Assembly: GCA_020723285.1 (NCBI GenBank)
Contig: DYJE01000004.1
Coordinates: 124,001 to 188,000, forward strand
Reading direction: 5' to 3'
Length of the DNA: 64,000 nt
DNA from: Desulforapulum autotrophicum
GTDB lineage: Bacteria; Desulfobacterota; Desulfobacteria; Desulfobacterales; Desulfolunaceae
Made by a program: the position numbers and the translations under genes. Under the pieces are notes generated by a model. It had not been told where the DNA came from and did not search any database. It saw only the letters and a program-made list of their open reading frames with translations. Positions 1 through 64,000 of this stretch are shown here, piece by piece. Positions within the stretch are counted from its first letter, which is position 1. Each line of letters opens with the position of its first letter.

Positions 1-2
1 CC

Positions 3-1700
3 CTGGACGTGGAGGAACGGGCGGTTCTGCCCGATGGCCCTCATGTGTTTCTGTCCGTGAAATTCCCTTTGCGCGGGCCCGACGGAGCTGTGTCCGCCAT
101 CAGTGCCATCTGCACCGATATCACCCGGATCAAGGCGGTGGAGGAGTCTCTGAAAGTGCAACACGAAAAATTCAGGAACCTGTCCCTGGAATACCGGGTC
201 CTTCTGGACAATGTCCCGGACGGCATTGTTTATCTGGCTCCCGATGGCCGGATCCGCTGGACCAATGCCGCCGCCAACTCTTTTTTCAGGATGGACGGCG
301 ATGCAGTCTGCCGGGGAAAGATCTGTCATGAAGCATTCTGGGGGTGTGAGAGTGCCTGTCCCGATTGTCCGGTGATGAAAAGCGTCCAGACCGGGCGGAA
401 TGAAAACGGTGAAATGGGGTCATCCGACGACGAGCGGAAATATGAGGTCAGGGCCGTACCCATCAAGGATGAGGCCGGGACGGTGAAAGGCGTGATCGAA
501 ATCATCCGGGACATCACCGAGCACAGGAAACTTGAACAGCAGTTCCGCCAGGCCCAGAAAATGGAGTCCATCGGCACACTTGCAGGCGGGGTCGCGCATG
601 ATTTCAACAATATCCTTTCGGCTATTCTGGGTTATGGCGAAATCGTTCTGGACACTCTGGACGATGATGCTCCCCAGCGTGAGGGTATGAACGCCATCAT
701 CGAGGCGGGGCTGAGGGCCGCCCACCTGACCAAGGATCTGCTGCTGTTTAGCCGGAAACAGGTCAGTGAAAAAAACACGGTGGACATCAACTCCGTGATC
801 GAACGGATTGAAAAATTTATCCGGAGGATCATCGGCGAGGATATTCAGTGCAGGACACAACTCTACCGGAAGCCGGTGCTGATCAACGCAGACGCCCATC
901 AGATCGAGCAGGTGCTGATGAATCTCGCCACCAACGCCCGGGACGCCATGCCCGAGGGCGGCGTGTTCACCATCACCACGGACATTACGGAACTGGACGA
1001 AGATTTTATGGAAGCCCACGGTTTCGGTTCACCGGGCCGCTATGTCCGGATGACCGTTTCAGATACGGGCAAGGGCATGGAAAGGGGAACCCTCGACAAG
1101 ATGTTCGAGCCCTTTTTCACCACCAAAGAAATGGGTAAAGGCACAGGGCTCGGACTCGCGGTGGTCTACGGGATCGTCCGGGATCACCAGGGCTATATCC
1201 ACGCCTACAGCGAACCGGAGCATGGAACGGTGTTCAATGTCTACCTGCCTGTTGAGGAGGGCAAGGAGTATTCAGCATGGCAACCCATTGTGAATCAGAA
1301 ACCCGCGGGCGGGAATGAGGTGATCCTTTTGGCAGAAGACGAGGTGTCTGTACGGAAGTTGTTTTCCACGGTTTTAAGGCGCAGCGGCTATACGGTGATC
1401 GAAGCGGTGGACGGCGAGGATGCGGTCAGAAAATTCAAGGAGCAGGCGAACTCGGTCGATCTTTTTGTTTTCGATCTGGTCATGCCCAGGCTCGACGGTA
1501 AAAAGGCCTTTGAAACCATACGGGAACTGAAATCCGATGTGAAGGGTATCTTTGTCAGCGGGTACGCGCCGGAAAACATCAGGAGTCAGGATCTGTTCGA
1601 CCTTCGGGCCGAGGTTCTCTACAAGCCTGTTTCGCCCAGGGATCTTCTTTCCAAAGTGAGGAGGGTTCTCGATGGAAGGAAGGAAGACGTGTATCCTTAA
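3..1700 (+). CDS. PAS-domain hybrid histidine kinase with C-terminal receiver (5' partial)
   Basis: The frame is open to the left edge, so the GTG at 9 is probably not the real start and more sensory sequence lies upstream. Counting from that GTG: the tail of one PAS/PAC domain (1-50), a full PAS domain (about 60-178), a HisKA domain with phospho-acceptor His197 in AHDFNN, a HATPase domain (about 290-415, with GKGTGLGLAVVYGIV) and a receiver domain (about 437-555) with phospho-acceptor Asp489 and the conserved Lys in YKPVS. The H box is of the NtrB-like hybrid kinase family common in Desulfobacterota. No transmembrane segment is present in the visible part. The second PAS domain carries a clustered set of Cys (CHEAFWGCESACPDCP) that could bind metal or sense redox. 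The ligand is unknown. The stop is followed by a long non-coding region, so this gene ends its transcript unit. Confidence 0.9.
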   Translation: MDVEERAVLPDGPHVFLSVKFPLRGPDGAVSAISAICTDITRIKAVEESLKVQHEKFRNLSLEYRVLLDNVPDGIVYLAPDGRIRWTNAAANSFFRMDGDAVCRGKICHEAFWGCESACPDCPVMKSVQTGRNENGEMGSSDDERKYEVRAVPIKDEAGTVKGVIEIIRDITEHRKLEQQFRQAQKMESIGTLAGGVAHDFNNILSAILGYGEIVLDTLDDDAPQREGMNAIIEAGLRAAHLTKDLLLFSRKQVSEKNTVDINSVIERIEKFIRRIIGEDIQCRTQLYRKPVLINADAHQIEQVLMNLATNARDAMPEGGVFTITTDITELDEDFMEAHGFGSPGRYVRMTVSDTGKGMERGTLDKMFEPFFTTKEMGKGTGLGLAVVYGIVRDHQGYIHAYSEPEHGTVFNVYLPVEEGKEYSAWQPIVNQKPAGGNEVILLAEDEVSVRKLFSTVLRRSGYTVIEAVDGEDAVRKFKEQANSVDLFVFDLVMPRLDGKKAFETIRELKSDVKGIFVSGYAPENIRSQDLFDLRAEVLYKPVSPRDLLSKVRRVLDGRKEDVYP

Positions 1701-1856
1701 TACCCAGTGTAACCGCCTGCGGAAGGGTTCTGAATAGAAAAGAGCCAGTCTAATGCCGATGGCTGGGGGGACGGCTTTTTATGGAAATGACGGGCTTGTG
1801 ATGTAACATACAGAAATAGAAAGGAGTTATGGATGAAAATAGGAGGGGTGTTTTTT

Positions 1857-1872
1857 TGGCACACCGCTTGCT
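1857..1872 (+). promoter_or_regulatory. sigma-54 (RpoN) promoter, -24/-12 type
   Basis: TGGCAC, five bases, then TTGC: the GG and GC doublets are separated by exactly ten bases and every strongly conserved position of the RpoN consensus is met. It points right into the non-coding gap 1701-2419, with the predicted transcript start at about 1882-1884. The nearest gene downstream is the MCP at 2420, more than 500 bases away, so the promoter either drives a separate small RNA or gives the MCP a very long leader. No activator site was identified upstream. Confidence 0.6.
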
Positions 1873-1883
1873 ATAAAGAAAGT

Positions 1884-2090
1884 CAAACATGCGGCGAGGA
1901 TCAAGCCACCACCCCTGACATGATCCGGACCACGAAACCATTGCAAGTCTCCTCTCCTCCAACCGGGGACATACCGGGGATGGGATAAAAAACGGCAACC
2001 CATTCCCGGTATCCCCTGGAGAGCAATGGAAGAAACGCTGGCGGGGAGTCTCTTGACCCTTCGCCGCGAGAACATAGGCAAGCGTTTTTT
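1884..2090 (+). ncRNA. Candidate sigma-54-dependent structured small RNA
   Basis: The segment starts where the sigma-54 promoter predicts and can fold almost throughout. A small hairpin pairs GGATCA (1898-1903) with TGATCC (1921-1926). A long extended hairpin spans 1938-2029: outer pairs CCATTGC/GCAATGG, middle TCTCC/GGAGA and GGGG/CCCC, and an inner 14-bp helix 1971-1984 with 1999-2012 containing one G.U pair. A third hairpin pairs AAACGCT (2033-2039) with AGCGTTT (2081-2087) and runs into TTTTTT (2085-2090), resembling an intrinsic terminator. That would make an RNA of about 205 nt. The weak ORFs on both strands here have no recognisable domain. It could instead be a leader of the downstream MCP gene, and the size and rod-like fold also leave a 6S-like RNA possible. 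I do not recognise it as a member of a named family. Confidence 0.4.
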
Positions 2091-2127
2091 CACCCCTTCT
2101 CCTTTCCTTTCTCAAACGGGCACTGTT

Positions 2128-2169
2128 AGCCGGGAACGAAAGGGTTTGAACCATCAAACCCTCCCGGCT
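2128..2169 (+). other. Stable stem-loop upstream of the MCP gene
   Basis: AGCCGGG (2128-2134) pairs with CCCGGCT (2163-2169), and inside it AGGGTTTGA (2141-2149) pairs perfectly with TCAAACCCT (2154-2162) around an ACCA loop. There is no T-run after it on either strand. It lies about 250 bases before the MCP start and 40 bases after the predicted end of the small RNA. It may be a second structural element of the same transcript or part of a leader. The remainder of the gap (2170-2419) shows nothing else that I can name. Confidence 0.4.
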
Positions 2170-2419
2170 TAACCCGCCTGATTCACTGAAAACAGTCTGT
2201 GATTCACGATGATCATCGCCCATTTTCGCGCTTCAGGAAAAATGATGGACTTGTCGGATTAAAATGTTTAAAATACAGCATATTCGATTCAATTCCACAG
2301 ACGCAGACATTATTCTGCTCATTCAACAGATCAATAAACTCGCTCAATACGAAACAGCTGGTTGACAGCTGCCGGAAGACTGACTTGTCTCTATGCAAAC
2401 GCAGGCCAAAGGAGAGGAT

Positions 2420-4108
2420 ATGTTCAAGGATTTGTCGTTAAAGAAGAAACTGCTGGGGGCTTTTTTAATTACAGCCATGATTACGGCTGTGGTGGGGGGG
2501 ATTGGGTTGATGCGGATCGCGGAGAGCAATCACGCCTTCAGCCATGTGGTGGCAGAGGATGTGGTGTTTCTGTCGGGGACTCTGAATCTGGAGCAAATGA
2601 CTCTTCAACACCGGCGGTATGAAAAGGATTTTTTTCTCAACATCGGCGATGCTGAAAAACAGAACGGCTATCTTGAGAAATTTCGGAAAGTCGCTGCCGA
2701 AACCCAGGAAAAAATAAAAACACTGTCCGCGACTGTGCCGGATGACGCGGATGGCCGAGAGGAAATCATTAAAAAACTGACAGAAGCCGGGGAACGTCAT
2801 GCAAAATACAATGAGGGATTTATCCGGATTTCAGGGGTTGTCGCAAACGATCCGGCCGCGACACCCCAGTCTGCGAACACGGCCATGGCTGAATTGAAAG
2901 AAGAGATTTACGCTTTCGAATCCCTGACAAGCCAGCTGGCGGATATGGCCCAGGGCTATATAGAAGGCGAATCGGCTCAGATGGTTGACGAAGGCCGGAT
3001 GTCGCAAAAGATGATCGTGGTTTTTCTTTTAGTGGGTGTGGCGGTGAACGTCGCCTTCGGCATGGTGATCGCGGGTATGATCACAAAGCCCGTGCGGATG
3101 GCCGCCGAGTTCGCGGAAACCATGGCCAGCGGGGATTTCAGGAAGGATATTTACAAAACCGGAAACGATGAGGTGGGTGTCATGCTGGGTGCTTTAGGAA
3201 CCATGTCATCCCAGTTGCGGTCTATGGTGAGTGACATTGTCGGGTATGTGGACACGCTGGCCAGCGCGTCCACGGAGCTTGCCGCCATTTCGAACCAGCT
3301 TCGCAGCGGGGCCGATCAGACCGTTCATCAGGCCCATGCGGTCACAGCTTCGGCGGAGCAGGTCAGCACACATATGACCTCGGTGTCCGCCGCATCCGAA
3401 CAGGCCAGCACCAACGTCAACATGGTGGCCACCGCAGCCGAGGAAATGACGTCCACGATTTCTGAAATCGCGAAAAACACCGAAACGGCCAGGGTTATCA
3501 CCGGTGATGCCGTGACCCAGGCCGGAGCCGCCTCGGATCAGGTGGACAAACTCGGCGAATCCGCATCCCAGATCAGCAAGGTGGTGGAAGCCATCACCGA
3601 GATTTCGGAACAGGTGAACTTGCTGGCGCTGAACGCCACCATCGAGGCTGCCCGGGCCGGAGAAGCGGGCAAGGGATTTGCGGTGGTGGCCAATGAAATC
3701 AAGGAACTGGCCCGTCAGACCGCCACGGCGGCCATCAGCATTCGAGAACAGATCGGGGCTGTTCAGGAATCTTCGAAATCCACGGTGGAGGGTATCGGGG
3801 CCATTGAATCGGTGGTGGGAAAGGTGCACGGCATTGTCGAGAGCATTGCTGCGGCCATCGAGGAGCAGACTGCCGTGACCCGTGAAATCGTCAGCAATGT
3901 GTCCCAGGCGTCACTGGGAATCGGCGAGGTGAGTTCCAACATTGCCCACAGCAGCGACGAAGTGGGGCGCATTTCACACGAGATCGGACAGGTGAACAGG
4001 AGCACGGAAAACATTTCACAGGCCAGTGTCCAGGTGAACGCCAGCGCCATGGAACTGAGTCGTGTTTCGGAACAGATCAAACAGCTCGTTGGCCGGTTCC
4101 GTGTCTGA
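2420..4108 (+). CDS. Methyl-accepting chemotaxis protein
   Basis: A 562-residue membrane chemoreceptor. TM1 is at about 10-31, a helical ligand-binding region of four-helix-bundle type at 32-190, TM2 at about 197-220 ([18 protein letters not shown]), HAMP at about 220-275, and the cytoplasmic signalling hairpin to the C terminus with the conserved tip [20 protein letters not shown] near residue 407. The ATG at 2420 is preferred over the in-frame ATG at 2393 because GGAGAGG lies just before it and the protein then begins [15 protein letters not shown], a normal MCP start. It signals through CheW/CheA; no cheA lies in this window. The C terminus lacks an obvious CheR-binding pentapeptide. The upstream gap holds a sigma-54 promoter and structured RNA that could affect expression. 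Confidence 0.95.
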
Positions 4109-4120
4109 AACCGGTCTTTT
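4093..4120 (+). terminator. Possible intrinsic terminator overlapping the MCP stop
   Basis: CCGGTT (4093-4098) pairs with AACCGG (4109-4114), followed by TCTTTT. The left arm lies in the last MCP codons and the T-rich tract overlaps the end of the convergent hydrolase gene, which leaves only 11 bases between the two genes. Confidence 0.4.
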
Positions 4121-4746
4121 CAGTCCCTGTCAAGAATTCTGACGTCGATGCGGCCTTCAAGGCCTTTCTTGAAGGCCCTCGCGTCTTTCACATCTCCAAT
4201 CACTTCCCCGTAGTGCATGGGCACGGCGATTTCAGGCTTGATGATCAGGGCCGCTTCCACCGCCTCAGCGGGTGTCATCACAAAAGTGCCGGAAACAGGC
4301 AGAAGGGCGATGTGGGTCTTGATGTACGACATTTCGGGAATGAGGTCCGAATCCCCGGTGTGATAGATCCGGATGCCGTCGATTTCCATGATGAACCCCA
4401 GCCAGTTGTTGGATTTGGGATGAAAGGATTTGTTGATGTTGTATGCCGGGACCGTATGGATCCGGATTCCCCGGACGGTGAGGTCTTCGCCGGGCTGGAC
4501 AATGCGGACATCTCCCTGGAGTTTTTTCGCGCTTGTTTTTTCCGTGACGATGACGGTGTCTTTTTTCTGAATCCGCTTCACATCTTCCGGCGAACAGTGA
4601 TCGTAGTGGCTGTGGGAAATGAGAATGAGATCCGCTGCGGGGCCTTCGTCAATTTCGTAGGGGTCGATGTATATGACGGTGGTCCCTGAAATCCTGAATC
4701 CCGAATGACCCAGCCACTCGATGTTGTCCATCAGATCTTCAATCAT
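4120..4746 (-). CDS. Metal-dependent hydrolase, UlaG-like MBL fold
   Basis: A 208-residue protein of the metallo-beta-lactamase superfamily, UlaG/UPF0173 type. It begins with the family's typical IEWLGHSGFRI strand and carries the metal-binding HSHYDH signature. Further expected ligands are the GDSD segment near residue 130 and a late His in PMHYGE. The size fits the family (about 210-230). The start at 4746 is preceded by GGAG at good spacing. Members are soluble and hydrolyse ester or phosphodiester bonds; the substrate here cannot be told. It is convergent with the MCP, and its 5' end is close to the end of the radical SAM gene on the same strand (27 bases), so it is probably the last gene of that minus-strand run. 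Confidence 0.85.
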   Translation of the reverse strand: MIEDLMDNIEWLGHSGFRISGTTVIYIDPYEIDEGPAADLILISHSHYDHCSPEDVKRIQKKDTVIVTEKTSAKKLQGDVRIVQPGEDLTVRGIRIHTVPAYNINKSFHPKSNNWLGFIMEIDGIRIYHTGDSDLIPEMSYIKTHIALLPVSGTFVMTPAEAVEAALIIKPEIAVPMHYGEVIGDVKDARAFKKGLEGRIDVRILDRD

Positions 4747-4773
4747 GCGTTTCTCCTTGAAATGTGAATCCCG

Positions 4774-6183
4774 TCATATCCCGGCCCAGAACCTTGCGAA
4801 CAGGGCGATTTTTTGTGACCACCGTTTTTTTTCAAAGGGTATCATACGGATTATCCGGCCGGGCCGCAAATAAAATTTCCCGTAGGCCTTTCGAACCCAG
4901 GCTTTTAGAACCCGCTCGTCATGGCAGGTGTGGAAACAGGACGGAAGACGGTCCGGCGGGTTTCTGGAAACATCGATGTTCGCCCGGACTGCATAAGGTG
5001 TTCCGGGGTAGGGGATCAGCATGTGGAACGCGGCGTAATCGGGGTCGAGATCAAGGGCTGCGGCAAGGGTTTTGTCCCGGTCCTTTTCCGTTTCACCGGG
5101 AAAACCCGAGTTGAAAAACAGCGCAGTCCGGATGCCTTCGGCACGTGCACCGGAAACAGCCCTCCGGCATGCATCGAGACCGATGTTTTTTCCTGTGCTT
5201 TCAAGGATCTCCTGTGAACCGGATTCCACTCCCATGTGAATCAGTGTGCATCCGGCCTTTTTCATAAGGGCCAGGGTTTCCCGGTCGAGATCCGTGGCCC
5301 GTGTCTGGCAGCACCAGGTGACGTTCAGGTTTCGTGCGGCCATGAGACGGCAGAAGGTTACAAGAAAATTCCGGTCCAGGCCGAACTCCAGATCCATGAA
5401 ATACACCGAGCGGATGTTGAAACGGTTCCGGGCTTCGGCCACTTCAGCCACCAGTTTTTCCGGGGATTTCCGGCGGCAGCCAGCGGGAAACATGGCCTTG
5501 AAGCAGAAGGCGCAGTGGAAGGGGCAGCCCCTTGAACTTTCCATCAGGGTGAAGGGGTGATCCATGAACGGGTAATGATAGGCGGCCATGGGCAGGAGGT
5601 GAAAGGCCGGTTTGGATATGTCTGAAAGAGGCGGCGCTTTTCCGGCCGGGTTTTTCGTGATGACACCGTTGGAGAGATACGCGAGCCCCGGTATATCCGT
5701 AATGTGGTCCGTCCAGGGCGTCCGGGAGAGCAGTTCTGTGACCGTCATTTCCGGCTCGCCCAGCACGGCGGCCCGGGCTCCGGTTTGTCTTAAAATAATG
5801 TCGGGTCTTGCAGTGACGTGGGGCCCCAGCAGAATGGTTTTTTCAGAGGGGAAACACCGGACCGTATGGAAAAAAAGCGGAATGTGGAGCGACGGGCACT
5901 GCCAGCGGTCATAGGCCTCCGATGTCACACAGACGGCGTCGAAATCCCGGCCGAGCTGGCGGAGCCTGAATTCGGAGAGCCGTTCAATCCGGTTGTCCAC
6001 GATGCGGACATCGATGCCCTTTTCGAGAAGAAGACCGGCGATATTGGCCAGGTCCAGGGGTTGCCATATCCGCCTGAACAGCGGCTGGCCACCTTTTGTT
6101 CTTCCTGACGTTTCAGGAAGAACAAGGAGGACTCGTTTGACGCCGTGCCTGATGACATTCATCTCCGCTGTCCGATTCATCAT
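4774..6183 (-). CDS. B12-binding-domain radical SAM protein
   Basis: A 469-residue protein with an N-terminal Rossmann-like cobalamin-binding-type region (GLLLEKGIDVRIVDN, then LLGPHVTARPD) followed by a radical SAM core with the cluster motif CPFHCAFC in SSRGCPFHCAFCF. The C-terminal part (MGVESGSQEILESTGKNIG, then NSGFPGETEKDRDKT) is typical of the Elp3/MiaB-like SAM barrel of this class. The start at 6183 follows the carbonic anhydrase stop by seven bases; an alternative ATG at 6162 has a GGAG closer by. The N-terminal region lacks a clear DxHxxG cobalamin motif, so B12 binding is uncertain. The family includes methyltransferases of lipid and cofactor pathways. The substrate is unknown. 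It is probably co-transcribed with the carbonic anhydrase. Confidence 0.8.
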   Translation of the reverse strand: MMNRTAEMNVIRHGVKRVLLVLPETSGRTKGGQPLFRRIWQPLDLANIAGLLLEKGIDVRIVDNRIERLSEFRLRQLGRDFDAVCVTSEAYDRWQCPSLHIPLFFHTVRCFPSEKTILLGPHVTARPDIILRQTGARAAVLGEPEMTVTELLSRTPWTDHITDIPGLAYLSNGVITKNPAGKAPPLSDISKPAFHLLPMAAYHYPFMDHPFTLMESSRGCPFHCAFCFKAMFPAGCRRKSPEKLVAEVAEARNRFNIRSVYFMDLEFGLDRNFLVTFCRLMAARNLNVTWCCQTRATDLDRETLALMKKAGCTLIHMGVESGSQEILESTGKNIGLDACRRAVSGARAEGIRTALFFNSGFPGETEKDRDKTLAAALDLDPDYAAFHMLIPYPGTPYAVRANIDVSRNPPDRLPSCFHTCHDERVLKAWVRKAYGKFYLRPGRIIRMIPFEKKRWSQKIALFARFWAGI

Positions 6184-6190
6184 GTCTGGA

Positions 6191-6886
6191 TCAGGGCATG
6201 AGGTCGACACGGCCGTCATCCAGGTCGTAGCGCGCACCGACAATCATCAGCTGCCCCTTGTCCACCAGGGGTTTCAGAAACGGGTCCGCTGTTTTCAGCA
6301 TCTGCACGGTCATGGCCACATTGGCTCTCATGCCCACTTCCGGCAGGTCGGCGGTCCGGCCCCTCACCGAGTCGATGGCGGGTTTGATGGCCTTGACAAT
6401 GCAGCCGATATGGCCGGGAGCTTCCCCGCCCTGAACCGTGGCCTTGACCGCCCCGCAGCTTTCATGGCCGAGAACCATGATGTAGCGTGTGCCCAGGTGT
6501 TCAATGGCGTATTCGATACTTCCCAGGGCCGCGTCGTCGACGATGTTGCCTGCAAGGCGGATCACGAAAAGATCGCCGATGCCCTGATCGAAGATGATTT
6601 CAGGGGGGACGCGGGAGTCCGAGCAGCAGATCACCACGGCAAAGGGATGCTGACCGGCCGCCACATCCATGCGTCGTGTGCTGTCCTGGTTTTTATGGGT
6701 GGCTTTGGCGCTGACATAGCGCTTGTTGCCTTCGAACAGCATTTTGTGGGCTTCCTTGCCGCTGACCGCTGGCGACGCCCCGGAGCTGTGATCCGAACTT
6801 CCGGCTCCGTGGTCCGAAGCCATGGTGAAAGATGCAGACAATACCAAAGTGATCAGGGCGATGCATGGTATGGCGGACCTTCGCAT
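6191..6886 (-). CDS. Exported beta-class carbonic anhydrase
   Basis: A 231-residue enzyme for reversible CO2 hydration. The zinc site of beta-class enzymes is complete: Cys88, Asp90 and Arg92 in CCSDSR, then His141 and Cys144 in HESCGA. The N terminus is a clear signal peptide (MRRSAIPCIALITLVLSASF, likely cleavage near residue 24), so the enzyme should act in the periplasm; most beta-class enzymes are cytoplasmic. A His/Ser-rich linker follows the signal. The start is supported by AAGGAGG seven bases upstream. A periplasmic enzyme could help supply or dispose of bicarbonate at the membrane in an anaerobe oxidising organic acids; this is inference. The 165-base gap upstream (6887-7051) shows no other gene. 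Confidence 0.92.
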   Translation of the reverse strand: MRRSAIPCIALITLVLSASFTMASDHGAGSSDHSSGASPAVSGKEAHKMLFEGNKRYVSAKATHKNQDSTRRMDVAAGQHPFAVVICCSDSRVPPEIIFDQGIGDLFVIRLAGNIVDDAALGSIEYAIEHLGTRYIMVLGHESCGAVKATVQGGEAPGHIGCIVKAIKPAIDSVRGRTADLPEVGMRANVAMTVQMLKTADPFLKPLVDKGQLMIVGARYDLDDGRVDLMP

Positions 6887-7051
6887 GGTAATCCTCCTTG
6901 TTCTGATAAGTTTCAGGTTGATGGAACATATGCCTGACGGGCGATCACGGGACTGGTTCTCTCTGGTATCGGGTTTATTGCTGCCCGGCTTGAATAGAAT
7001 TTATGATTCTTCTTTTATAAAGAACGGGCGGCTGTGTCAACAGGCAGATGG

Positions 7052-7489
7052 TCAACGTCCGCTTGAACATGACCCGTAAAGGCTGTGGTAAAACGAGGCG
7101 TGGCGTTCTTCATCGCCCTGGATTTTTCTGAGGACATCCCGGTAGGGGTTCGTCCGTTCTGAATGGAGTTCTTTTTTAAGCAGGGAAAGGGCCAAGGATT
7201 CCACCACGGAAAGGGTTTTCAGCTTCCAGCGAAGCGGTACGGCAAACTGGATGAAGCCCATGGTTTTCCCCAGAAATGTCCATGGGCCGGTGATGAGTTC
7301 ACCGCCGTAGGTCTCATGGTACGCTTTGCCGAACAACACCCCGTGTTTCAGCTCATCCCTTGAAAAGCGTCCGAGGGTTTTGGCGATGTCTTCCTTTTTA
7401 CTGTATCGTTTCGACAGGCTCAGGTAAAAACCGGAAGCGACGTGCTCGATCCGGCAGGCCCAGGTGAGTTGAAGTTTGACGATATTCAT
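7052..7489 (-). CDS. Ferritin-like-fold protein (rubrerythrin-related)
   Basis: A 145-residue helical protein with the pattern of di-iron ferritin-like proteins: Glu/His pairs in CRIEHVASGFY, FSRDELKHG and GDEERHASFYH. These could supply the Glu and ExxH carboxylate-histidine ligands of a diiron centre. No rubredoxin domain is fused. The start at 7489 (MNIVKLQLTW) has GAGGAG upstream and is preferred to the in-frame start at 7528. Members are linked to peroxide reduction, iron handling or diiron oxidation; the exact role is unknown. It is a single gene between the carbonic anhydrase and corA, all on the minus strand. Confidence 0.65.
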   Translation of the reverse strand: MNIVKLQLTWACRIEHVASGFYLSLSKRYSKKEDIAKTLGRFSRDELKHGVLFGKAYHETYGGELITGPWTFLGKTMGFIQFAVPLRWKLKTLSVVESLALSLLKKELHSERTNPYRDVLRKIQGDEERHASFYHSLYGSCSSGR

Positions 7490-7588
7490 GATTTGCTCCT
7501 CTTTGATGGTTTGTGTTTGCCTCCACACATATCAAAGGGTTGTGAACCGGATATGACATCAGATGTAAAAAGTGTGACGCACTGCCCT

Positions 7589-8653
7589 TCAAAACCATTT
7601 CTTTCGCTTGAAATAAATCAGCATGGACACGGCGATGAGGAAAAGCACGGCGAGAAAGATGAAATAACTGTATTGGTAGTGAAGTTCGGGCAGATGGTCG
7701 AAGTTGGTGCCGTACACCCCGGCGATGAAGGTGAGGGGAATGAAGATGGCCGCGAACACGGTGAGATGCTTCATGACATCGTTCATTTTGTTGGTCATGA
7801 TGGAGTTGTAGAGGTTCATCATGTCGTTCAGCATGTCCCTGTAGGTGTCGATGGCTTCTGCGGCCTGGGTGAACAGATCGGCAATGTCTTTGAGGAATGG
7901 AATCGTGTTCTCTCGGATCAGATCGTTGTCGATGCGGAGAAGCTGGACCACCATGTCCCGGGCCGGGCGGATGCATTTGCGGAGGTAGTTCATTTCCCGT
8001 TTGAAGGCGTTGATTTTTTCCATGGCCGCCTGGCTGGGGTTTGCGAGGATCTCGCTTTCCAGATCCTCGATGTCTTCCCCCAGCCGTTCGATGATTTCGA
8101 TGTAGCTGTCCACCACCGTATCGAGGAGGGAATAGGCCAGGTAGTCAGGGCCTGCGGTCCGAACCCGTCCTTTCTGCTTACGGAGGCGCTCCCGCACCGG
8201 GTCGAACACATCGCCGGGTTCTTCCTGAAACGTGAGGAGAAGGTTTTCGAACAGAACGATGCTGAGTTGTTCCGACACGGTTCTTTTTTCCTGCTCATCG
8301 AAACGGAGCATGCGCAGAACGAAAAAGAGACAATTGTCGAATTCCTCCAGTTTGGGGCGCTGGCCTGTGTTCATGATGTCTTCGAGCAGAAGGGGGTGGA
8401 GGTTGAAATGTTTTCCGGCGTTGCGGATCACCTCCGAACAGTGAAGGCCGTCCACGTTGAGCCATGCAAAAAAGTCGTCTCTGACGAACCGGGCACTGTC
8501 GGAAATTTCATCGAGGCTCTGCTCGTCAAAGGAATCGGCGTTGTACTGGATCATGCTGACGATGCAGTCTTCGATTTTCTTTTTTCCAATGAACACAAGG
8601 GAGCCGGGGTGCATGCCTTTTCTGGCGTCGGTGTTTTTCAGGAATCGGGCCAT
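7589..8653 (-). CDS. corA: CorA-family magnesium/cobalt transporter
   Basis: A 354-residue inner-membrane divalent cation channel. The long N-terminal cytoplasmic domain (about 1-290, alpha/beta then long helices) is followed by two C-terminal membrane helices. The family's pore signature appears as YGTNF at the end of TM1 in place of the usual YGMNF, followed by DHLPEL and the second helix (YSYFIFLAVLFLIAVSMLI) and a basic tail KRKKWF. Thr for Met in the GMN motif is seen in some CorA relatives and may change ion preference, including towards zinc as in ZntB-like members. The start at 8653 has GAGAGGA upstream; 26 upstream in-frame codons are probably not translated. Confidence 0.9.
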   Translation of the reverse strand: MARFLKNTDARKGMHPGSLVFIGKKKIEDCIVSMIQYNADSFDEQSLDEISDSARFVRDDFFAWLNVDGLHCSEVIRNAGKHFNLHPLLLEDIMNTGQRPKLEEFDNCLFFVLRMLRFDEQEKRTVSEQLSIVLFENLLLTFQEEPGDVFDPVRERLRKQKGRVRTAGPDYLAYSLLDTVVDSYIEIIERLGEDIEDLESEILANPSQAAMEKINAFKREMNYLRKCIRPARDMVVQLLRIDNDLIRENTIPFLKDIADLFTQAAEAIDTYRDMLNDMMNLYNSIMTNKMNDVMKHLTVFAAIFIPLTFIAGVYGTNFDHLPELHYQYSYFIFLAVLFLIAVSMLIYFKRKKWF

Positions 8654-8858
8654 GGTTTCCTCTCTGTCAGGGTTGTCGTCAAAACCGGTCCATATTAAAC
8701 CTGATGGCAGTCTGCTGCAAGGTGATTTCAATGACGACGCAGCCCTTGTTTTTCCGGTTGTTTTTCTATAGGTTAAAACCGGTTCGCCTGTCCGTGAGTA
8801 AATGACGGCGACCCTTTTTTAAAATCGCATCCCATAACCCTATTTGGAACAGAAAAAA

Positions 8859-10004
8859 ATGGCCACACGTCGCACAGAAAACATGACATCGTTCATCGCC
8901 ATGGACGTTCTTGAAAAAGCCCATGATATGGAACGTCAGGGCATCCATGTGGTTCACCTGGAAGTGGGGGAGCCGGATTTTCCTCCGCCGCCCTGCGTGA
9001 ACAAAGCCGTGATCGAAGCTCTTGAAAAAGGAGAAACCCATTACACCCACAGCCTGGGGATACTCGAACTGAGAGAGGCGGTGTGCGCCCATTACGGCAG
9101 TGAATACGGTGTGGACGTCACACCGGACCGGGTGCTGGTGACTTCCGGGACAAGTCCGGCCATGCTCAGTCTGTTCGCCACCCTGGTTGAAGAAGGCGAC
9201 GAAGTCATTTTGTCAGATCCCCATTACGCCTGCTATCCCAACTTCATCCGCTTTTTCGGCGGCAAGCCGGTGATGGTGAAAACCAGCGAAGAAGATGGAT
9301 TCCAGTTCGACATCGAAGAGCTTGGCCGGAAGATCTCTGAAAAAACCCGTGCGATTTTCATCAATTCTCCGTCCAATCCCACGGGAACCCTGCTGACCCG
9401 GGAAAACCTCGAAGCCATTGCGGCCCTTGGAAAGACGGTGATTTCGGACGAAATTTACCATGGCCTGGTCTACGAAGGAAAAGAACACTCCATTTTAGAA
9501 TTCACGGACAACGCCTATGTGCTGAACGGGTTTTCCAAACTTCACGCCATGACCGGCCTTCGCCTGGGGTATATGATCGCACCGCGTGACGCCATGCGCA
9601 CGCTCCAGAAAGTCCAGCAGAATTTTTTCATTTCCGCCAATGCCATGGCCCAGAGGGCGGGGATCGCGGCCCTTCATGAATCCAAAGCCGACACGGAGAT
9701 GATGCGGAACACTTACAATACACGGCGGCTCTACATGATCGACCGGCTTCGGCGCATGGGGTTCAGGATTCCCGTCACACCCACCGGGGCCTTTTACGTG
9801 TTTGTCAACGCACGGCATATCTCGCTGGATTCTTACACGCTGGCCTTCGACATCCTTGAAAAAGCCCATGTGGGTGTGACGCCGGGCATCGATTTCGGTG
9901 AGGGTGGGGAGGGTTTCCTCCGTTTTTCCTATGCCAGTTCCATCGAGAACATCGAAGAAGGGATGAACCGCCTGGAACGTTATCTGGCCGAATACAAAAG
10001 GTAG
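8859..10004 (+). CDS. PLP-dependent class I/II aminotransferase
   Basis: A 381-residue fold-type I aminotransferase of the aspartate-aminotransferase subgroup. The PLP lysine is Lys227 in FSKLHAMTGLRLGY; the substrate-binding landmarks NSPSNPTGTL and SDEIYHGLVY and the C-terminal RFSYA arginine are all present. The N-terminal motif LEVGEPDFPPP is typical of AspC/DapL-like enzymes. The ATG at 8859 is used; an in-frame TTG at 8844 is less likely, and neither has a strong ribosome site. The substrate amino acid is not determined. The next gene starts 12 bases downstream, so the two are likely co-transcribed. The 205-base gap before it (8654-8858) separates it from divergent corA and should hold both promoters. 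Confidence 0.88.
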   Translation: MATRRTENMTSFIAMDVLEKAHDMERQGIHVVHLEVGEPDFPPPPCVNKAVIEALEKGETHYTHSLGILELREAVCAHYGSEYGVDVTPDRVLVTSGTSPAMLSLFATLVEEGDEVILSDPHYACYPNFIRFFGGKPVMVKTSEEDGFQFDIEELGRKISEKTRAIFINSPSNPTGTLLTRENLEAIAALGKTVISDEIYHGLVYEGKEHSILEFTDNAYVLNGFSKLHAMTGLRLGYMIAPRDAMRTLQKVQQNFFISANAMAQRAGIAALHESKADTEMMRNTYNTRRLYMIDRLRRMGFRIPVTPTGAFYVFVNARHISLDSYTLAFDILEKAHVGVTPGIDFGEGGEGFLRFSYASSIENIEEGMNRLERYLAEYKR

Positions 10005-10016
10005 GAACGACGCCGT

Positions 10017-11207
10017 ATGAACCGGAACCGGTGTCGTGACCATGAAACGGAACTTCTGATTCTCTGCGGCCTGATCCGCCGCGGGGAAAAGGAAAGAGCC
10101 CGTATTAAAACTCTTGTGAAACAGGGCCCTGACTGGGACCGGTTTCTTCAGCGGAGCGTTCGGCATAAGCTGTATCCCCTGGTTTTCAAAGCTTTAAGTG
10201 AGGACGCGCCCGGCGAGGTCCCTCCTGTGGTTCTGGCCCGTCTCCGGTCCTGGGTCCTGAAGAACGCGGCGCGGAACGAGAGGCTTTGCCGAATCCTTGG
10301 TCGTATCCTTGAAATTTTTGAAGCAAACAGCGTTGACGCCCTCATGTTCAAAGGCCCGCTTTTATCTGAACAGGTGTACGGCTCGCCGTTTTTCCGCGTG
10401 TGTTCCGATCTGGACATCCTGGTCCGGAAAGACCAGGCGCTCAAAGCTCTGGAGCTTTTTGCCTGTCAGGGGTTTACGGCGGATTTCATGCCCGGTCCGG
10501 CCCAGGCGGCGGACTACCTTGAAAACGAGAATTTTTTCCGTCTGACCGGGCCGGACGAAGGTGATGTGGTGGATCTGCACTGGGAGATGTCCGGGAAATA
10601 CGGTCTTGTCCCCATGGTTTACGAAGATCTGGCAGGCGTGATGTCACATGCCCGGTTCATGGAACGAACGGTGAAAAGCCTGGGACCGTCGATTCTGGGG
10701 GTTTACCTGTGCATCCACAACGCCAGCCACCTCTGGGACAGCCTGGAATCCGTCGCCTGTCTGGCGGGGATTTTTTCATCACCCCTGGCTCCGGACGGCC
10801 GGAACATGATGAATCTGGCCCGGAAATACCGCGCCCGGAGGATTCTGCTCACCGGGCTTCGGATCACGGAAATTGTCTATCAGGTTAAGCTTCCCAGAAT
10901 TATCCAAGACGCCATCGGCAAAGACCGCCGGGTGGATATCCTCGCCCGGCGAGCTGTGACCCGGCTCCTTGAAGAAAGGGCAGTCGAGGGCACGGTCAGA
11001 TGGAGCTGGCGGTTTTCCATAGATCATCTGCTGGTTCGCGACACTGCAATGGATGCCCTGCACTACGCATTCCGGCTGCTTTTCAGGCCCACAGTGAAAG
11101 AGTGGATGTATTTTCCGGGGCACGGATTCCGGGGGTTGCGGTTCGCCCTCCGGCCTTTGCGGCTTGTGCGGGAAGCCTTTCGGGGAGCGGGTTTTCCTAT
11201 TCCTTAA
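10017..11207 (+). CDS. Nucleotidyltransferase-fold protein (NTP_transf_5 type)
   Basis: A 396-residue protein with the hallmark of the uncharacterised nucleotidyltransferase family PF14907: a KGP segment (MFKGPLLSEQVYG) followed by SDLDILV, which gives the DxD metal pair. The C-terminal half is helical and weakly conserved. In many bacteria the family accompanies peptide-modification or capsule clusters; no precursor peptide is visible here. It follows the aminotransferase by 12 bases and probably shares its transcript. Its substrate is unknown, and it could be an antitoxin-like or a modifying enzyme. The stop is 100 bases before the exported protein gene. Confidence 0.7.
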   Translation: MNRNRCRDHETELLILCGLIRRGEKERARIKTLVKQGPDWDRFLQRSVRHKLYPLVFKALSEDAPGEVPPVVLARLRSWVLKNAARNERLCRILGRILEIFEANSVDALMFKGPLLSEQVYGSPFFRVCSDLDILVRKDQALKALELFACQGFTADFMPGPAQAADYLENENFFRLTGPDEGDVVDLHWEMSGKYGLVPMVYEDLAGVMSHARFMERTVKSLGPSILGVYLCIHNASHLWDSLESVACLAGIFSSPLAPDGRNMMNLARKYRARRILLTGLRITEIVYQVKLPRIIQDAIGKDRRVDILARRAVTRLLEERAVEGTVRWSWRFSIDHLLVRDTAMDALHYAFRLLFRPTVKEWMYFPGHGFRGLRFALRPLRLVREAFRGAGFPIP

Positions 11208-11307
11208 TACGGTTTCATCTTTACAATCGGATTGAAGAATGTCACTTAGGATACATCGTTGGGGGGCTTTGTGTTCCGTTTCATCACTCAAACATCAAGG
11301 AGAAGGT

Positions 11308-12339
11308 ATGGTCAGGCTTTTCAGCAAAGGTGCGGCGGTGTTTTTTTGTTTGATCATGGTTTGTGCAGGGCAGGGATTCGCGTTGGAGGATGCGTCGGTT
11401 CAATCCATCATGGGTGTTGACTACATCCCCAAGGTGACCTGGAGTTTTCCGTCGATGTTCAATCCCCACGGCACCGACGAGATGGACTACGACATGGAAG
11501 CCACGGGCTACACCAGTTATTCGGCCAATGTCCGTTTCAACAAAATCAACGCCACCCTGGGTCTGAACGCGGTGGTTGAGGACGAGCTGGCCGGGGACGT
11601 GGATCGTTACGCCGGGTATGTGGCCTTGAAGAACATCCTGTTCCGGTATTCCATGGGCAGCATCAAAGGGACGGGCACATGGACCGGGGACCTGGCGACG
11701 GCTGCGGGCATGCCCAGGGATTTCACGTATGACCATGACGTGATGTCGTATGAGATCAACTGGTTGTTCGGTGAAGGACCGAACGCCAACGGGATGAATA
11801 CAGGCTGGTATGCCGGAATCGGCTACGCCGCACTGACAGTGCCCATCGAAATTCACACCCTGATCACCGAAGGGGGCAAGGAAAACCAGAAGTACGGCGT
11901 TCCTGTTTACGATGACGCTTACGATGTGAAGGCTTACTGCGCCCAGTTCGGTTTTGACACCATGATGGGAGACATGGCGGCCGGAGCCGTGAAACCGGGA
12001 ACCGTGAAATTTTTTGGTCATGGCCAGGATACCCTGGGTTTTGGGAGCGGTGAAATGTCTCCCGAATCCGTGGCTTATGCCGAGGAGCTGAATCCCGGCC
12101 GGACCTTCGTGGATCGCAAGAGCTTCGTGGGATTCATTCAGAACGACACCACCCTGGGGTTTTACTGGGCACCGTCTTTTCTGGGCGGTTACGGCGTTCT
12201 GGCCGTGGGATACAACATCAACTTCAGCATGGTCGTCACGTTCAGCGGGGCGGCTGAAAAAGCGACGGAACTGGGGTACGACGCCAGCTTCGGCACGTTT
12301 CGGCACGGACCGCAGATGCGTCTTTATGCCACTTGGTAA
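11308..12339 (+). CDS. Exported protein of unknown function, possible outer-membrane barrel
   Basis: A 343-residue product with a signal peptide (MVRLFSKGAAVFFCLIMVCA, likely cleaved after GQGFA). The mature part is rich in Gly, Tyr and alternating strands (for example GWYAGIGYAALTVPI and GFYWAPSFLGGYGVLAVGY) and ends in LYATW. A terminal aromatic residue is a feature of outer-membrane beta-barrels recognised by BamA, so a barrel is a reasonable guess. I recognise no named family. The start at 11308 has AGGAGAAGG just upstream; the longer frame from 11239 is unlikely. A 150-base AT-rich gap separates it from the IHF-like gene. Confidence 0.6.
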   Translation: MVRLFSKGAAVFFCLIMVCAGQGFALEDASVQSIMGVDYIPKVTWSFPSMFNPHGTDEMDYDMEATGYTSYSANVRFNKINATLGLNAVVEDELAGDVDRYAGYVALKNILFRYSMGSIKGTGTWTGDLATAAGMPRDFTYDHDVMSYEINWLFGEGPNANGMNTGWYAGIGYAALTVPIEIHTLITEGGKENQKYGVPVYDDAYDVKAYCAQFGFDTMMGDMAAGAVKPGTVKFFGHGQDTLGFGSGEMSPESVAYAEELNPGRTFVDRKSFVGFIQNDTTLGFYWAPSFLGGYGVLAVGYNINFSMVVTFSGAAEKATELGYDASFGTFRHGPQMRLYATW

Positions 12340-12489
12340 AGATAGGCATCGGCGGATGCGGCGACGGCAATGAAGGAAAAAACTTGAAAAAACCCTGTGT
12401 AACACTCTTGATTTTTTAATAAAATGCCCGTATATAGTTTCTTTATTTGAAATGACTGATTATTTGCTAATATCTCAGGAGCGTCCGTT

Positions 12490-12780
12490 ATGGCACTTAC
12501 AAAAACGCAGGTGGTTGATTCTGTCCAGGAACGTATAGGGTTTTCGAGAAAAAAAAGCACCGAGCTTGTGGAACAGCTTATCGAGATCATCAAGGACACG
12601 ATTGAAAAGGGTGACGATGTACTGATCAGCGGGTTCGGCAAGTTCTGCGTCAAGGAAAAAGGGGTCCGGAAAGGAAGAAACCCCGCCACCGGAGCGGACA
12701 TGATGCTTGAAAAACGCAAGGTGGTGACGTTCAAATGCTCGTCGGTCCTGCGCGATAAAGTGAACAACGGGGAAGAATAA
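12490..12780 (+). CDS. ihfA: IHF alpha / HU-family DNA-bending protein
   Basis: A 96-residue histone-like protein. It begins with the family's LTKTQVVDSV helix and has the DNA-intercalating arm in GRNPATG preceded by the conserved ISGFGKF strand. Overall spacing fits IHF alpha better than HU (extended C-terminal helix, VLRDKVN), but alpha/beta/HU assignment from sequence alone is not certain. It bends DNA at IHF sites and would assist the sigma-54 promoters predicted in this window. AGGA lies upstream of the ATG, and a strong terminator follows, so it appears to be a single-gene transcript. Confidence 0.85.
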   Translation: MALTKTQVVDSVQERIGFSRKKSTELVEQLIEIIKDTIEKGDDVLISGFGKFCVKEKGVRKGRNPATGADMMLEKRKVVTFKCSSVLRDKVNNGEE

Positions 12781-12818
12781 CGCCGGTCTTGTTTTACAGT
12801 CAATGTTACCGTGCTTAT

Positions 12819-12858
12819 AAAAGGTGTTTTCCGGAGTCTGTGGAAACACCTTTTTTTT
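12819..12858 (+). terminator. Intrinsic terminator of the IHF-like gene
   Basis: AAAAGGTGTTT on the left pairs with AAACACCTTTT on the right, extended by CC/GG with a one-base bulge, and runs into eight T. It ends a few bases before the convergent FapA-like gene and could act on both strands because of the A-rich left flank. Confidence 0.8.
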
Positions 12859-12865
12859 ATGATTT

Positions 12866-15520
12866 TTATCCGATTTTGATTTCCCATCCTTCAGGGGTGT
12901 CCAGAGCCATGGCCTCGTGGATTCTCACGGCCCTCATGGTCTCCCGAAGGGTTCTCGTACAGTGTCTGCCTGAAATGATCGTGCCACTATACACTGCGCC
13001 TTTTGTTTTGACATAGGCTTTGGTGGTAATTTTTTCAGCCCATTCCAGTTTATCCTGCTTCTGATGGTTCAAACCTGTGATCTGATCCTTGCATGCCCAG
13101 ATCTGTTCCCGAATCTGCCGGATCGCCGATTCAATGCTGTCCTGTCTGTCAAAGCTCGTGTTGATATCCGCGTCGGCTGTTTCGGCGGTCAGGGTCAGTT
13201 CGGCGATGCGCCGTTTAATTTCTTTGATATGATCCGGATTGCCGGATGGCGTTTCCTGTTCGAGATGGTTTTCAAGATTCTTTTTTTCAAGCTGGGAGCG
13301 GTCCTGAACGTGGGCCAGTCCGGCGATGATTTTATGGACGTCCTTTTCCTGTTCTGAAAGTTCCTTCAGCTTGAGTTCAAGGTTTTTCAGCGTGGTTTCC
13401 TGCTCGTCGATGAGGGCGTCGATGAGTTCGGTCTCATGGTTGATGTGATCGTCAACGCCGATTTTGATGTGGCTTGGAATGGCGATTTCCGTGCCGATTT
13501 CCTGCGCTTCCACACCCTGTTTGGCGGAAATGTTCGATGACACGATTTTCCCCCGTGTTACCGAGCAGATCCCGCTTGTCTCGATGTCACAGTATTGGAT
13601 CTCCTTTTCGACCACCACGTTTCCATAGGCCCTGATGGTGGACTTGTTGATGAATTTGGCTTTGATGTCGCCTTCCACATCCAGAGTGGCTCCGGTGATG
13701 CCGGTTTTGACCACCAGGTCTCCTCTGGCGATGATATGGGCGGCGAACACTTCCTCGGCGGTGACATTGGCTCCCTTGACATGAAAATCGTTCTGGACGC
13801 CGCCTTTGATGGTGACGTTGCCTTCGAAATCCACATGGCCGGTTTCATAACCCACGTCGCCGGGGATGTAAATTTCCGTCAGGACATGAAGCCGGTTTCC
13901 GAAACTCAGTTTGGGCTGGCCATTGGCTGTGGCCACGGCTTTCCGTCCGTCGTCGGTCAGTGCGGCACCGTGCTCGCATTTCAGGAAAACAGGCTTGATA
14001 TCCTGGACAAGAAGGTCGCGGCCATAGATGTCCTTGCCGTTTTTTCCAGGAACGGCGGGGGTGATTTCGGCCAGGATGGTTCCTTCGGTGACGTAGGGGA
14101 TTTCGCCCCTGTTTTTGAAATCGATGGTGCCGGATTCGGAGACTTCTCCGATTTTAAGGTAGTCGGTATCGAAGAAATACGTCACCCCACCTTCACGGCC
14201 CTGAACAGCGGGTTTCCCTTCGGCGATTTTAAACGGTTTTTCCCGGAAGACTTTGGAATTCAGAAAACCCCGGATCAGGGCGTCGTCCACGATTCCGTAG
14301 ACAATATCCTCTTCCCTCAGGGAGGCTTTGATGTCATCTGCGGTGATGCCCGAGGTGTCCAGGTCCCTTGGAATCCGGATCATGGCCGTAAGGGCGTCGG
14401 GATCGATGGTCAGTTCAAGTCCGTTGATGGTGATCGTTTTCGATCCTGTTTTGTTGATGTTCTCATCGGTGTGTGTCTCATCCGGTGGTGTGTCTTCGAC
14501 AATCCTGTTATCCGGCTGCGGATCCCCATGGATGACCGGTGACGAATCGTGCTCCTGGACCTCTTCCGGCTGTGGCTCCGCGCCCGGTTCGGTTTGTTGG
14601 GCGTCCAGGTCAGGACTGGGGACAGGTTCAGGAATGGCTGTTTCAGGATCAGGAACCGGATCTGCCGGATTGTCCATGGCAGGACCTTCCGCAGCGGGGA
14701 CAGGATCAGGGCTTTGTTCCGGAACATGGACCTCACGGAGGCTTCGGGGTTTTGAGATGTTTTCGTTGAGCACTGTTTCCACTGGCGTTACGACGTCTCG
14801 AATCTCCGGCTTCACGGTGGGGACATGAACGTCATCGGGGGGGGCCAGGTTTTTTCCCGGATCAGGTTTCACTGCGTCCGGAACGGATGGTTTCTGTACG
14901 GGAGGTACAGTCTGGGTCACAGGTTTTTTCATTTCGCGGATGGGATGCGGATGAACCTGATGAATGCGGTCGGGGCCTGTAAGCAGGTTGCGGCACTGAT
15001 CCTGTGTCATGAGTCCGGCTTCCGTGAACATATCCATCAGGAGTTTGATTTTTCTCGTTCGATAGAAATACTGAGCCTGATCGGCCAGAGCTTTTCGGGC
15101 CTGATTTCCGGAAATGTAGCGGGCAGCCACGGCATCGGCGGCGAATTTTTTTTCAGCCAGTCTGAGATCCCAGTTCTGACGGATACCTTCGAGAAGGTGA
15201 ATGTGATCTTCCGACAACCCTCCGGGATTTTTCAGAAGACGTTCAACCCAGATTTTTTCATGATTCGGGGGAAGCTTTGAATACGCATGAAGAACGGATT
15301 CAAGGGTGTGTTCGTTGATGAGCCCGTAGTTGAGGGCGAGTTTGAACAGGATGAACTCCTCATCCACCGGATTGGGGTTTTTCTGAGCGCCTTCCGTGAC
15401 GGTAAGAGGACGCCGACACCTGGAGCACGTCACCTGCCGGCCCATGAGGGACTTGTCTACTTTGAAAAAGGATCTGCATGTGCGGCAGACAACCACGATT
15501 TTACCGGTTACTTGATCCAT
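12866..15520 (-). CDS. Large FapA/DUF342 protein with N-terminal zinc ribbon
   Basis: An 884-residue protein. The N terminus has a CxxC...CxxC ribbon (CRTC and CSRC, 18 residues apart). About 40-190 is a helical region, 190-370 is a low-complexity linker rich in Pro, Glu and Asp, and about 375-720 is a FapA (DUF342) region: an N-terminal domain then repeated short beta strands (GHVDFEGNVTIKGGV, GDLVVKTGITGATLDVEGDI) expected to form a right-handed beta helix. About 725-830 is coiled coil. FapA proteins are cytoplasmic polymer-like scaffolds, some tied to signalling or cell shape. The start at 15520 (MDQVTG) puts the ribbon at the N terminus; GAGGAG is 11 bases upstream, slightly long. It is divergent from sppA over a 240-base AT-rich gap. 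Confidence 0.8.
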   Translation of the reverse strand: MDQVTGKIVVVCRTCRSFFKVDKSLMGRQVTCSRCRRPLTVTEGAQKNPNPVDEEFILFKLALNYGLINEHTLESVLHAYSKLPPNHEKIWVERLLKNPGGLSEDHIHLLEGIRQNWDLRLAEKKFAADAVAARYISGNQARKALADQAQYFYRTRKIKLLMDMFTEAGLMTQDQCRNLLTGPDRIHQVHPHPIREMKKPVTQTVPPVQKPSVPDAVKPDPGKNLAPPDDVHVPTVKPEIRDVVTPVETVLNENISKPRSLREVHVPEQSPDPVPAAEGPAMDNPADPVPDPETAIPEPVPSPDLDAQQTEPGAEPQPEEVQEHDSSPVIHGDPQPDNRIVEDTPPDETHTDENINKTGSKTITINGLELTIDPDALTAMIRIPRDLDTSGITADDIKASLREEDIVYGIVDDALIRGFLNSKVFREKPFKIAEGKPAVQGREGGVTYFFDTDYLKIGEVSESGTIDFKNRGEIPYVTEGTILAEITPAVPGKNGKDIYGRDLLVQDIKPVFLKCEHGAALTDDGRKAVATANGQPKLSFGNRLHVLTEIYIPGDVGYETGHVDFEGNVTIKGGVQNDFHVKGANVTAEEVFAAHIIARGDLVVKTGITGATLDVEGDIKAKFINKSTIRAYGNVVVEKEIQYCDIETSGICSVTRGKIVSSNISAKQGVEAQEIGTEIAIPSHIKIGVDDHINHETELIDALIDEQETTLKNLELKLKELSEQEKDVHKIIAGLAHVQDRSQLEKKNLENHLEQETPSGNPDHIKEIKRRIAELTLTAETADADINTSFDRQDSIESAIRQIREQIWACKDQITGLNHQKQDKLEWAEKITTKAYVKTKGAVYSGTIISGRHCTRTLRETMRAVRIHEAMALDTPEGWEIKIG

Positions 15521-15760
15521 GGGGACGTCGTCTCCTCTACAGGATGTCATCGGTGAACACGTGATGGGTAACAACAATGCCGAAACGGCAAGGTGACTTC
15601 AATGTATTTGAATTTATTTATATTTAAATAAGTTAACAGACTTGTGGAACACTGTCAACGACTCATGTTTCATTCGCTTGAACCCCTGTTCAATACCTGC
15701 TATGAATGAACCCCGGATGACACGACAGAATTTCACGTTTTTTATAAGGGAGAATCGTAG

Positions 15761-16726
15761 ATGAAACGACTGATAGCGCTGGCTTTACTGTTTTTTTTAA
15801 CCGGCTGTTTCCCCATGGTGAAGCTGCCCGGAAGCGGCACGGACCCTCTTCAGGAGTACACGGTGGAAGGAAGGGGTGATGACAAGGTGCTTATCGTGTC
15901 CGTTCAGGGTATGATCACGGATCAGCCTGAAGAGGGCATGTTCAGGTCCAGGCCGGGACTGGTTGCGGAAATTCTGTCCCAGCTCAAGAAAGCGCGGATG
16001 GACCGGGACGTGAAGGCTCTGGTGCTCAAGGTGGACTCCCCCGGTGGTGCGGTGACCTCAAGCGATATTCTTTACAATGAAATCAAACGGTTCAAGGAAA
16101 CGAAAAACGTGCCTGTGGTGGTGACTTTCATGAACGTGGGGGCTTCCGGGGCCTATTACATGGCTCTCCCTGCGGACAAAATCATCGCCCATCCCACATC
16201 CATCGTGGGGTCTGTGGGCGTCATCTTTTTGCGGCCCAAGGTTTACGGGCTGATGGAGAAGCTCGGTATCAACGTGGAGGTGAACACCTCCGGCCCGGAA
16301 AAGGATATGGGTTCGCCGTTCAAGGCGGCCACGGAAGACGAACGGGCGTATTTTCAGAACATGATCACCACCATGGCGGACCGTTTTTATTCCCTGGTGG
16401 AAACCCACAGGAAACTTGCGCCCGGAGCCCTGGCGACAGTGAAAAAAGCCGGGGTGTTCCTGCCGGAACAGGCCCTGAAGCTGGGGCTTGTCGACGGTAT
16501 CGGCTACCTTCCCGAAAGCATCGCCCTGGCGGCGAAGATGGCCGGAATCGAGGGGACGTATCAGGTGGTGACTTACCGGCGGGATCATTTCCCCGATGAT
16601 ACGGTCTACAACAACGCCGCTGCGGATTTCAAGGGCGGGGGGGCCTTCAAACTGGCCGTTCCCGGAGTGACGGACATTCCCGCCGGTTTCTATTACCTCT
16701 CCCCCTTGTTTGCGGGCGGGGAATAA
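15761..16726 (+). CDS. sppA: Signal peptide peptidase SppA (S49), lipoprotein form
   Basis: A 321-residue membrane-bound serine protease of family S49, short (36-kDa) type. The catalytic pair is visible: Ser129 in NVGASGAYY and Lys181 in SGPEKDMGSP. The N terminus is a lipoprotein signal with lipobox LTGC (Cys16), unlike the transmembrane anchor of many SppA proteins. It degrades signal peptides and membrane-protein fragments at the outer face of the inner membrane; the lipobox would tether it in the periplasm. The 3' end is nine bases from the HAD gene, suggesting one transcript. The gap upstream contains an AT-rich inverted repeat (TTATTTA...TAAATAA at about 15613-15630). Confidence 0.9.
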   Translation: MKRLIALALLFFLTGCFPMVKLPGSGTDPLQEYTVEGRGDDKVLIVSVQGMITDQPEEGMFRSRPGLVAEILSQLKKARMDRDVKALVLKVDSPGGAVTSSDILYNEIKRFKETKNVPVVVTFMNVGASGAYYMALPADKIIAHPTSIVGSVGVIFLRPKVYGLMEKLGINVEVNTSGPEKDMGSPFKAATEDERAYFQNMITTMADRFYSLVETHRKLAPGALATVKKAGVFLPEQALKLGLVDGIGYLPESIALAAKMAGIEGTYQVVTYRRDHFPDDTVYNNAAADFKGGGAFKLAVPGVTDIPAGFYYLSPLFAGGE

Positions 16727-16735
16727 CTTTTTTCG

Positions 16736-17254
16736 ATGATTTATCTTTTCGACTGGGGCGACACCCTGATGAAAGACGATCCCGAAGCCAGGGGACCCAT
16801 GGTTTCCTGGCCCGTGGTGGCTCTGTGCGAGAACGCCCTGCCCATGCTTGAGTGCCTCAGCCGGAGGCACGACCTTTACATCGCCACCAACGCCGCCGAT
16901 TCCCGTGAGGATGAGATCCGCGCCGCCCTTGACCGGGTGGGTATCGGTGTGTTCATCCAGGGGATTTTCTGTTACCGCCGTCTCGGGGTGAAAAAACCGT
17001 CCCGAGCGTTTTTCGATGCCATTATTACGGAACTTGGCTGCCGTCCCGAAGACCTGACCATGGTGGGCGATCATCCGGAGAACGATGTGATATGGGCCAC
17101 AGATCACGGGGCCAGGGGCATTCTATACGACCCTTTCGAACGTCACGCGCACTGCACGTATCCGCGCATCACGGATCTGATGGCGTTGTGCCGGGAGGAT
17201 CAGGCATTTAAACCATGGGGTCCTCAAGAGACAAAGAACGCCGATTCAGGGTAA
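16736..17254 (+). CDS. HAD-superfamily hydrolase (phosphatase-like)
   Basis: A 172-residue HAD protein. Motif I is FDWGDT with nucleophile Asp6, the lysine motif is GVKKPSRAFF and motif IV is MVGDHPENDV. It lacks a large cap domain. The likely activity is phosphate monoester hydrolysis, substrate unknown. It follows sppA by nine bases and overlaps the 3' end of the convergent MazF-like toxin gene by nine bases. Start ATG at 16736 has only a weak ribosome site (translation may be coupled to sppA). Confidence 0.8.
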   Translation: MIYLFDWGDTLMKDDPEARGPMVSWPVVALCENALPMLECLSRRHDLYIATNAADSREDEIRAALDRVGIGVFIQGIFCYRRLGVKKPSRAFFDAIITELGCRPEDLTMVGDHPENDVIWATDHGARGILYDPFERHAHCTYPRITDLMALCREDQAFKPWGPQETKNADSG

Positions 17255-17593
17255 ATCCATGATGATTTTAATTCCGTCGATAACTTCTTCCATTTTTTGA
17301 CGGGACAACGAGCCGATCACTTCCATCAGGCTGTCCTTGTCCACAGATTTGACCTGGGTCATGTTGATGACGCATGGCTTCGGCATGTTGGCCTCGCCTT
17401 TTTTCAGAATGACGTTTCCCGGCAGTTCCCCGAACTTCATCGTGGATGTGATCGCAACGACAACGACTGTGTTTAATTTGCTGTCATTCAGCGCATTGTT
17501 CTGGATAACAAGTCCGGGTCTTCTCCCTTTGGGTTCCGACCCTTTTCCCGGTGAAAAATTGATCCAGTAGATTGAACCGCGTCGAATTACCAT
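17246..17593 (-). CDS. MazF/PemK-type mRNA interferase toxin
   Basis: A 115-residue type II toxin. The PemK-like fold is recognisable from RRGSIYWINFSPGKGSEPKG (the GSEPKGRRP segment is the family signature), VVVVAITS in the core strand, and NMTQVKSVDKDSL near the end, which carries the catalytic-region Thr/Gln. It would cleave mRNA in the cytoplasm until neutralised by the antitoxin encoded just upstream. Its start overlaps the antitoxin 3' end by seven bases, a typical antitoxin-first arrangement. The cleavage sequence cannot be predicted. Confidence 0.88.
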   Translation of the reverse strand: MVIRRGSIYWINFSPGKGSEPKGRRPGLVIQNNALNDSKLNTVVVVAITSTMKFGELPGNVILKKGEANMPKPCVINMTQVKSVDKDSLMEVIGSLSRQKMEEVIDGIKIIMDLP

Positions 17594-17841
17594 TCCTGCC
17601 CCTCCGACACATCATGGCCGTCAAGCCATTGGGTGATATCGCGTTGTTCCTTTTGAATGCCATCATCAGAAAAAATTCGGTCATAGGTTTCTCTGATTTT
17701 TTTTTCTTTTTCCATGGCCACTTTTTCCTGAAGGACATCCGCGATAAATCTGCTTCGTGATAATTTTGCATACTTGCTCAATGAATCTATGTCTGAAACA
17801 AGATCTTGGGGAATGGTGATGGCTATTTTTATTGTATTCAT
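17587..17841 (-). CDS. Ribbon-helix-helix antitoxin for the MazF-type toxin
   Basis: An 84-residue protein with an N-terminal RHH (CopG/Arc) DNA-binding domain (KIAITIPQDLVSDIDSLSKY, then LSRSRFIADVLQEKV) and a flexible acidic C terminus that would wrap the toxin. RHH antitoxins with PemK toxins are common; the classical MazE is instead an AbrB-type swapped barrel. It should autorepress through the inverted repeat just upstream. GAGGTC lies before the ATG. Confidence 0.85.
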   Translation of the reverse strand: MNTIKIAITIPQDLVSDIDSLSKYAKLSRSRFIADVLQEKVAMEKEKKIRETYDRIFSDDGIQKEQRDITQWLDGHDVSEGQEW

Positions 17842-17858
17842 GATTTGACCTCTTTTTG

Positions 17859-17879
17859 GTATGATAATAAGATAATACC
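17859..17879. promoter_or_regulatory. Probable operator of the toxin-antitoxin pair
   Basis: GGTAT and ATACC form an inverted repeat 11 bases apart in an AT-rich stretch (with internal TAATA elements) 18-38 bases upstream of the antitoxin start. RHH antitoxins bind such short palindromes to autorepress; the position fits, but the site is inferred only. Confidence 0.4.
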
Positions 17880-17981
17880 GATAAGTGTGTCAAGTGCTGC
17901 AGATTATCGTGTCCCTTCGCTTGCAAGGCCGGGGGATATGCTCTATTGTTATTGCTTCCATGAAATTGCAAGGGAGACACC

Positions 17982-18398
17982 ATGAAAAGCTACCGAAAAG
18001 AACTCTGGTTCAACGTGCCCACACGGCGCGCATTCATCAACATCACGCCGGAGGTGGAGGACTGCCTCCGGGAAAGCGGCATCCGGGAAGGCCTTGTTCT
18101 TGTCAACGCCATGCACATCACCGCTTCGGTGTTCATCAACGACGACGAGAAGGGTCTGCACCACGATTACGAGGTGTGGCTTGAAAAACTGGCTCCCCAT
18201 GAACCGGTGTCCTTCTACCGTCACAACGTGGGGGAAGACAATGCCGACGCCCATATGAAACGGCAGATCATGGGCCGGGAGGTGGTGGTGGCCGTGACGG
18301 AAGGCCGGCTTGATTTCGGGACCTGGGAGCAGATTTTTTACGGTGAGTTTGACGGGTTCCGGAAAAAACGGGTGCTGGTGAAAATCATCGGAGAATGA
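17982..18398 (+). CDS. YjbQ family protein (UPF0047)
   Basis: A 138-residue member of the conserved YjbQ family, recognised by [15 protein letters not shown] and by [18 protein letters not shown] and [16 protein letters not shown]. These hold the conserved His, Asn and Glu of the proposed active site. Family members show weak thiamine-phosphate-synthase side activity; the true function is unsettled. AGGGAGAC precedes the ATG. The stop overlaps the next gene's start by four bases (ATGA), so the two are translated together. Confidence 0.88.
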
Positions 18399-19405
18399 GC
18401 ATGGTCAAGGAAGTGGCACCGGATATTTTCAGGATCAGTCAGAACAAACGAACCTGGTTCGCCCCGTTTTCAGTCAATGTGTTCGTCATTGCCGGGGATA
18501 ACGGACTGGTGTTCGACGCGGGGATGGGTGGCCGGGCGTCGGGTGAATACATGGTCGCCTGCATCCGGGACATTGAGGAACGGATGCGGCAGAAGGGCAA
18601 ACCGTGCCGAATCACCCGGCTGTTAATCAGCCACGGTCACTGGGACCATTTTTCCGGAGCGGATTATCTTCGCGAAACTCTGGGACTTACGGTGATCGCC
18701 AATGAGCCGATGCTGAACTCCATCAGGTCCCGGAAAGACTACCGGCAAAGCTTCAGACGTGAAACAGCCGTCATCGATACGCCGTCGCCCTGGGTTGCGA
18801 GGAAAGCCCGTGACGGCTTCCATCTTTTCCTGGACACCCTGTTCTTTCTGGCCTTCAAGGTCCGGTTCGTCAAAGGCCCGGTTGAAACGGTGAAGGACCG
18901 CGATGAACTTGACATCGGCGGTGAACGCTGGGAAATCCGCATGATGCCCGGCCACTGCGATGACGATATGGTGCTGGTGAACCGCGAACGGGGGATTCTT
19001 CTCTGCGGGGATATTGTGCTCCGGTCGGTGAACACCTGGCTGGGGCCGCCCCGGTCCAATCTGGCCCGGTATATGAAAACGCTGGACGATTTAGCGGAAA
19101 TAGAGGGTCTCAAGCTGATTCTTCCGGCCCACGGAAGCCCGGTCACCGAGCCCTACTTACGGCTTCGCGAAGCTGTGGAACACCGGAAAAAAAGGACTCT
19201 GGAAGTGCTTCGCATGATCAGGGACAGCGGTGATCAGGGTACGCGTTTTGAAAACATGTTCAAAGCCATTTACCCGTCCCTCAAAATGAAAGAGCGGATG
19301 ATCGCCAGGGGCTGGATTCTTCTGACGCTCATGGATCTTCTGGAGAGAAAACTGATCCGGGCGGAGGTTGTGAAGGGGAAAAAGGTGTTTTTCGGGGTTG
19401 AATGA
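18395..19405 (+). CDS. Metallo-beta-lactamase-fold hydrolase
   Basis: A 336-residue protein with [10 protein letters not shown] (HxHxDH metal site), the metal-bridging Asp in CGDIVL and the later His in PAHGSP. The C-terminal extension after about residue 245 contains a winged-helix-like region ([20 protein letters not shown], then [10 protein letters not shown]), as in LACTB2-like MBL proteins of the glyoxalase II group. Substrate unknown; thioesters or RNA are both used by relatives. The start overlaps yjbQ; an ATG two codons later (18401) is possible. Confidence 0.85.
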
Positions 19406-19467
19406 TGAGTGAATCGGGGTGGACGGGGGGCTCGGATAATTATTTGCTCAGACGTGAAGCGAAAAAT

Positions 19468-19506
19468 GAACGTCGAACATCGAACGTCCAACGCCCAACA
19501 TCCAAT
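19468..19506. repeat. Short degenerate tandem repeat (CGAACATCGAACGTCCAAC type)
   Basis: Between the MBL gene and the phytase-like gene (gap 19406-19808) lies a run of near-identical units of the form GAACRTC or CCAACRTC: GAACGTCGAACATCGAACG followed by TCCAACGCCCAACATCCAA. It is about three 12-base periods. It is intergenic and non-coding and resembles dispersed low-complexity repeats of environmental genomes. The remaining gap holds the palindrome at 19571 and otherwise nothing that I can identify. Confidence 0.5.
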
Positions 19507-19570
19507 GGCGGATCGGGGCATTTTTATGAAGTTTGGGTAAGAATCCGGCATTGGCACATGGACAATCCAT

Positions 19571-19624
19571 CGTAGGTCGGGTTCAAAAACCCGACAAATG
19601 ACCCGATCCACAGAATAATCGGCC
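19571..19624 (+). repeat. Dispersed palindromic repeat, copy A
   Basis: CGTAGGTCGGGTT, a short loop and ACCCGACAAATG form a hairpin, followed by ACCCGATCC and AATAATCGG, which pair loosely. Related copies occur at 42225-42283 and 42351-42380 and, in opposite orientation, at 61085-61122 and 63811-63870. All are intergenic, which fits a REP/MITE-like element mobilised elsewhere in the genome. Confidence 0.65.
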
Positions 19625-19808
19625 CGCTGTTTCACCGTGCTGTCCCTTTGATGAAAGAGATTGAATATCGGACGACAGGCTTCCGAATGAAGCTATGTAT
19701 CTGCTTTTATTATGAAAAGCCGTCCTCGCGAGCCGGTGTTTAAAAAATCACACGCGATACCACGCGATACATAGATACACAGAACGCGATTGGAAAAAGA
19801 TCATTCAT

Positions 19809-21014
19809 ATGACCCCAAAACCCAAAAGAACTTCAAAACGTCTAAAACCATGGATTGTATTTTCCTCCGTGTTTGGCCTGGCATCCATCCTGTTCATCCT
19901 GTGGAATAGCGGGGGAACTTCGGCTCCGGCCAGCGTGGTCTGGCCGGAGAACAAAGGGAAGCCTTTTGAATGTATAGGGTCCGTTTCGTTTCCAACGGGT
20001 CTCAAGGTCGAAGGTCAGGTCGTGGGCGGATTGTCCGGGCTGTCTTACTGCCGTCCGGCCGGTGTGTATTACGCGGTGTCGGATGACCGGAGCAAGGTCG
20101 GACCGGCCCGTGTGTTCAAACTGACCGTGAATCTTGGGGACGGGCGGCTTGATTCGGGGGATGTCAATTTCACGGGTGTGCTGGTGCTGACGGATGAACA
20201 GGGAAAAACGTTCAAAAAAGGAGCCATCGACCCCGAAGGCATCGCGGTCTGTGACAACGGGGATTTTTATGTTTCGTCGGAAGGGGATGTGGATGAGGAC
20301 GTGGATCCGTTCATCGGGCTGTTCCGGGCGGATGGCCGTCTTATCCGCTGTCTGGATCTTCCGGAAAAATGCCTGCCGAAAAAACGTTCGGGCGTCCGGG
20401 ACAACCTGGCTTTTGAAAGCCTGACCCTGTCTTCGGACGGCCGCTGGCTTTTCGCCGCCACGGAAAACGCCATGGAACAGGACGGCCCTGAAGCCGGGGC
20501 CGGGGATGAGAGCTTCACACGGATTTTTTCATGGGACGTTCAAAGCGGAAAGCCGTTGAAAGAGCTGGTTTATCGTGTGTCGGCCCTGTATGACGATCAC
20601 AGTCTGTTGCACCGGCCGGGGACCAACGGTCTTTCGGAACTTCTGGCTCTTAACAGCGGGCGTCATTTTTTAGCCATCGAGAGGCGTTATGTCCTGGGCT
20701 TGGGAATGTCCGCCAGGCTTTTTCTGGTTTCAGCCGAAAACGCCCTGGACGTGTCCGCCATGCCACGACTTTTTCGGAATAACAAAGGCCCGTTGTTCGA
20801 TGTGAACCGTGCAGTCCGTAAAACGGAGCTGGCCGACGCCGCGTCCTGGGTGACCGAGGTGGACAATCTGGAAGGCATGGCTTTCGGTCCGTCTCTTCCC
20901 GATGGACGGAAAACGCTGATCCTCGTGAGCGACAATAACTTCAGCCGCTTGCAGAAGACCCAGTTCATCGCACTCGCCATAAGCGATTGCCTTATAAGCG
21001 GCCCTGTATTATAG
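19809..21014 (+). CDS. Exported esterase-like/phytase-like domain protein
   Basis: A 401-residue protein with an N-terminal signal anchor (KRLKPWIVFSSVFGLASILF) and a beta-propeller-like region of the esterase-like activity of phytase family (PF13449): GLSGLSYCR, YAVSDDRSK, AIDPEGIAV, AFESLTLSSDGRWLFAATENA and NLEGMAFGP are the conserved blade motifs. The predicted location is periplasmic or membrane-anchored. Reaction unproven; relatives were named for phosphatase-like activity on phytate-type esters. It appears to be a single gene; no strong ribosome site is visible at the ATG, and the next gene begins 61 bases later. Confidence 0.8.
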   Translation: MTPKPKRTSKRLKPWIVFSSVFGLASILFILWNSGGTSAPASVVWPENKGKPFECIGSVSFPTGLKVEGQVVGGLSGLSYCRPAGVYYAVSDDRSKVGPARVFKLTVNLGDGRLDSGDVNFTGVLVLTDEQGKTFKKGAIDPEGIAVCDNGDFYVSSEGDVDEDVDPFIGLFRADGRLIRCLDLPEKCLPKKRSGVRDNLAFESLTLSSDGRWLFAATENAMEQDGPEAGAGDESFTRIFSWDVQSGKPLKELVYRVSALYDDHSLLHRPGTNGLSELLALNSGRHFLAIERRYVLGLGMSARLFLVSAENALDVSAMPRLFRNNKGPLFDVNRAVRKTELADAASWVTEVDNLEGMAFGPSLPDGRKTLILVSDNNFSRLQKTQFIALAISDCLISGPVL

Positions 21015-21074
21015 TGCGTAAACATTTTTTTGGGGAATCGGCATCAAACGACATTGCAAAGGGAGAGACATTCC

Positions 21075-21911
21075 ATGGGTTCATACGAGTACTATTCGGT
21101 TGAAATGAAAGAAACGGAAAACAGCGGCAAGATCGCCTGGGTCTGGCTGAACAGGCCAGAAAAGAAAAACGCCATGAATCCACCGGCCTGGAAAGAGCTT
21201 CCGGGCATTTTCGACGCACTGGACAACGACCCCGAGGTGCGGGTGGTGGTCATTGCGGGAAAGGGGCCGTCGTTCTGTGCGGGTATCGACCTGATCAGCA
21301 TGATCGGGGAACTGCCGGAACTTCTGGACAACGAACAGAAAGGCGGGGTGAAATGGCAGCTTCTGAAGAAAATCTACCCCCTTCAGATGACCATGACCTG
21401 TATCGAAAAATGCCGGAAACCCGTGATTGCCGCTGTTCACGGCCACTGCATCGGCGCGGGCCTCGACATGATCACGGCCTGCGACATCCGTCTTTCCACG
21501 AAAGATGCCGTGTTTTCGCTGCGTGAAGCGGCGGTGGGTTTTGTGGCCGACGTGGGCGTTCTCCAGCGGATTCCCCTGATCGTGGGGCAGGGGCATGCCC
21601 GTGAACTGGCGTACACGGCCAAGGACATCACGGCCCAGCGGGCCAAGGAGATTCTTCTGGTGAACGATGTGTACGACGATATGGAGACCCTGTTTGCCAA
21701 AGCTCAGGACATGGCCGTCGAAATTGCCGAGAAATCACCGCTGGCGGTTCAGGCGTCCAAGGACGTTCTCAACTACTGCATCGGAAAAACCGTGGACGAC
21801 GGGTTGAAATACGTGGCGGCCATGAGCTCCAACATCATTCCGTCCCACGATCTCATGGAAGCGGTGGCGGCGTTCACTCAGAAACGCAAACCCTGCTTTA
21901 CCGGGAAGTGA
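21075..21911 (+). CDS. Enoyl-CoA hydratase/isomerase (crotonase) family
   Basis: A 278-residue crotonase-fold protein. Oxyanion-hole segments are present: SFCAGIDLISM and AAVHGHCIGAGLDMITACD. Glu of REAAVGFVADVGVLQR lies where dienoyl-CoA isomerases and hydratases have acidic residues, and the ADVGVLQRIP motif resembles delta(3,5)-delta(2,4)-dienoyl-CoA isomerases, so that activity is plausible. The start at 21075 follows GGGAGAGA; the frame from 21030 is not preferred. It is followed after six bases by rimO. It would take part in beta-oxidation or aromatic/branched acid degradation. Confidence 0.87.
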   Translation: MGSYEYYSVEMKETENSGKIAWVWLNRPEKKNAMNPPAWKELPGIFDALDNDPEVRVVVIAGKGPSFCAGIDLISMIGELPELLDNEQKGGVKWQLLKKIYPLQMTMTCIEKCRKPVIAAVHGHCIGAGLDMITACDIRLSTKDAVFSLREAAVGFVADVGVLQRIPLIVGQGHARELAYTAKDITAQRAKEILLVNDVYDDMETLFAKAQDMAVEIAEKSPLAVQASKDVLNYCIGKTVDDGLKYVAAMSSNIIPSHDLMEAVAAFTQKRKPCFTGK

Positions 21912-21917
21912 TGGTCC

Positions 21918-23240
21918 ATGAAGGTGTATCTTGAAAGCCTGGGCTGCGCCCGGAACCTGGTGGACAGCGAGATCATGCTGGGACTCCTGAAACAGGACGG
22001 TTTCGACATTGAGGACACTCCGGACACGGCCGAGGTGATTGTGGTGAACACGTGCAGTTTCATCACCACAGCGGCCCAGGAATCGGTGGACACCATTCTG
22101 GCCTTTGCCGAATACAAAAAAAGCGGGGCCTGCCGATACCTGGTGGTCTGCGGCTGCCTTCCCGAACGCTACGGTAAGGACATGGCCGGGGAAATGCCCG
22201 AGGTGGATCTTTTTCTGGGCACGGCGGCGGGCACCGAGATTGTCCGCGCCCTTTCAGACCTGAAGGAGGGCGAGCGGGGCATCTGCCTTTTTGCCGACCC
22301 CTCCGGCGTGTCTCCGGAAAAAGCCCATTTGCCGAGGATCACAAGCAATCCCCACATGGCCTACATCAAGATTTCCGAAGGATGCAGCCGTCATTGCACG
22401 TACTGCATCATTCCCAAATTAAGGGGCCGTTACCGGAGCCGCAGCCTGGGAGACATTCTTTCAGAAGCCAGGAACCTGGTGGCAAAGGGCATCCGGGAAC
22501 TGGTGCTGGTGGCTGAGAGCACCACGGATTACGGTTCGGATGTCCCGGACGGGCCCAGCCTGCCCCAGGTGATCCGGGACATCGCCGCCATCCCCGGGGA
22601 TTTCAGGGTCCGGCTTCTTTACGGGTTTCCGGACAATCTCACCAGCGACATTATCGACGCCGTGGGCAACACGGACAAAGTCTGCTGCTATTTTGACGTG
22701 CCTGTCCAGCACGCGGTGGACACGGTGCTGAAAACCATGGGGCGGGGTTACACCCAACAGGACCTGTTCACGCTGTTCCAAGGGATCAGGGCCAGGTATC
22801 CCCACGCCGCCCTCAGAACCACGCTGATCACCGGTTTTCCCGGTGAATCGGACCAGGATTTCAAGGACCTTCTCGCGTTCATCAAAAAGGTGGGGTTCGA
22901 TCACCTGGGCGTTTTCACGTATTCCGATTCGGACGACCTCCCGTCCCACCGACTGCCGGACCACGTGTCCGAGAAAAAAGCGGCCAGACGCCAGGACCGG
23001 CTCATGGCGGCCCAGGCCCAGATCTCGCTGGCGCGGAACATGACCCATGTGGGTCAATGCTACCGGGTTCTTATCGAGGAAAACCCCGAAGACGGGGTGT
23101 ATCTGGGCCGTACGGATTTCCAGGCCCCGGAGGTGGACGGAGTGACCTTCGTTTACGGGGAAAACCTATCCGTCGGCGATTTTGTCATGGTTCGGATCAG
23201 CGATGCCTTTGAATACGATTTAAGCGGAGAACCCCTATGA
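21918..23240 (+). CDS. rimO: Ribosomal protein S12 methylthiotransferase RimO
   Basis: A 440-residue radical SAM methylthiotransferase that adds a methylthio group to the conserved Asp of ribosomal protein S12. Domain order is UPF0004 N-terminal domain with cluster Cys10, Cys near 46 and Cys near 80, then the SAM core with Cys156, Cys160 and Cys163 (CSRHCTYC), then TRAM (from about 375). SLGCARNLVDSE is diagnostic of RimO rather than MiaB. Length fits. It overlaps the polyprenyl synthase start by four bases and follows the crotonase gene closely; the three probably form one operon. Confidence 0.96.
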   Translation: MKVYLESLGCARNLVDSEIMLGLLKQDGFDIEDTPDTAEVIVVNTCSFITTAAQESVDTILAFAEYKKSGACRYLVVCGCLPERYGKDMAGEMPEVDLFLGTAAGTEIVRALSDLKEGERGICLFADPSGVSPEKAHLPRITSNPHMAYIKISEGCSRHCTYCIIPKLRGRYRSRSLGDILSEARNLVAKGIRELVLVAESTTDYGSDVPDGPSLPQVIRDIAAIPGDFRVRLLYGFPDNLTSDIIDAVGNTDKVCCYFDVPVQHAVDTVLKTMGRGYTQQDLFTLFQGIRARYPHAALRTTLITGFPGESDQDFKDLLAFIKKVGFDHLGVFTYSDSDDLPSHRLPDHVSEKKAARRQDRLMAAQAQISLARNMTHVGQCYRVLIEENPEDGVYLGRTDFQAPEVDGVTFVYGENLSVGDFVMVRISDAFEYDLSGEPL

Positions 23241-24226
23241 ACAGTGTGACGGATCTGAAAGACCGGATCAAATCCCGGGTGACCAAAGACCTCGCCGAAA
23301 TTGAGGATGCCCTTGTCCGGAACCTCAACCCCCATGACGATCTGGTCCGGGATATCGCGGGCCACGTTCTTTTTGCGGGTGGAAAACGCCTCCGGCCCCT
23401 TCTCATGGTGCTCTCAGCCCGGCTTTGCGGTTATGACGGCGATGATGACAAAAACATTTCCGTGCTGTTCGAATACCTCCACGCCGCCACGCTGATCCAT
23501 GACGATCTGGTGGACGAGGCGGTGCTCCGGCGCGGGAAGGACGCGGCTCACCTGCGTTACGGAAACGCCAGGGCCGTGCTCACCGGCGATTTCCTCCTGG
23601 CCCGCTCACTGTCCCTGGCGGCCCGGACCGGTATCCCCAAGGTGATCGGCATCATCGCAGGCATCACCGAAGACATGTCCCAGGGGGAAATCCGGCAGCT
23701 GACCAACAAAGGACGGCTGGATCTCACCGAGGCCGAATACATGGACGTGATCGAGCGCAAAACCGCGGTTCTGATCCGCGGTGCCTGCCGGACCGGAGCC
23801 CTGATGGCCGGTGCGGATGAAGAAAAGGACCGGGCGCTGACGGATTACGGCTACCATCTGGGCATGGCTTTCCAGATGGCCGACGATCTTCTGGACTACA
23901 CCGCAGACACCTTAAGCCTTGGCAAGACAATCGGTGCCGACCTCAAGGAGGGGAAACTCACCCTGCCCATCATTTACGCCCTGGCCAACGCCAGCGAAGC
24001 GGAGAAAATGTATATCGAGGGCATGATGGGAAAAGAAGGTGTGACGGCTCAGGAATTCCGGCAGTTCACCGAAACCCTCGAACGCCTGGGCGGGCTTGCC
24101 TACACCCGGAACATGGCTCTGGCCGCCGTTGCTCGGGCCAAGAACGCCCTTTCCATGTTCGAAACCGGCGAAACACGGGACCTTCTTTCCATGCTGGCGG
24201 ATTACGCCATGGTCCGGCAGTCCTGA
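23237..24226 (+). CDS. Polyprenyl diphosphate synthase (octaprenyl/IspB-like)
   Basis: A 329-residue trans-prenyltransferase. The first Asp-rich motif is HDDLVDEA in LIHDDLVDEAVLRRG and the second is MADDLLDYTAD. It elongates FPP with IPP to the side chain of a quinone, here presumably menaquinone because a MenG-like methyltransferase gene lies next on the opposite strand. Chain length cannot be read from the sequence. It overlaps rimO by four bases. Cytoplasmic. Confidence 0.92.
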   Translation: MNSVTDLKDRIKSRVTKDLAEIEDALVRNLNPHDDLVRDIAGHVLFAGGKRLRPLLMVLSARLCGYDGDDDKNISVLFEYLHAATLIHDDLVDEAVLRRGKDAAHLRYGNARAVLTGDFLLARSLSLAARTGIPKVIGIIAGITEDMSQGEIRQLTNKGRLDLTEAEYMDVIERKTAVLIRGACRTGALMAGADEEKDRALTDYGYHLGMAFQMADDLLDYTADTLSLGKTIGADLKEGKLTLPIIYALANASEAEKMYIEGMMGKEGVTAQEFRQFTETLERLGGLAYTRNMALAAVARAKNALSMFETGETRDLLSMLADYAMVRQS

Positions 24227-24262
24227 CCGCCTCACAAAATCAGGCGGCCGCGGTCATTTTTC

Positions 24263-24291
24263 TTGACATCAAAACCGTCGTTTGTTAATTC
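24263..24291 (+). promoter_or_regulatory. Probable promoter of tRNA-Val
   Basis: A perfect -35 box TTGACA (24263-24268) lies 40 bases before the tRNA. The -10 region is TTAATT/GTTAAT-like and less perfect (15-17 base spacing). Predicted start is just before the tRNA. Confidence 0.5.
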
Positions 24292-24307
24292 ATACGGACC
24301 TTTTTAA

Positions 24308-24383
24308 AGGCGCGTAGCTCAGTTGGAAGAGCGCTACCCCGACACGGTAGAGGTCACCAGTTCAAGCCTGGTCGTGCCTACCA
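24308..24383 (+). tRNA. tRNA-Val, anticodon GAC
   Basis: A complete cloverleaf folds: acceptor AGGCGCG with CGTGCCT (one G.U), D-arm GCTC/GAGC, anticodon stem CTACC/GGTAG with loop CCGACAC, variable AGGTC, T-arm ACCAG/CTGGT with loop TTCAAGC, discriminator A and encoded CCA. The anticodon GAC reads GUC and GUU valine codons. It is followed by a strong terminator. Confidence 0.95.
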
Positions 24384-24392
24384 GTAAAAATC

Positions 24393-24429
24393 AAAGGGCT
24401 TGCAGAGTTGATCTGCAAGCCCTTTTTGT
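24393..24429 (+). terminator. Strong intrinsic terminator after tRNA-Val
   Basis: AAAGGGCTTGCAG pairs perfectly with CTGCAAGCCCTTT over 13 bp around a seven-base loop, then TTG TTT. The T/A flanks make it usable on the other strand for the convergent MenG gene as well. Confidence 0.9.
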
Positions 24430-24487
24430 TTATACCGCCAAACACTTTACGCCATATTCTCCGTTTTTATTGAAATGGGCTTCACCG

Positions 24488-25201
24488 TTATTTTTTTGCC
24501 CCCGTATACAGCGTCACGATCCCCAGTGTCATTTTCTGCCATGCCACGTCCTTGAAACCGGCATCTTCCATGATCAGGGCGAAATCCTGGGCTTTGGGGA
24601 ATTTCAGGACCGAATCGGGCAGGTATTCGTAGGCGGAGCGGTTTTTGGAAAACAGGCCGCCGATGAAGGGGAGGATCTTCTTGAAATAGAAAAGGTACAG
24701 GCCCTGGAACAAGGGATTGTCCGGGGTTGACAGCTCCAGCACCGCGAGGGTGCCGCCTGTTTTCATGCAGCGGGCGAATTCGGACAGGGCCTTATGCTTG
24801 TCGGCGATGTTCCGTATGCCGAAGGCGATGGTCACGGCGTCGAAAAGGCCGGGGCCAAAGGGGAGGGAAAGGGCGTTCCCGGCAAGAAGGGTCACGCGGT
24901 CCCGGGCCCCGGCCGATGCGATCTTCTCCGTTCCCAAAACCAGCATGTTCAGGGAAAAATCAAGGCCCACGACCTTGGACAGCCGTCCGGTCTGCCGGAG
25001 GATTTCAAGGGCCACGTCACAGGTGCCGCAGGCCACGTCCAGAACCAGGGACGGCTCGTTTTTTTTAAGGTATAGAGACCGTGCCATCTCTTTTCTCCAG
25101 GCCACGTCCCGTTTCATGGACAAGGTCCGGTTCAGAAAATCATAGCGGGGGGCGATCCGGTCGAACATGTCTCGGATGAAGGGTAATTCGTTCGGGCTCA
25201 T
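24488..25201 (-). CDS. menG: Demethylmenaquinone/ubiquinone C-methyltransferase (MenG/UbiE)
   Basis: A 237-residue SAM methyltransferase of the UbiE/MenG family. Motif I is VLDVACGTCDVAL, and the family block AFGIRNIADKHKALSEFARC followed by GGTLAVLELSTPDN is diagnostic. It methylates the demethylmenaquinone ring, the last step of quinone synthesis. The ATG at 25201 is preferred over the TTG two codons upstream because AGGA lies six bases before it. Polyprenyl synthase is encoded nearby on the other strand, giving a quinone pair. Confidence 0.92.
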   Translation of the reverse strand: MSPNELPFIRDMFDRIAPRYDFLNRTLSMKRDVAWRKEMARSLYLKKNEPSLVLDVACGTCDVALEILRQTGRLSKVVGLDFSLNMLVLGTEKIASAGARDRVTLLAGNALSLPFGPGLFDAVTIAFGIRNIADKHKALSEFARCMKTGGTLAVLELSTPDNPLFQGLYLFYFKKILPFIGGLFSKNRSAYEYLPDSVLKFPKAQDFALIMEDAGFKDVAWQKMTLGIVTLYTGAKK

Positions 25202-25357
25202 TGACAATCCTGAATTTTGGTTTAAATTACATGGTTAGTTTACAAACGACGCCCGTTGTTCTATACCGGATGCAACAATCAACCGACATCGGAAGAAAAC
25301 GCTTTATCACAGGCGGTCCGGTGTTACAATACGTGTGAACATATTTCAGGGTTTTAG

Positions 25358-26455
25358 ATGACAAGCAAACGAGATTACTACGAAATTCTTGGGGTGGGGA
25401 GGGATGCCGACGCGGCTGAACTCAAGGCCAAATACCGGAAGCTGGCACTCCAGTACCATCCGGACAGGAACCCCGACAACAAGGAAGCCGAAGAGAAGTT
25501 CAAGGAAGCGGCGGAAGCCTACGAGGTTCTCACCGATCCCCAGAAACGGCGGATTTACGACCAGTACGGACATAAAGGGCTTGAAGGAACGGGCTTTTCA
25601 GGGGCCGGTGGTTTTGAGGACATCTTTTCCAGCTTCGGTGACATCTTCGAGGATTTTTTCGGCTTCGGCGGCTCGAAACGGGGGCGGGGCGGCCAGAGAA
25701 CCCAGAGAGGCCAGGATCTCCGTTACGATCTCACCATCGAGTTCATGGAAGCAGCGTTCGGAACGGAAAAAGAACTGTCCCTCGAAAAAATGCAGGTCTG
25801 CGGCACCTGCAACGGCGACGGCTGCAAACCAGGCACCCAGCCGGAAATCTGCGGGACCTGCCGGGGTACGGGCCAGTACACCCAGAGCCAGGGCTTTTTC
25901 ACGGTGCGCACATCGTGCCCCAGTTGTCACGGGCGCGGCAAGCGTATCACCAGCCCCTGTACGGAATGCCACGGCCGTGGACAGGTTTTCGTGAAGAAGA
26001 CCGTTTCACTGAAAGTCCCGGCCGGTGTCGATTCCGGTTCCCGTCTGCGCCTCACCGGCGAGGGTGAGGCCAGTCCCAACGGCGGTCCCCCCGGCGATCT
26101 CTACGTGTTCCTCCAGGTCAAACCCCATAAATTCTTCCAGAGAAACCAGAACGACGTGATCTGCCTTGCGGAGATTTCCTTTGTCCAGGCGACACTGGGA
26201 GCCAAAATTACCGTCCAGACCCTGACCGGCGAGGAAACGCTGAAAATTCCGCCGGGAACCCAGTACGGCGACACGTTCCGACTGCCCAACCAGGGCATTG
26301 CCTCGCTGAGGAACGGTCAGCGCGGCGATCAGATCATCCAGGTCGAAATCAAGACCCCGACGAAGTTGTCGAAAAAACAGGAAAAACTGCTGAAGGAGTT
26401 CGAGGATTTAGATGCCAGCAAATTTACGAGTCGGCTCAAGAATCTTCTTAAATAG
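25358..26455 (+). CDS. dnaJ: Chaperone DnaJ
   Basis: A 365-residue Hsp40. J domain with HPD (about residues 34-36 in [12 protein letters not shown]), Gly/Phe-rich region, zinc domain with four CxxCxGxG repeats ([32 protein letters not shown]), and the two C-terminal substrate-binding domains. The type I domain set is complete. It stimulates DnaK ATPase. No dnaK or grpE is adjacent in the window, so the gene is separated from the heat-shock operon. No CIRCE repeat was recognised before the start. Confidence 0.97.
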
Positions 26456-26498
26456 ATTGATTTCCCCCAGGGAATAACCATGACAAGGGAGTGACACC

Positions 26499-26876
26499 AT
26501 GTTTGAACTGAAAGTTCTGTACCGTTTTGCCGCCGCCCACCGTCTGACCATGGTGGCCCAGCAGTGTGAAAACCTCCATGGCCACAACTGGAAAGTGGAA
26601 GTGTGCGTGGCCGGTAAAAGCCTGGATGCCGGAGGGGTGCTCCTGGATTTCGGCATTGTGAAAAAACATGTCCGGGATATCGTGGACCGGCTGGACCACA
26701 GCTACCTGAACGAGCACGAAGTGTTTTCCAAGATTCCTCCGTCATCGGAAAACATCTCGGTGTATATCGCCGAAGAAGTGCAGAAAGTGCTGCCCGACAA
26801 GGACAGGATCTGGGTTTCACGGGTTCATGTCTGGGAATCGGACGACTCCTGCGCCACGTACATCGTGGAACGGTGA
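26499..26876 (+). CDS. queD: 6-carboxytetrahydropterin synthase QueD
   Basis: A 125-residue tunnelling-fold enzyme that makes CPH4 from 7,8-dihydroneopterin triphosphate, an early step of queuosine synthesis. The catalytic/zinc motifs are visible: RFAAAHRL, CENLHGHNWKV (zinc-binding His pair) and LDHSYLNE. Length fits the family. It lies 43 bases after dnaJ with a GGAG ribosome site, but partner queC/queE genes are not in the window. The gene is followed after 25 bases by the thioredoxin-fold protein. Confidence 0.93.
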   Translation: MFELKVLYRFAAAHRLTMVAQQCENLHGHNWKVEVCVAGKSLDAGGVLLDFGIVKKHVRDIVDRLDHSYLNEHEVFSKIPPSSENISVYIAEEVQKVLPDKDRIWVSRVHVWESDDSCATYIVER

Positions 26877-26901
26877 GCGATACGTCAAGGAAAGGCTCCT
26901 G

Positions 26902-27801
26902 ATGGATTTTATTCATTGCGGTGACACACAGGGCGATGTGATCCGGAGTTCCATCGAGGACATCACCCCCAGGCATGACTGGCTCTCTGTCCGGATCAAA
27001 AAGGACAGGGAGCAGAGCGAGTCGGGCGTGTTTGTCGCTCCGAATCTGGTGATCCGTAGCGCGATCGATGAAAAGATGGCGGGTATCCTCAAGGCCATCG
27101 GCGAGCATCAGAACGGAAACGAGACCGGTTTTGCGGAAGCCGCCGCAGCCATCGACACACCTGTTTTCCTGAAACTGTATATTTCCACCCACTGCCCTCA
27201 CTGCCCTAAGGCCGCCATCAATCTTGGGGCACTGACCACTCTCAGCCCCAGCATTCATCTCGAAATCATCGATGGCCTTCTTTACAACGACAAATCCGAG
27301 AAAGACCGGATCAGATCGGTGCCCACCCTGATTCTGGATGACAACCACCGCTGGGTGGGAGACATCCACGTCCGGGACGTCATGGAGGTGATCACCCAGA
27401 GAGATCCCGAACAGCTGAGCGACAGGGCCATCCGCAACATGATCGAAGCCGGCAGGGCATCGTATGTCGCCGAACTCATGATTGGAAAAGGCCGGGTGTT
27501 CAAAGCCCTGATCGATCTTGTTTTGCACGAAAAATGGTCGGTGCGTCTCGGTGCCATGGTTGTGGCCGAAGAAGCGGGTGCGGCCGATGAAAATCTGGGA
27601 CGCGGCATCATGGACCGGCTCTGGTCCGCTTACGATAGGGCGGAGGATACCATCAGGGGCGATATTGTTTATCTCGCCGGGGAGATCGGTTCCGCTGAAG
27701 ACAGGGCGAAACTTCTGTTGCTGGAACACGAAAACAAGGGAACAGAGCTCGGTGACGCGGTTCAGGAAGCGCTGGACACGCTCAATCAGAGGCTTGGCTG
27801 A
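26902..27801 (+). CDS. Thioredoxin-fold protein with helical C-terminal extension
   Basis: A 299-residue cytoplasmic protein with no signal peptide. Residues about 1-85 are unassigned. Residues 86-175 look like a glutaredoxin/PDI-type thioredoxin domain with redox motif CPHC (in ISTHCPHCPKAAINL) and the cis-Pro in RSVPTLIL. From about 190 to the end are paired helices resembling HEAT repeats (DLVLHEKWSVRLGAMVVAEE and later units). I do not recognise the full architecture as a named family. The start at 26902 follows AAGGAAAGG; 25 upstream in-frame codons overlap the queD 3' end and are less likely. Possibly a disulfide or thiol-exchange protein that docks partners by its helical tail. Confidence 0.6.
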   Translation: MDFIHCGDTQGDVIRSSIEDITPRHDWLSVRIKKDREQSESGVFVAPNLVIRSAIDEKMAGILKAIGEHQNGNETGFAEAAAAIDTPVFLKLYISTHCPHCPKAAINLGALTTLSPSIHLEIIDGLLYNDKSEKDRIRSVPTLILDDNHRWVGDIHVRDVMEVITQRDPEQLSDRAIRNMIEAGRASYVAELMIGKGRVFKALIDLVLHEKWSVRLGAMVVAEEAGAADENLGRGIMDRLWSAYDRAEDTIRGDIVYLAGEIGSAEDRAKLLLLEHENKGTELGDAVQEALDTLNQRLG

Positions 27802-28034
27802 TTAACTATCTGATATTAAAATATAAAGCGTATGATGAATAAATGATTTGCAATTGTTCCAAAAAAAATTTATGAATGTGCATTGCAAGTGGGCCGCGTC
27901 AAATGCGTGGAGCTGACCAGAGTTTTTTAAAATCCCATCTTTTACAAATTCGAATGACATATTTTTTAAGGCGCAGGTCCTTTGGCCATTGTGGCCTGGT
28001 ATCCTGACGTACTGTTTGAATACGTTCTGAACGC

Positions 28035-29753
28035 ATGAATCAAGGTTTGTTTATGTCTTACGGGAACAGACATCTATCGATTCCTGACCGCTGCGATCTG
28101 ATACACCGGATCAGGCTGTGGAACAACAGCTTGATTCTGTGGATGATTCTTCTTTTCGCCATGATCCGTGAATTTCACAGGTATCCCATGGTGATGGCCT
28201 GTTTCTTAATGGCTCAGAGCGCTGTTTCGCTGTCCCAGGGCCTGCGAATGGGGCACATGCCGAAAGCCCTGACCGGCGGTCCCCAGGGTTTCAGTCTGAA
28301 ATTCATCCTTTCAAGCATTCTTGGACCGGCCCTGATCTGGAGCCTGTGTGTCATCACCGCATGGCTTGTGGCGGGAGAGGCGTCCGCGCTGATCGCGGCC
28401 GTGATCACCGTGTTTATCATGGCCGGTGCGCTGTCTTTCACTGTGCCTCTGTGCGGGCACATGGCCGGTTACTGTATCCTGCTTCTTACTCCCCTCACCC
28501 TGTGGGGGCTGGTTTCAAGAACACCGTTAGCCCTTTCGGTATCCATGGCTGCGGGGATTCAGATCGTTCTTTTCGCCATGGAACGCAGGAGGGCGGGCGG
28601 GGATATGATGAATGCCGTGTGCAGCAGCATGAAAATGTCTGACCTGCTGAAGGCCAACCGGGAACTGGAAACCGAGATCCTGTACCGGAAGAATATGGAA
28701 AAAGCGCTCAGAACCAGTGAGGAACGGTATCGGACCCTGTTCCAGAACAACCCCATCGAAACCATCATCGTGGATCATAACGGCCGCATCACCGGCTTCA
28801 ACAAGGCCAAGGCCCGGTCCCTGGGCCGCATTCCTGAAATCGGCGATGTCATGTACAAGGATTACGGCTCGCGCCACGCGAACAACATGTTCGAAGAATT
28901 GATGGACTGTATCCGCACCGGCGTACAGAAAGAATTCCCCGAACAGAAATACAACCAGAGGTTTCTCCATATCAGGCTGTCTCCCTACAGCGGCGGTGCC
29001 ATCATCACGTCCCTGGACATCACGAAGACAAAGAAAGCCGAAGAACAGATCCAGACCCTGACCCGTGAAATCATGATGATCCAGGAAAAGGAAAGAAAAC
29101 GGATCGCGCGGGACCTTCACGACAGTGTGGCCCAGGACCTGTCGTCGCTGCGAATTTCCTGCGAGACGTTTTTTGACGACATTCCTGAAAGCTCATTTAA
29201 AGTCCGCCATAAAATCAAAGAGATATCCAAGGTGCTCCAGGGCTCGATTCATGCGATCCGCGATATCGCCTATGAGTTGAGGCCGCCGAGCCTGGACGAA
29301 CTTGGGCTTCCCATCACGCTTTTCAGGTATTGCGAGGAGTTCAAGGCCAAATCCGGCATCAATGTGGATTTTTTTTCAGCCGGTCTTGAGCAGATCCGCA
29401 TCGATTCCGACACGGAAATCAATCTGTACCGGTTTGTCCAGGAGGCTCTGAACAATATCCGAAAACACTCCCACGCCACTCGCGCATCGGTCAGGCTGGT
29501 GGCGTCCTACCCCCATGTCATTTTGAGGATTGAAGACAACGGCATGGGTTTTGACCTGTCTTTGCAGGAAAACCTGTTGCAGAACAAGCATATGGGGCTT
29601 CGAAGCATGGAGGAACGGGTGAGTCTTCTCGGGGGCAAGATGATTCTCAAGTCCAAGCCGGGGGAAGGCACCCGCCTCGTTGCCGAAGTCCCGGCCCTCA
29701 AAATCAGTGAAAACCCCATGGACAAGCCGGCCGCCATCGCCGCCAACGAATGA
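28035..29753 (+). CDS. Membrane sensor histidine kinase, NarX/HisKA_3 type
   Basis: A 572-residue kinase. The first 185 residues form about five or six membrane helices (SLILWMILLFAMIREF onward). A PAS domain follows at about 230-340, then a HisKA_3 dimerisation domain with phospho-acceptor His362 in ARDLHDSVAQDLSS, and a HATPase domain at about 445-545 (EDNGMGFDL). This is the DegS/NarX class, which pairs with LuxR-type response regulators; none is encoded beside it, so its partner is elsewhere. The signal is unknown. Two in-frame starts (28035, 28053) exist. A 128-base gap separates it from murA. Confidence 0.88.
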   Translation: MNQGLFMSYGNRHLSIPDRCDLIHRIRLWNNSLILWMILLFAMIREFHRYPMVMACFLMAQSAVSLSQGLRMGHMPKALTGGPQGFSLKFILSSILGPALIWSLCVITAWLVAGEASALIAAVITVFIMAGALSFTVPLCGHMAGYCILLLTPLTLWGLVSRTPLALSVSMAAGIQIVLFAMERRRAGGDMMNAVCSSMKMSDLLKANRELETEILYRKNMEKALRTSEERYRTLFQNNPIETIIVDHNGRITGFNKAKARSLGRIPEIGDVMYKDYGSRHANNMFEELMDCIRTGVQKEFPEQKYNQRFLHIRLSPYSGGAIITSLDITKTKKAEEQIQTLTREIMMIQEKERKRIARDLHDSVAQDLSSLRISCETFFDDIPESSFKVRHKIKEISKVLQGSIHAIRDIAYELRPPSLDELGLPITLFRYCEEFKAKSGINVDFFSAGLEQIRIDSDTEINLYRFVQEALNNIRKHSHATRASVRLVASYPHVILRIEDNGMGFDLSLQENLLQNKHMGLRSMEERVSLLGGKMILKSKPGEGTRLVAEVPALKISENPMDKPAAIAANE

Positions 29754-29881
29754 ACCTCCTTCGGACGCTGACAAATGTCTTCCTTTTTTCCTGTGATTGT
29801 CATAATAACGTGCGGTGCCGATTTCATCGGCGCATGACATGAAATCAGGGAATATCATTAACAATAACAGGATCATTTTAT

Positions 29882-31138
29882 ATGGACATCATCGCGGTTG
29901 AAGGCGGCAGACGCCTTTCAGGCAACGTCAGGATCAGCGGTTCAAAAAACGCGGCACTTCCCATACTTGTTTCGTCCCTTCTCGTGGACGGGACGTGTGT
30001 GTTCAACAATGTTCCGGACCTTATGGATATCCGGAGCATCAAGCTTCTTCTTGAAGATTTAGGGGCCAGGGTTGAGACCCAGGGGAGTTCGGTGAGTATC
30101 GACGCCACGGGTGTCAACAAGTTCGAAGCGTCATACGATCTCGTTCGCAAGATGCGGGCGTCCATCCTGGTTCTGGGGCCCATTCTGGCGCGTCAGAAAA
30201 AAGCCAGGGTTTCCCTGCCCGGCGGATGCGCCATCGGCGCACGGCCCATCAACCTGCACCTTAAAGGGATCGCGGCCTTGGGGGCTGATATCACACTGGA
30301 ACACGGGTATGTTGAAGCTTCAGCAGAAAAATTGACCGGAGCGGATATTTACTTTGACATCGTTTCCGTGGGGGCCACGGAAAGCCTGATGATGACCGCC
30401 GCTCTGGCCGAAGGCGTGACCCTTCTGCGAAACGCGGCCAGGGAGCCAGAAATCACGGCTCTCGCCGATGTCCTGAACAGCATGGGAGCCAAAATTGAAG
30501 GGGCCGGAACACCGGAAATCAAAATCACAGGCGTATCCCGGCTGAATCCGGTGACGGTGTCCATCATTCCCGACCGTATCGAAGCGGGAACCTTCATGGT
30601 GGCAGCGGCCATGACGGCAGGGGACGTGACATTGACGGACTGTGAACCCGAGCATCTGGGCGCGGTGATTCACAAACTCAAACTCAGCGGGTCCCGGGTG
30701 GATGTCCTGGATAAAAGCATTCGTGTGGTGGGTACGACGGACATTCAGGCGATCGACATCCGGACAGTGCCCTATCCCGGTTTTCCCACGGACATGCAGG
30801 CCCAGTTCATGGCCATGCTGACCGTCGCCAAAGGCACCAGCGTGATCCGCGAAACCATATTCGAAAACCGTTTCATCCATGTTTCCGAGCTGAAACGCAT
30901 GGGCGCGGACATCACCCTTGAAGGCGGTAACGTTGCCACGGTCAAAGGCGTTCCCCATCTTTCGGGAGCGCCTGTCATGGCGTCCGATCTTCGGGCCAGC
31001 GCGTCCCTGATCCTGGCAGGCCTGGTGGCCGAGGGCGAGACCGTGGTCAACCGGGTTTATCACCTGGACAGAGGGTATGAGTCCATCGAAAAGAAGTTCG
31101 AGGGTCTTGGCGGGGTTGTTTTAAGAAAAAAAGGCTGA
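29882..31138 (+). CDS. murA: UDP-N-acetylglucosamine 1-carboxyvinyltransferase MurA
   Basis: A 418-residue enolpyruvyl transferase, first committed step of peptidoglycan synthesis. The catalytic Cys116 is present in LPGGCAIGARP (the target of fosfomycin in enzymes with Cys here). Other signature elements: GSKNAALPIL, FPTDMQAQFMA and the C-terminal ASLILAGLVAEGET. Full length; start ATG at 29882 with AGGA upstream (spacing is a little long). It is convergent with the PilZ gene, seven bases apart. Confidence 0.96.
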   Translation: MDIIAVEGGRRLSGNVRISGSKNAALPILVSSLLVDGTCVFNNVPDLMDIRSIKLLLEDLGARVETQGSSVSIDATGVNKFEASYDLVRKMRASILVLGPILARQKKARVSLPGGCAIGARPINLHLKGIAALGADITLEHGYVEASAEKLTGADIYFDIVSVGATESLMMTAALAEGVTLLRNAAREPEITALADVLNSMGAKIEGAGTPEIKITGVSRLNPVTVSIIPDRIEAGTFMVAAAMTAGDVTLTDCEPEHLGAVIHKLKLSGSRVDVLDKSIRVVGTTDIQAIDIRTVPYPGFPTDMQAQFMAMLTVAKGTSVIRETIFENRFIHVSELKRMGADITLEGGNVATVKGVPHLSGAPVMASDLRASASLILAGLVAEGETVVNRVYHLDRGYESIEKKFEGLGGVVLRKKG

Positions 31139-31144
31139 TTCTCG

Positions 31145-31570
31145 TCACATGAAGCATGGGGACAGTATGTCGGTGTTATTCACGTCTCCATGCGAAAGAT
31201 GTCGGATGGACCTTATGATTCCATCCAGAATATCCTGATTCTTCGCGCTGAGATTCTTAAATTCCACGCCCAGATAGTATCCCTGGTTCTTTTCGTTAAA
31301 GAGGCAGTGGCGGATATGGATTTTCGAATCCAGTCCGCTGTGGGGGGAATGGATGATCAGGTTCAGCTGGTTTTTCTGGGCAGCCGCGGCCAGATGAAAA
31401 TACCTGAAGTAAAGGCTGGGGGTGGACACAAGAGCCCCTGAGCGGGACAGATTGATCACCGGGGTCACCAGGAAATCGTTGATATCGGGATTGTCGATTT
31501 CAAGAAGGGCTTGCCAGCCCACATCGTATCGTTTATGACGCCGTCTGAGTTGATTTCTGGGTGAATTCAT
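31145..31570 (-). CDS. PilZ-domain protein (c-di-GMP binding)
   Basis: A 141-residue single-domain protein. The c-di-GMP-binding elements are present: RRRHKRYD near the N terminus (RxxxR) and NLSRSGAL (the N/DxSxxG motif). The start at 31570 follows GAGGTC. It should bind c-di-GMP and act on a partner such as a flagellar, pilus or exopolysaccharide component; no partner is obvious nearby. It is convergent with murA, with a 220-base gap upstream before comEC. Confidence 0.8.
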   Translation of the reverse strand: MNSPRNQLRRRHKRYDVGWQALLEIDNPDINDFLVTPVINLSRSGALVSTPSLYFRYFHLAAAAQKNQLNLIIHSPHSGLDSKIHIRHCLFNEKNQGYYLGVEFKNLSAKNQDILDGIIRSIRHLSHGDVNNTDILSPCFM

Positions 31571-31790
31571 GGTTGACCTCACTCATGGGTGTGATAATCG
31601 TTGTTTTTTGTGCATGTCGCGAAACGTGAGTTCTTCGAACGGAATGGGCCGGAAGTCCGATGAATCGTGTTTACTTCAGTTATCGGATTGAAAAGGGCCT
31701 GACTTGAGATTTTTTTAGCATCTTAAGGTTTGCGGGGAGATGGAGCCGGGGGGATTTGCCCGCCGCCAAGCCTTATGAAACGGTAATGCC

Positions 31791-34313
31791 ATGAAAATTC
31801 CCCGGTTTTATGATCGCCCGGTCATCCCGATCCTCCTTTCCATGATGGCCGGTCTTGCAGCTGGCCATGCCCTGCCCGGATACCGCGTCGTTTTTTTAAG
31901 TGCAGCGGTTTTATGCTTCATCCTTGTCCTTTTATCCGTGGTGCGAAACACATCCATGGCCGTCGTCCCCTTGCTGATGTTCGCGGCCCTGGGCTACCTG
32001 CTGATCCAGGAACCCCAGGGAACTTCGGCCCTCATCGCTTCCCCCGGCCATGTGCGGTTCTATGCGGACAAGGGCGACATGCGGGTGACCGGTGAAGTGG
32101 AAACCGTTCCGGAAAATGAGAAACGGGACCAGACGTTCATTCTGCGCCGCATCGGCATGGAAGACGAAAACGGGACGGTTCGGCAGGTGAGGGGAAAACT
32201 GAAAGTCCGGTCGGCCCTGACCAACGGGATATTCGGGAAAGGCGACCGGATCAGGGTGGACGGAAAAATCAAACCGTTTCACAATTTCGGAAATCCCGGA
32301 GGGTTCGATTATAAAGGCTACATGGAAAACCAGGACATCTGGGGAAATCTCAGCGGCAGGAAAGGCCAGGTCTTTCTTCTTTCCAAAGGTTCACCCACGG
32401 TTCTTGATTTGCTGCGACGCCGCATAGAAGATGTCATTGACGGGACTTCCGCATCCGGTCAGGGCAAGGCGGTGCTGAAAGCGCTGATCACCGGCAGCAG
32501 GCAGGGGATCGCCAAACCCGTCGAAGAGGATTTCCGCCGCACCGGAACCGTTCATCTCCTGTCAATCTCAGGACTTCATGTGGCCATTGTGGCGGGGTTT
32601 TCCTTTGCCGTGTTCCGCGTTATCCTGTCGTTCATTCCGGCTCTGCTGTGGCACGGCCGGGTCAAGGCTCTGGCCGGTGTTCTGGCTGTGGGGCCTGTGT
32701 GGGTTTACGGATTTCTTTCAGGCATGCCTCCCGGCACGTTGCGCGCCGTGATCATGGCCACCGTGTTTCTTCTGACCTACGGGTTTCAGGCCGAGCATGA
32801 AATCGTCAACACCCTGGCGCTTGCGGCCCTGGTCATTCTGGCCCTGAGTCCGCGATCCCTTTTCGATGTGTCGTTCCAGCTGTCTTTCGGTTCGGTACTG
32901 TCCATCGTGCTGGGACTTTCAGCGGTCAGGGTCCACAAAAAAGAAACGGATATTCTGGATGGGCCGGACCGGTTCCGGCGATTGAAACAGAACGCTCTGA
33001 CGTATCTGGCTGTCACGGTGTTCGCCTTTGCCGGGACATGGCCGCTGGTGGCTTTTTATTTCAACCAGATATCGCTCATCGGCTTTGTGGCCAATGCCGT
33101 TCTGATCCCCCTGATGGGATCGCTTGCGGTGACTCTGGGACTGGGAGCCGTGTTCCTTCTGCCATTGGGAAACACTCTGTCTCTGTGGGTTTTTCAGGCC
33201 GCGGGTCTTGCCATCGATGCCTCCCTTCACATCATCCGTTTTTTTTCCTCGTTTTCCTGGGCGTCGGTCAGGACCGTGACGCCGTCCATCCTTGAAATGG
33301 CTTGTTATTACCTGTTTTTTGCCGCTTTGCTGGCCGCGAACCAGGCGTGGAAAACCAGCCGGAAACAAACAAGGGCCTGGGTCTTCGTGGCGGTCTCAGC
33401 GGCTCTGGTTCTGGCGGCCGACGGGGTTTACTGGCTGAATGAGCGGTTTCACCACAAGGATCTTCGCATCACGTATCTGGATGTGGGGCAGGGGTCGTCC
33501 TCTCTCGTCGAATTTCCCGGCGGCCGCACCATGCTCATCGACGGCGGCGGGTTCAGCGACAACGAGATGTTTGACGTGGGAGAAAAGCTGGTGGCCCCGG
33601 CTTTATGGTCAAAAAAGATCGCCCATGTCAACACGGTGGTTCTCACCCATCCCGAGAGCGACCATATGAACGGACTTCTTTTTATCCTGTCGAATTTCAG
33701 GGTGGACGAACTGTGGACCAACGGGGTCGAAACCGACACCCTGGGGTTCAGGCGTATGATCGAACAGGTTCAGGCCCGGCACATTCCGGTCAGGATGAGA
33801 AACACTCTGGCGGACCATGACGGCATGAACGGGGTTTGCACAGAGGTTTTCTGGCCTCCGGTTGTGAATCGCGAAGAAAGCCTCGATTCCAAAGGTGAAA
33901 AATCCAACAACATGTCTCTGGTTATCAGACTTTCCATGGGCGGCCAGTCCTTTCTGTTTCCCGGCGACATCATGGCACAGGCGGAAGCGGAACTGGTCGA
34001 TTCCCTGGCTGAACCCCGCAATCTGAAAAGCGGGGTGGTCCTTGTGCCTCATCATGGCAGTAAAAGCTCGTCAAGCGACATGTTTCTGGATGCGGTTGCT
34101 CCGGAATATGCCGTGATATCCTGCGGCTATAAAAACTGGTTCAGATTCCCCCACACTGGGGTTCTTGAAAGGCTGGCCGCCCGGAACGTGAAGGTCTTCA
34201 GGACCGATTTCGACGGTGCGGTGACGGTCAGGACAAACGGCAAAGTTTTATGGATTGAAACCTTTGTGAACGGAGGTGAATGTCATGATCGAATCACGGA
34301 TCAGGAAACATGA
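31791..34313 (+). CDS. comEC: ComEC/Rec2 DNA-uptake channel protein
   Basis: An 840-residue inner-membrane protein of DNA internalisation. Order: N-terminal helices and an OB-like DUF4131 region (about 1-200), the Competence domain with many membrane helices (about 215-540, starting LLSISGLHVAIVAGFSF, the diagnostic motif), and a C-terminal metallo-beta-lactamase-like domain (about 560-830: LDVGQGSSSL, THPESDHMNG with Asp/His, PHHGSKSSS). All three domains are present, so it looks functional. It may mean natural competence or DNA scavenging; other com genes are not in the window. Confidence 0.94.
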   Translation: MKIPRFYDRPVIPILLSMMAGLAAGHALPGYRVVFLSAAVLCFILVLLSVVRNTSMAVVPLLMFAALGYLLIQEPQGTSALIASPGHVRFYADKGDMRVTGEVETVPENEKRDQTFILRRIGMEDENGTVRQVRGKLKVRSALTNGIFGKGDRIRVDGKIKPFHNFGNPGGFDYKGYMENQDIWGNLSGRKGQVFLLSKGSPTVLDLLRRRIEDVIDGTSASGQGKAVLKALITGSRQGIAKPVEEDFRRTGTVHLLSISGLHVAIVAGFSFAVFRVILSFIPALLWHGRVKALAGVLAVGPVWVYGFLSGMPPGTLRAVIMATVFLLTYGFQAEHEIVNTLALAALVILALSPRSLFDVSFQLSFGSVLSIVLGLSAVRVHKKETDILDGPDRFRRLKQNALTYLAVTVFAFAGTWPLVAFYFNQISLIGFVANAVLIPLMGSLAVTLGLGAVFLLPLGNTLSLWVFQAAGLAIDASLHIIRFFSSFSWASVRTVTPSILEMACYYLFFAALLAANQAWKTSRKQTRAWVFVAVSAALVLAADGVYWLNERFHHKDLRITYLDVGQGSSSLVEFPGGRTMLIDGGGFSDNEMFDVGEKLVAPALWSKKIAHVNTVVLTHPESDHMNGLLFILSNFRVDELWTNGVETDTLGFRRMIEQVQARHIPVRMRNTLADHDGMNGVCTEVFWPPVVNREESLDSKGEKSNNMSLVIRLSMGGQSFLFPGDIMAQAEAELVDSLAEPRNLKSGVVLVPHHGSKSSSSDMFLDAVAPEYAVISCGYKNWFRFPHTGVLERLAARNVKVFRTDFDGAVTVRTNGKVLWIETFVNGGECHDRITDQET

Positions 34314-34427
34314 AGACCGCGGAAAAACAGGTATCATGCTTGACACTCCAGGTAAAAAACATTAGTGTTCTCATGGCGTTGATCGGTCATGACTGAAGAT
34401 TGAACGTACATAAACCCTTGATGGATA

Positions 34428-35237
34428 ATGATAAAGACCATGGAGACTCTGATCGTAAACCCGGTAAGAAACACAGGGCGGAACACCCTGGCCCTGATCA
34501 CAACCTTGGGGCGGGCCGGTGTTTTTTTTGTCCGAAGTGTTTTTTTTGTTTTCTACCTTCCGTTTCAATGGCGGCGGACTCTGGAGCAGGTTTATTTTAT
34601 CGGGGCCAAATCGGTGACTGTCATTATCCTCACCGGTGGATTTACCGGAATGGTTCTGGGCCTTCAGGGGTATTACACCCTTTCCAAATTCGGCTCCGAA
34701 GGTCTTTTAGGATCGGCGGTGGCCCTGACGCTGATCAAGGAACTCGGGCCTGTTCTGACGGCCATCATGGTGATCGCCAGGGCCGGGTCGGCCATGGCCG
34801 CCGAAATCGGCATCATGCGGATTTCCGAACAGATCGACGCCTTGAAAACCATGAACATCAATCCGATCCGGTTTCTTGTGAGCTCCCGGCTTCTGGCAGG
34901 CGTTCTCAGTTTCCCTTTGCTGACGGCATTGTTCGACACAGTGGGCATTCTGGGCGGCTACCTCACAGGTTCCAAGCTTCTGGGTATCAATCCGGGCATC
35001 TATTTTTACAGGGTGGAGACCAGCGTTCTCATGAGCGATGTCCGGGAAGGGTTCATCAAATCCGTGGTGTTCGCCCTGACCGTCATCACGGTTTCCTGTT
35101 TCCACGGGTACTTCACCCATCTGAGAAAAGAAGGTTTCGGGGCCAAGGGTGTGAGCCTTTCCACCACCACAGCGGTGGTCCAGTCCTGCGTGATCGTTCT
35201 TATCGTGGATTACGTGATAACGTCTTTTCTTTTGTAG
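34428..35237 (+). CDS. mlaE: MlaE-type ABC permease
   Basis: A 269-residue inner-membrane permease of the retrograde phospholipid transport system. The family signature KELGPVLTAIMVIARAGSAM followed by ISEQIDALKTM is intact, with five to six membrane helices. It begins the block mlaEFDCA. Two close starts (34428 ATG, 34440 ATG); no strong ribosome site. A 114-base gap separates it from comEC. Confidence 0.93.
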   Translation: MIKTMETLIVNPVRNTGRNTLALITTLGRAGVFFVRSVFFVFYLPFQWRRTLEQVYFIGAKSVTVIILTGGFTGMVLGLQGYYTLSKFGSEGLLGSAVALTLIKELGPVLTAIMVIARAGSAMAAEIGIMRISEQIDALKTMNINPIRFLVSSRLLAGVLSFPLLTALFDTVGILGGYLTGSKLLGINPGIYFYRVETSVLMSDVREGFIKSVVFALTVITVSCFHGYFTHLRKEGFGAKGVSLSTTTAVVQSCVIVLIVDYVITSFLL

Positions 35238-35243
35238 GAGAGT

Positions 35244-35999
35244 ATGGATCAGCCCCTGATACAGTTCGACAGCGTTCATAAAAGCTACGGCGACAACAAG
35301 GTTCTCCGGGGCGTGGATCTTGCCATTTACAAAGGCGAGATCACCACCATCATCGGAAAAAGCGGTGAAGGCAAGAGCGTCCTTCTGAAACACATCATCG
35401 GCCTTGTCAAACCGGATTCCGGCAACATTTTGTTTGAAGGACAGACCCTTTTCGCACGGAAAAAAAGTGAACGGGACGCTTTGAGAAAAAAATTCAGCTA
35501 TATGTTTCAGGATTCGGCCCTGTTCGATTCCATGACGGTTTTCGACAACATCGCCCTTCCCTTGCGGGAGGGGACGAAGATGAAAAGCGGAGAGATCGGG
35601 GATTGTGTCCGTAAGCGGCTTGAGCAGCTGGACATCGGGGGCATAGAAGCCAAATACCCCGGCCAGCTGTCCGGCGGTATGAAAAAAAGGGTGGCTCTGG
35701 CCAGGGCCCTGGTCACGGACCCTGAAATCGTGCTGTTCGACGAGCCCACCACCGGCCTTGATCCCATTCGGAAGCAGTCGGTTCACACCATGATTTCCGA
35801 TTATCAGAAACGGTTCGGGTTCACGGGGATTATGGTCAGCCATGAAATTCCCGATGTTTTCTCCATCAGTCAGCGTGTGGCCATGCTGCATGAGGGGAAA
35901 ATCCTGTTTCAGGGCAAGGCCGAGGACCTTCTGATTGACGAAGACCCGGTGATCAAAGGATTTATCCAGCCCCAGGGACTGGATCTCAATGATTTTTAA
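35244..35999 (+). CDS. mlaF: MlaF-type ABC ATPase
   Basis: A 251-residue ATPase. Walker A is GKSGEGKS, the signature LSGGMKKRVALARAL and Walker B IVLFDEPTTGLDP; the ABC domain is complete. It energises the MlaE permease for phospholipid traffic between outer and inner membranes. It lies six bases after mlaE with a usable GGAG site. Canonical MlaB (STAS domain) is not encoded beside it. Confidence 0.94.
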   Translation: MDQPLIQFDSVHKSYGDNKVLRGVDLAIYKGEITTIIGKSGEGKSVLLKHIIGLVKPDSGNILFEGQTLFARKKSERDALRKKFSYMFQDSALFDSMTVFDNIALPLREGTKMKSGEIGDCVRKRLEQLDIGGIEAKYPGQLSGGMKKRVALARALVTDPEIVLFDEPTTGLDPIRKQSVHTMISDYQKRFGFTGIMVSHEIPDVFSISQRVAMLHEGKILFQGKAEDLLIDEDPVIKGFIQPQGLDLNDF

Positions 36000-36056
36000 C
36001 ACATGTGCGGTGAGCCATCCCTTTGCGGGATGAAACGATAGGGAATCGGAGGAACC

Positions 36057-36518
36057 ATGAAAAAATCGTCCCTTGAACTGACGGTGGGCATTTTTGTCAT
36101 CATCGGTCTTGTCTGTGTGGGATATCTGACGGTGAAACTGGGCAAGATGGAGCTTTTAGGCGATCATTACTACAGTCTGAACGCCAAGTTCAATTCGGCC
36201 ACGGGCCTGAAACCGGGGTCCAACGTGGAAATCGCCGGGGTGAAAGTGGGGCAGGTGGAATCCATCGGGCTTGATCCCGTGATGAAAATCGCCATGGTCA
36301 AAATGAAGATCGAAAAAGGCATCGAGCTTGAAGATGACGCCATTGCGTCGGTGAAGACGTCAGGACTCATCGGCGACAAGTTCATCATGATCACGCCGGG
36401 AGGTTCCATGGAAACTCTTTCTCCCGGCGGAATGATCACGGAGACCGAACCGGCCCTGGATATCGAGGATCTGGTGAGCAAGTACGTGTTCGGCGACAAA
36501 AAAGATAAAAAAGAGTAA
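36057..36518 (+). CDS. mlaD: MlaD-type MCE domain protein
   Basis: A 153-residue periplasmic MCE protein anchored by one N-terminal helix (ELTVGIFVIIGLVCVGYLTV). The MCE domain begins LNAKFNSATGLKPGSNVEIAGV and ends in a short acidic/basic tail. Length fits MlaD, which forms a hexameric lipid-binding ring. GGAGG lies before the start. Part of mlaEFDCA. Confidence 0.94.
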   Translation: MKKSSLELTVGIFVIIGLVCVGYLTVKLGKMELLGDHYYSLNAKFNSATGLKPGSNVEIAGVKVGQVESIGLDPVMKIAMVKMKIEKGIELEDDAIASVKTSGLIGDKFIMITPGGSMETLSPGGMITETEPALDIEDLVSKYVFGDKKDKKE

Positions 36519-36549
36519 CGTTGAAGAACGTTAACCATCGAGGTGCAAT

Positions 36550-37206
36550 GTGAAGAAAACAGCATGTTTACTGGGCCTGGTCCTAATTATGACTTTTTCA
36601 GCGGTTCCGGCCTTCTCCGGCGACGAGGCGGATGTGGACACCATGATCAAGACCTCCATGAACGAGGTTCTTGCGATCGCCAAAAAACCGGGCATGGGCA
36701 ATGACGATAAACGGAAAGAACTGTGGAAGATCGTCATGCGGACCTTTGATTTCGCCAAGATCACCGAATTCACGCTGGGGCAGTTCAGCTACACCTCCAG
36801 CGCCGCCCTGGGCGAATACGAGGACCGGCGATTTACCAAAGAGGAGCAGGACGAGTTCAAGGACGTGTTCACACGGCATCTGGGCAACACTTATCTGGAC
36901 CGTATGGATTTCAAGAACGTGGATGTGATCATCGACCTGAAACCGGCTGAAATCCTGGAAACCAAAAAAGGGATTAAAAGAGCCCAGGTGAAAACCATGA
37001 TCAACAAAAAAACACCCATCGACTACATTCTTCTGAACGAAGGCTCAGGCTGGAAGATCTACGACGTGAAGGTGGAGGGCCGGAGCCTTGTTTCGGCGTT
37101 CCGCACGGAGTACAAGGCCATTCTGCTTAAAAACAAACCCAAAGTCCTGACCCAGATGTTGAAAGACAAGATTAAACAGCATGATGCCGCTAAGAAAAAA
37201 AGCTGA
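36550..37206 (+). CDS. mlaC: MlaC-type periplasmic phospholipid-binding protein
   Basis: A 218-residue exported protein: signal peptide MKKTACLLGLVLIMTFSAVP (cleavage after AFS), then an MlaC (Ttg2D) fold with FAKITEFTLGQFSY and KNVDVIIDLKPAEILETKKG. The start is GTG at 36550; the ATG one base earlier is out of frame and is followed at once by a stop. It ferries phospholipid between MlaA and MlaD. Its last codons overlap mlaA by 26 bases. Confidence 0.9.
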   Translation: MKKTACLLGLVLIMTFSAVPAFSGDEADVDTMIKTSMNEVLAIAKKPGMGNDDKRKELWKIVMRTFDFAKITEFTLGQFSYTSSAALGEYEDRRFTKEEQDEFKDVFTRHLGNTYLDRMDFKNVDVIIDLKPAEILETKKGIKRAQVKTMINKKTPIDYILLNEGSGWKIYDVKVEGRSLVSAFRTEYKAILLKNKPKVLTQMLKDKIKQHDAAKKKS

Positions 37207-38194
37207 GCGTTTCGCCTTTTCGGCGTTGATTCTACTTGCGTTTGTGACGGGCTGCACCCATGGCGGGACTGTTCATGCCGACAAGGAACAGCTTCGCACA
37301 ACAGCCATGGACTCTGTCAGCGATCCTGGGACACCTGCCGACAAAGCCGTTGCGGTGAGTGTCGCAACAGGGAAAGAGGGACCTGACAGTCCGGCCGGAA
37401 CTAAGATTCCGGACGTTAAGCCTGAAAAAAAACCCTCGGAAACGGGCGAAGACCCTGTGGTATCGGCGTTTCCCAAGGTGACGGAAGAACCCATTCCACC
37501 CGCTGAAACCGTCGGCGGCGATGATGTGGATGAATTTTTCGATGAGGCCGCCGATGAAGCACCCGCAGCTAAGGTGGCGGTTGTGGAGACCCTGGTTCCC
37601 GACCCCTTCATCACCTTTAACCGGGCCATGTTCACTGTGAACGACCGTTTGTATTTCTGGTGTTTGAAGCCCCTGGCCAGCGGGTATAAAAAAGTGACGC
37701 CCACCATCGTTCGCAAAGGGGTCAGAAATTTTTTTTTCAACCTGGGAACCCCTGGCCGGCTGGTGAACAGCCTCCTTCAGGGGAAATACAAAGGCGCGGG
37801 CTCGGAACTGGGCCGATTTCTTGTAAACACCACCGTGGGTGTGGGCGGGGTATGGGATCCTGCCGAACGCTTTTTCGGCTGGAAGCCTTCCGAAGAGGAT
37901 CTGGGGCAGACTCTGGGGGCCTGGAATGTGGAAAACGGCGTCTATATTGTCTGGCCATTCCTGGGACCCTCCACGCTGAGGGATACGGTGGGTAAAGCCG
38001 GCGATCTGTTCTTGAATCCCTTGTATTACCTGAGTCCCAATGAACTGGCCTGGGGTCTTTCCGGCACGGAGGTCATCAACGACACCTCGTTTTACATCGG
38101 GGACTACGAAACCGTAAAATCAACCTACATGGACCCCTATGTGATGCTCCGCGACCTTTACATCACGCACCGGAAAAAGAAGATCGCCGATTAG
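37181..38194 (+). CDS. mlaA: MlaA (VacJ) outer-membrane lipoprotein
   Basis: A 337-residue lipoprotein with lipobox in LLAFVTGC (Cys25). An acidic and proline-rich linker of about 100 residues (26-125) precedes the VacJ domain (about 126-330: PDPFITFNRAMF, NFFFNLGTPGRLVNSLLQGK, FLVNTTVGVGGVWDPAERFF, YIVWPFLGPSTLRDTVG). Typical MlaA is about 250 residues, so the linker is an unusual lengthening. It removes misplaced phospholipid from the outer leaflet and hands it to MlaC. The 26-base overlap with mlaC suggests coupled translation. Confidence 0.93.
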   Translation: MMPLRKKAERFAFSALILLAFVTGCTHGGTVHADKEQLRTTAMDSVSDPGTPADKAVAVSVATGKEGPDSPAGTKIPDVKPEKKPSETGEDPVVSAFPKVTEEPIPPAETVGGDDVDEFFDEAADEAPAAKVAVVETLVPDPFITFNRAMFTVNDRLYFWCLKPLASGYKKVTPTIVRKGVRNFFFNLGTPGRLVNSLLQGKYKGAGSELGRFLVNTTVGVGGVWDPAERFFGWKPSEEDLGQTLGAWNVENGVYIVWPFLGPSTLRDTVGKAGDLFLNPLYYLSPNELAWGLSGTEVINDTSFYIGDYETVKSTYMDPYVMLRDLYITHRKKKIAD

Positions 38195-38218
38195 ATTCAC
38201 CCGGAATGGGCGGTGGCG

Positions 38219-38260
38219 CAGGGGCAATTCATGCAGGGGCAATTCATGAATTGCCTCTAC
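38219..38260. repeat. GGGGCAATTCA palindrome repeat, tandem copy
   Basis: The half-site GGGGCAATTC occurs at 38221, and again at 38236 followed by its mirror (TGAATTGCCTC). The same palindrome lies at 45073-45094, upstream of the PPDK gene. It is intergenic between mlaA and the solute-binding gene; similar palindromes are known to be dispersed in bacterial genomes. The rest of the 145-base gap shows nothing else. Confidence 0.55.
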
Positions 38261-38339
38261 TATTTTGCGCCATCACGCTGCGGCCCAGAGAACAACTCTG
38301 TGGATCAGGAACACCATGTTTTCACCCAGGAGCGACCCC

Positions 38340-39098
38340 ATGAGAATCCCTGTCGTATTTCTTTCAGCCGTCACGATCATCGTCTGGTCCGTCACGCCGT
38401 CCCATGGGCGGGACGTCATCCGCCTTGCCAACGGGGAATGGCCGCCCTATTATTCCAAACATCTGCCGGACAACGGCGTGGGATCAAAAATCGTCAAAGA
38501 CGCCTTCGCCCTTGAACATGTGACGGTGATCTACGGTTTTTTTTCCTGGAGCCGGGCCATGGCCCTTGCAAAAAGCGGGGAGTGGGACGGGGTGGTGGGG
38601 TATCAGACCAACCCGGAACGAAACCGTAGTTTTTATGCCAGTGAGGTGGTCTGGGAAGCGCCCTGGGTCTTTTTTCATTTGAAGACCCAGCCAGTTCAAT
38701 GGAAAACCTTTGAGGATCTCCGGTCGTTCACCGTGGGGGCGACGGTGGAATACATGTACACCCGCGAGTTTATGGAGGCCGAGCGCAAGGGCATTCTGAA
38801 AATTCACAGGATCGACAGTGACGAACAGAACTTCATGAAACTGGCTTCAGGCCGCATCGACCTTTTTCCCCAGCTTCTTGACGTTGGCGTCTACCAGTAC
38901 AAAAGGACCCTCGATGCCAGCGCCCAACGGCTGATCACGTACCATCCCAAACCCTTCGGTGTCCATGGGGACCAGGTTCTTTTATCACGGGCCAACCGCA
39001 AAAACGTCCGGCTGATGGCCCTGTTCAACCGGGGTCTGAAACGGCTGAAGGAAAGTGGCACCTACACGGCTTACTTCAGGGACTTACGTGAAAAATAA
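38340..39098 (+). CDS. Periplasmic solute-binding protein, SBP_bac_3 family
   Basis: A 252-residue exported binding protein of the family 3 type (polar amino acids and related ligands). Signal peptide at 1-24 (PVVFLSAVTIIVWSVTPSHG), then the fold opening with VIRLANGEWPPYYSKHLPDN, SRAMALAKSGEWDGVVGY and YTREFMEAERKGIL. The start at 38340 has AGGAG with good spacing; the longer frame from 38265 covers repeat DNA and is not used. There is no permease or ATPase gene adjacent, so it may work with a distant ABC transporter or a sensor, as many such lone proteins do in Desulfobacterota. Confidence 0.8.
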   Translation: MRIPVVFLSAVTIIVWSVTPSHGRDVIRLANGEWPPYYSKHLPDNGVGSKIVKDAFALEHVTVIYGFFSWSRAMALAKSGEWDGVVGYQTNPERNRSFYASEVVWEAPWVFFHLKTQPVQWKTFEDLRSFTVGATVEYMYTREFMEAERKGILKIHRIDSDEQNFMKLASGRIDLFPQLLDVGVYQYKRTLDASAQRLITYHPKPFGVHGDQVLLSRANRKNVRLMALFNRGLKRLKESGTYTAYFRDLREK

Positions 39099-39123
39099 CA
39101 GCCGTTTCGCGCTGGGGCAGGCT

Positions 39124-42003
39124 ATGACTCAAAACAGCATCGAAGATTACTTAAGGGCACTCAAACGTTACGAGGTCCTTGCCCCCTACCTGGTCTGCCA
39201 TAAAGAACTGCCGGGAAAAGACGCGGAGTTCGGCACCCCTTCACCTCCGTTGACCGAAGCGGTCCGCCGCGTTCTTGATACCATGGGAATCACGGAACTT
39301 TACAAACATCAGGCCACGGCCATCGATCATGCCCGGCAGGGACGGCATACTGTGGTGGCCACACCCACGGCCAGCGGAAAGACGCTGATCTACAACATCC
39401 CGGTGATGGAAAAAATCCTTGAAGATCAAGAAAGCCGGGCGTTGTATCTTTTTCCATTGAAAGCCCTGGCCCAGGATCAACTGAAAAGTCTTCGCGACAT
39501 GTTCGGCCGTCTTGATCAGACGATAAAACCCACCGCCGAAATTTACGACGGCGACACACCGTCCCACACCCGGACGAAAATCCGGAAAAAACCGCCCCAT
39601 GTGCTGCTGAGCAACCCGGAGATGCTTCACCTGGCCATTCTTCCCTTTCATGACCGGTGGGCCGAATTCATCGGCAAGCTGAAATATGTCATTGTGGATG
39701 AAGTGCATACCCTTCGCGGCATCATGGGGTCCCACATGGCCTGGGTGTTCCGGCGGCTGTTGCGGATTTGCGCCGTTTACGGTTCAAACCCTGTGTTTAT
39801 CTTCTGCTCCGCCACCATCGGCAATCCCGGCCAGCTTGCCGAGGCACTGACAGGGCTGACGGTGGAGCGGGTCAAGGAAAGCACGGCGGCACGTTCGGCC
39901 AAACATTTTCTCATGCTGAACACGCCGGACGGCGCGGCGCAATCGGCCATCGCCCTCCTGCATGCGGCGTTGTCCAGGGACCTTAGAACCATCGTGTACA
40001 GCCAGTCCCGCAAGATGACCGAGCTCATCGCCCTGTGGGCCTCACGCCGCGCCGGGCGTTTCAAGGACAGGATCAGCGCCTACCGCGCGGGTTTTCTGCC
40101 CGAGGAACGACGGGACATCGAGGCCAGGCTGGCCTCGGGTGAACTTCTGGCTGTGGTCACCACCAGCGCCCTGGAACTGGGTATCGACATCGGCAGTCTT
40201 GATCTCTGCATACTCGTGGGCTATCCCGGCACCATGATGGCCACATGGCAGCGGGCCGGAAGGGTGGGACGTTCAGGCCGGGATTCGGCGGTGATTTTCA
40301 TCGCCCACGAAGACGCCCTGGACCAGTACATGATGAACCATCCGGAGGAATTTTTTTCCATGGAGCCGGAACGGGCCGTGGTGAACCCCATGAATCCGGT
40401 GATCATGCGGCGGCATCTGGTGTGTGCGGCGGCGGACCTGCCCATCGACGTCAATGAACCCTGGGCGCGGCAGCCGGGCATGGAAGCGGTGATCGCCGAC
40501 CTTGAAAGTCTCGGCGGCCTTCTCCGAAGCGAGGATGGCGACCTTCTTTTTTCGCCGGGAAAGTACCCCCAGCGCCAGGTGGCCCTTCGGGGCACCGGAG
40601 AGTCCATGGATATCGTGAACCGCGACACCATGGACATCATCGGCAACCTGGACCGTTTCAGGGCGTTTCATGAAGCTTATCCCGGCGCGGTTTACATCCA
40701 CCGGGGCGACCATTACGTCATCACGGATCTGGACCTGACGAAAAACACGGCGTCGGCGGTGAAGCAGCAGGTCCATTATTTCACCCGGGCGCGCTCGTCC
40801 AAAACCACGGAAATCCTTGATATTCTGGACCGAAAGAGCCTCTGGTCCACCGGTATGGCCCTCTGCCGCCTCAAGGTTACGGAAATCGTCACCGGTTATG
40901 AGAAAAAGCTGATCAAAGGCCAGCGTCTTCTGGGTGTTTTCCCCCTTGACCTGCCGCCCATGGTGTTTGAAACCGAAGGGATCATGATCGTCATTCCTGA
41001 ACGTGTGAGGGTTTACTGTGAGCGGAACCAGCTTCATTTCATGGGGGGGATCCACGCCATGGAACATGCGGTGATCGGCATTCTGCCCCTTTTGGTGATG
41101 ACTGACCGGAACGATTTGGGGGGCATCTCCATTCCCTGGCATCCCCAGGCGGAGACGGCGGCGGTGTTCGTTTACGACGGTTTCCCCGGCGGGGTGGGGC
41201 TATCCCGTCAGGCTTTCGAACGGGCGGAACAGCTGGCGGAAAAAACCCTTGAAACCATTCTGTCCTGCCCCTGTGACACCGGATGCCCCGCCTGCGTCCA
41301 TTCGCCGAAATGCGGATCGGGAAACCGGCCCATCGACAAAGCGGCGGCCCTTGAAATTCTGGGCCAATTGAAATCAGGGTCCGGGTTAGAATGTTCGGAC
41401 ATCACGGTTTCCGGCATATTGAAAGCGGACAGGGTTTCGGAAGAGATGGCGGAATATGGTGAAAAAAAGACCATCCGCTACGGTGTACTCGACCTTGAAA
41501 CACGGAGGTCCGCCGAAGAGGTGGGCGGCTGGGGGCATGCCTCCCGCATGGGAGTCAGTTGCGTGGTGGTTTACGATTCAGATACGGACACGTATGAAGA
41601 GTATCTGGGCGAAGACATTCACCGGCTGACGGAACACCTGAAGCAGCTGGATCTGGTGGTGGGTTTCAATATCCTGCGTTTTGACTACGCCGTGCTCAAG
41701 GGTTACAGCACCTTTGATTTTCATCGTCTGCCCACGCTGGATATTCTGACGGAGGTCCACAACCGTCTGGGATACCGCCTGTCTCTGGACCATCTCGGCG
41801 AACAGACCCTGGGGGAGAAGAAAAGCGCCGACGGCCTTCTGGCGTTGAAATGGTGGAGAGAAGGAAAGATTCGTGAGATCATTGACTACTGCCGTGACGA
41901 TGTGCGACTCACCCGGGATCTTTACCGCTTCGGGCGTGAGAACGGTTATCTGCTGTTCAGGAACAAGGCGGGTCAGAAGGTTCGTGTCGCCGCCGGCTGG
42001 TGA
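39124..42003 (+). CDS. MrfA-type DEXH helicase fused to MrfB-type DEDDy exonuclease
   Basis: A 959-residue fusion. Helicase part (about 55-745): Walker A TPTASGKT (about 80-88), motif II Asp192-Glu-Val-His195, motif III SAT in CSATIGN, motif VI QRAGRVGRSGR (about 376-386), and a C-terminal four-Cys module (CPCDTGCPACVHSPKCG, about 714-731). This is the MrfA/YprA arrangement. From about 785 to the end is a DnaQ-like exonuclease: Asp790 and Glu792 (DLE), Asp854 (FNILRFD), Tyr922 and Asp926 (YCRDD), matching the DEDDy set of MrfB/YprB. In Bacillus MrfA and MrfB are separate proteins that act in mitomycin C damage repair. Here they are joined in one polypeptide. The start at 39124 is preferred; the GTG at 39088 is possible. 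Confidence 0.85.
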   Translation: MTQNSIEDYLRALKRYEVLAPYLVCHKELPGKDAEFGTPSPPLTEAVRRVLDTMGITELYKHQATAIDHARQGRHTVVATPTASGKTLIYNIPVMEKILEDQESRALYLFPLKALAQDQLKSLRDMFGRLDQTIKPTAEIYDGDTPSHTRTKIRKKPPHVLLSNPEMLHLAILPFHDRWAEFIGKLKYVIVDEVHTLRGIMGSHMAWVFRRLLRICAVYGSNPVFIFCSATIGNPGQLAEALTGLTVERVKESTAARSAKHFLMLNTPDGAAQSAIALLHAALSRDLRTIVYSQSRKMTELIALWASRRAGRFKDRISAYRAGFLPEERRDIEARLASGELLAVVTTSALELGIDIGSLDLCILVGYPGTMMATWQRAGRVGRSGRDSAVIFIAHEDALDQYMMNHPEEFFSMEPERAVVNPMNPVIMRRHLVCAAADLPIDVNEPWARQPGMEAVIADLESLGGLLRSEDGDLLFSPGKYPQRQVALRGTGESMDIVNRDTMDIIGNLDRFRAFHEAYPGAVYIHRGDHYVITDLDLTKNTASAVKQQVHYFTRARSSKTTEILDILDRKSLWSTGMALCRLKVTEIVTGYEKKLIKGQRLLGVFPLDLPPMVFETEGIMIVIPERVRVYCERNQLHFMGGIHAMEHAVIGILPLLVMTDRNDLGGISIPWHPQAETAAVFVYDGFPGGVGLSRQAFERAEQLAEKTLETILSCPCDTGCPACVHSPKCGSGNRPIDKAAALEILGQLKSGSGLECSDITVSGILKADRVSEEMAEYGEKKTIRYGVLDLETRRSAEEVGGWGHASRMGVSCVVVYDSDTDTYEEYLGEDIHRLTEHLKQLDLVVGFNILRFDYAVLKGYSTFDFHRLPTLDILTEVHNRLGYRLSLDHLGEQTLGEKKSADGLLALKWWREGKIREIIDYCRDDVRLTRDLYRFGRENGYLLFRNKAGQKVRVAAGW

Positions 42004-42224
42004 GGTTGTGTTCCGATGAGGGAGCAAGTTTTTTATTGTCAAAGAAATCACGGGCATGGTATAGTTCGTGAAAATTAATCAATTCTGTTGAATATATCAC
42101 AAGCCTGTTCGCTTACCTGTAATCGTCTCATTTCAAGTTTTTTTCGTGCGGAATAAAAAAAAATATCAGGCTTGAACGTCTTCATCCCGATAAATATGTG
42201 TACGGTAAGAATGCGTCAGACTCT

Positions 42225-42283
42225 CGTAGGCCGGGTTCTCGGAACGAAACTAAGGCAAATGGCCCGATCCTTATAATAATCGG
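42225..42283 (+). repeat. Dispersed palindromic repeat, copy B
   Basis: CGTAGGCCGGGTTCTCGGAA, then AAATGGCCCGATCC and ATAATCGG. It shares the frame of copy A (19571), with a diverged left hairpin. It lies in the 535-base gap between the helicase-exonuclease and the MCP at 42539. That gap otherwise holds copy E (next entry), an AT-rich stretch at 42060-42180 and no identifiable gene. Confidence 0.55.
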
Positions 42284-42350
42284 TCGTTTATTCTGTATCA
42301 GTGGTCAACTTCGAAATAGAACAAAACCGTTGTCGAAAGTGGCCACCATC

Positions 42351-42380
42351 CGTCGGATTTCGTTCCTCTATCCGACCTAC
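42351..42380 (-). repeat. Dispersed palindromic repeat, copy E (short form)
   Basis: CGTCGGATTTCGTTCC followed by TATCCGACCTAC: the hairpin arm TCGGAT pairs with ATCCGA. In opposite orientation it reads GTAGGTCGGAT...ATCCGAC and resembles the half-length copy D at 61085. Confidence 0.5.
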
Positions 42381-42538
42381 TTATTCCAGACCTGCGACAG
42401 GTTGCTTTTTAAGGCTCAAGAATCACCAACCCAATGTCCATGACCTTTTCCGTCATGTGTACACCAAGTGTTCATAGCTGGCTGAAATGACCGGCGTCAT
42501 CATTGTTTGTAAACCATCGTCACTTTCAAGGAGGAAAC

Positions 42539-44491
42539 ATGAAAAACATGAAGCTGGGTATGAAAATCGCGCTGGGATTCGGAGTCCTGATCGTTATCGC
42601 CTCACTGCTCGGGGTTGTTGGCATTTGGAACATGGGAAAAGTGGAGCGGAGCTCCGGCATTCTGTCCGCCGAATATGTGCCCCAGGTGAGTATGGCCATG
42701 GATCTGAGCAACGCCGCCAGCAAACTGATGTACGAAATGAGGGGTTACGGGTTTACCGAGGACAAGAATTTTTACGACGCGGCGCTGAAGGAAGCCGACG
42801 AACTTGGAAAAGCCCTTGAGGCGGGCCATGAGCTGGAGGCCCGTGCGAAAAACCTTACGGAACTCAGTGACCAGCTGGGCAAGGCCGAAGCGGCAGTGGC
42901 CACGTACAAGCAGCTGATGACCAAAACCAACGAGCTGATCACGGCCATGGACAAGAACCGGACCCAGCTCAACGAGGCGGCGGTTCAGTATATGAAAAGC
43001 TGCACTGATTTTCTTCAGAGTCAGAACGAGGAATTCAACAGCGAGCTGGCCGGCAAGAAAGTGGAGAAACTGGGAGAACGGGTGAGAAAAATCAACATGG
43101 TGAACGACATCATTGATCTGGGCAACGAAACCCGCATTGCCGCGTTCAAATCCATGGCCCTCCGCGATCCGGAGATCATCCAGAACGCCCAGAAAAATTT
43201 CGAGGTCATGGAAACGAAGATGCAGGATCTTCGAAAAGTCACCCGCAAGGAAGCCAACATCAAACAGATCGAAGCCACCCAAGAAGCAGCCATGAAGTAC
43301 AAAACGGCCATGAACGAGTTTCTGGCAAACTGGATGGCCCTTCAAAAAGTCGGCCAGGATCGGACTGCGGCCGGAAATACGGTGCTTTCAACCTGTGCCG
43401 CCACGGCGGAAGCCGGTATGAAATCCACCAACACCTCGTCGGCGGACGCGGTGACCTCGCTTTCGTCATCCAAGCTGGTCATGATCATCGGGCTTTTCAT
43501 CGCCGTGGTGGTGGGCTGCGTGGTGGCCTACTTTATCACCGCGAGCATCACCGGCCCCATCAACCGGGTGATCAACGGGCTTTCCGAAGCTTCGGATCAG
43601 GTGGCTTCAGCCTCGGGCCAGGTGTCCATGGCCAGCCAGACCCTGGCGGAAGGGGCGTCGGAACAGGCAGCGTCCATCGAGGAAACCAGTTCGTCCCTTG
43701 AAGAAATGTCGTCCATGACCAAACAGAACGCCGACAACGCGGCCCAGGCCAACAACCTCATGAAAAATGCCAATGAAACGGTGAACAAGGCCAATCAGTC
43801 CATGACCGACCTTATCACCTCCATGGCTGAGATCACCAAGGCCAGCGAGGAAACATCCAAAATCATCAAGACCATCGATGAAATCGCATTCCAGACCAAT
43901 CTTCTCGCCCTGAACGCCGCCGTGGAGGCCGCACGGGCCGGTGAAGCCGGTGCCGGTTTCGCCGTGGTGGCCGACGAAGTGCGAAACCTGGCCCTTCGGG
44001 CCGCAGACGCCGCGAAAAACACGGCGGCCCTGATCGAAGACACGGTGAAGAAGATCAACGAGGGATCGGGTATTGTCAATGAAACCAACGAGGCGTTCAG
44101 CGAAGTGGCTGAAAACGCTAAAAAAGTCGGGGAACTGGTGAACGAGATCGCGGCAGCCTCCAACGAACAGGCCGAAGGCATCGAGCAGGTGAACAAGGCC
44201 ACGGTGGAAATGGACAAGGTGACCCAGCAGAACGCCGCCAATGCTGAGGAATCGGCGTCCGCATCGGAAGAGATGAGCGCCCAGGCCAATCAGATGATGG
44301 AATACGTGAACGAGCTGGTGGCTATGGTGGGTGGCACCGGGGACCGTCGCCAGAAAAGCGTTCATGCCCTGGAATTCAGGAAAAGCAAAGCGCCAAGAGC
44401 CCTTGGGAAACCCAAAAAGGTCAAGCCGCAGGTCCATGAAACCCATCCGTCCCAGGTGATTCCCATGGACGATGATTTTACCGATTTTTAA
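42539..44491 (+). CDS. Methyl-accepting chemotaxis protein
   Basis: A 650-residue chemoreceptor. TM1 about 8-31, a long periplasmic helical domain (about 32-310, four-helix-bundle type with extended helices), TM2 about 313-335 ([18 protein letters not shown]), HAMP, then the signalling hairpin with [20 protein letters not shown] near residue 463. The C-terminal tail is basic and then acidic (ending PMDDDFTDF). The start at 42539 has a consensus AGGAGG. CheW follows 21 bases later, suggesting a chemosensory pair that recruits a CheA encoded elsewhere. Confidence 0.95.
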
Positions 44492-44512
44492 CGATTCAAC
44501 GGAGGTCAGAAT

Positions 44513-45025
44513 ATGAGCAGAGAAACCCAGGTCATGGACCAGGCCATCAGCGTCATGGGCAAGAGGGAGGGCAAATACCTCACCTTTTCCCTGGCCAACG
44601 AAGAATACGGCATCGGAATTTTGAAAATCAAGGAAATCATCGGCATGATGCCCATCACCACCGTGCCCCAGACCCCGATGTTCGTGAAAGGGGTGATCAA
44701 CCTCAGAGGCAAGGTCATTCCGGTGATCGATCTCAGGTTGCGTTTCGATATGGAGGGCATCGATTATACCGAACGGACCTGCATCATCGTCGTTGAAATT
44801 CACGGAAAAACAAGCACGGTGCTTATCGGCATCGTGGTGGATTCCGTGTCGGAAGTTCTCAACATCAAGGAAGAGGACATCGAAGACACCCCGGCCTTCG
44901 GCACCCGGCTGGACACCGAGTTCATCATGGGCATGGCCAAGCTGGACGGCGGTGTCAAGATTCTGCTGGATATCGACCGCGTTCTGAACGCGGAAGATAT
45001 CACGGCCCTTGACGTGGCGGCGTAA
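44513..45025 (+). CDS. cheW: Chemotaxis adaptor protein CheW
   Basis: A 170-residue CheW. The SH3-like pair is recognised by GKYLTFSLANEEYGIGILKI, PQTPMFVKGVINLRGKVIPV and DSVSEVLNIKEEDIE. It couples MCPs to CheA. A good GGAGG site precedes the start. It directly follows an MCP gene, and no cheA, cheR or cheB is in the window. A palindromic repeat and the PPDK gene follow. Confidence 0.96.
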   Translation: MSRETQVMDQAISVMGKREGKYLTFSLANEEYGIGILKIKEIIGMMPITTVPQTPMFVKGVINLRGKVIPVIDLRLRFDMEGIDYTERTCIIVVEIHGKTSTVLIGIVVDSVSEVLNIKEEDIEDTPAFGTRLDTEFIMGMAKLDGGVKILLDIDRVLNAEDITALDVAA

Positions 45026-45072
45026 TTTCGGAACAATGACCATCGCGTGGGCGTTGCAGGGGCGATGATGTT

Positions 45073-45163
45073 GGGGCAATTCATGAATTGCCCCTACGTA
45101 TACCCCACGGCGTGAATTCCCCAACGTGCCCCCGGCGCGAATTGTTGCGGCCTGAATTGCCCC
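45073..45163. repeat. GGGGCAATTCA palindrome upstream of PPDK
   Basis: GGGGCAATTCA immediately followed by its mirror at 45073-45094 (perfect 22-base palindrome), with a further half-site TGAATTGCCCC at 45153-45163. The same element occurs at 38219-38260. Because the in-frame stretch before the PPDK start is made of this repeat, the upstream codons are unlikely to be protein. Confidence 0.6.
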
Positions 45164-45180
45164 ATGCAAAGGAGGCCTCC

Positions 45181-47904
45181 TTGAAAAAGTACATCTACAG
45201 CTTCGGCGGCGGCGAATCCGAAGGTGGCGCGTCCCAGATGAACCTTCTCGGCGGGAAAGGTGCCAACCTCGCGGAAATGGCCCTTCTGGGAATCCCGGTG
45301 CCACCGGGTTTCACCATCACCACCGAATGCTGCAACCACTACCTGCATTCCGGGGGGCTTTATCCCCCGGAATTCGACACCCAGTTCGACAAAGCGCTGA
45401 AAACCGTTGAAACCCTTATGGGCAGGGGGTTTGACCACAGCGAAAACCCCCTTCTCGTGTCTTGCCGGTCCGGCGGAAGGCAGAGCATGCCGGGCATGAT
45501 GGAAACGGTGCTCAATGTGGGGCTCACCAGCCGGACCATTCCAGGGCTTATCGCCCAGACCGGCGATGAGCGTTTTGTCTACGATTCCTACCGCCGCCTG
45601 ATCATGATGTACGCCGATGTGGTGATGGAAAAAGCCGAAGGGCTGGAACCCGAAGACGGGGACGGCATCAGGGACAGGCTTGAGGCCATCCTGAACGACT
45701 GGAAGCTGGAAAACGGCTACACGTCCGACACCGATATCCCCGCCGCCGATCTGAAAAAAATCTGTGAGCAATTCAAGCTCACCGTAAAAATTGTCCTGAA
45801 ATCGGAATTCCCCGATTCGGCCCGCGAACAGCTCATGCGGGCTGTGGGAGCCGTGTTTAAAAGCTGGAACGGTCGAAGGGCCGTGGCTTACCGGCGGATC
45901 GAAAATATTCCCGACGACTGGGGAACCGGAGTGACCGTGCAGTCCATGGTTTTTGGAAACATGGGGGACGATTCAGCAACAGGCGTGGCCTTTACCCGCA
46001 ACCCCGCCACCGGAGAAAATGTGTTTTTCGGCGAGTGGCTGGTGAACGCTCAAGGCGAAGATGTGGTGGCAGGCCTTCGCACGCCCTGTCCCTTGAACGA
46101 GGAAACGAAAAGGGAAGAGAACAGGCACAGCCCTTCGCTTCAGACCCTGATGCCCGATGTTTACAGAGAGCTTCTCACCATCCGCAAGAAACTGGAAGTC
46201 CATTTTCACGACATGCAGGACATTGAGTTCACCATCGAAAAAAGCAAACTCTTCATGCTCCAGTGCCGGGTGGGCAAGAGGACGGGTACGGCGGCCCTCA
46301 ACATGGCCATGGACATGCTGGAAGAAGGCCTGATCAACGAAGTCACGGCCATCACTCGGGTGAAACCCCAGCAGCTGGACGAACTTCTCCACCCTGTGGT
46401 GGACCCTCAGGATGAAAAAAACGCCGAAGTTCTGGCACGAGGTCTTCCCGCAGGGCCTGGTGGCGCTTTCGGCCATATCGTGTTCACGTCGGAAGACGCC
46501 GTGGAATGGGCGAAGGAAGGAAAAAACGTCATTCTGGTCCGGGAGGAAACCAACCCCGAGGACATCGAAGGCATGCGTTCGGCCAAAGGCATCCTGACAG
46601 CCCGGGGCGGCATGACAAGTCACGCGGCCCTTGTGGCCCGAGGCTGGGGGAAATGCTGTGTGGTGGGGGCTTCGGCACTGGAGATCCATGTGGCGTCCAG
46701 AAAACTTAAAATCGGCGACAAGGTGTTCAAACAGGGCGATCTGATCACGCTGAACGGCTCTAACGGGTCCGTGTACGAAGACAAACTCACCATGATCGAG
46801 GCCACGGAAAATCCCAGGTTCAGGAATTTCATGCAGCGTGTGGACCGGTACAGAACCATGGGGGTGAGGGCCAACGCCGACACGCCGGACGCCGCCCGGA
46901 CAGCCCTGGCCTATGGAGCCGAAGGCATCGGCCTTTTCAGGACCGAGCACATGTTTTACGGGGCCAATTCAGACGAGCCCCTTTTTCTTCTGCGAAAGAT
47001 GATCCTGAGCACCTCGGGAAGGGAGCGGCGTCACGCCCTTTCCGGACTTTTTCCCTATGTCAAAAAAGAAATCAAGGAAACCCTGGCTGTGATGGACGGC
47101 CTGCCGGTGACCATCCGAACCCTTGATCCGCCACTGCATGAATTTGTCCCCCACTCCAGGACCAAGCAGAATGAAATCGCGAAATCCCTGGGAATCGACC
47201 AGAGCGAAATCAAACGGCGAATCGACGATCTGTATGAAACCAATCCCATGATGGGGCATAGGGGCGTCCGGCTTGGAATCACCTATCCTGAAATCATTGA
47301 AATCCAGGTCCGGGCCATTCTGGAGGCGGCTGCTGAGCTGACGCTGGAAGGGCTGTGCCCCCAGCCGGAAATCATGATCCCCGTCACCTCGGATGTTCAG
47401 GAGCTGGTGATCATGAAGCGTCTGGTCCAGACGGTCTACGATGAAATCACGGCACGTTACAACCTGGGTGGGATTGTCTACAAGTTCGGAACCATGATCG
47501 AAACGCCCAGGGCCGCCCTTCAGGCGGACAAAATGGCCCGGGTGGCCGAGTTTTTTTCATTCGGGACCAACGATCTGACCCAGATGTGTTTCGGCCTGAG
47601 CCGTGATGATTTCGGACGATTCATGGGCGAGTACAAATCCCGGCAGATTCTGAAGGACGACCCCTTTGAAACCCTGGACAGGGACGGTGTGGGGACACTC
47701 ATCGCCATTGCCGTGGACAAAGGTCGGAAAAGCCGGGCGGATCTGAAAATCGGGATCTGCGGGGAACATGGCGGGGATCCGGCATCGGTGACCTGCTGCT
47801 ATGAGCAGGGCCTGGATTACGTGAGCTGTTCCCCGTTCAGAATCCCCATTGCACGACTGGCATCGGCCCAGGCCAGGATCAGGAGGGAATCACTGTGCGG
47901 ATAA
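45181..47904 (+). CDS. ppdK: Pyruvate, phosphate dikinase
   Basis: A 907-residue enzyme interconverting pyruvate, ATP and Pi with PEP, AMP and PPi. The N-terminal ATP-grasp part is at about 1-340; the phospho-histidine domain has His481 in GGMTSHAALVARGWG; the C-terminal PEP-binding barrel includes Cys860 in GICGEHGGDP. The start is TTG at 45181: GGAGG lies directly upstream, the protein then begins LKKYIYSFGGGESEG, and the length fits the family. An ATG far upstream in the repeat (45088) is rejected. PPDK gives anaerobes PPi-linked gluconeogenesis or glycolysis. Confidence 0.95.
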   Translation: MKKYIYSFGGGESEGGASQMNLLGGKGANLAEMALLGIPVPPGFTITTECCNHYLHSGGLYPPEFDTQFDKALKTVETLMGRGFDHSENPLLVSCRSGGRQSMPGMMETVLNVGLTSRTIPGLIAQTGDERFVYDSYRRLIMMYADVVMEKAEGLEPEDGDGIRDRLEAILNDWKLENGYTSDTDIPAADLKKICEQFKLTVKIVLKSEFPDSAREQLMRAVGAVFKSWNGRRAVAYRRIENIPDDWGTGVTVQSMVFGNMGDDSATGVAFTRNPATGENVFFGEWLVNAQGEDVVAGLRTPCPLNEETKREENRHSPSLQTLMPDVYRELLTIRKKLEVHFHDMQDIEFTIEKSKLFMLQCRVGKRTGTAALNMAMDMLEEGLINEVTAITRVKPQQLDELLHPVVDPQDEKNAEVLARGLPAGPGGAFGHIVFTSEDAVEWAKEGKNVILVREETNPEDIEGMRSAKGILTARGGMTSHAALVARGWGKCCVVGASALEIHVASRKLKIGDKVFKQGDLITLNGSNGSVYEDKLTMIEATENPRFRNFMQRVDRYRTMGVRANADTPDAARTALAYGAEGIGLFRTEHMFYGANSDEPLFLLRKMILSTSGRERRHALSGLFPYVKKEIKETLAVMDGLPVTIRTLDPPLHEFVPHSRTKQNEIAKSLGIDQSEIKRRIDDLYETNPMMGHRGVRLGITYPEIIEIQVRAILEAAAELTLEGLCPQPEIMIPVTSDVQELVIMKRLVQTVYDEITARYNLGGIVYKFGTMIETPRAALQADKMARVAEFFSFGTNDLTQMCFGLSRDDFGRFMGEYKSRQILKDDPFETLDRDGVGTLIAIAVDKGRKSRADLKIGICGEHGGDPASVTCCYEQGLDYVSCSPFRIPIARLASAQARIRRESLCG

Positions 47905-47907
47905 TCC

Positions 47908-49059
47908 TTAAAAATTATTCTTCATCATGGTCTTGGCCTCCAGATTGTCGGGCTGGATTTTGAGAATCTGTTTCAGGAGGTCGTCCACCACGTACACTTT
48001 TTTCATGGAAAAATAGATCTTCGCCATCCGCATCTTGGCGTCAAGGTTGTCGCTGGTGTTGTCGTCCACGTCCTTGTAATAGGCCAGAGCCTGGCCTGTG
48101 TCTCCGTCTCTTTCACAGAGTTTGGCCAAGTTGAACATCAAATCGTACCTCTCCGGGTTTTCCTCGATGACGCTTTCCAGAAGTTTCCGGGCGTAACCGA
48201 ATTCGCCGGCCTCGATGCAGCACTGTGCCGCTTTTTCCACATGAACCAGGTTCTTGCCGGAATGCATCAGGACCTTCTTGAAGATTTCGAGGGCCTGGGT
48301 TCCCATGCCTTTTTTGATCAGGATATTGCCCAGATCCACCCCGGTACCGATATTCCTCGGGCTGATGGCGATGGCCTGGTCGTAGTATTTCACCGCGGCG
48401 GCCAGATTGTCCTGCTTCAGATAGAGTTCGCTCAGGATATAGCGGCTGATGGCGTCCTGGCTGTTGACGGCCACGGCCTTCAGAAAACATTTTTCCGCCA
48501 CGTCGTCGTTGCCTTTCATGGCATAAAGCTGACCCAGTTTCCGCAAGATACGCGATGAGTTGGGGCGTTCTTTCAGCGCTTCCTTGATTTCCGGGATGGC
48601 CTGGGCAATATCCCCGGCCTCTTCGTAATCCCTGGCTTTGAGAAGGTGCCGCGTCGCTTTGGCCGGTTCGTTGGCCAGGCGGATCACGCTTCTTATCCGT
48701 TCGTCCAGGGCCTGGGTGGTCAGGGGCTTTAACAGGTAGCCGTCGATATCCGATTCGGCGGCTTCCATGACGATTTTCTTTTCCGCTTCGGCGGTGATCA
48801 TGATGACGGGCATGTCCCTGAACTGCTTGTTGTTGCGGATCAGCTCAAGAAGTTCAATCCCTTTCATGACCGGCATGTTCCAGTCGATGATGGCAAGGTC
48901 TATGGGCATTTCATTGATGATTTTCCAGCCTTCACGACCGTTTTCCGCATGGCGTATGGTTTTGCCGACATGAAGCATTTTCAGCATGCCCCGGATGGAT
49001 TTGCGCATGCTTTCCATATCGTCCACGATGAGAATGGTCATGGTTTCGAGATCGATCAT
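47908..49059 (-). CDS. Response regulator with TPR repeats
   Basis: A 383-residue protein: receiver domain (about 8-125) with phospho-acceptor Asp59 in LAIIDWNMPVMKG and Lys in LLKPLT, then about six TPR repeats (from 145: ALKERPNSSRILRKLGQLYA and following). There is no DNA-binding output, so it probably acts by protein contact. The start overlaps the upstream hybrid kinase stop by four bases (ATGA), so both are in one operon and may be a pair. GGAG precedes the ATG at eight bases. Its 3' end is four bases from the PPDK stop. Confidence 0.87.
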   Translation of the reverse strand: MIDLETMTILIVDDMESMRKSIRGMLKMLHVGKTIRHAENGREGWKIINEMPIDLAIIDWNMPVMKGIELLELIRNNKQFRDMPVIMITAEAEKKIVMEAAESDIDGYLLKPLTTQALDERIRSVIRLANEPAKATRHLLKARDYEEAGDIAQAIPEIKEALKERPNSSRILRKLGQLYAMKGNDDVAEKCFLKAVAVNSQDAISRYILSELYLKQDNLAAAVKYYDQAIAISPRNIGTGVDLGNILIKKGMGTQALEIFKKVLMHSGKNLVHVEKAAQCCIEAGEFGYARKLLESVIEENPERYDLMFNLAKLCERDGDTGQALAYYKDVDDNTSDNLDAKMRMAKIYFSMKKVYVVDDLLKQILKIQPDNLEAKTMMKNNF

Positions 49060-51650
49060 CGAATGAGCTCCTTGCTGAATGTTTCGAATTCCAGTTCCAG
49101 GGTGTGGTACAGTGAAGACAGTTCCGTCCGGTTTCCTTCTTTGGCTGATTTTTCAAGGGCCTGGGCCGCCCGGTTGATCCGCCAGGCGTTGACATTGGCC
49201 GATGAGCCTTTCAGGGCGTGGCTGTGGGAACACACAGCGTCCAGATCCCCGGAGGCCAGGGTCTGGTTCAGCATATTCATGACTTCCGGTGTTTCAGAAA
49301 GGAACGATTCAACCACCGTCAGCACCAGATCCCTGTCACCTCCGAATCTTTCGAGCATGCCTTGTTCATCAAAGACAAGGTCCATGGTTTCTTCCATGGC
49401 CTTGCCGTCGTCCGGCTCCGCCAAAACGGAATTGTCCATGTCGGACCCGATCTGGTCGTACAGGTGTATGATTCGTGAAAGATCTTCGGGATTCACCGGT
49501 TTGGTGATGTAATCGTCCATGCCCGACTGGATGCAACGCTCCCTTACGCCTTTGATGGCATTGGCCGTCATGGCCACAATGGGGGTTCGCCGACCCCCGG
49601 CTTCCTTTTTCCTGATCTCTTCTGTGCAGCGGAAACCGTCCATGACAGGCATCTGGCAGTCCATGAATACGATATCATAGGTTTTATCCTTAATGGAGTC
49701 AAGGGCTTCCATGCCATTTCTGGCACTGTCCGCCTTATAACCCAGTTTGTTCAAAAGTTCCCGGGCCACGATGAGGTTGGTTTCCTGGTCCTCGACGATC
49801 AGGATGGCCAGGTTTTTCTTCTTCCGGCTTTCGGCGATGCTGTGGCGTGTGACGAGATGAGACGGTGGCGTCTGGGCGAGAACGGTTTTCATGCAATCCC
49901 GGAGCAGCCCGTTTTCAAGGGGTTTGCTCAAATAGGCTGAAAAACCGGCTTGTTCGAAACGCCGGGCTTCTCCTCTCTCGCCGCAGGCGCTGATGACAAC
50001 CAGCTGGACATCCCGTGCCAGGTCCGACATTTTTACCGCGCGTCCCAGGGCCTCAAGATGGATTCCCGGTTTGTGGATGTCCACCACAGCCCCATGAAAA
50101 GGCTGCATCTGAAGGACCGCTTTTTCCAGAACGAAAGGGACCTCATCAAGAGAATCGGTTTCGGCGCAAAGAAGGCCCATGGCGTCAAACTGTGATTTCA
50201 GCGATTCCCGGTTCTGGGAATTTTCGCTGATGATAAGGACTCGTTTGTTTTTAAGGGGGCCTGAAAGGGACCGGCCTTCCGTAAGTTCCGGCTTGAAATG
50301 CAGGAAGGGTATGGTGAAGGAGAATGTGCTTCCGATGAGTTCTTCGCTGGTGACATGGATGGATCCGTTCATTTTTTCCACAAGAAGCCTTGAAATGGCG
50401 AGCCCAAGTCCTGTTCCGCCGTACAGCCGTGTGGTTGAGGTGTCTGCCTGGGTGAATGTTTCGAAGATGCCTTCAATTTTGTCTTGAGGGATTCCGATGC
50501 CTGTATCGGAAACCGTGAACCTGAGAACCGGGCCGTTTTCGGTGTCGGATTCTTTCTGGACCGTGAGGGTCACCGCGCCGGATTCGGTGAACTTGATGGC
50601 GTTTCCGGTAAGATTGGTCAGAACCTGCCGGACCCGTCCGGGGTCGCCGCGAAGAACTGTGGGTGTCATGGGAAGAACGTTGAAGGAGTATGACAGGCTT
50701 TTCTGTTCTGCGAGAAGGGCGAACATGGCGTTCATGTCGGACAGGGCCACCGTGAGATCGAAGTTGCGGATGTCCAGCTCCAGCTTGCCCGCCTCGATTT
50801 TTGAAAAATCCAGGATGTCGTTCAAAATGGTCAGAAGACCTTTGGCACTGTTGAACACGATGGTGGAATACCGTTTCTGATCTTCGGAAAGCGGGGTTTC
50901 CAGAAGCAGGTGCATCATCCCGATGATGCCGTTCATGGGGGTCCTGATTTCATGGCTCATGTTGGCCAGGAACTCGCTTTTAATCCGGCTGGCATTTTCC
51001 GCTTTGAGGGAGATGGCCCTGAACTGGTTTTCGCTCTGAAAAAGCCGTGACAAGGCTTCACTCTGGATGCTCTGGAAAAAATAGACGAACATGACGATGA
51101 CCGAGAGCAGGGCGAACAGATGGCCGGAGTATAGGAGAATATCACAGTCCCTGGTGATCGAGGGACCCAGTGTCAGGTTGTTGCTTCGGAACAGCATGAA
51201 CAGCGAAATGATCAACGCGGCGAAGAGGCCGTAAAGGATGCTGGCTCTGAATGTGATGGTGAAGGCTGCGCCAACAGGCAGAAGAAAAAGCCAGAGTAAA
51301 AAAGGGCTTGTGAATCCTCCGGTGTTAAATGCCGTTGACACGATGAACAAGGTAAAGGAAAGAGCTAAGGCATGGGCTGACAGGGCGCTGTTTTTTTTCT
51401 TCCGGAGCTGGAGGAGATTGAAAAGGCAGATTATCAGGGAAAAACCCGTGATGACGGCTGTTGCCGTGGAACCGGCCATGGCCTGGACCGCAAAAACCAC
51501 AGGGCACGCGATGATCAGCATGGCACTGCACAGGTTGATGGCCCTTAGTCTGTTGATCAGAAAAAGATCGTCACGGGCCGGATCCTCCGGGGGAATGCCT
51601 GAATCAGCCAGGGACCGTATGATGGATAATGCACGGTATGAGAATGTCAT
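49056..51650 (-). CDS. Hybrid sensor kinase with two receivers and Hpt
   Basis: An 864-residue membrane kinase. About six or seven N-terminal membrane helices (to about 200) form an MHYT-like or 7TM-like sensor, then HisKA (His in [12 protein letters not shown], near 233), HATPase (about 340-455), a first receiver (about 470-590; partly degenerate because the first acidic pair is Ser-Glu-Asn but Asp in VVDIHKP is kept), a second complete receiver (about 620-740: [23 protein letters not shown]), and a C-terminal Hpt (His in [11 protein letters not shown]). This is a full phosphorelay in one chain. The response regulator encoded four bases downstream is the probable target. Signal unknown. Confidence 0.88.
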
Positions 51651-51859
51651 GAATGAGCGCCTCGGTTTGTCACATGATATGCCTCTTCGGGTTGGGGCAA
51701 GGCTGATTCAATTATCGGTCAATGGGTGGATATTCTTGATGATTATTTGCGTTTTTCAATGTGTTTCTATAAGGTGAAGCTTAGCCCGGTGATTTGGAGA
51801 GGCATTGTGACATGAAATTCGTCTGTTGAAATTCCGATCAACGTTTGGGGAATGATACT

Positions 51860-52612
51860 ATGTTGCGTGAAATCTTCGCTCGTTACAGACAAGGATACCA
51901 GACCTTCGCTTATCCCAAAAAACCTGTGGACATTCCCGAGCGGTTCAGGGGATATCCTGTGCTCATTCAGGGTTCATCACACTCGGAAAACGAAAGGATA
52001 GCAAGGACCTGCGGATTCGGGGCGCTGTTTCTGGATGATGGGAATCTGGCCCTGGACATGGGGCGCTGTCTTTTCTGCTCAGACTGCCCGGCCCATGAAG
52101 CGGTGTCGTTCACGACAGACCCCGTGCTGGCGGTGAGCCGGAGGGATGATCTTATTGTCAGGTCCGGCCAGGCCAAAAAAACAGCGGGCCAGCTCCCCCC
52201 GGATCTGCTGAAACTTTTCAGAAAGTCCCTGAAATTCCGGGAAGTCAGCGCCGGAGGTTGCAACGCCTGCGAAGCGGACACCAACGTTCTTTCCACCATC
52301 GGCTGGGATCTGGGCCGTTTCGGCGTCCAGTTCGTGGCCAGTCCGCGTCATGCCGACGGCCTTTTCGTCACCGGCCCCGTATCTGAAAACATGCGGGCCG
52401 CCACACTCCTCACCTATGAAGCCATTCCTAACCCCAAGATCGTGGTGGCCTGCGGGGCCTGCGCCATATGCGGCGGCCCGTTCACCGGCTCCCCTGAAAT
52501 TCACGACGGCGTTGAAGGCCTGTTGCCTGTGGACCTTTTCATCCCCGGCTGCCCACCCCATCCCGTGACCATCTTGGATGGCATCCTCCGGATCATGGGG
52601 CGGATCCCGTAG
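51860..52612 (+). CDS. Ferredoxin-like/NuoB-HycG-type [NiFe] hydrogenase small-subunit fusion
   Basis: A 250-residue protein. Residues 1-80: a ferredoxin-like module of the NuoI/HycF type with only one set of cluster cysteines (Cys51, then Cys70, Cys73, Cys76 in CLFCSDCP), enough for one [4Fe-4S] cluster; the other set is lost. Residues about 100-250: a NuoB/HycG-like module with Cys134 and Cys137 (GGCNACEAD), Cys198/201/204 (VACGACAICGG) and Cys231 (PGCPPHP), the pattern of a proximal [4Fe-4S] cluster. Normally these subunits belong to Complex I or group 4 hydrogenases. Here no large subunit, membrane subunit or maturation gene is next to it. The start at 51860 is preferred over TTG at 51845. 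Confidence 0.75.
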   Translation: MLREIFARYRQGYQTFAYPKKPVDIPERFRGYPVLIQGSSHSENERIARTCGFGALFLDDGNLALDMGRCLFCSDCPAHEAVSFTTDPVLAVSRRDDLIVRSGQAKKTAGQLPPDLLKLFRKSLKFREVSAGGCNACEADTNVLSTIGWDLGRFGVQFVASPRHADGLFVTGPVSENMRAATLLTYEAIPNPKIVVACGACAICGGPFTGSPEIHDGVEGLLPVDLFIPGCPPHPVTILDGILRIMGRIP

Positions 52613-52618
52613 GCCATT

Positions 52619-52646
52619 AAAAAAGGGGCGGATGGAAATCCGCCCC
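52619..52646 (-). terminator. Intrinsic terminator for leftward transcript (molbindin remnant)
   Basis: GGGGCGGAT pairs with ATCCGCCCC around GGAA; on the minus strand the stem is followed by six T (52624-52619). It lies just left of the molbindin remnant, so it is probably that gene's original terminator and still stops the toxin-antitoxin transcript. Confidence 0.7.
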
Positions 52647-52692
52647 GGTTCAACCGCTGTGGTATGGAGATGGGTTCAGAGTTTGTCCCGGA

Positions 52693-52848
52693 CTATTCTT
52701 TGCCGAGCATGACACTGCTGGCCTTGATCAGGACGCAGATCGGATCTCCCACCTTGACGTCCAGCTCTTTCACCGCCTCTGCGGTGATGGTGGATGAAAT
52801 GGCATTGCCGCCCCCGATGTCCACTTTTACTATTGAAAAAGAACTTTT
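52693..52848 (-). pseudogene. 5'-truncated molbindin (Mop/TOBE) gene
   Basis: On the minus strand, the frame ending at the TAG at 52693-52695 reads SIVKVDIGGGNAISSTITAE and then AVKELDVKVGDPICVLIKASSVMLGKE. This matches the C-terminal two thirds of a molbindin (about 70 residues; GGGNAISxxIT and VLIKASSVM are diagnostic). The frame has no start and no homology beyond about 52848; the missing first 18 or so residues (usually MKISARNQ...) are not found on the far side of the toxin-antitoxin genes either. The fragment overlaps the 3' end of the GNAT toxin gene in another frame. It is decayed, and the molybdate regulator and modABC lie just to the right. Confidence 0.75.
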
Positions 52849-53345
52849 TGAATGGTCGATAACGGGAATACAAGTGTGAGGGGACTGTCTTGAAGGGGAA
52901 TGGCACCATAACCGGCATACCAGCGGGCCGCATCATCGTTTTTTGCATCGATGATCAGGGCGACGCCACCGACGTCCTGCGACGCCCTGATGCAGCGAAG
53001 TCCCGCTGATAACAGAAGCTGCCCGCCAAGTCCCTGACTCTGCACGGAACGGTCCACGGCAAGACGGCAAAGGCGGAATGCCGGGACATCGTAACGGGCA
53101 AGGCCCCGTTTCACGATGGCAGGAGTGCGGGCAAATTCAATGGATGCGGGACAGATGGAATAATACCCCAGGATGATGGAGGGTGTGTCGTCCGGAACGG
53201 CAAGAAATGATTTGGCACCGCCATGTTCATGGGATTGTCGTGCATGACGACTCAAATAATCATTCAGCGCCTGATCACCGCAATCAAAAGCGTTACGGTC
53301 ATGGTTTCTGGATACGGGTTCTTCATGCCAGGAAGGTAGAATCAT
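52830..53345 (-). CDS. GNAT toxin of TacT type
   Basis: A 171-residue acetyltransferase. The acetyl-CoA-binding motif QSQGLGGQLL is intact, with the preceding RLAVDRSV strand. Size and sequence (FDCGDQALNDYLSRHARQ near the N terminus) fit the TacT/AtaT toxins that acetylate the amino group of aminoacyl-tRNAs and block translation. The start overlaps the antitoxin stop by four bases. The 3' end overlaps the remains of the molbindin gene by about 19 bases, and its last codons lie at the predicted junction. The paired antitoxin has the DUF1778 fold typical of this family. Confidence 0.9.
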   Translation of the reverse strand: MILPSWHEEPVSRNHDRNAFDCGDQALNDYLSRHARQSHEHGGAKSFLAVPDDTPSIILGYYSICPASIEFARTPAIVKRGLARYDVPAFRLCRLAVDRSVQSQGLGGQLLLSAGLRCIRASQDVGGVALIIDAKNDDAARWYAGYGAIPLQDSPLTLVFPLSTIQKVLFQ

Positions 53346-53620
53346 GCTTTTTTCTTCACCGCCTGTGATGCTGCAATGAGCTTTGTATTCGGAAGAGGCG
53401 GATTTTCAAGAGCATCCAGAACACGGAGGCTGTCTCGTTCTGACAAATGAATCTGTTCAACCTGTGCGATGACGTCCTTTGCGGCTTGAAGGGCATTTCG
53501 CAAAACAAAATCCGTCAAATCCGTATGAGTATACGAAACAGCGCGCATGAGCAGTTCCTTGTCACATGGCCGAATCCTCAGTGACATTCGATTGCTGTCT
53601 TTTACCGCAGTTCTTGGCAT
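53342..53620 (-). CDS. DUF1778-type antitoxin of TacA type
   Basis: A 92-residue antitoxin with an N-terminal RHH domain (RMSLRIRPCDKELLMRAVSY, TDFVLRNALQAAKDV) and a C-terminal helix that would cap the GNAT toxin's active site. It is the first gene of a two-gene operon with overlap of four bases. CAAGGAG lies before the start. It probably autorepresses through an upstream inverted repeat. Confidence 0.9.
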   Translation of the reverse strand: MPRTAVKDSNRMSLRIRPCDKELLMRAVSYTHTDLTDFVLRNALQAAKDVIAQVEQIHLSERDSLRVLDALENPPLPNTKLIAASQAVKKKA

Positions 53621-53675
53621 ATAATACTCCTTGGTATGATTGCATATGTTTATTATTCAATGTCCCTTTGGGTTA

Positions 53676-53696
53676 TGTACACAATCAAACCGTACA
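53676..53696. promoter_or_regulatory. Probable operator of the TacAT-type operon
   Basis: TGTAC and GTACA form an inverted repeat 11 bases apart within an AT-rich stretch 56-76 bases upstream of the antitoxin start. RHH antitoxins use such sites for autorepression. The gap 53621-53848 otherwise holds an AT-rich promoter region (53630-53720) and a hairpin just after the regulator stop (53822-53848, CCTGAAC/GTTCAGG), and no gene. Confidence 0.4.
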
Positions 53697-53848
53697 AATA
53701 TACCTTGGATTTGTCAAGATGGCAGCTGTTCACATAACCCCATGATACAAGAAAAAGTCCGAAAAGACAGGCATGATGGACAGGAACATGGGACCTTTGT
53801 GGGAGTATCATGGCCATGATTCCTGAACCCTTGGGGCCTCTGTTCAGG

Positions 53849-54967
53849 CTACAATGTATCGATGAGGTTGCCGCTGAAAGAGGTCTCGTAACCTGGCACG
53901 CTGGCGATGTCGTCCCGGAGTGCCCGGGTCTGGAGAACGTCCAGCATGATTCGGACGGTCTGGTGGTCCAGCATGTCGTCGGGAATCACCAGGTCGCAGC
54001 GGACGGCGGCCAGGGGCACGAAGGAAAGGCCGTAGAGGTCGGCCACCACATGAAGACCCAGGGCCGCGTCCACGGCTCCTGAAGCCACCATGCGGGCACC
54101 GTCGTTGTGATTTTTCACCTCGTTGTGATAACCGTTGATGGTGGTGTTGGGCAGTCTGGCCGCAGACAGGTGATCGTCCAGAAGGATGCGCAGCGCCGCT
54201 CCGCATTCCCGGTTTACGAATGTCAGGTTTTTCAGATACAGATCGTCGATGCTCCGGATGTTGCGGGGGTTACCGGCGGCCACCATCAATCCTTCCTCCA
54301 TGGTGGTGAACCCCACCACCTTGCCGCCCATGCCGGTGAGCATTTCCCGGGCCAGTGACACGTTGGATTCTTCACCTTCCCGGTTGTGGAGATGCACACC
54401 GCCCACATGGGCAAAACCCTGGGCCAGGGCCCTCATGGAAGCGTAGCTTGACGCGAAACAGGTGTGGACACGGGCGCTTGCGAAAGCACGGCCCACATGC
54501 TCCCCGAGGATCGAGAACGCCGGGTCGCAACCGAAGAGAAGGATGGTCCTGTCCAGCAACTCGTTCGAACAGTACACCCTGGCTTTCAGGCCGTCAGGCT
54601 CCAGAATGGCGTCAGACGCCGGGAGGCCGCGGTTTGACAGAAGGCTTTCCGTCTGAGGGACACCCACCAGACGCCCACGGACGTTCGCTGAATGCAGGCG
54701 CGGTGACCCTGCCGGTTCATTGCCTGCAATGTCGATTTCAATCAGGTCACCGGTGGTTTCCTCGCTGAATAAGGTCTCCACCGTGCAGTCGAGGATTTTG
54801 GCCATCCGGATGGCCACTCCGGTGTTTGGCAGGTAACGTCCCGATTCAATATCGTAAATGGCCTGACGTTTTACGCCCACCGAATCGGCGAGCTGGGCCT
54901 GGGACCAGCCTTTGGCCTGGCGGTAGGCTTTGACGTGGCAGGTGATCTTGGGCTGGCTGTCGTCCAT
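53849..54967 (-). CDS. XRE-type regulator with molybdate-type binding domain
   Basis: A 372-residue protein with an N-terminal helix-turn-helix (about 12-66: YRQAKGWSQAQLADSVGVKR and QAIYDIESGRYLPNTG) and a C-terminal periplasmic-binding-protein-like domain of the PF12727 kind (about 120-340). It is distinct from canonical ModE. It lies divergently to modABC and should sense molybdate or a molybdenum cofactor and control uptake. It probably autoregulates through direct repeats in front of its start. Its stop is 228 bases from the antitoxin gene. Before the toxin-antitoxin insertion the molbindin gene likely followed it on the same strand. Confidence 0.8.
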   Translation of the reverse strand: MDDSQPKITCHVKAYRQAKGWSQAQLADSVGVKRQAIYDIESGRYLPNTGVAIRMAKILDCTVETLFSEETTGDLIEIDIAGNEPAGSPRLHSANVRGRLVGVPQTESLLSNRGLPASDAILEPDGLKARVYCSNELLDRTILLFGCDPAFSILGEHVGRAFASARVHTCFASSYASMRALAQGFAHVGGVHLHNREGEESNVSLAREMLTGMGGKVVGFTTMEEGLMVAAGNPRNIRSIDDLYLKNLTFVNRECGAALRILLDDHLSAARLPNTTINGYHNEVKNHNDGARMVASGAVDAALGLHVVADLYGLSFVPLAAVRCDLVIPDDMLDHQTVRIMLDVLQTRALRDDIASVPGYETSFSGNLIDTL

Positions 54968-54985
54968 GGCGTTTCTCCGGGATAA

Positions 54986-55016
54986 TGTCGTTTACAAAAT
55001 TAACTTGACGTTTAAA
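54986..55016. promoter_or_regulatory. Direct repeat upstream of the molybdate regulator
   Basis: GTCGTTTA and GACGTTTA are repeated in an AT-rich stretch 20-45 bases upstream of the regulator start, spaced about two helical turns. They are candidate half-sites for the HTH regulator itself. The remaining gap up to modA (55017-55327) is AT-rich with no gene; a GG-N10-GC match at 55258 is weak and rejected. Confidence 0.3.
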
Positions 55017-55327
55017 GCAATATTGTCTTATGGAATACCATGCAATGTGATTGGTATAAACTGCAATTTCGGGAAATCATAACCGAGTTTTTAACGCCGA
55101 TCAATAAAAAGATCCGGGGGATAGAGTCGAAAACAGGAGGGGGGTTCGCCGGGTTTGAGTGTTCTGCAAAACACATATTTGTCATAAGTTGTTTTTGATT
55201 GTGCAATAATGTTGGTTGTGGAATTTCAGGCCGGCCTGTTTTCAAGCGTCTTCATGTGGTCCGGATCATGCAAACATACAAGAATCGAAAGCTAATGTGT
55301 GATCAAAGTCATCGAAAGGAGTAAGCC

Positions 55328-56122
55328 ATGAAGCCCTGGATTAAAAAAATCACCTGTGCTCTGTCCGTCACGCTGTTCATCATGTTTATCGGATCTGCTG
55401 CCATGGCCGGAAGTCAGGTTGTCCGGATTTCCGCTGCCGCCAACCTCACCGACGCCCTCAAAAAGATCGGTGAACATTTCAACAAGGTCAAACCCGATGT
55501 TGAGCTCCAGTTCAACTTCGGGTCATCGGGAGCCCTGGCCAAGCAGATTGACAACGGGGCCCCGGCGGACCTTTTCTTTTCCGCCAACGCCAAATGGATG
55601 GACCATCTGGTGGCCGGCCGGAAAGTCGTCAAAGAGTCGGTCAGGGATATCACGGGCAACGCCCTGGTGGTGGTCAGTCTTAAAGCCAGGCCCTTATCTG
55701 ATATGAACGATATCGCCCGATTCGAAAAAATCGCCTTGGGCAGTCCCAAAAGCACTCCCGTGGGCGAATACACCGAAGAGGCCCTCAAAGCCGCCGGGCT
55801 TTACGAGTCCCTGGCAGCGGCCAGTAAGCTGGTCATGACCCAAGATGTACGCCAGGCCTTGCTTTACGCCGATCGTGGCGAGACGGATATCGCCTTTGTC
55901 TATAGAACAGACGCCCTTTTGGCCAAAAACGCGAAAATTGTTTACACCGTGCCTGAAAAACTCCACAAACCCATCGTGTCGAACATGGGGCTGACCGTTG
56001 CAGGTAACGCCAAGCCAGGAGCCAAGGCCTTTTATGACTTCATGGCTTCCAAGGACGCCCGTTCTGTGCTGGAGTCTTACGGGTATGCAGTGTTGGCTGC
56101 CCCGTCTCCGGTGAAAAAATAA
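55328..56122 (+). CDS. modA: Molybdate ABC transporter, periplasmic binding protein ModA
   Basis: A 264-residue exported protein. Signal peptide (about 1-27, SVTLFIMFIGSAAMA), then the ModA fold: ISAAANLTDALKKIGEHF, FGSSGALAKQID, GAPADLFFSA and DVRQALLYADRGETDIAFVY carry the oxyanion-binding Ser and Thr/Tyr. It binds molybdate or tungstate. A good AAAGGAG precedes the start. First gene of modABC; together with the divergent regulator it forms a full import locus. Confidence 0.96.
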   Translation: MKPWIKKITCALSVTLFIMFIGSAAMAGSQVVRISAAANLTDALKKIGEHFNKVKPDVELQFNFGSSGALAKQIDNGAPADLFFSANAKWMDHLVAGRKVVKESVRDITGNALVVVSLKARPLSDMNDIARFEKIALGSPKSTPVGEYTEEALKAAGLYESLAAASKLVMTQDVRQALLYADRGETDIAFVYRTDALLAKNAKIVYTVPEKLHKPIVSNMGLTVAGNAKPGAKAFYDFMASKDARSVLESYGYAVLAAPSPVKK

Positions 56123-56138
56123 CGAGGGGCAGAAAACC

Positions 56139-56828
56139 ATGACCGCTTTATCTCCTCAGGATATCCATGCCGTGATTCTTTCCGTGAAGGTGGCGGTGGC
56201 TGCCACCCTGATTTCGGCGCCCCTGGGTTTCGCCGTGGCTTATGTGTTCGTGTACCTTCGCTTTCCGGGGAAGTCGATCCTGGAAGGGGTGATCAACCTG
56301 CCTCTTGTTCTTCCCCCGGTGGTGGTGGGCTACCTCCTCCTTATCACCCTGGGGCGGAGGGGCGTTTTCGGGCCACTCCTCGAACACCTTGGAATCCAGA
56401 TCGTTTTCACCCTGAAAGGCGCGGTACTGGCATCGGTGGTGGTGGGATTCCCTCTTCTGGTCCGATCCATAAGGATCGGCATGGAAACCATCGATCACGA
56501 CTATATCCGGGCGGCCCGGACTCTGGGGGCCGGCTGGTTCGACTCACTGTTCACCGTGATCCTTCCATTATCGGGCCGGGCACTTCTGGCCGGAATGAGT
56601 CTGATGTTCGCCCGGAGCCTGGGGGAATTCGGGGCCACCATCGTCCTTGCCGGAAACATCCCCAGCGTCACCCAGACCATTCCACTGGCCATTTACGACT
56701 ACACCAACACACCGGGTGGAGACGCCAGCGCGTTGGCGTTGTGTCTCGTTTCCGTGCTTCTTTCCTTTGCCGTGCTCATGCTGAGCGAGATGTCCGCGCG
56801 GTCATTGAAAAAAGGGAGGGACGCATGA
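56139..56828 (+). CDS. modB: Molybdate ABC transporter permease ModB
   Basis: A 229-residue inner-membrane permease with about five helices and the ABC EAA-type loop (ETIDHDYIRAARTLGAGWFDS, then the ILPLSGRALLAG segment). It passes molybdate from ModA through the membrane with ModC. It lies 16 bases after modA and overlaps modC by four bases (ATGA). Confidence 0.95.
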   Translation: MTALSPQDIHAVILSVKVAVAATLISAPLGFAVAYVFVYLRFPGKSILEGVINLPLVLPPVVVGYLLLITLGRRGVFGPLLEHLGIQIVFTLKGAVLASVVVGFPLLVRSIRIGMETIDHDYIRAARTLGAGWFDSLFTVILPLSGRALLAGMSLMFARSLGEFGATIVLAGNIPSVTQTIPLAIYDYTNTPGGDASALALCLVSVLLSFAVLMLSEMSARSLKKGRDA

Positions 56829-57880
56829 ACCTTGATGTGGATATCACGATGAAAAGGGGCGAGTTCCGGCTGTCGGCAGGATTCAGTGTTGTCGGTCAGC
56901 GGACCGGTGTTTTCGGGCCTTCGGGTAGCGGAAAGTCCACCCTGATGCTGGCCCTTGCAGGACTTGCCAGGCCCGATTCCGGGCATATCGTCCTTGACGG
57001 CCGGACCCTGTTCGACAGCCGGAAGCGAATCAACGTGACTCCGGAAAAACGACGGATCGGTGTGGTGTTCCAGCATGCGCACCTGTTTCCACACATGAGT
57101 GTGACGCGGAATCTGTTTTACGGATACAAACGGATTCCCGAAGCTGAAAGGAAAATATCACCGGACACCCTGATCGAGGTTCTCGGCATCAGCCATCTAC
57201 TGTCCAGGAACGTTTCGGGGCTTTCCGGAGGGGAGCGCCAGCGCGTGGCCCTGGGCCGGACCGTTCTCGCCAGTCCCCGGCTGATTCTCATGGATGAGCC
57301 GCTCACCGGTCTGGACCAGAACCTGAAATACCAGATCATTCCCTATCTCCTTCGGGTGCTGGACGAATTCGGCGTGCCCATGCTGTTCATCAGTCATTCC
57401 GTGAAGGAAATGCGGCTGATGACGGAAAACGTGCTTGTCTTTTCAAAGGGCCGTGTGGAGGACATTCTCCCCGTGGAAGATCTGGCACGAAAGAACATGG
57501 CTGCAGGAGACCATTCGTACACCAACATGATCACCGTGAAAGATCCCAGGCCCAGGAACGGTCTCTGGGAGTACCGCTGGGGTGATCATACTCTGATTCT
57601 GACAGAGCCGGGGTGTGAGGGTGATAACGTGTTTGAGCTGTCGGCCAAAGACATCATGCTGTTCAAACGCCACCCCGAAGCCTCCAGTGCCAGGAACCTT
57701 CTTTCCTGCTCTGTTTTGGGGACGTTCAATGTGGGCAACCGGCTGGGTGTGGAACTTGCCTGCGGGGGCGAAAGACTCGTCTGCCAGATCGTTCCGGAGG
57801 CCGCCGAGGAGATGGATATCCGGGCGGGGGGATCCGTGGTGGCCGCCATCAAGGCCACGGCCTTCGGGCGTGTTTTTTAG
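56825..57880 (+). CDS. modC: Molybdate ABC transporter ATPase ModC
   Basis: A 351-residue ATPase. Walker A is GPSGSGKST, the signature LSGGERQRVALGRTV and Walker B LILMDEPLTGLD; the C-terminal TOBE/Mop domain (about 285-350, SARNLLSCSVLGTF onward) binds molybdate as a regulatory site. The start at 56825 overlaps modB; the frame upstream of it is a shadow. It closes the modABC operon. The TOBE domain here is intact, in contrast to the truncated free molbindin nearby. Confidence 0.95.
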   Translation: MNLDVDITMKRGEFRLSAGFSVVGQRTGVFGPSGSGKSTLMLALAGLARPDSGHIVLDGRTLFDSRKRINVTPEKRRIGVVFQHAHLFPHMSVTRNLFYGYKRIPEAERKISPDTLIEVLGISHLLSRNVSGLSGGERQRVALGRTVLASPRLILMDEPLTGLDQNLKYQIIPYLLRVLDEFGVPMLFISHSVKEMRLMTENVLVFSKGRVEDILPVEDLARKNMAAGDHSYTNMITVKDPRPRNGLWEYRWGDHTLILTEPGCEGDNVFELSAKDIMLFKRHPEASSARNLLSCSVLGTFNVGNRLGVELACGGERLVCQIVPEAAEEMDIRAGGSVVAAIKATAFGRVF

Positions 57881-57898
57881 TTGGGCTTATATGTTATT

Positions 57899-59068
57899 TC
57901 AGAGAGGTCCGCGGCTTTCTTCATCAAGATCATGATACAACCGTTTGGTGCAATCGGGGCAGAGACCGTGGCTGAACTCGGCTTCGGTGTGGTTTGCGAT
58001 GTAGAGTTCGATCTGGTTCCAGTAGCCCTGGTCATCCCGTATTTTTTTGCATTCGCAGCAGATCGGAAGAATTCCCCGTAAAGTCTTGATCTCGTCAATG
58101 GCTTCTTTCAGCTTGTGAATGACCTTTTCCTTTTCCTTTTCCGCTTTTTCCCTTTCACGGATTTCCAGGGCCAGTTTTCTGTTCCAGAAGTAAAATGACG
58201 TCATGCCAAGGGCGGCAAGGCCGATCACCATCAGGACCCAGGTGACCACATCCCTGGGCCGGATTCCGAATTCGTAGCGGACGGAAAGCCAGCGCTGTCT
58301 GATTTCATGATGTTTTTCAGGGCTGATGGCGGCCAGGGCTTTGTTGAACAGGCTGACCAGTTCCGGCCAGTCTTTCCGGATGGCGATGGATAAATCGTAA
58401 TTCCCGTAGGGTGTGGGGGCTGCGATTTTCAGGTTGGTCAGCCCGTTTTTTTCAATGAGGTACGTTGCCGCAGCCAGATTTTCGATGGTGGCGTCGGCTC
58501 CGCCCGATGAAACGTCGCGCAGAGCTTCAAGGGGTTTGTCCACAAATCGGGGGACGACGGTCACACGATCCCTATTGAGCCAGTCGTATGTGGCAATTTT
58601 ACGGACCAAAGCCACGTTTTTGTGGTCCAGGTCGTCAATACCGCTGATAAACGGCCCGTCTTTCCGGCTGACAATGACCAGGGGGAAAGACAGGTGTGCG
58701 CTGGTGTAGGACAGGTATTTGGCCCGTTCCGGCGTGGCTGCGGCGCAGGTGAGAATGTCTATTTCTTTGTTTTCGACTTTTTTGAGCACGTCCGGCCAGG
58801 GACTTTTTTGAACCACCTCCACATGGAGACCGAGCATGTCGGCCATATGGAAAACATAGTCTGAAGCCATTCCCTTGAAGACACCGTCGTCATCGAAAAA
58901 CTGAAACGGTGGAAAGGCCTGAGGACCGCTGATCCGGATGGTTTTATGTCCGGCCAGCCATTCCCGTTCTTCGTCGGTGAGGGGAAGAGTTGACGCAGCG
59001 ACGGCGCTGGCGAAGGCCATGGCAAAGACAAGTGTCAGGGAAAAGCCTGTTCTGATTCTATGGTTCAT
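57899..59068 (-). CDS. SBP_bac_3 sensor-like protein with cytoplasmic Cys4 module
   Basis: A 389-residue protein. Signal peptide (1-24), periplasmic amino-acid-type binding domain (about 30-265: GPQAFPPFQFFDDDGVFKGM and PTPYGNYDLSIAIRKDWPEL), one membrane helix (about 275-298), a short coiled coil (about 300-330), then a compact C-terminal module with Cys337, Cys340, Cys370 and Cys373 (CCEC...CPDC) and the motif KKIRDDQGYWNQIE. The last part resembles a C-terminal module common in Desulfobacterota sensors, usually after PAS or receiver domains. There is no kinase or MCP domain, so the output is unknown. The stop is 18 bases from modC, convergent. Confidence 0.8.
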   Translation of the reverse strand: MNHRIRTGFSLTLVFAMAFASAVAASTLPLTDEEREWLAGHKTIRISGPQAFPPFQFFDDDGVFKGMASDYVFHMADMLGLHVEVVQKSPWPDVLKKVENKEIDILTCAAATPERAKYLSYTSAHLSFPLVIVSRKDGPFISGIDDLDHKNVALVRKIATYDWLNRDRVTVVPRFVDKPLEALRDVSSGGADATIENLAAATYLIEKNGLTNLKIAAPTPYGNYDLSIAIRKDWPELVSLFNKALAAISPEKHHEIRQRWLSVRYEFGIRPRDVVTWVLMVIGLAALGMTSFYFWNRKLALEIREREKAEKEKEKVIHKLKEAIDEIKTLRGILPICCECKKIRDDQGYWNQIELYIANHTEAEFSHGLCPDCTKRLYHDLDEESRGPL

Positions 59069-59109
59069 CTGATCCTGTGCAATGTGTTTTTAATCTCGTT
59101 TATCGCGCT

Positions 59110-59715
59110 TTATTCCTGAAAGATAAGGTTTTTTTGCTTTAAGAATTCCAGAATTTTTGAGACGGCTTCGTCGAAGGATTCCCGGTCGGACCGGATGACG
59201 ATATCCGCGTTCTCGGGGGGCTCGTAGGGTGATGAAATTCCCGTGAAATCCTTGATTTCACCCCGGAGCGCCCTGGCGTAGATGCCTTTGGGGTCCCTTG
59301 CGATGCATGTCTCAAGGGGGCAATCCACGAAAATTTCGACGAACCGGTCGTCTCCCATTCTGGTTTTCACGTTTTGCCGGTCGGCCCTGAACGGCGAGAT
59401 AAATGCGGTGAGCGCGATAATGCCGGCATCCACGAAGAGCCGCACCATTTCACCGATGCGCCGGATGTTTTCCACTCTGTCTTTTTCCGAAAATCCGAGA
59501 TCCCCGCAGAGACCGTGCCGCACGTTGTCGCCGTCGAACACATAGGTGGAGGCTCCCATGACGTAAAGTCGTTTTTCCACCATGTGGGATAAGGTGGATT
59601 TGCCCGATGCGGATAGTCCTGTAAACCAGAGTACCGCACCCTTGTGACCGTGGAGCTTTTCCCTGTCCTCGCGCTCGACCAGGGATTTGTGCCGAACCAC
59701 ATGGGGGCTGTTCAT
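59110..59715 (-). CDS. cysC: Adenylylsulfate (APS) kinase
   Basis: A 201-residue APS kinase that phosphorylates APS to PAPS. P-loop GLSASGKST (Gly33-Ser40 region), the APS-binding FISPFRADRQ motif, DFTGISSPYEPPENAD near the end. In a sulfate reducer APS is mainly reduced by AprAB; a separate kinase suggests a PAPS requirement for sulfonated molecules. No sulfate adenylyltransferase gene is adjacent. Single gene, start preceded by GAAAGG. Confidence 0.94.
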   Translation of the reverse strand: MNSPHVVRHKSLVEREDREKLHGHKGAVLWFTGLSASGKSTLSHMVEKRLYVMGASTYVFDGDNVRHGLCGDLGFSEKDRVENIRRIGEMVRLFVDAGIIALTAFISPFRADRQNVKTRMGDDRFVEIFVDCPLETCIARDPKGIYARALRGEIKDFTGISSPYEPPENADIVIRSDRESFDEAVSKILEFLKQKNLIFQE

Positions 59716-60027
59716 ACATGGCCTTTCAGTAAGAGGTCTGATGACAAAAAAGAAACAACGGCGAAGGGGGCTGTTCTTTCAGGGATTTATCTTTGCAGAA
59801 ATCCGGCATTTCATAAAGAGCTTTCTTGTTTTTTCTTGGTATCGGGTGAAAATATTCAAAAAAGAAATAAAACATAAATTCATAGACAAAAATGTATAAA
59901 TATAATGTACACGATTCAAATATGTATTTTGAAAATGATAGTTTCTGTGAGAGATAGACAGGATGAAATGAATTAAAGAGCATAATAACAGTGCGTTGAA
60001 AATGAACAGTGTTCGCTCTCAGGGAAA

Positions 60028-60043
60028 TGGCACATCGGTTGCA
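60028..60043 (+). promoter_or_regulatory. sigma-54 promoter of the nif operon
   Basis: TGGCAC, five bases, TTGCA, with the exact GG-N10-GC spacing, 145 bases before nifH. Nif promoters in proteobacteria are of this type and need an RpoN activator such as NifA. No perfect NifA site (TGT-N10-ACA) is found upstream; the nearest is TGT-N9-ACA at 59946-59960. The rest of the gap 59716-60187 is AT-rich (especially 59860-59940) with no convincing gene. Confidence 0.85.
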
Positions 60044-60175
60044 GTTAAGGAGGGCAAGTTCAAGCCACGGTGACATGACGTGGGCACGGTGGAGGATGTG
60101 GACCCCGACAAAAAAATGTCCACTTCAGTCCAAGGTGTCCACACGGTTCACCCAGACATAACAAACACAACGTGA

Positions 60176-61012
<837 letters not shown>

Positions 61013-61084
61013 TTGGGAAAACGACGGGGTAACCGCTCAAAAGGCCTTTCCTGTCAGTCGAGGGCCGTCGAGGGAAGGATGGGG

Positions 61085-61122
61085 GCATTTGTCGGGTTTC
61101 GTGCCTCAACCCGACCTACGAT
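61085..61122 (-). repeat. Dispersed palindromic repeat, copy D (nifH-nifI1 gap)
   Basis: TTTGTCGGGTTTCGTGCC followed by TCAACCCGACCTACG: a hairpin of about 9 bp (GTCGGGTT/AACCCGAC) in the 183-base gap after nifH. It matches copy C (63811) almost base for base in this half, but lacks the GATCC...AATCGGC part. It sits in the middle of an operon transcript, so it would form an RNA hairpin. Confidence 0.65.
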
Positions 61123-61195
61123 GACGGCAGAGCGGGAACGGTCAGGCAACATTTGAATCAATTAACAATGGCAATACAAACCGGAGGAAAAAAAC

Positions 61196-61552
61196 ATGAT
61201 CATGATTCGATCCATCGTCAGACCAGAAAAAGTGGACAACGTACTTTCCGCACTCATGGACGCGGGTTTCCCGGCAGTCACCCGCTATTCCGTCGTGGGA
61301 CGCGGCAAGCAGAGGGGCATCAAGATCGGTCAGATCACCTACGACGAGATTCCCAAGGAAATGCTTCTCATGGTGGTCAAAGACTCGGACAAGGACTACG
61401 TGGTGGAAACGGTGATGAAGGCCGCAAGAACCGGCGATAAAGGGGCTTTCGGCGACGGCAAGATCTTCATCAATCCTGTTTTCGAAGTGTACACCATCAG
61501 TTCCGGCATCAAGGAAATGGCCGGAGGCACTGTTGAAGAGGTGAAACTATGA
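61196..61552 (+). CDS. nifI1: NifI1, PII-family nitrogenase regulator
   Basis: A 118-residue PII-like protein. It begins IRSIVRPEKVDNVLSALMDA (PII beta1-alpha1) and has the T-loop region around VVGRGKQRGIKIGQ, then GDGKIFINPVFEVYTI at the end. With NifI2 it forms a complex that inhibits dinitrogenase when ammonium is present and is relieved by 2-oxoglutarate and ATP. The start has GGAGG. Its 3' end overlaps nifI2 by four bases. Confidence 0.94.
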   Translation: MIMIRSIVRPEKVDNVLSALMDAGFPAVTRYSVVGRGKQRGIKIGQITYDEIPKEMLLMVVKDSDKDYVVETVMKAARTGDKGAFGDGKIFINPVFEVYTISSGIKEMAGGTVEEVKL

Positions 61553-61929
61553 AAGAAGTCATGGCGGTCATACGGATGAACATGATGGGCAAAACCAAGG
61601 ACGCCCTGGCGGAAGCGGGTGTGGTTTCCATGCACGCCGTGGCCTGTCTTGGCAGGGGCAAGGGGCTTGTGAACCTCGCACTTCTGGAGGGCGCGGAAAA
61701 AGGCTACGAGGAAGCGGCCACCCAGCTGGGTCTCGGCGGAAAACTGATTCCCAAGCGCATGATCAGCATCATCGTGCCTGACAAGATGGTCAAGAAAGCC
61801 ATTGAGATCCTGATCAAGGTCAACAAGACCGGAAAATCCGGCGACGGGAAGATTTTCGTGATGCCGGTCACCGATTCCATAAGGATCAGGACAGGTGAGA
61901 CAGGGCAAGTCACCCTTGACGGCGCTTAA
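61549..61929 (+). CDS. nifI2: NifI2, PII-family nitrogenase regulator
   Basis: A 126-residue PII-like protein, partner of NifI1. It begins MKEVMAVIRMNMMGKTKDAL and ends GDGKIFVMPVTDSIRIRTGE, with the conserved CLGRGKG T-loop region. The four-base overlap with nifI1 gives coupled translation and probably equal amounts. Acts on NifDK by protein contact. A 190-base gap with a large hairpin follows before nifD. Confidence 0.94.
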   Translation: MKEVMAVIRMNMMGKTKDALAEAGVVSMHAVACLGRGKGLVNLALLEGAEKGYEEAATQLGLGGKLIPKRMISIIVPDKMVKKAIEILIKVNKTGKSGDGKIFVMPVTDSIRIRTGETGQVTLDGA

Positions 61930-61948
61930 CCAGGCAAGGGAACTGCAT

Positions 61949-62049
61949 ATTTTGACCTGATACGGCGTTCTCGGAATTTTTAAATCCTCAACGTAGCTCC
62001 GCTACGCCTCCGGTTTAAAAATTCCTGCGGCCTTGTCTCAGGCCAAAAT
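61949..62049 (+). other. Large imperfect hairpin between nifI2 and nifD
   Basis: ATTTTGACCTGA... at 61949 pairs imperfectly with ...TCAGGCCAAAAT ending at 62049; inner stems GGAATTTTTAAA (from 61973) with TTTAAAAATTCC (to about 62025) and CGTAGC with GCTACG at the tip. The arms meet over roughly 35 bp with mismatches. It lies in mid-operon between the regulator and structural genes. Similar CTACG-tip palindromes are seen dispersed in this phylum, so it may be a repeat element; it could also set the level of nifDK mRNA. Confidence 0.6.
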
Positions 62050-62119
62050 CTACAGTCCCTTCAGCGCAAAACGTAAGGGCTGAATATGAAAACCCATGAT
62101 GAGCGAAAAGGATAAAACC

Positions 62120-63766
62120 ATGGAATCAACGGCGGAAAACATCACATACAGCAAAGAGAGCATCGAAGAGCTGAAACAGGATATTCTGAAGAAATATCCC
62201 ACCAAGGTGGCTCGGAAGCGTGCGAAACAGATCATCATCAATAAAATAGACGAAGGCGACGCCGTCCCTGAAATCGGCGCGAACACACGGACCGTTCCCG
62301 GCATCCTCACCCAGCGCGGCTGCACCTATGCCGGTTGTAAGGGCGTTATCCTGGGACCCACCAGGGACCTGGTGAACATCGTCCACGGCCCCATCGGGTG
62401 CAGCTTCTACGCCTGGCTCACCCGGCGGAACCAGACGAGGCCGGTTGATGACAACGACGAAAACTTCATGACCTACTGTTTTTCAACGGACATGCAGGAC
62501 TCGGACATCGTGTTCGGCGGCGAGGGAAAACTCCGGCAGGCGGTCCAGGAAGCCTACGACCTGTTCCACCCGAAAGCCATCAGCATTTTCGCCACCTGCC
62601 CGGTGGGGCTCATCGGCGACGACATCCACCAGGTGGCCCGGGAGATGAAGGAAAAGCTCGGCATCAACGTGTTCGCGTTTTCCTGCGAGGGCTACAAGGG
62701 CGTGAGCCAGAGCGCGGGCCACCACATCGCCAACAACGGGATTTTCAAACACGTGGTGGGCGAGGACGACACGGTGAAAGAAGGGGAATACAAGATCAAC
62801 CTTCTGGGCGAGTACAACATCGGCGGCGACGGGTTCGAGATCGACCGGATTCTGGAAGAATGCGGCATCCAGGTGGTGTCCACCTTCAGCGGCAACTCCA
62901 CCTACGGCCAGTTCGCCAACTGCCACACGGCGGATTTGAACACCGTCATGTGCCACCGGTCCATCAACTATGTGGCGGAAATGATGGAAACGAAATTCGG
63001 GATTCCCTGGATCAAGATCAACTTCATCGGGGCCAAGTCCACGGCCAAGAGCCTTCGCAAGATCGCCGACTATTTCGGCGAGCAGAAACTGAAGGACAGG
63101 GTGGAGGAAGTCATCGCCCGGGAAATGCCGGAGGTGGAAAAAGTGATGATGGATGTGCGGAGCCGATGTGAAGGCAAGACTGCCATGATGTTCGTGGGCG
63201 GTTCAAGGGCCCATCACTACCAGGAGCTGTTCAATGAAATGGGCATGAAAACATTGTCCGCCGGTTACGAGTTCGCCCACCGCGACGACTACGAAGGCCG
63301 GAAAGTGTTGCCCACCATCAAGATCGACGCGGACAGCCGGAACATCGAGGAGCTTGAAGTGGAACAGGACCCGGCGCGATACAAACCCCGGAAGACCGAC
63401 GAACAGATGAAGGCTTTGGCAGACCAGGGGTACACCTTCAAGGACTACAAGGGCATGATGCCCGAGATGGAGGCGAACAGTCTGGTCATCGACGACATCA
63501 GCCATTACGAGACGGAACGGCTGATCGAATTCTACGAACCCGATATCGTCTGCGCGGGGATCAAGGAGAAATTCGTGGTCCAGAAAAGCGGCGTGCCCAT
63601 GAAACAGCTTCACAGCTACGACTCGGGCGGACCTTACGCCGGTTTCAGAGGGGCTGTCAATTTCTACAAGGAAATCGACCGGATGGTGAACAGCAAGGTG
63701 AAAACCTACCTGAAGGCGCCCTGGCAGAAGAATCCGGAACTTTCCGGACATTATGTGTGGGAATGA
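62120..63766 (+). CDS. nifD: Nitrogenase molybdenum-iron protein alpha chain NifD
   Basis: A 548-residue alpha subunit. P-cluster ligands Cys68 (RGCTYAGC), Cys94 (GPIGC) and Cys160 (TCPVGLIG); FeMo-co ligands Cys278 (VMCHRSIN) and His498 (KQLHSYDSGGPYAG); Gln and His of VSQSAGHH correspond to the active-site Gln191/His195 pair of A. vinelandii. The distance between Cys278 and His498 is about 53 residues longer than in A. vinelandii: an insert typical of group II/III enzymes. A second Cys73 occurs beside Cys68. The start at 62120 has AAAGGA upstream; in-frame ATGs at 62096 and 62099 are alternatives. Mo-type because the key ligands match NifD rather than AnfD/VnfD. Confidence 0.95.
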   Translation: MESTAENITYSKESIEELKQDILKKYPTKVARKRAKQIIINKIDEGDAVPEIGANTRTVPGILTQRGCTYAGCKGVILGPTRDLVNIVHGPIGCSFYAWLTRRNQTRPVDDNDENFMTYCFSTDMQDSDIVFGGEGKLRQAVQEAYDLFHPKAISIFATCPVGLIGDDIHQVAREMKEKLGINVFAFSCEGYKGVSQSAGHHIANNGIFKHVVGEDDTVKEGEYKINLLGEYNIGGDGFEIDRILEECGIQVVSTFSGNSTYGQFANCHTADLNTVMCHRSINYVAEMMETKFGIPWIKINFIGAKSTAKSLRKIADYFGEQKLKDRVEEVIAREMPEVEKVMMDVRSRCEGKTAMMFVGGSRAHHYQELFNEMGMKTLSAGYEFAHRDDYEGRKVLPTIKIDADSRNIEELEVEQDPARYKPRKTDEQMKALADQGYTFKDYKGMMPEMEANSLVIDDISHYETERLIEFYEPDIVCAGIKEKFVVQKSGVPMKQLHSYDSGGPYAGFRGAVNFYKEIDRMVNSKVKTYLKAPWQKNPELSGHYVWE

Positions 63767-63810
63767 TGGATGATGGCCCATACGACATCGGACGGAGCGT
63801 CGTGCGGGCT

Positions 63811-63870
63811 GCCGATTCTTTAAAGGATCGGGTCATGTGTCGGGTTTCGTGCCTCAACCCGACCTACGAT
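63811..63870 (-). repeat. Dispersed palindromic repeat, copy C (nifD-nifK gap)
   Basis: GCCGATTC, GGATCGGGTCATGTG, TCGGGTTTCGTGCC and TCAACCCGACCTACGAT: the full-length form on the minus strand, matching copy A at 19571. The hairpin lies between nifD and nifK within the transcript. Confidence 0.65.
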
Positions 63871-63925
63871 GGTGCGCGGCGGAAATCCGGGGCAAGTGCA
63901 TAATAGATACCATAAGGAGTGAACC

Positions 63926-64000
63926 ATGCTACTCAGACATACACCCAAAGAAATCAAGGAACGGTCGGCGCTGGTGATCAACCCGGCCAAGACCTGCCAG
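63926..64000 (+). CDS. nifK: Nitrogenase molybdenum-iron protein beta chain NifK (3' partial)
   Basis: The first 25 codons read MLLRHTPKEIKERSALVINP then AKTCQ, which matches the NifK N terminus (INPAKTCQP is the first P-cluster Cys region). AAGGAG lies six bases before the ATG. The gene continues past the right edge. It forms the alpha2-beta2 dinitrogenase with NifD. In this window it confirms the order nifH-I1-I2-D-K. Confidence 0.9.
   Translation, partial: MLLRHTPKEIKERSALVINPAKTCQ

Follow-up and report, generated by a model that had tools for sequence, protein, structure and literature searches.

A probable single-chain DNA-repair helicase-exonuclease of Desulfobacterota, MrfAB-like in working but with a nuclease from a family other than MrfB

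The gene at 39124-42003 on the plus strand of the window (the whole 64,000-nucleotide stretch of Desulforapulum autotrophicum DNA that was analysed) encodes a polypeptide in which a helicase of the MrfA/YprA family is joined to a predicted DEDDy 3'-5' exonuclease. We regard this protein as probably being a clade-specific single-chain DNA-repair helicase-exonuclease that is MrfAB-like in its working and was built independently of MrfAB. This assignment draws on computed properties, namely the domain architecture, the conservation of both active sites, the fold, the separate family of the nuclease, and the fact that no MrfB was recognised in the tested genomes that carry the fusion. The single-chain helicase and DEDDy exonuclease described by a first-pass annotation of this DNA was confirmed as one intact frame ending in a TGA codon (42001-42003), with the same fusion in relatives, and comprises the following features.

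39124..42003, plus strand: helicase-exonuclease fusion coding sequence, 959 aa plus stop; one frame, relatives built alike
39304..39822, plus strand: RecA1 (DEAD) domain, residues 61-233 (Pfam PF00270, 108.7 bits)
39967..40278, plus strand: RecA2 (Helicase_C), residues 282-385 (Pfam PF00271, 55.5 bits)
40381..40596, plus strand: winged-helix domain (WHD_HRQ1), residues 420-491 (Pfam PF22982, 31.3 bits)
41062..41298, plus strand: MZB (MrfA Zn-binding, DUF1998) domain, residues 647-725 (Pfam PF09369, 81.2 bits; full-length structural match to MrfA 6znp)
41266..41313, plus strand: five-Cys module C715, C717, C721, C724, C730 (CxCxxxCxxCxxxPKCGSGN), invariant across fused proteins
41359..41472, plus strand: variable interdomain linker, residues 746-783, hypervariable in length and sequence (pLDDT under 50 at 765-781)
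41473..42000, plus strand: predicted DEDDy 3'-5' exonuclease domain, residues 784-959, from motifs, fold and profile kin
41491..41499, plus strand: Exo I motif, D790 and E792, invariant in 30/30
41683..41685, plus strand: Exo II, D854 (GFNxxxFD), invariant in 30/30
41887..41901, plus strand: Exo III, Y922-x3-D926 (YCxxD), invariant in 30/30

The helicase half carries the complete set of motifs initially reported for it, T80-K86 (I), D192-E193-V194-H195 (II), S229-A230-T231 (III) and Q376-R383 (VI), and their core residues are invariant in an alignment of 24 proteins. The SF2 RecA1-RecA2 core, the MZB domain and the full-length MrfA-like fold that characterise the MrfA/YprA (DUF1998/MZB) helicase family are all found in the fusion. 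An AlphaFold2 model of the whole protein, built from an alignment of 24 relatives, had a mean pLDDT of 85 and a pTM of 0.79, and contained one clearly disordered stretch, residues 765-781, which separates the helicase half from the nuclease half; across the aligned fused proteins, the shortest linkers have about 25 residues and the longest well over 100. When compared with Bacillus subtilis MrfA (YprA; 6znp/6znq/6zns), the helicase half matched 6znp with a Z-score of 39.5 and an rmsd of 6.3 over 724 aligned residues at 36% identity, and the two share the full-length fold, the SF2 motifs, the WHD and the MZB domain. Unlike the fusion, B. subtilis MrfA is a separate protein partnered by MrfB and has a four-Cys module. 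The module first read in the fusion as four-Cys and MrfA-type has five cysteines; the four-Cys form (CPCxxGCPSCVGP) terminates the helicases of MrfAB operons.

A helicase tree of the fused proteins, B. subtilis MrfA (its sequence transcribed from a pairwise alignment) and actinobacterial and haloarchaeal relatives, the root of which is uncertain, placed B. subtilis MrfA within the MrfAB-operon clade with 100/100 support and the fused helicases outside it. Lying outside that clade and bearing five rather than four cysteines, the fusion does not belong to MrfA proper. The fused helicases formed one clade (83/75; support 92 in a larger tree), so that support for a single clade is moderate. Its sister group consisted of unfused helicases from the phylum, with both together at 100/100; no nuclease genes were found beside the sister unfused helicases. 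The five-Cys ending is common to the fused clade, these sister helicases and actinobacterial SftH-type/TIGR03817 proteins, the last of which end in CxCxxxCxxCxxSPKCGNGN..DK and are 37% identical to the fusion over 742 residues but are without an exonuclease domain. The fusion scored 708 bits against TIGR03817, below the curated cut-off of 874.1 bits. Two five-Cys MrfA-family helicases, L148 (G080) and L149 (G323), each have an MrfB-type nuclease gene directly before them and are intermediate between the MrfAB operons and the fused clade; therefore, pairing with MrfB may be older than the fusion and may later have been replaced, although the root of the tree is too uncertain for a firmer statement.

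Turning to the nuclease half, D790, E792, D854, Y922 and D926 were listed as intact by the first-pass annotation and proved unchanged in 30/30 aligned fused proteins, with no loss in close homologues. Modelled alone, this half reached a pLDDT of 94 and adopted a DnaQ-like exonuclease fold, which together with the D-x-E, D and Y-x3-D motifs identifies a DEDDy (DnaQ-like) domain; Pfam RNase_H_2 also matches the C-terminus at residues 812-934. The best structural matches were proofreading exonucleases of family-B polymerases (5mdn: Z 15.4, rmsd 3.5, 167 aligned), T7 polymerase appeared among the Foldseek matches, and MrfB was absent from the best 50. Because MrfB likewise resembles family-B proofreading domains (PMC11194089), the structure of the nuclease by itself cannot settle MrfB orthology.

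Sequence profiles separate the two nucleases more clearly. MrfB proteins of the phylum are mostly 415-540 aa long and score 115-141 bits against PF13482, versus 29 bits for the fused domain. They are DEDDh enzymes, in which the fourth position ahead of the final Asp is occupied by His in 20/20 readable sequences, as in B. subtilis MrfB (H258/D262; PMC11194089), whereas the fused domain has Tyr at this position (Tyr922) in 30/30. A search with an MrfB profile did not match the fused nuclease, and a profile of the fused domain scored phylum MrfB at 14.5 bits or less among the MrfB proteins listed and gave no match to the MrfB core 8UN9 up to E 10, while a phylum MrfB matched 8UN9 at 1e-32. Profile-profile comparison of the fused domain with MrfB (hhalign) gave a probability of 60 and an E-value of 8.5e-5, a score consistent with shared membership in the DnaQ/RNase H superfamily only, where very deep common ancestry with MrfB is possible. 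B. subtilis MrfB (YprB; 8UN9) resembles the fused nuclease in being a DEDD 3'-5' exonuclease that partners an MrfA-type helicase, but it has a Leu113 wedge and a TPR region (PMC11194089); the fused protein has Ser796 at the corresponding spacing and ends 33 residues after D926, so that the C-terminal TPR region is absent.

The closest kin of the fused nuclease lie elsewhere. They are stand-alone DEDDy exonucleases of ~180-200 aa, present on viral contigs and in a bacterial island. Those on viral contigs (L219-L226), about 190-200 aa long, scored 89-113 bits with the fused-domain profile, and profile-profile comparison with these viral DEDDy exonucleases gave a probability of 99.9 and an E-value of 8e-33. 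Stand-alone DEDDy exonucleases are 31-46% identical to the fused domain and share its motifs, with no helicase joined to them; the two viral examples checked had no Pfam match, and a weaker relationship extends to phage family-A polymerases (about 30% identity; phrog_403 at 9e-12). A chromosomal stand-alone homologue, 46% identical to the fused domain, lies between the genes for RmuC and for a NERD/UvrD-like helicase (L262, G158:C12, 3217-8350); a WYL regulator follows downstream, and this neighbourhood is possibly a repair or defence island. A close stand-alone copy of 219 aa occurs in G282 (L192, G282:C22, 4613-5269), a genome that is 99% complete, and the 9.8 kb read around this copy contains no helicase. 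Based on these viral and chromosomal kin, the fused domain is, as judged from sequence, a member of a small free-standing DEDDy family found in phages and bacterial islands. The nuclease is perhaps phage-derived, transfer between phage and host being possible in either direction.

These comparisons bear on whether the protein is a true MrfA-MrfB fusion, in which the two genes of an ancestral mrfAB operon became joined and the MrfB part then diverged rapidly, losing its TPR region and exchanging His for Tyr. Both nucleases match PF13482 with the same FN-x-FD spacing, the five-Cys helicases of G080 and G323 adjoin an MrfB-type gene, and a 2025 preprint has already stated that YprA helicases occur fused to MrfB/YprB homologues (PMC12458937). 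Nevertheless, we consider this origin improbable, as the fused nuclease is far closer to the stand-alone DEDDy proteins than to MrfB, MrfB in turn shows more similarity to other PF13482 proteins than to the fused nuclease, the Tyr and His residues divide the two sets completely, and the MrfB-type gene precedes the helicase in G080 and G323 while the nuclease is C-terminal in the fusion. Orthology of the nuclease to MrfB was rejected on account of the profiles, the catalytic residue and the nearest kin. The name MrfA-MrfB fusion, under which the gene was first described, is therefore apt in that an MrfA-family helicase and an exonuclease share one chain, but is valid as an analogy only. Similarly, the proposed Gram-negative version of the MrfAB pathway does exist in the phylum, but as ordinary two-gene operons and not as the fusion: the helicases of these pairs are 35-39% identical to the fusion, and an MrfB-type PF13482 match was present in 24/24 tested genomes with an MrfA-clade helicase, adjacent to it in most.

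A PF13482 search of 51 genomes carrying the fusion gave a recognisable DEDDh MrfB in 0/51 among the strong matches read; a few weak matches of 21-29 bits also occurred. By score, the strong matches read belong to another, Tyr-bearing PF13482 group, bar one PDDEXK-RNase_H_2 protein in G031, where a 501-aa protein combines a PD-(D/E)XK nuclease with an RNase_H_2 domain (L216, G031:C30, 3029-4531). From this distribution, the fusion has probably replaced MrfAB in the genomes that carry it.

For MrfA and MrfB, 3'-5' translocation, 3'-5' degradation and a role in repairing damage by mitomycin C are established (PMC12458937, PMC11194089), with species specificity reported for the alleles (PMC12458937), and the MrfAB authors modelled a free 3' end near the MrfB active site, proposing that the helicase opens the DNA and the nuclease removes the strand. 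We infer the activities of the fusion, their polarity and coupling, the type of lesion and the replacement of MrfAB. The MrfA/YprA-family motor (RecA1-RecA2-WHD-OB-MZB) would load onto single-stranded DNA and move 3'-5', opening the duplex near a lesion, and the DEDDy domain on its flexible tether would degrade the exposed 3'-ended strand by two-metal-ion catalysis with Y922/D926 chemistry. By analogy with MrfAB, the fusion may act in mitomycin C repair, or its substrate could be an adduct other than that of mitomycin C. The functional link between helicase and exonuclease that was first suggested remains likely because the fusion is conserved, although the partner is not MrfB. The helicase of the fusion belongs to a five-Cys sister clade of MrfA, and the nuclease to the separate DEDDy family. 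We give even chances to the fuller scenario in which a Desulfobacterota clade swapped MrfAB for an independent, convergent one-chain machine, made of an SftH/MrfA-like helicase and a captured stand-alone, perhaps phage-derived DEDDy exonuclease.

The fused homologues that the first-pass annotation proposed to search for proved numerous, in single frames and from independent assemblies. In 24 genomes, the source genome included, the match spans the whole protein with helicase and nuclease sharing one frame, and the same holds in further genomes where a longer linker splits the match. The matches listed from a scan of public contigs were Desulfobacterales-type loci, and among them both domains were present in 78/83 matching ORFs (80 loci), the few exceptions being single-domain pieces; plasmid matches among those listed were helicases alone, without the nuclease. 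In an even sample of the phylum Desulfobacterota, the nuclease was found in 84/297 genomes and 56/199 genera, with 79/85 of its matches lying in frames at least 940 aa long. The fusion is therefore stable and old, and is one real protein common to a large group of sulfate-reducer-type bacteria. One fused protein is broken into two overlapping frames near residues 239-268 (G034:C4:180110-182913), by either a sequencing error or a real break.

The same survey informs the alternative that the protein serves in anti-phage defence rather than repair, as do the Druantia/ARMADA YprA helicases with C-terminal nucleases. Many YprA-family helicases of this build are defensive (PMC12458937), and the G158 stand-alone homologue sits beside RmuC, the NERD/UvrD-like helicase and the WYL regulator. 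However, the distribution of the fusion is broad and vertical-looking, its neighbours are lineage-specific, with no conserved neighbourhood indicating a pathway and no conserved defence partner, PADLOC matches fall in the helicase core, and the protein is MrfA-like along its full length, leaving no space for insertions of the kind described for defensive branches. A defensive role is thus unlikely, and we retain the repair assignment. A sequencing or assembly artefact merging two genes by a frameshift has practically no chance of being correct and is ruled out: no observation spoke for it, and homologues carry the same joined frame in assemblies made independently, among them those of cultured strains and genomes in a single contig.

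The nearest functional parallel is Staphylococcus aureus DinG (PMC12345164), which likewise combines a 3'-5' exonuclease and an SF2 helicase in one chain and is needed for crosslink repair, and which its authors liken to a natural MrfA-MrfB fusion; it differs in having a DinG-type 5'-3' helicase and an N-terminal DEDDh exonuclease. A widespread fusion with a nuclease of a separate family appears to be new in the literature searched. If correct, our reading would mean that MrfA-type helicases became coupled to 3'-5' exonucleases on more than one occasion in evolution, and such a repeated origin would be stronger evidence of a functional link than the fusion of a known pair. The fusion also offers a single polypeptide of fixed stoichiometry for assaying the proposed MrfAB model, in which the helicase opens the DNA and the exonuclease removes the lesion strand, and such proteins should not be annotated as MrfAB fusions. 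Elsewhere in the source genome (L218, G000:C92:27000-37000, 3453-8584), a DISARM-like pair of DrmA (655 bits) and DrmB (201 bits) adjoins a UvrD-like helicase, and the DrmB frame contains the second MZB match of the genome. Upstream of the fusion, at 34428-38194 of the window, the translations read as an Mla-type lipid transport cluster (permease, ATPase, MlaD, MlaC, MlaA).
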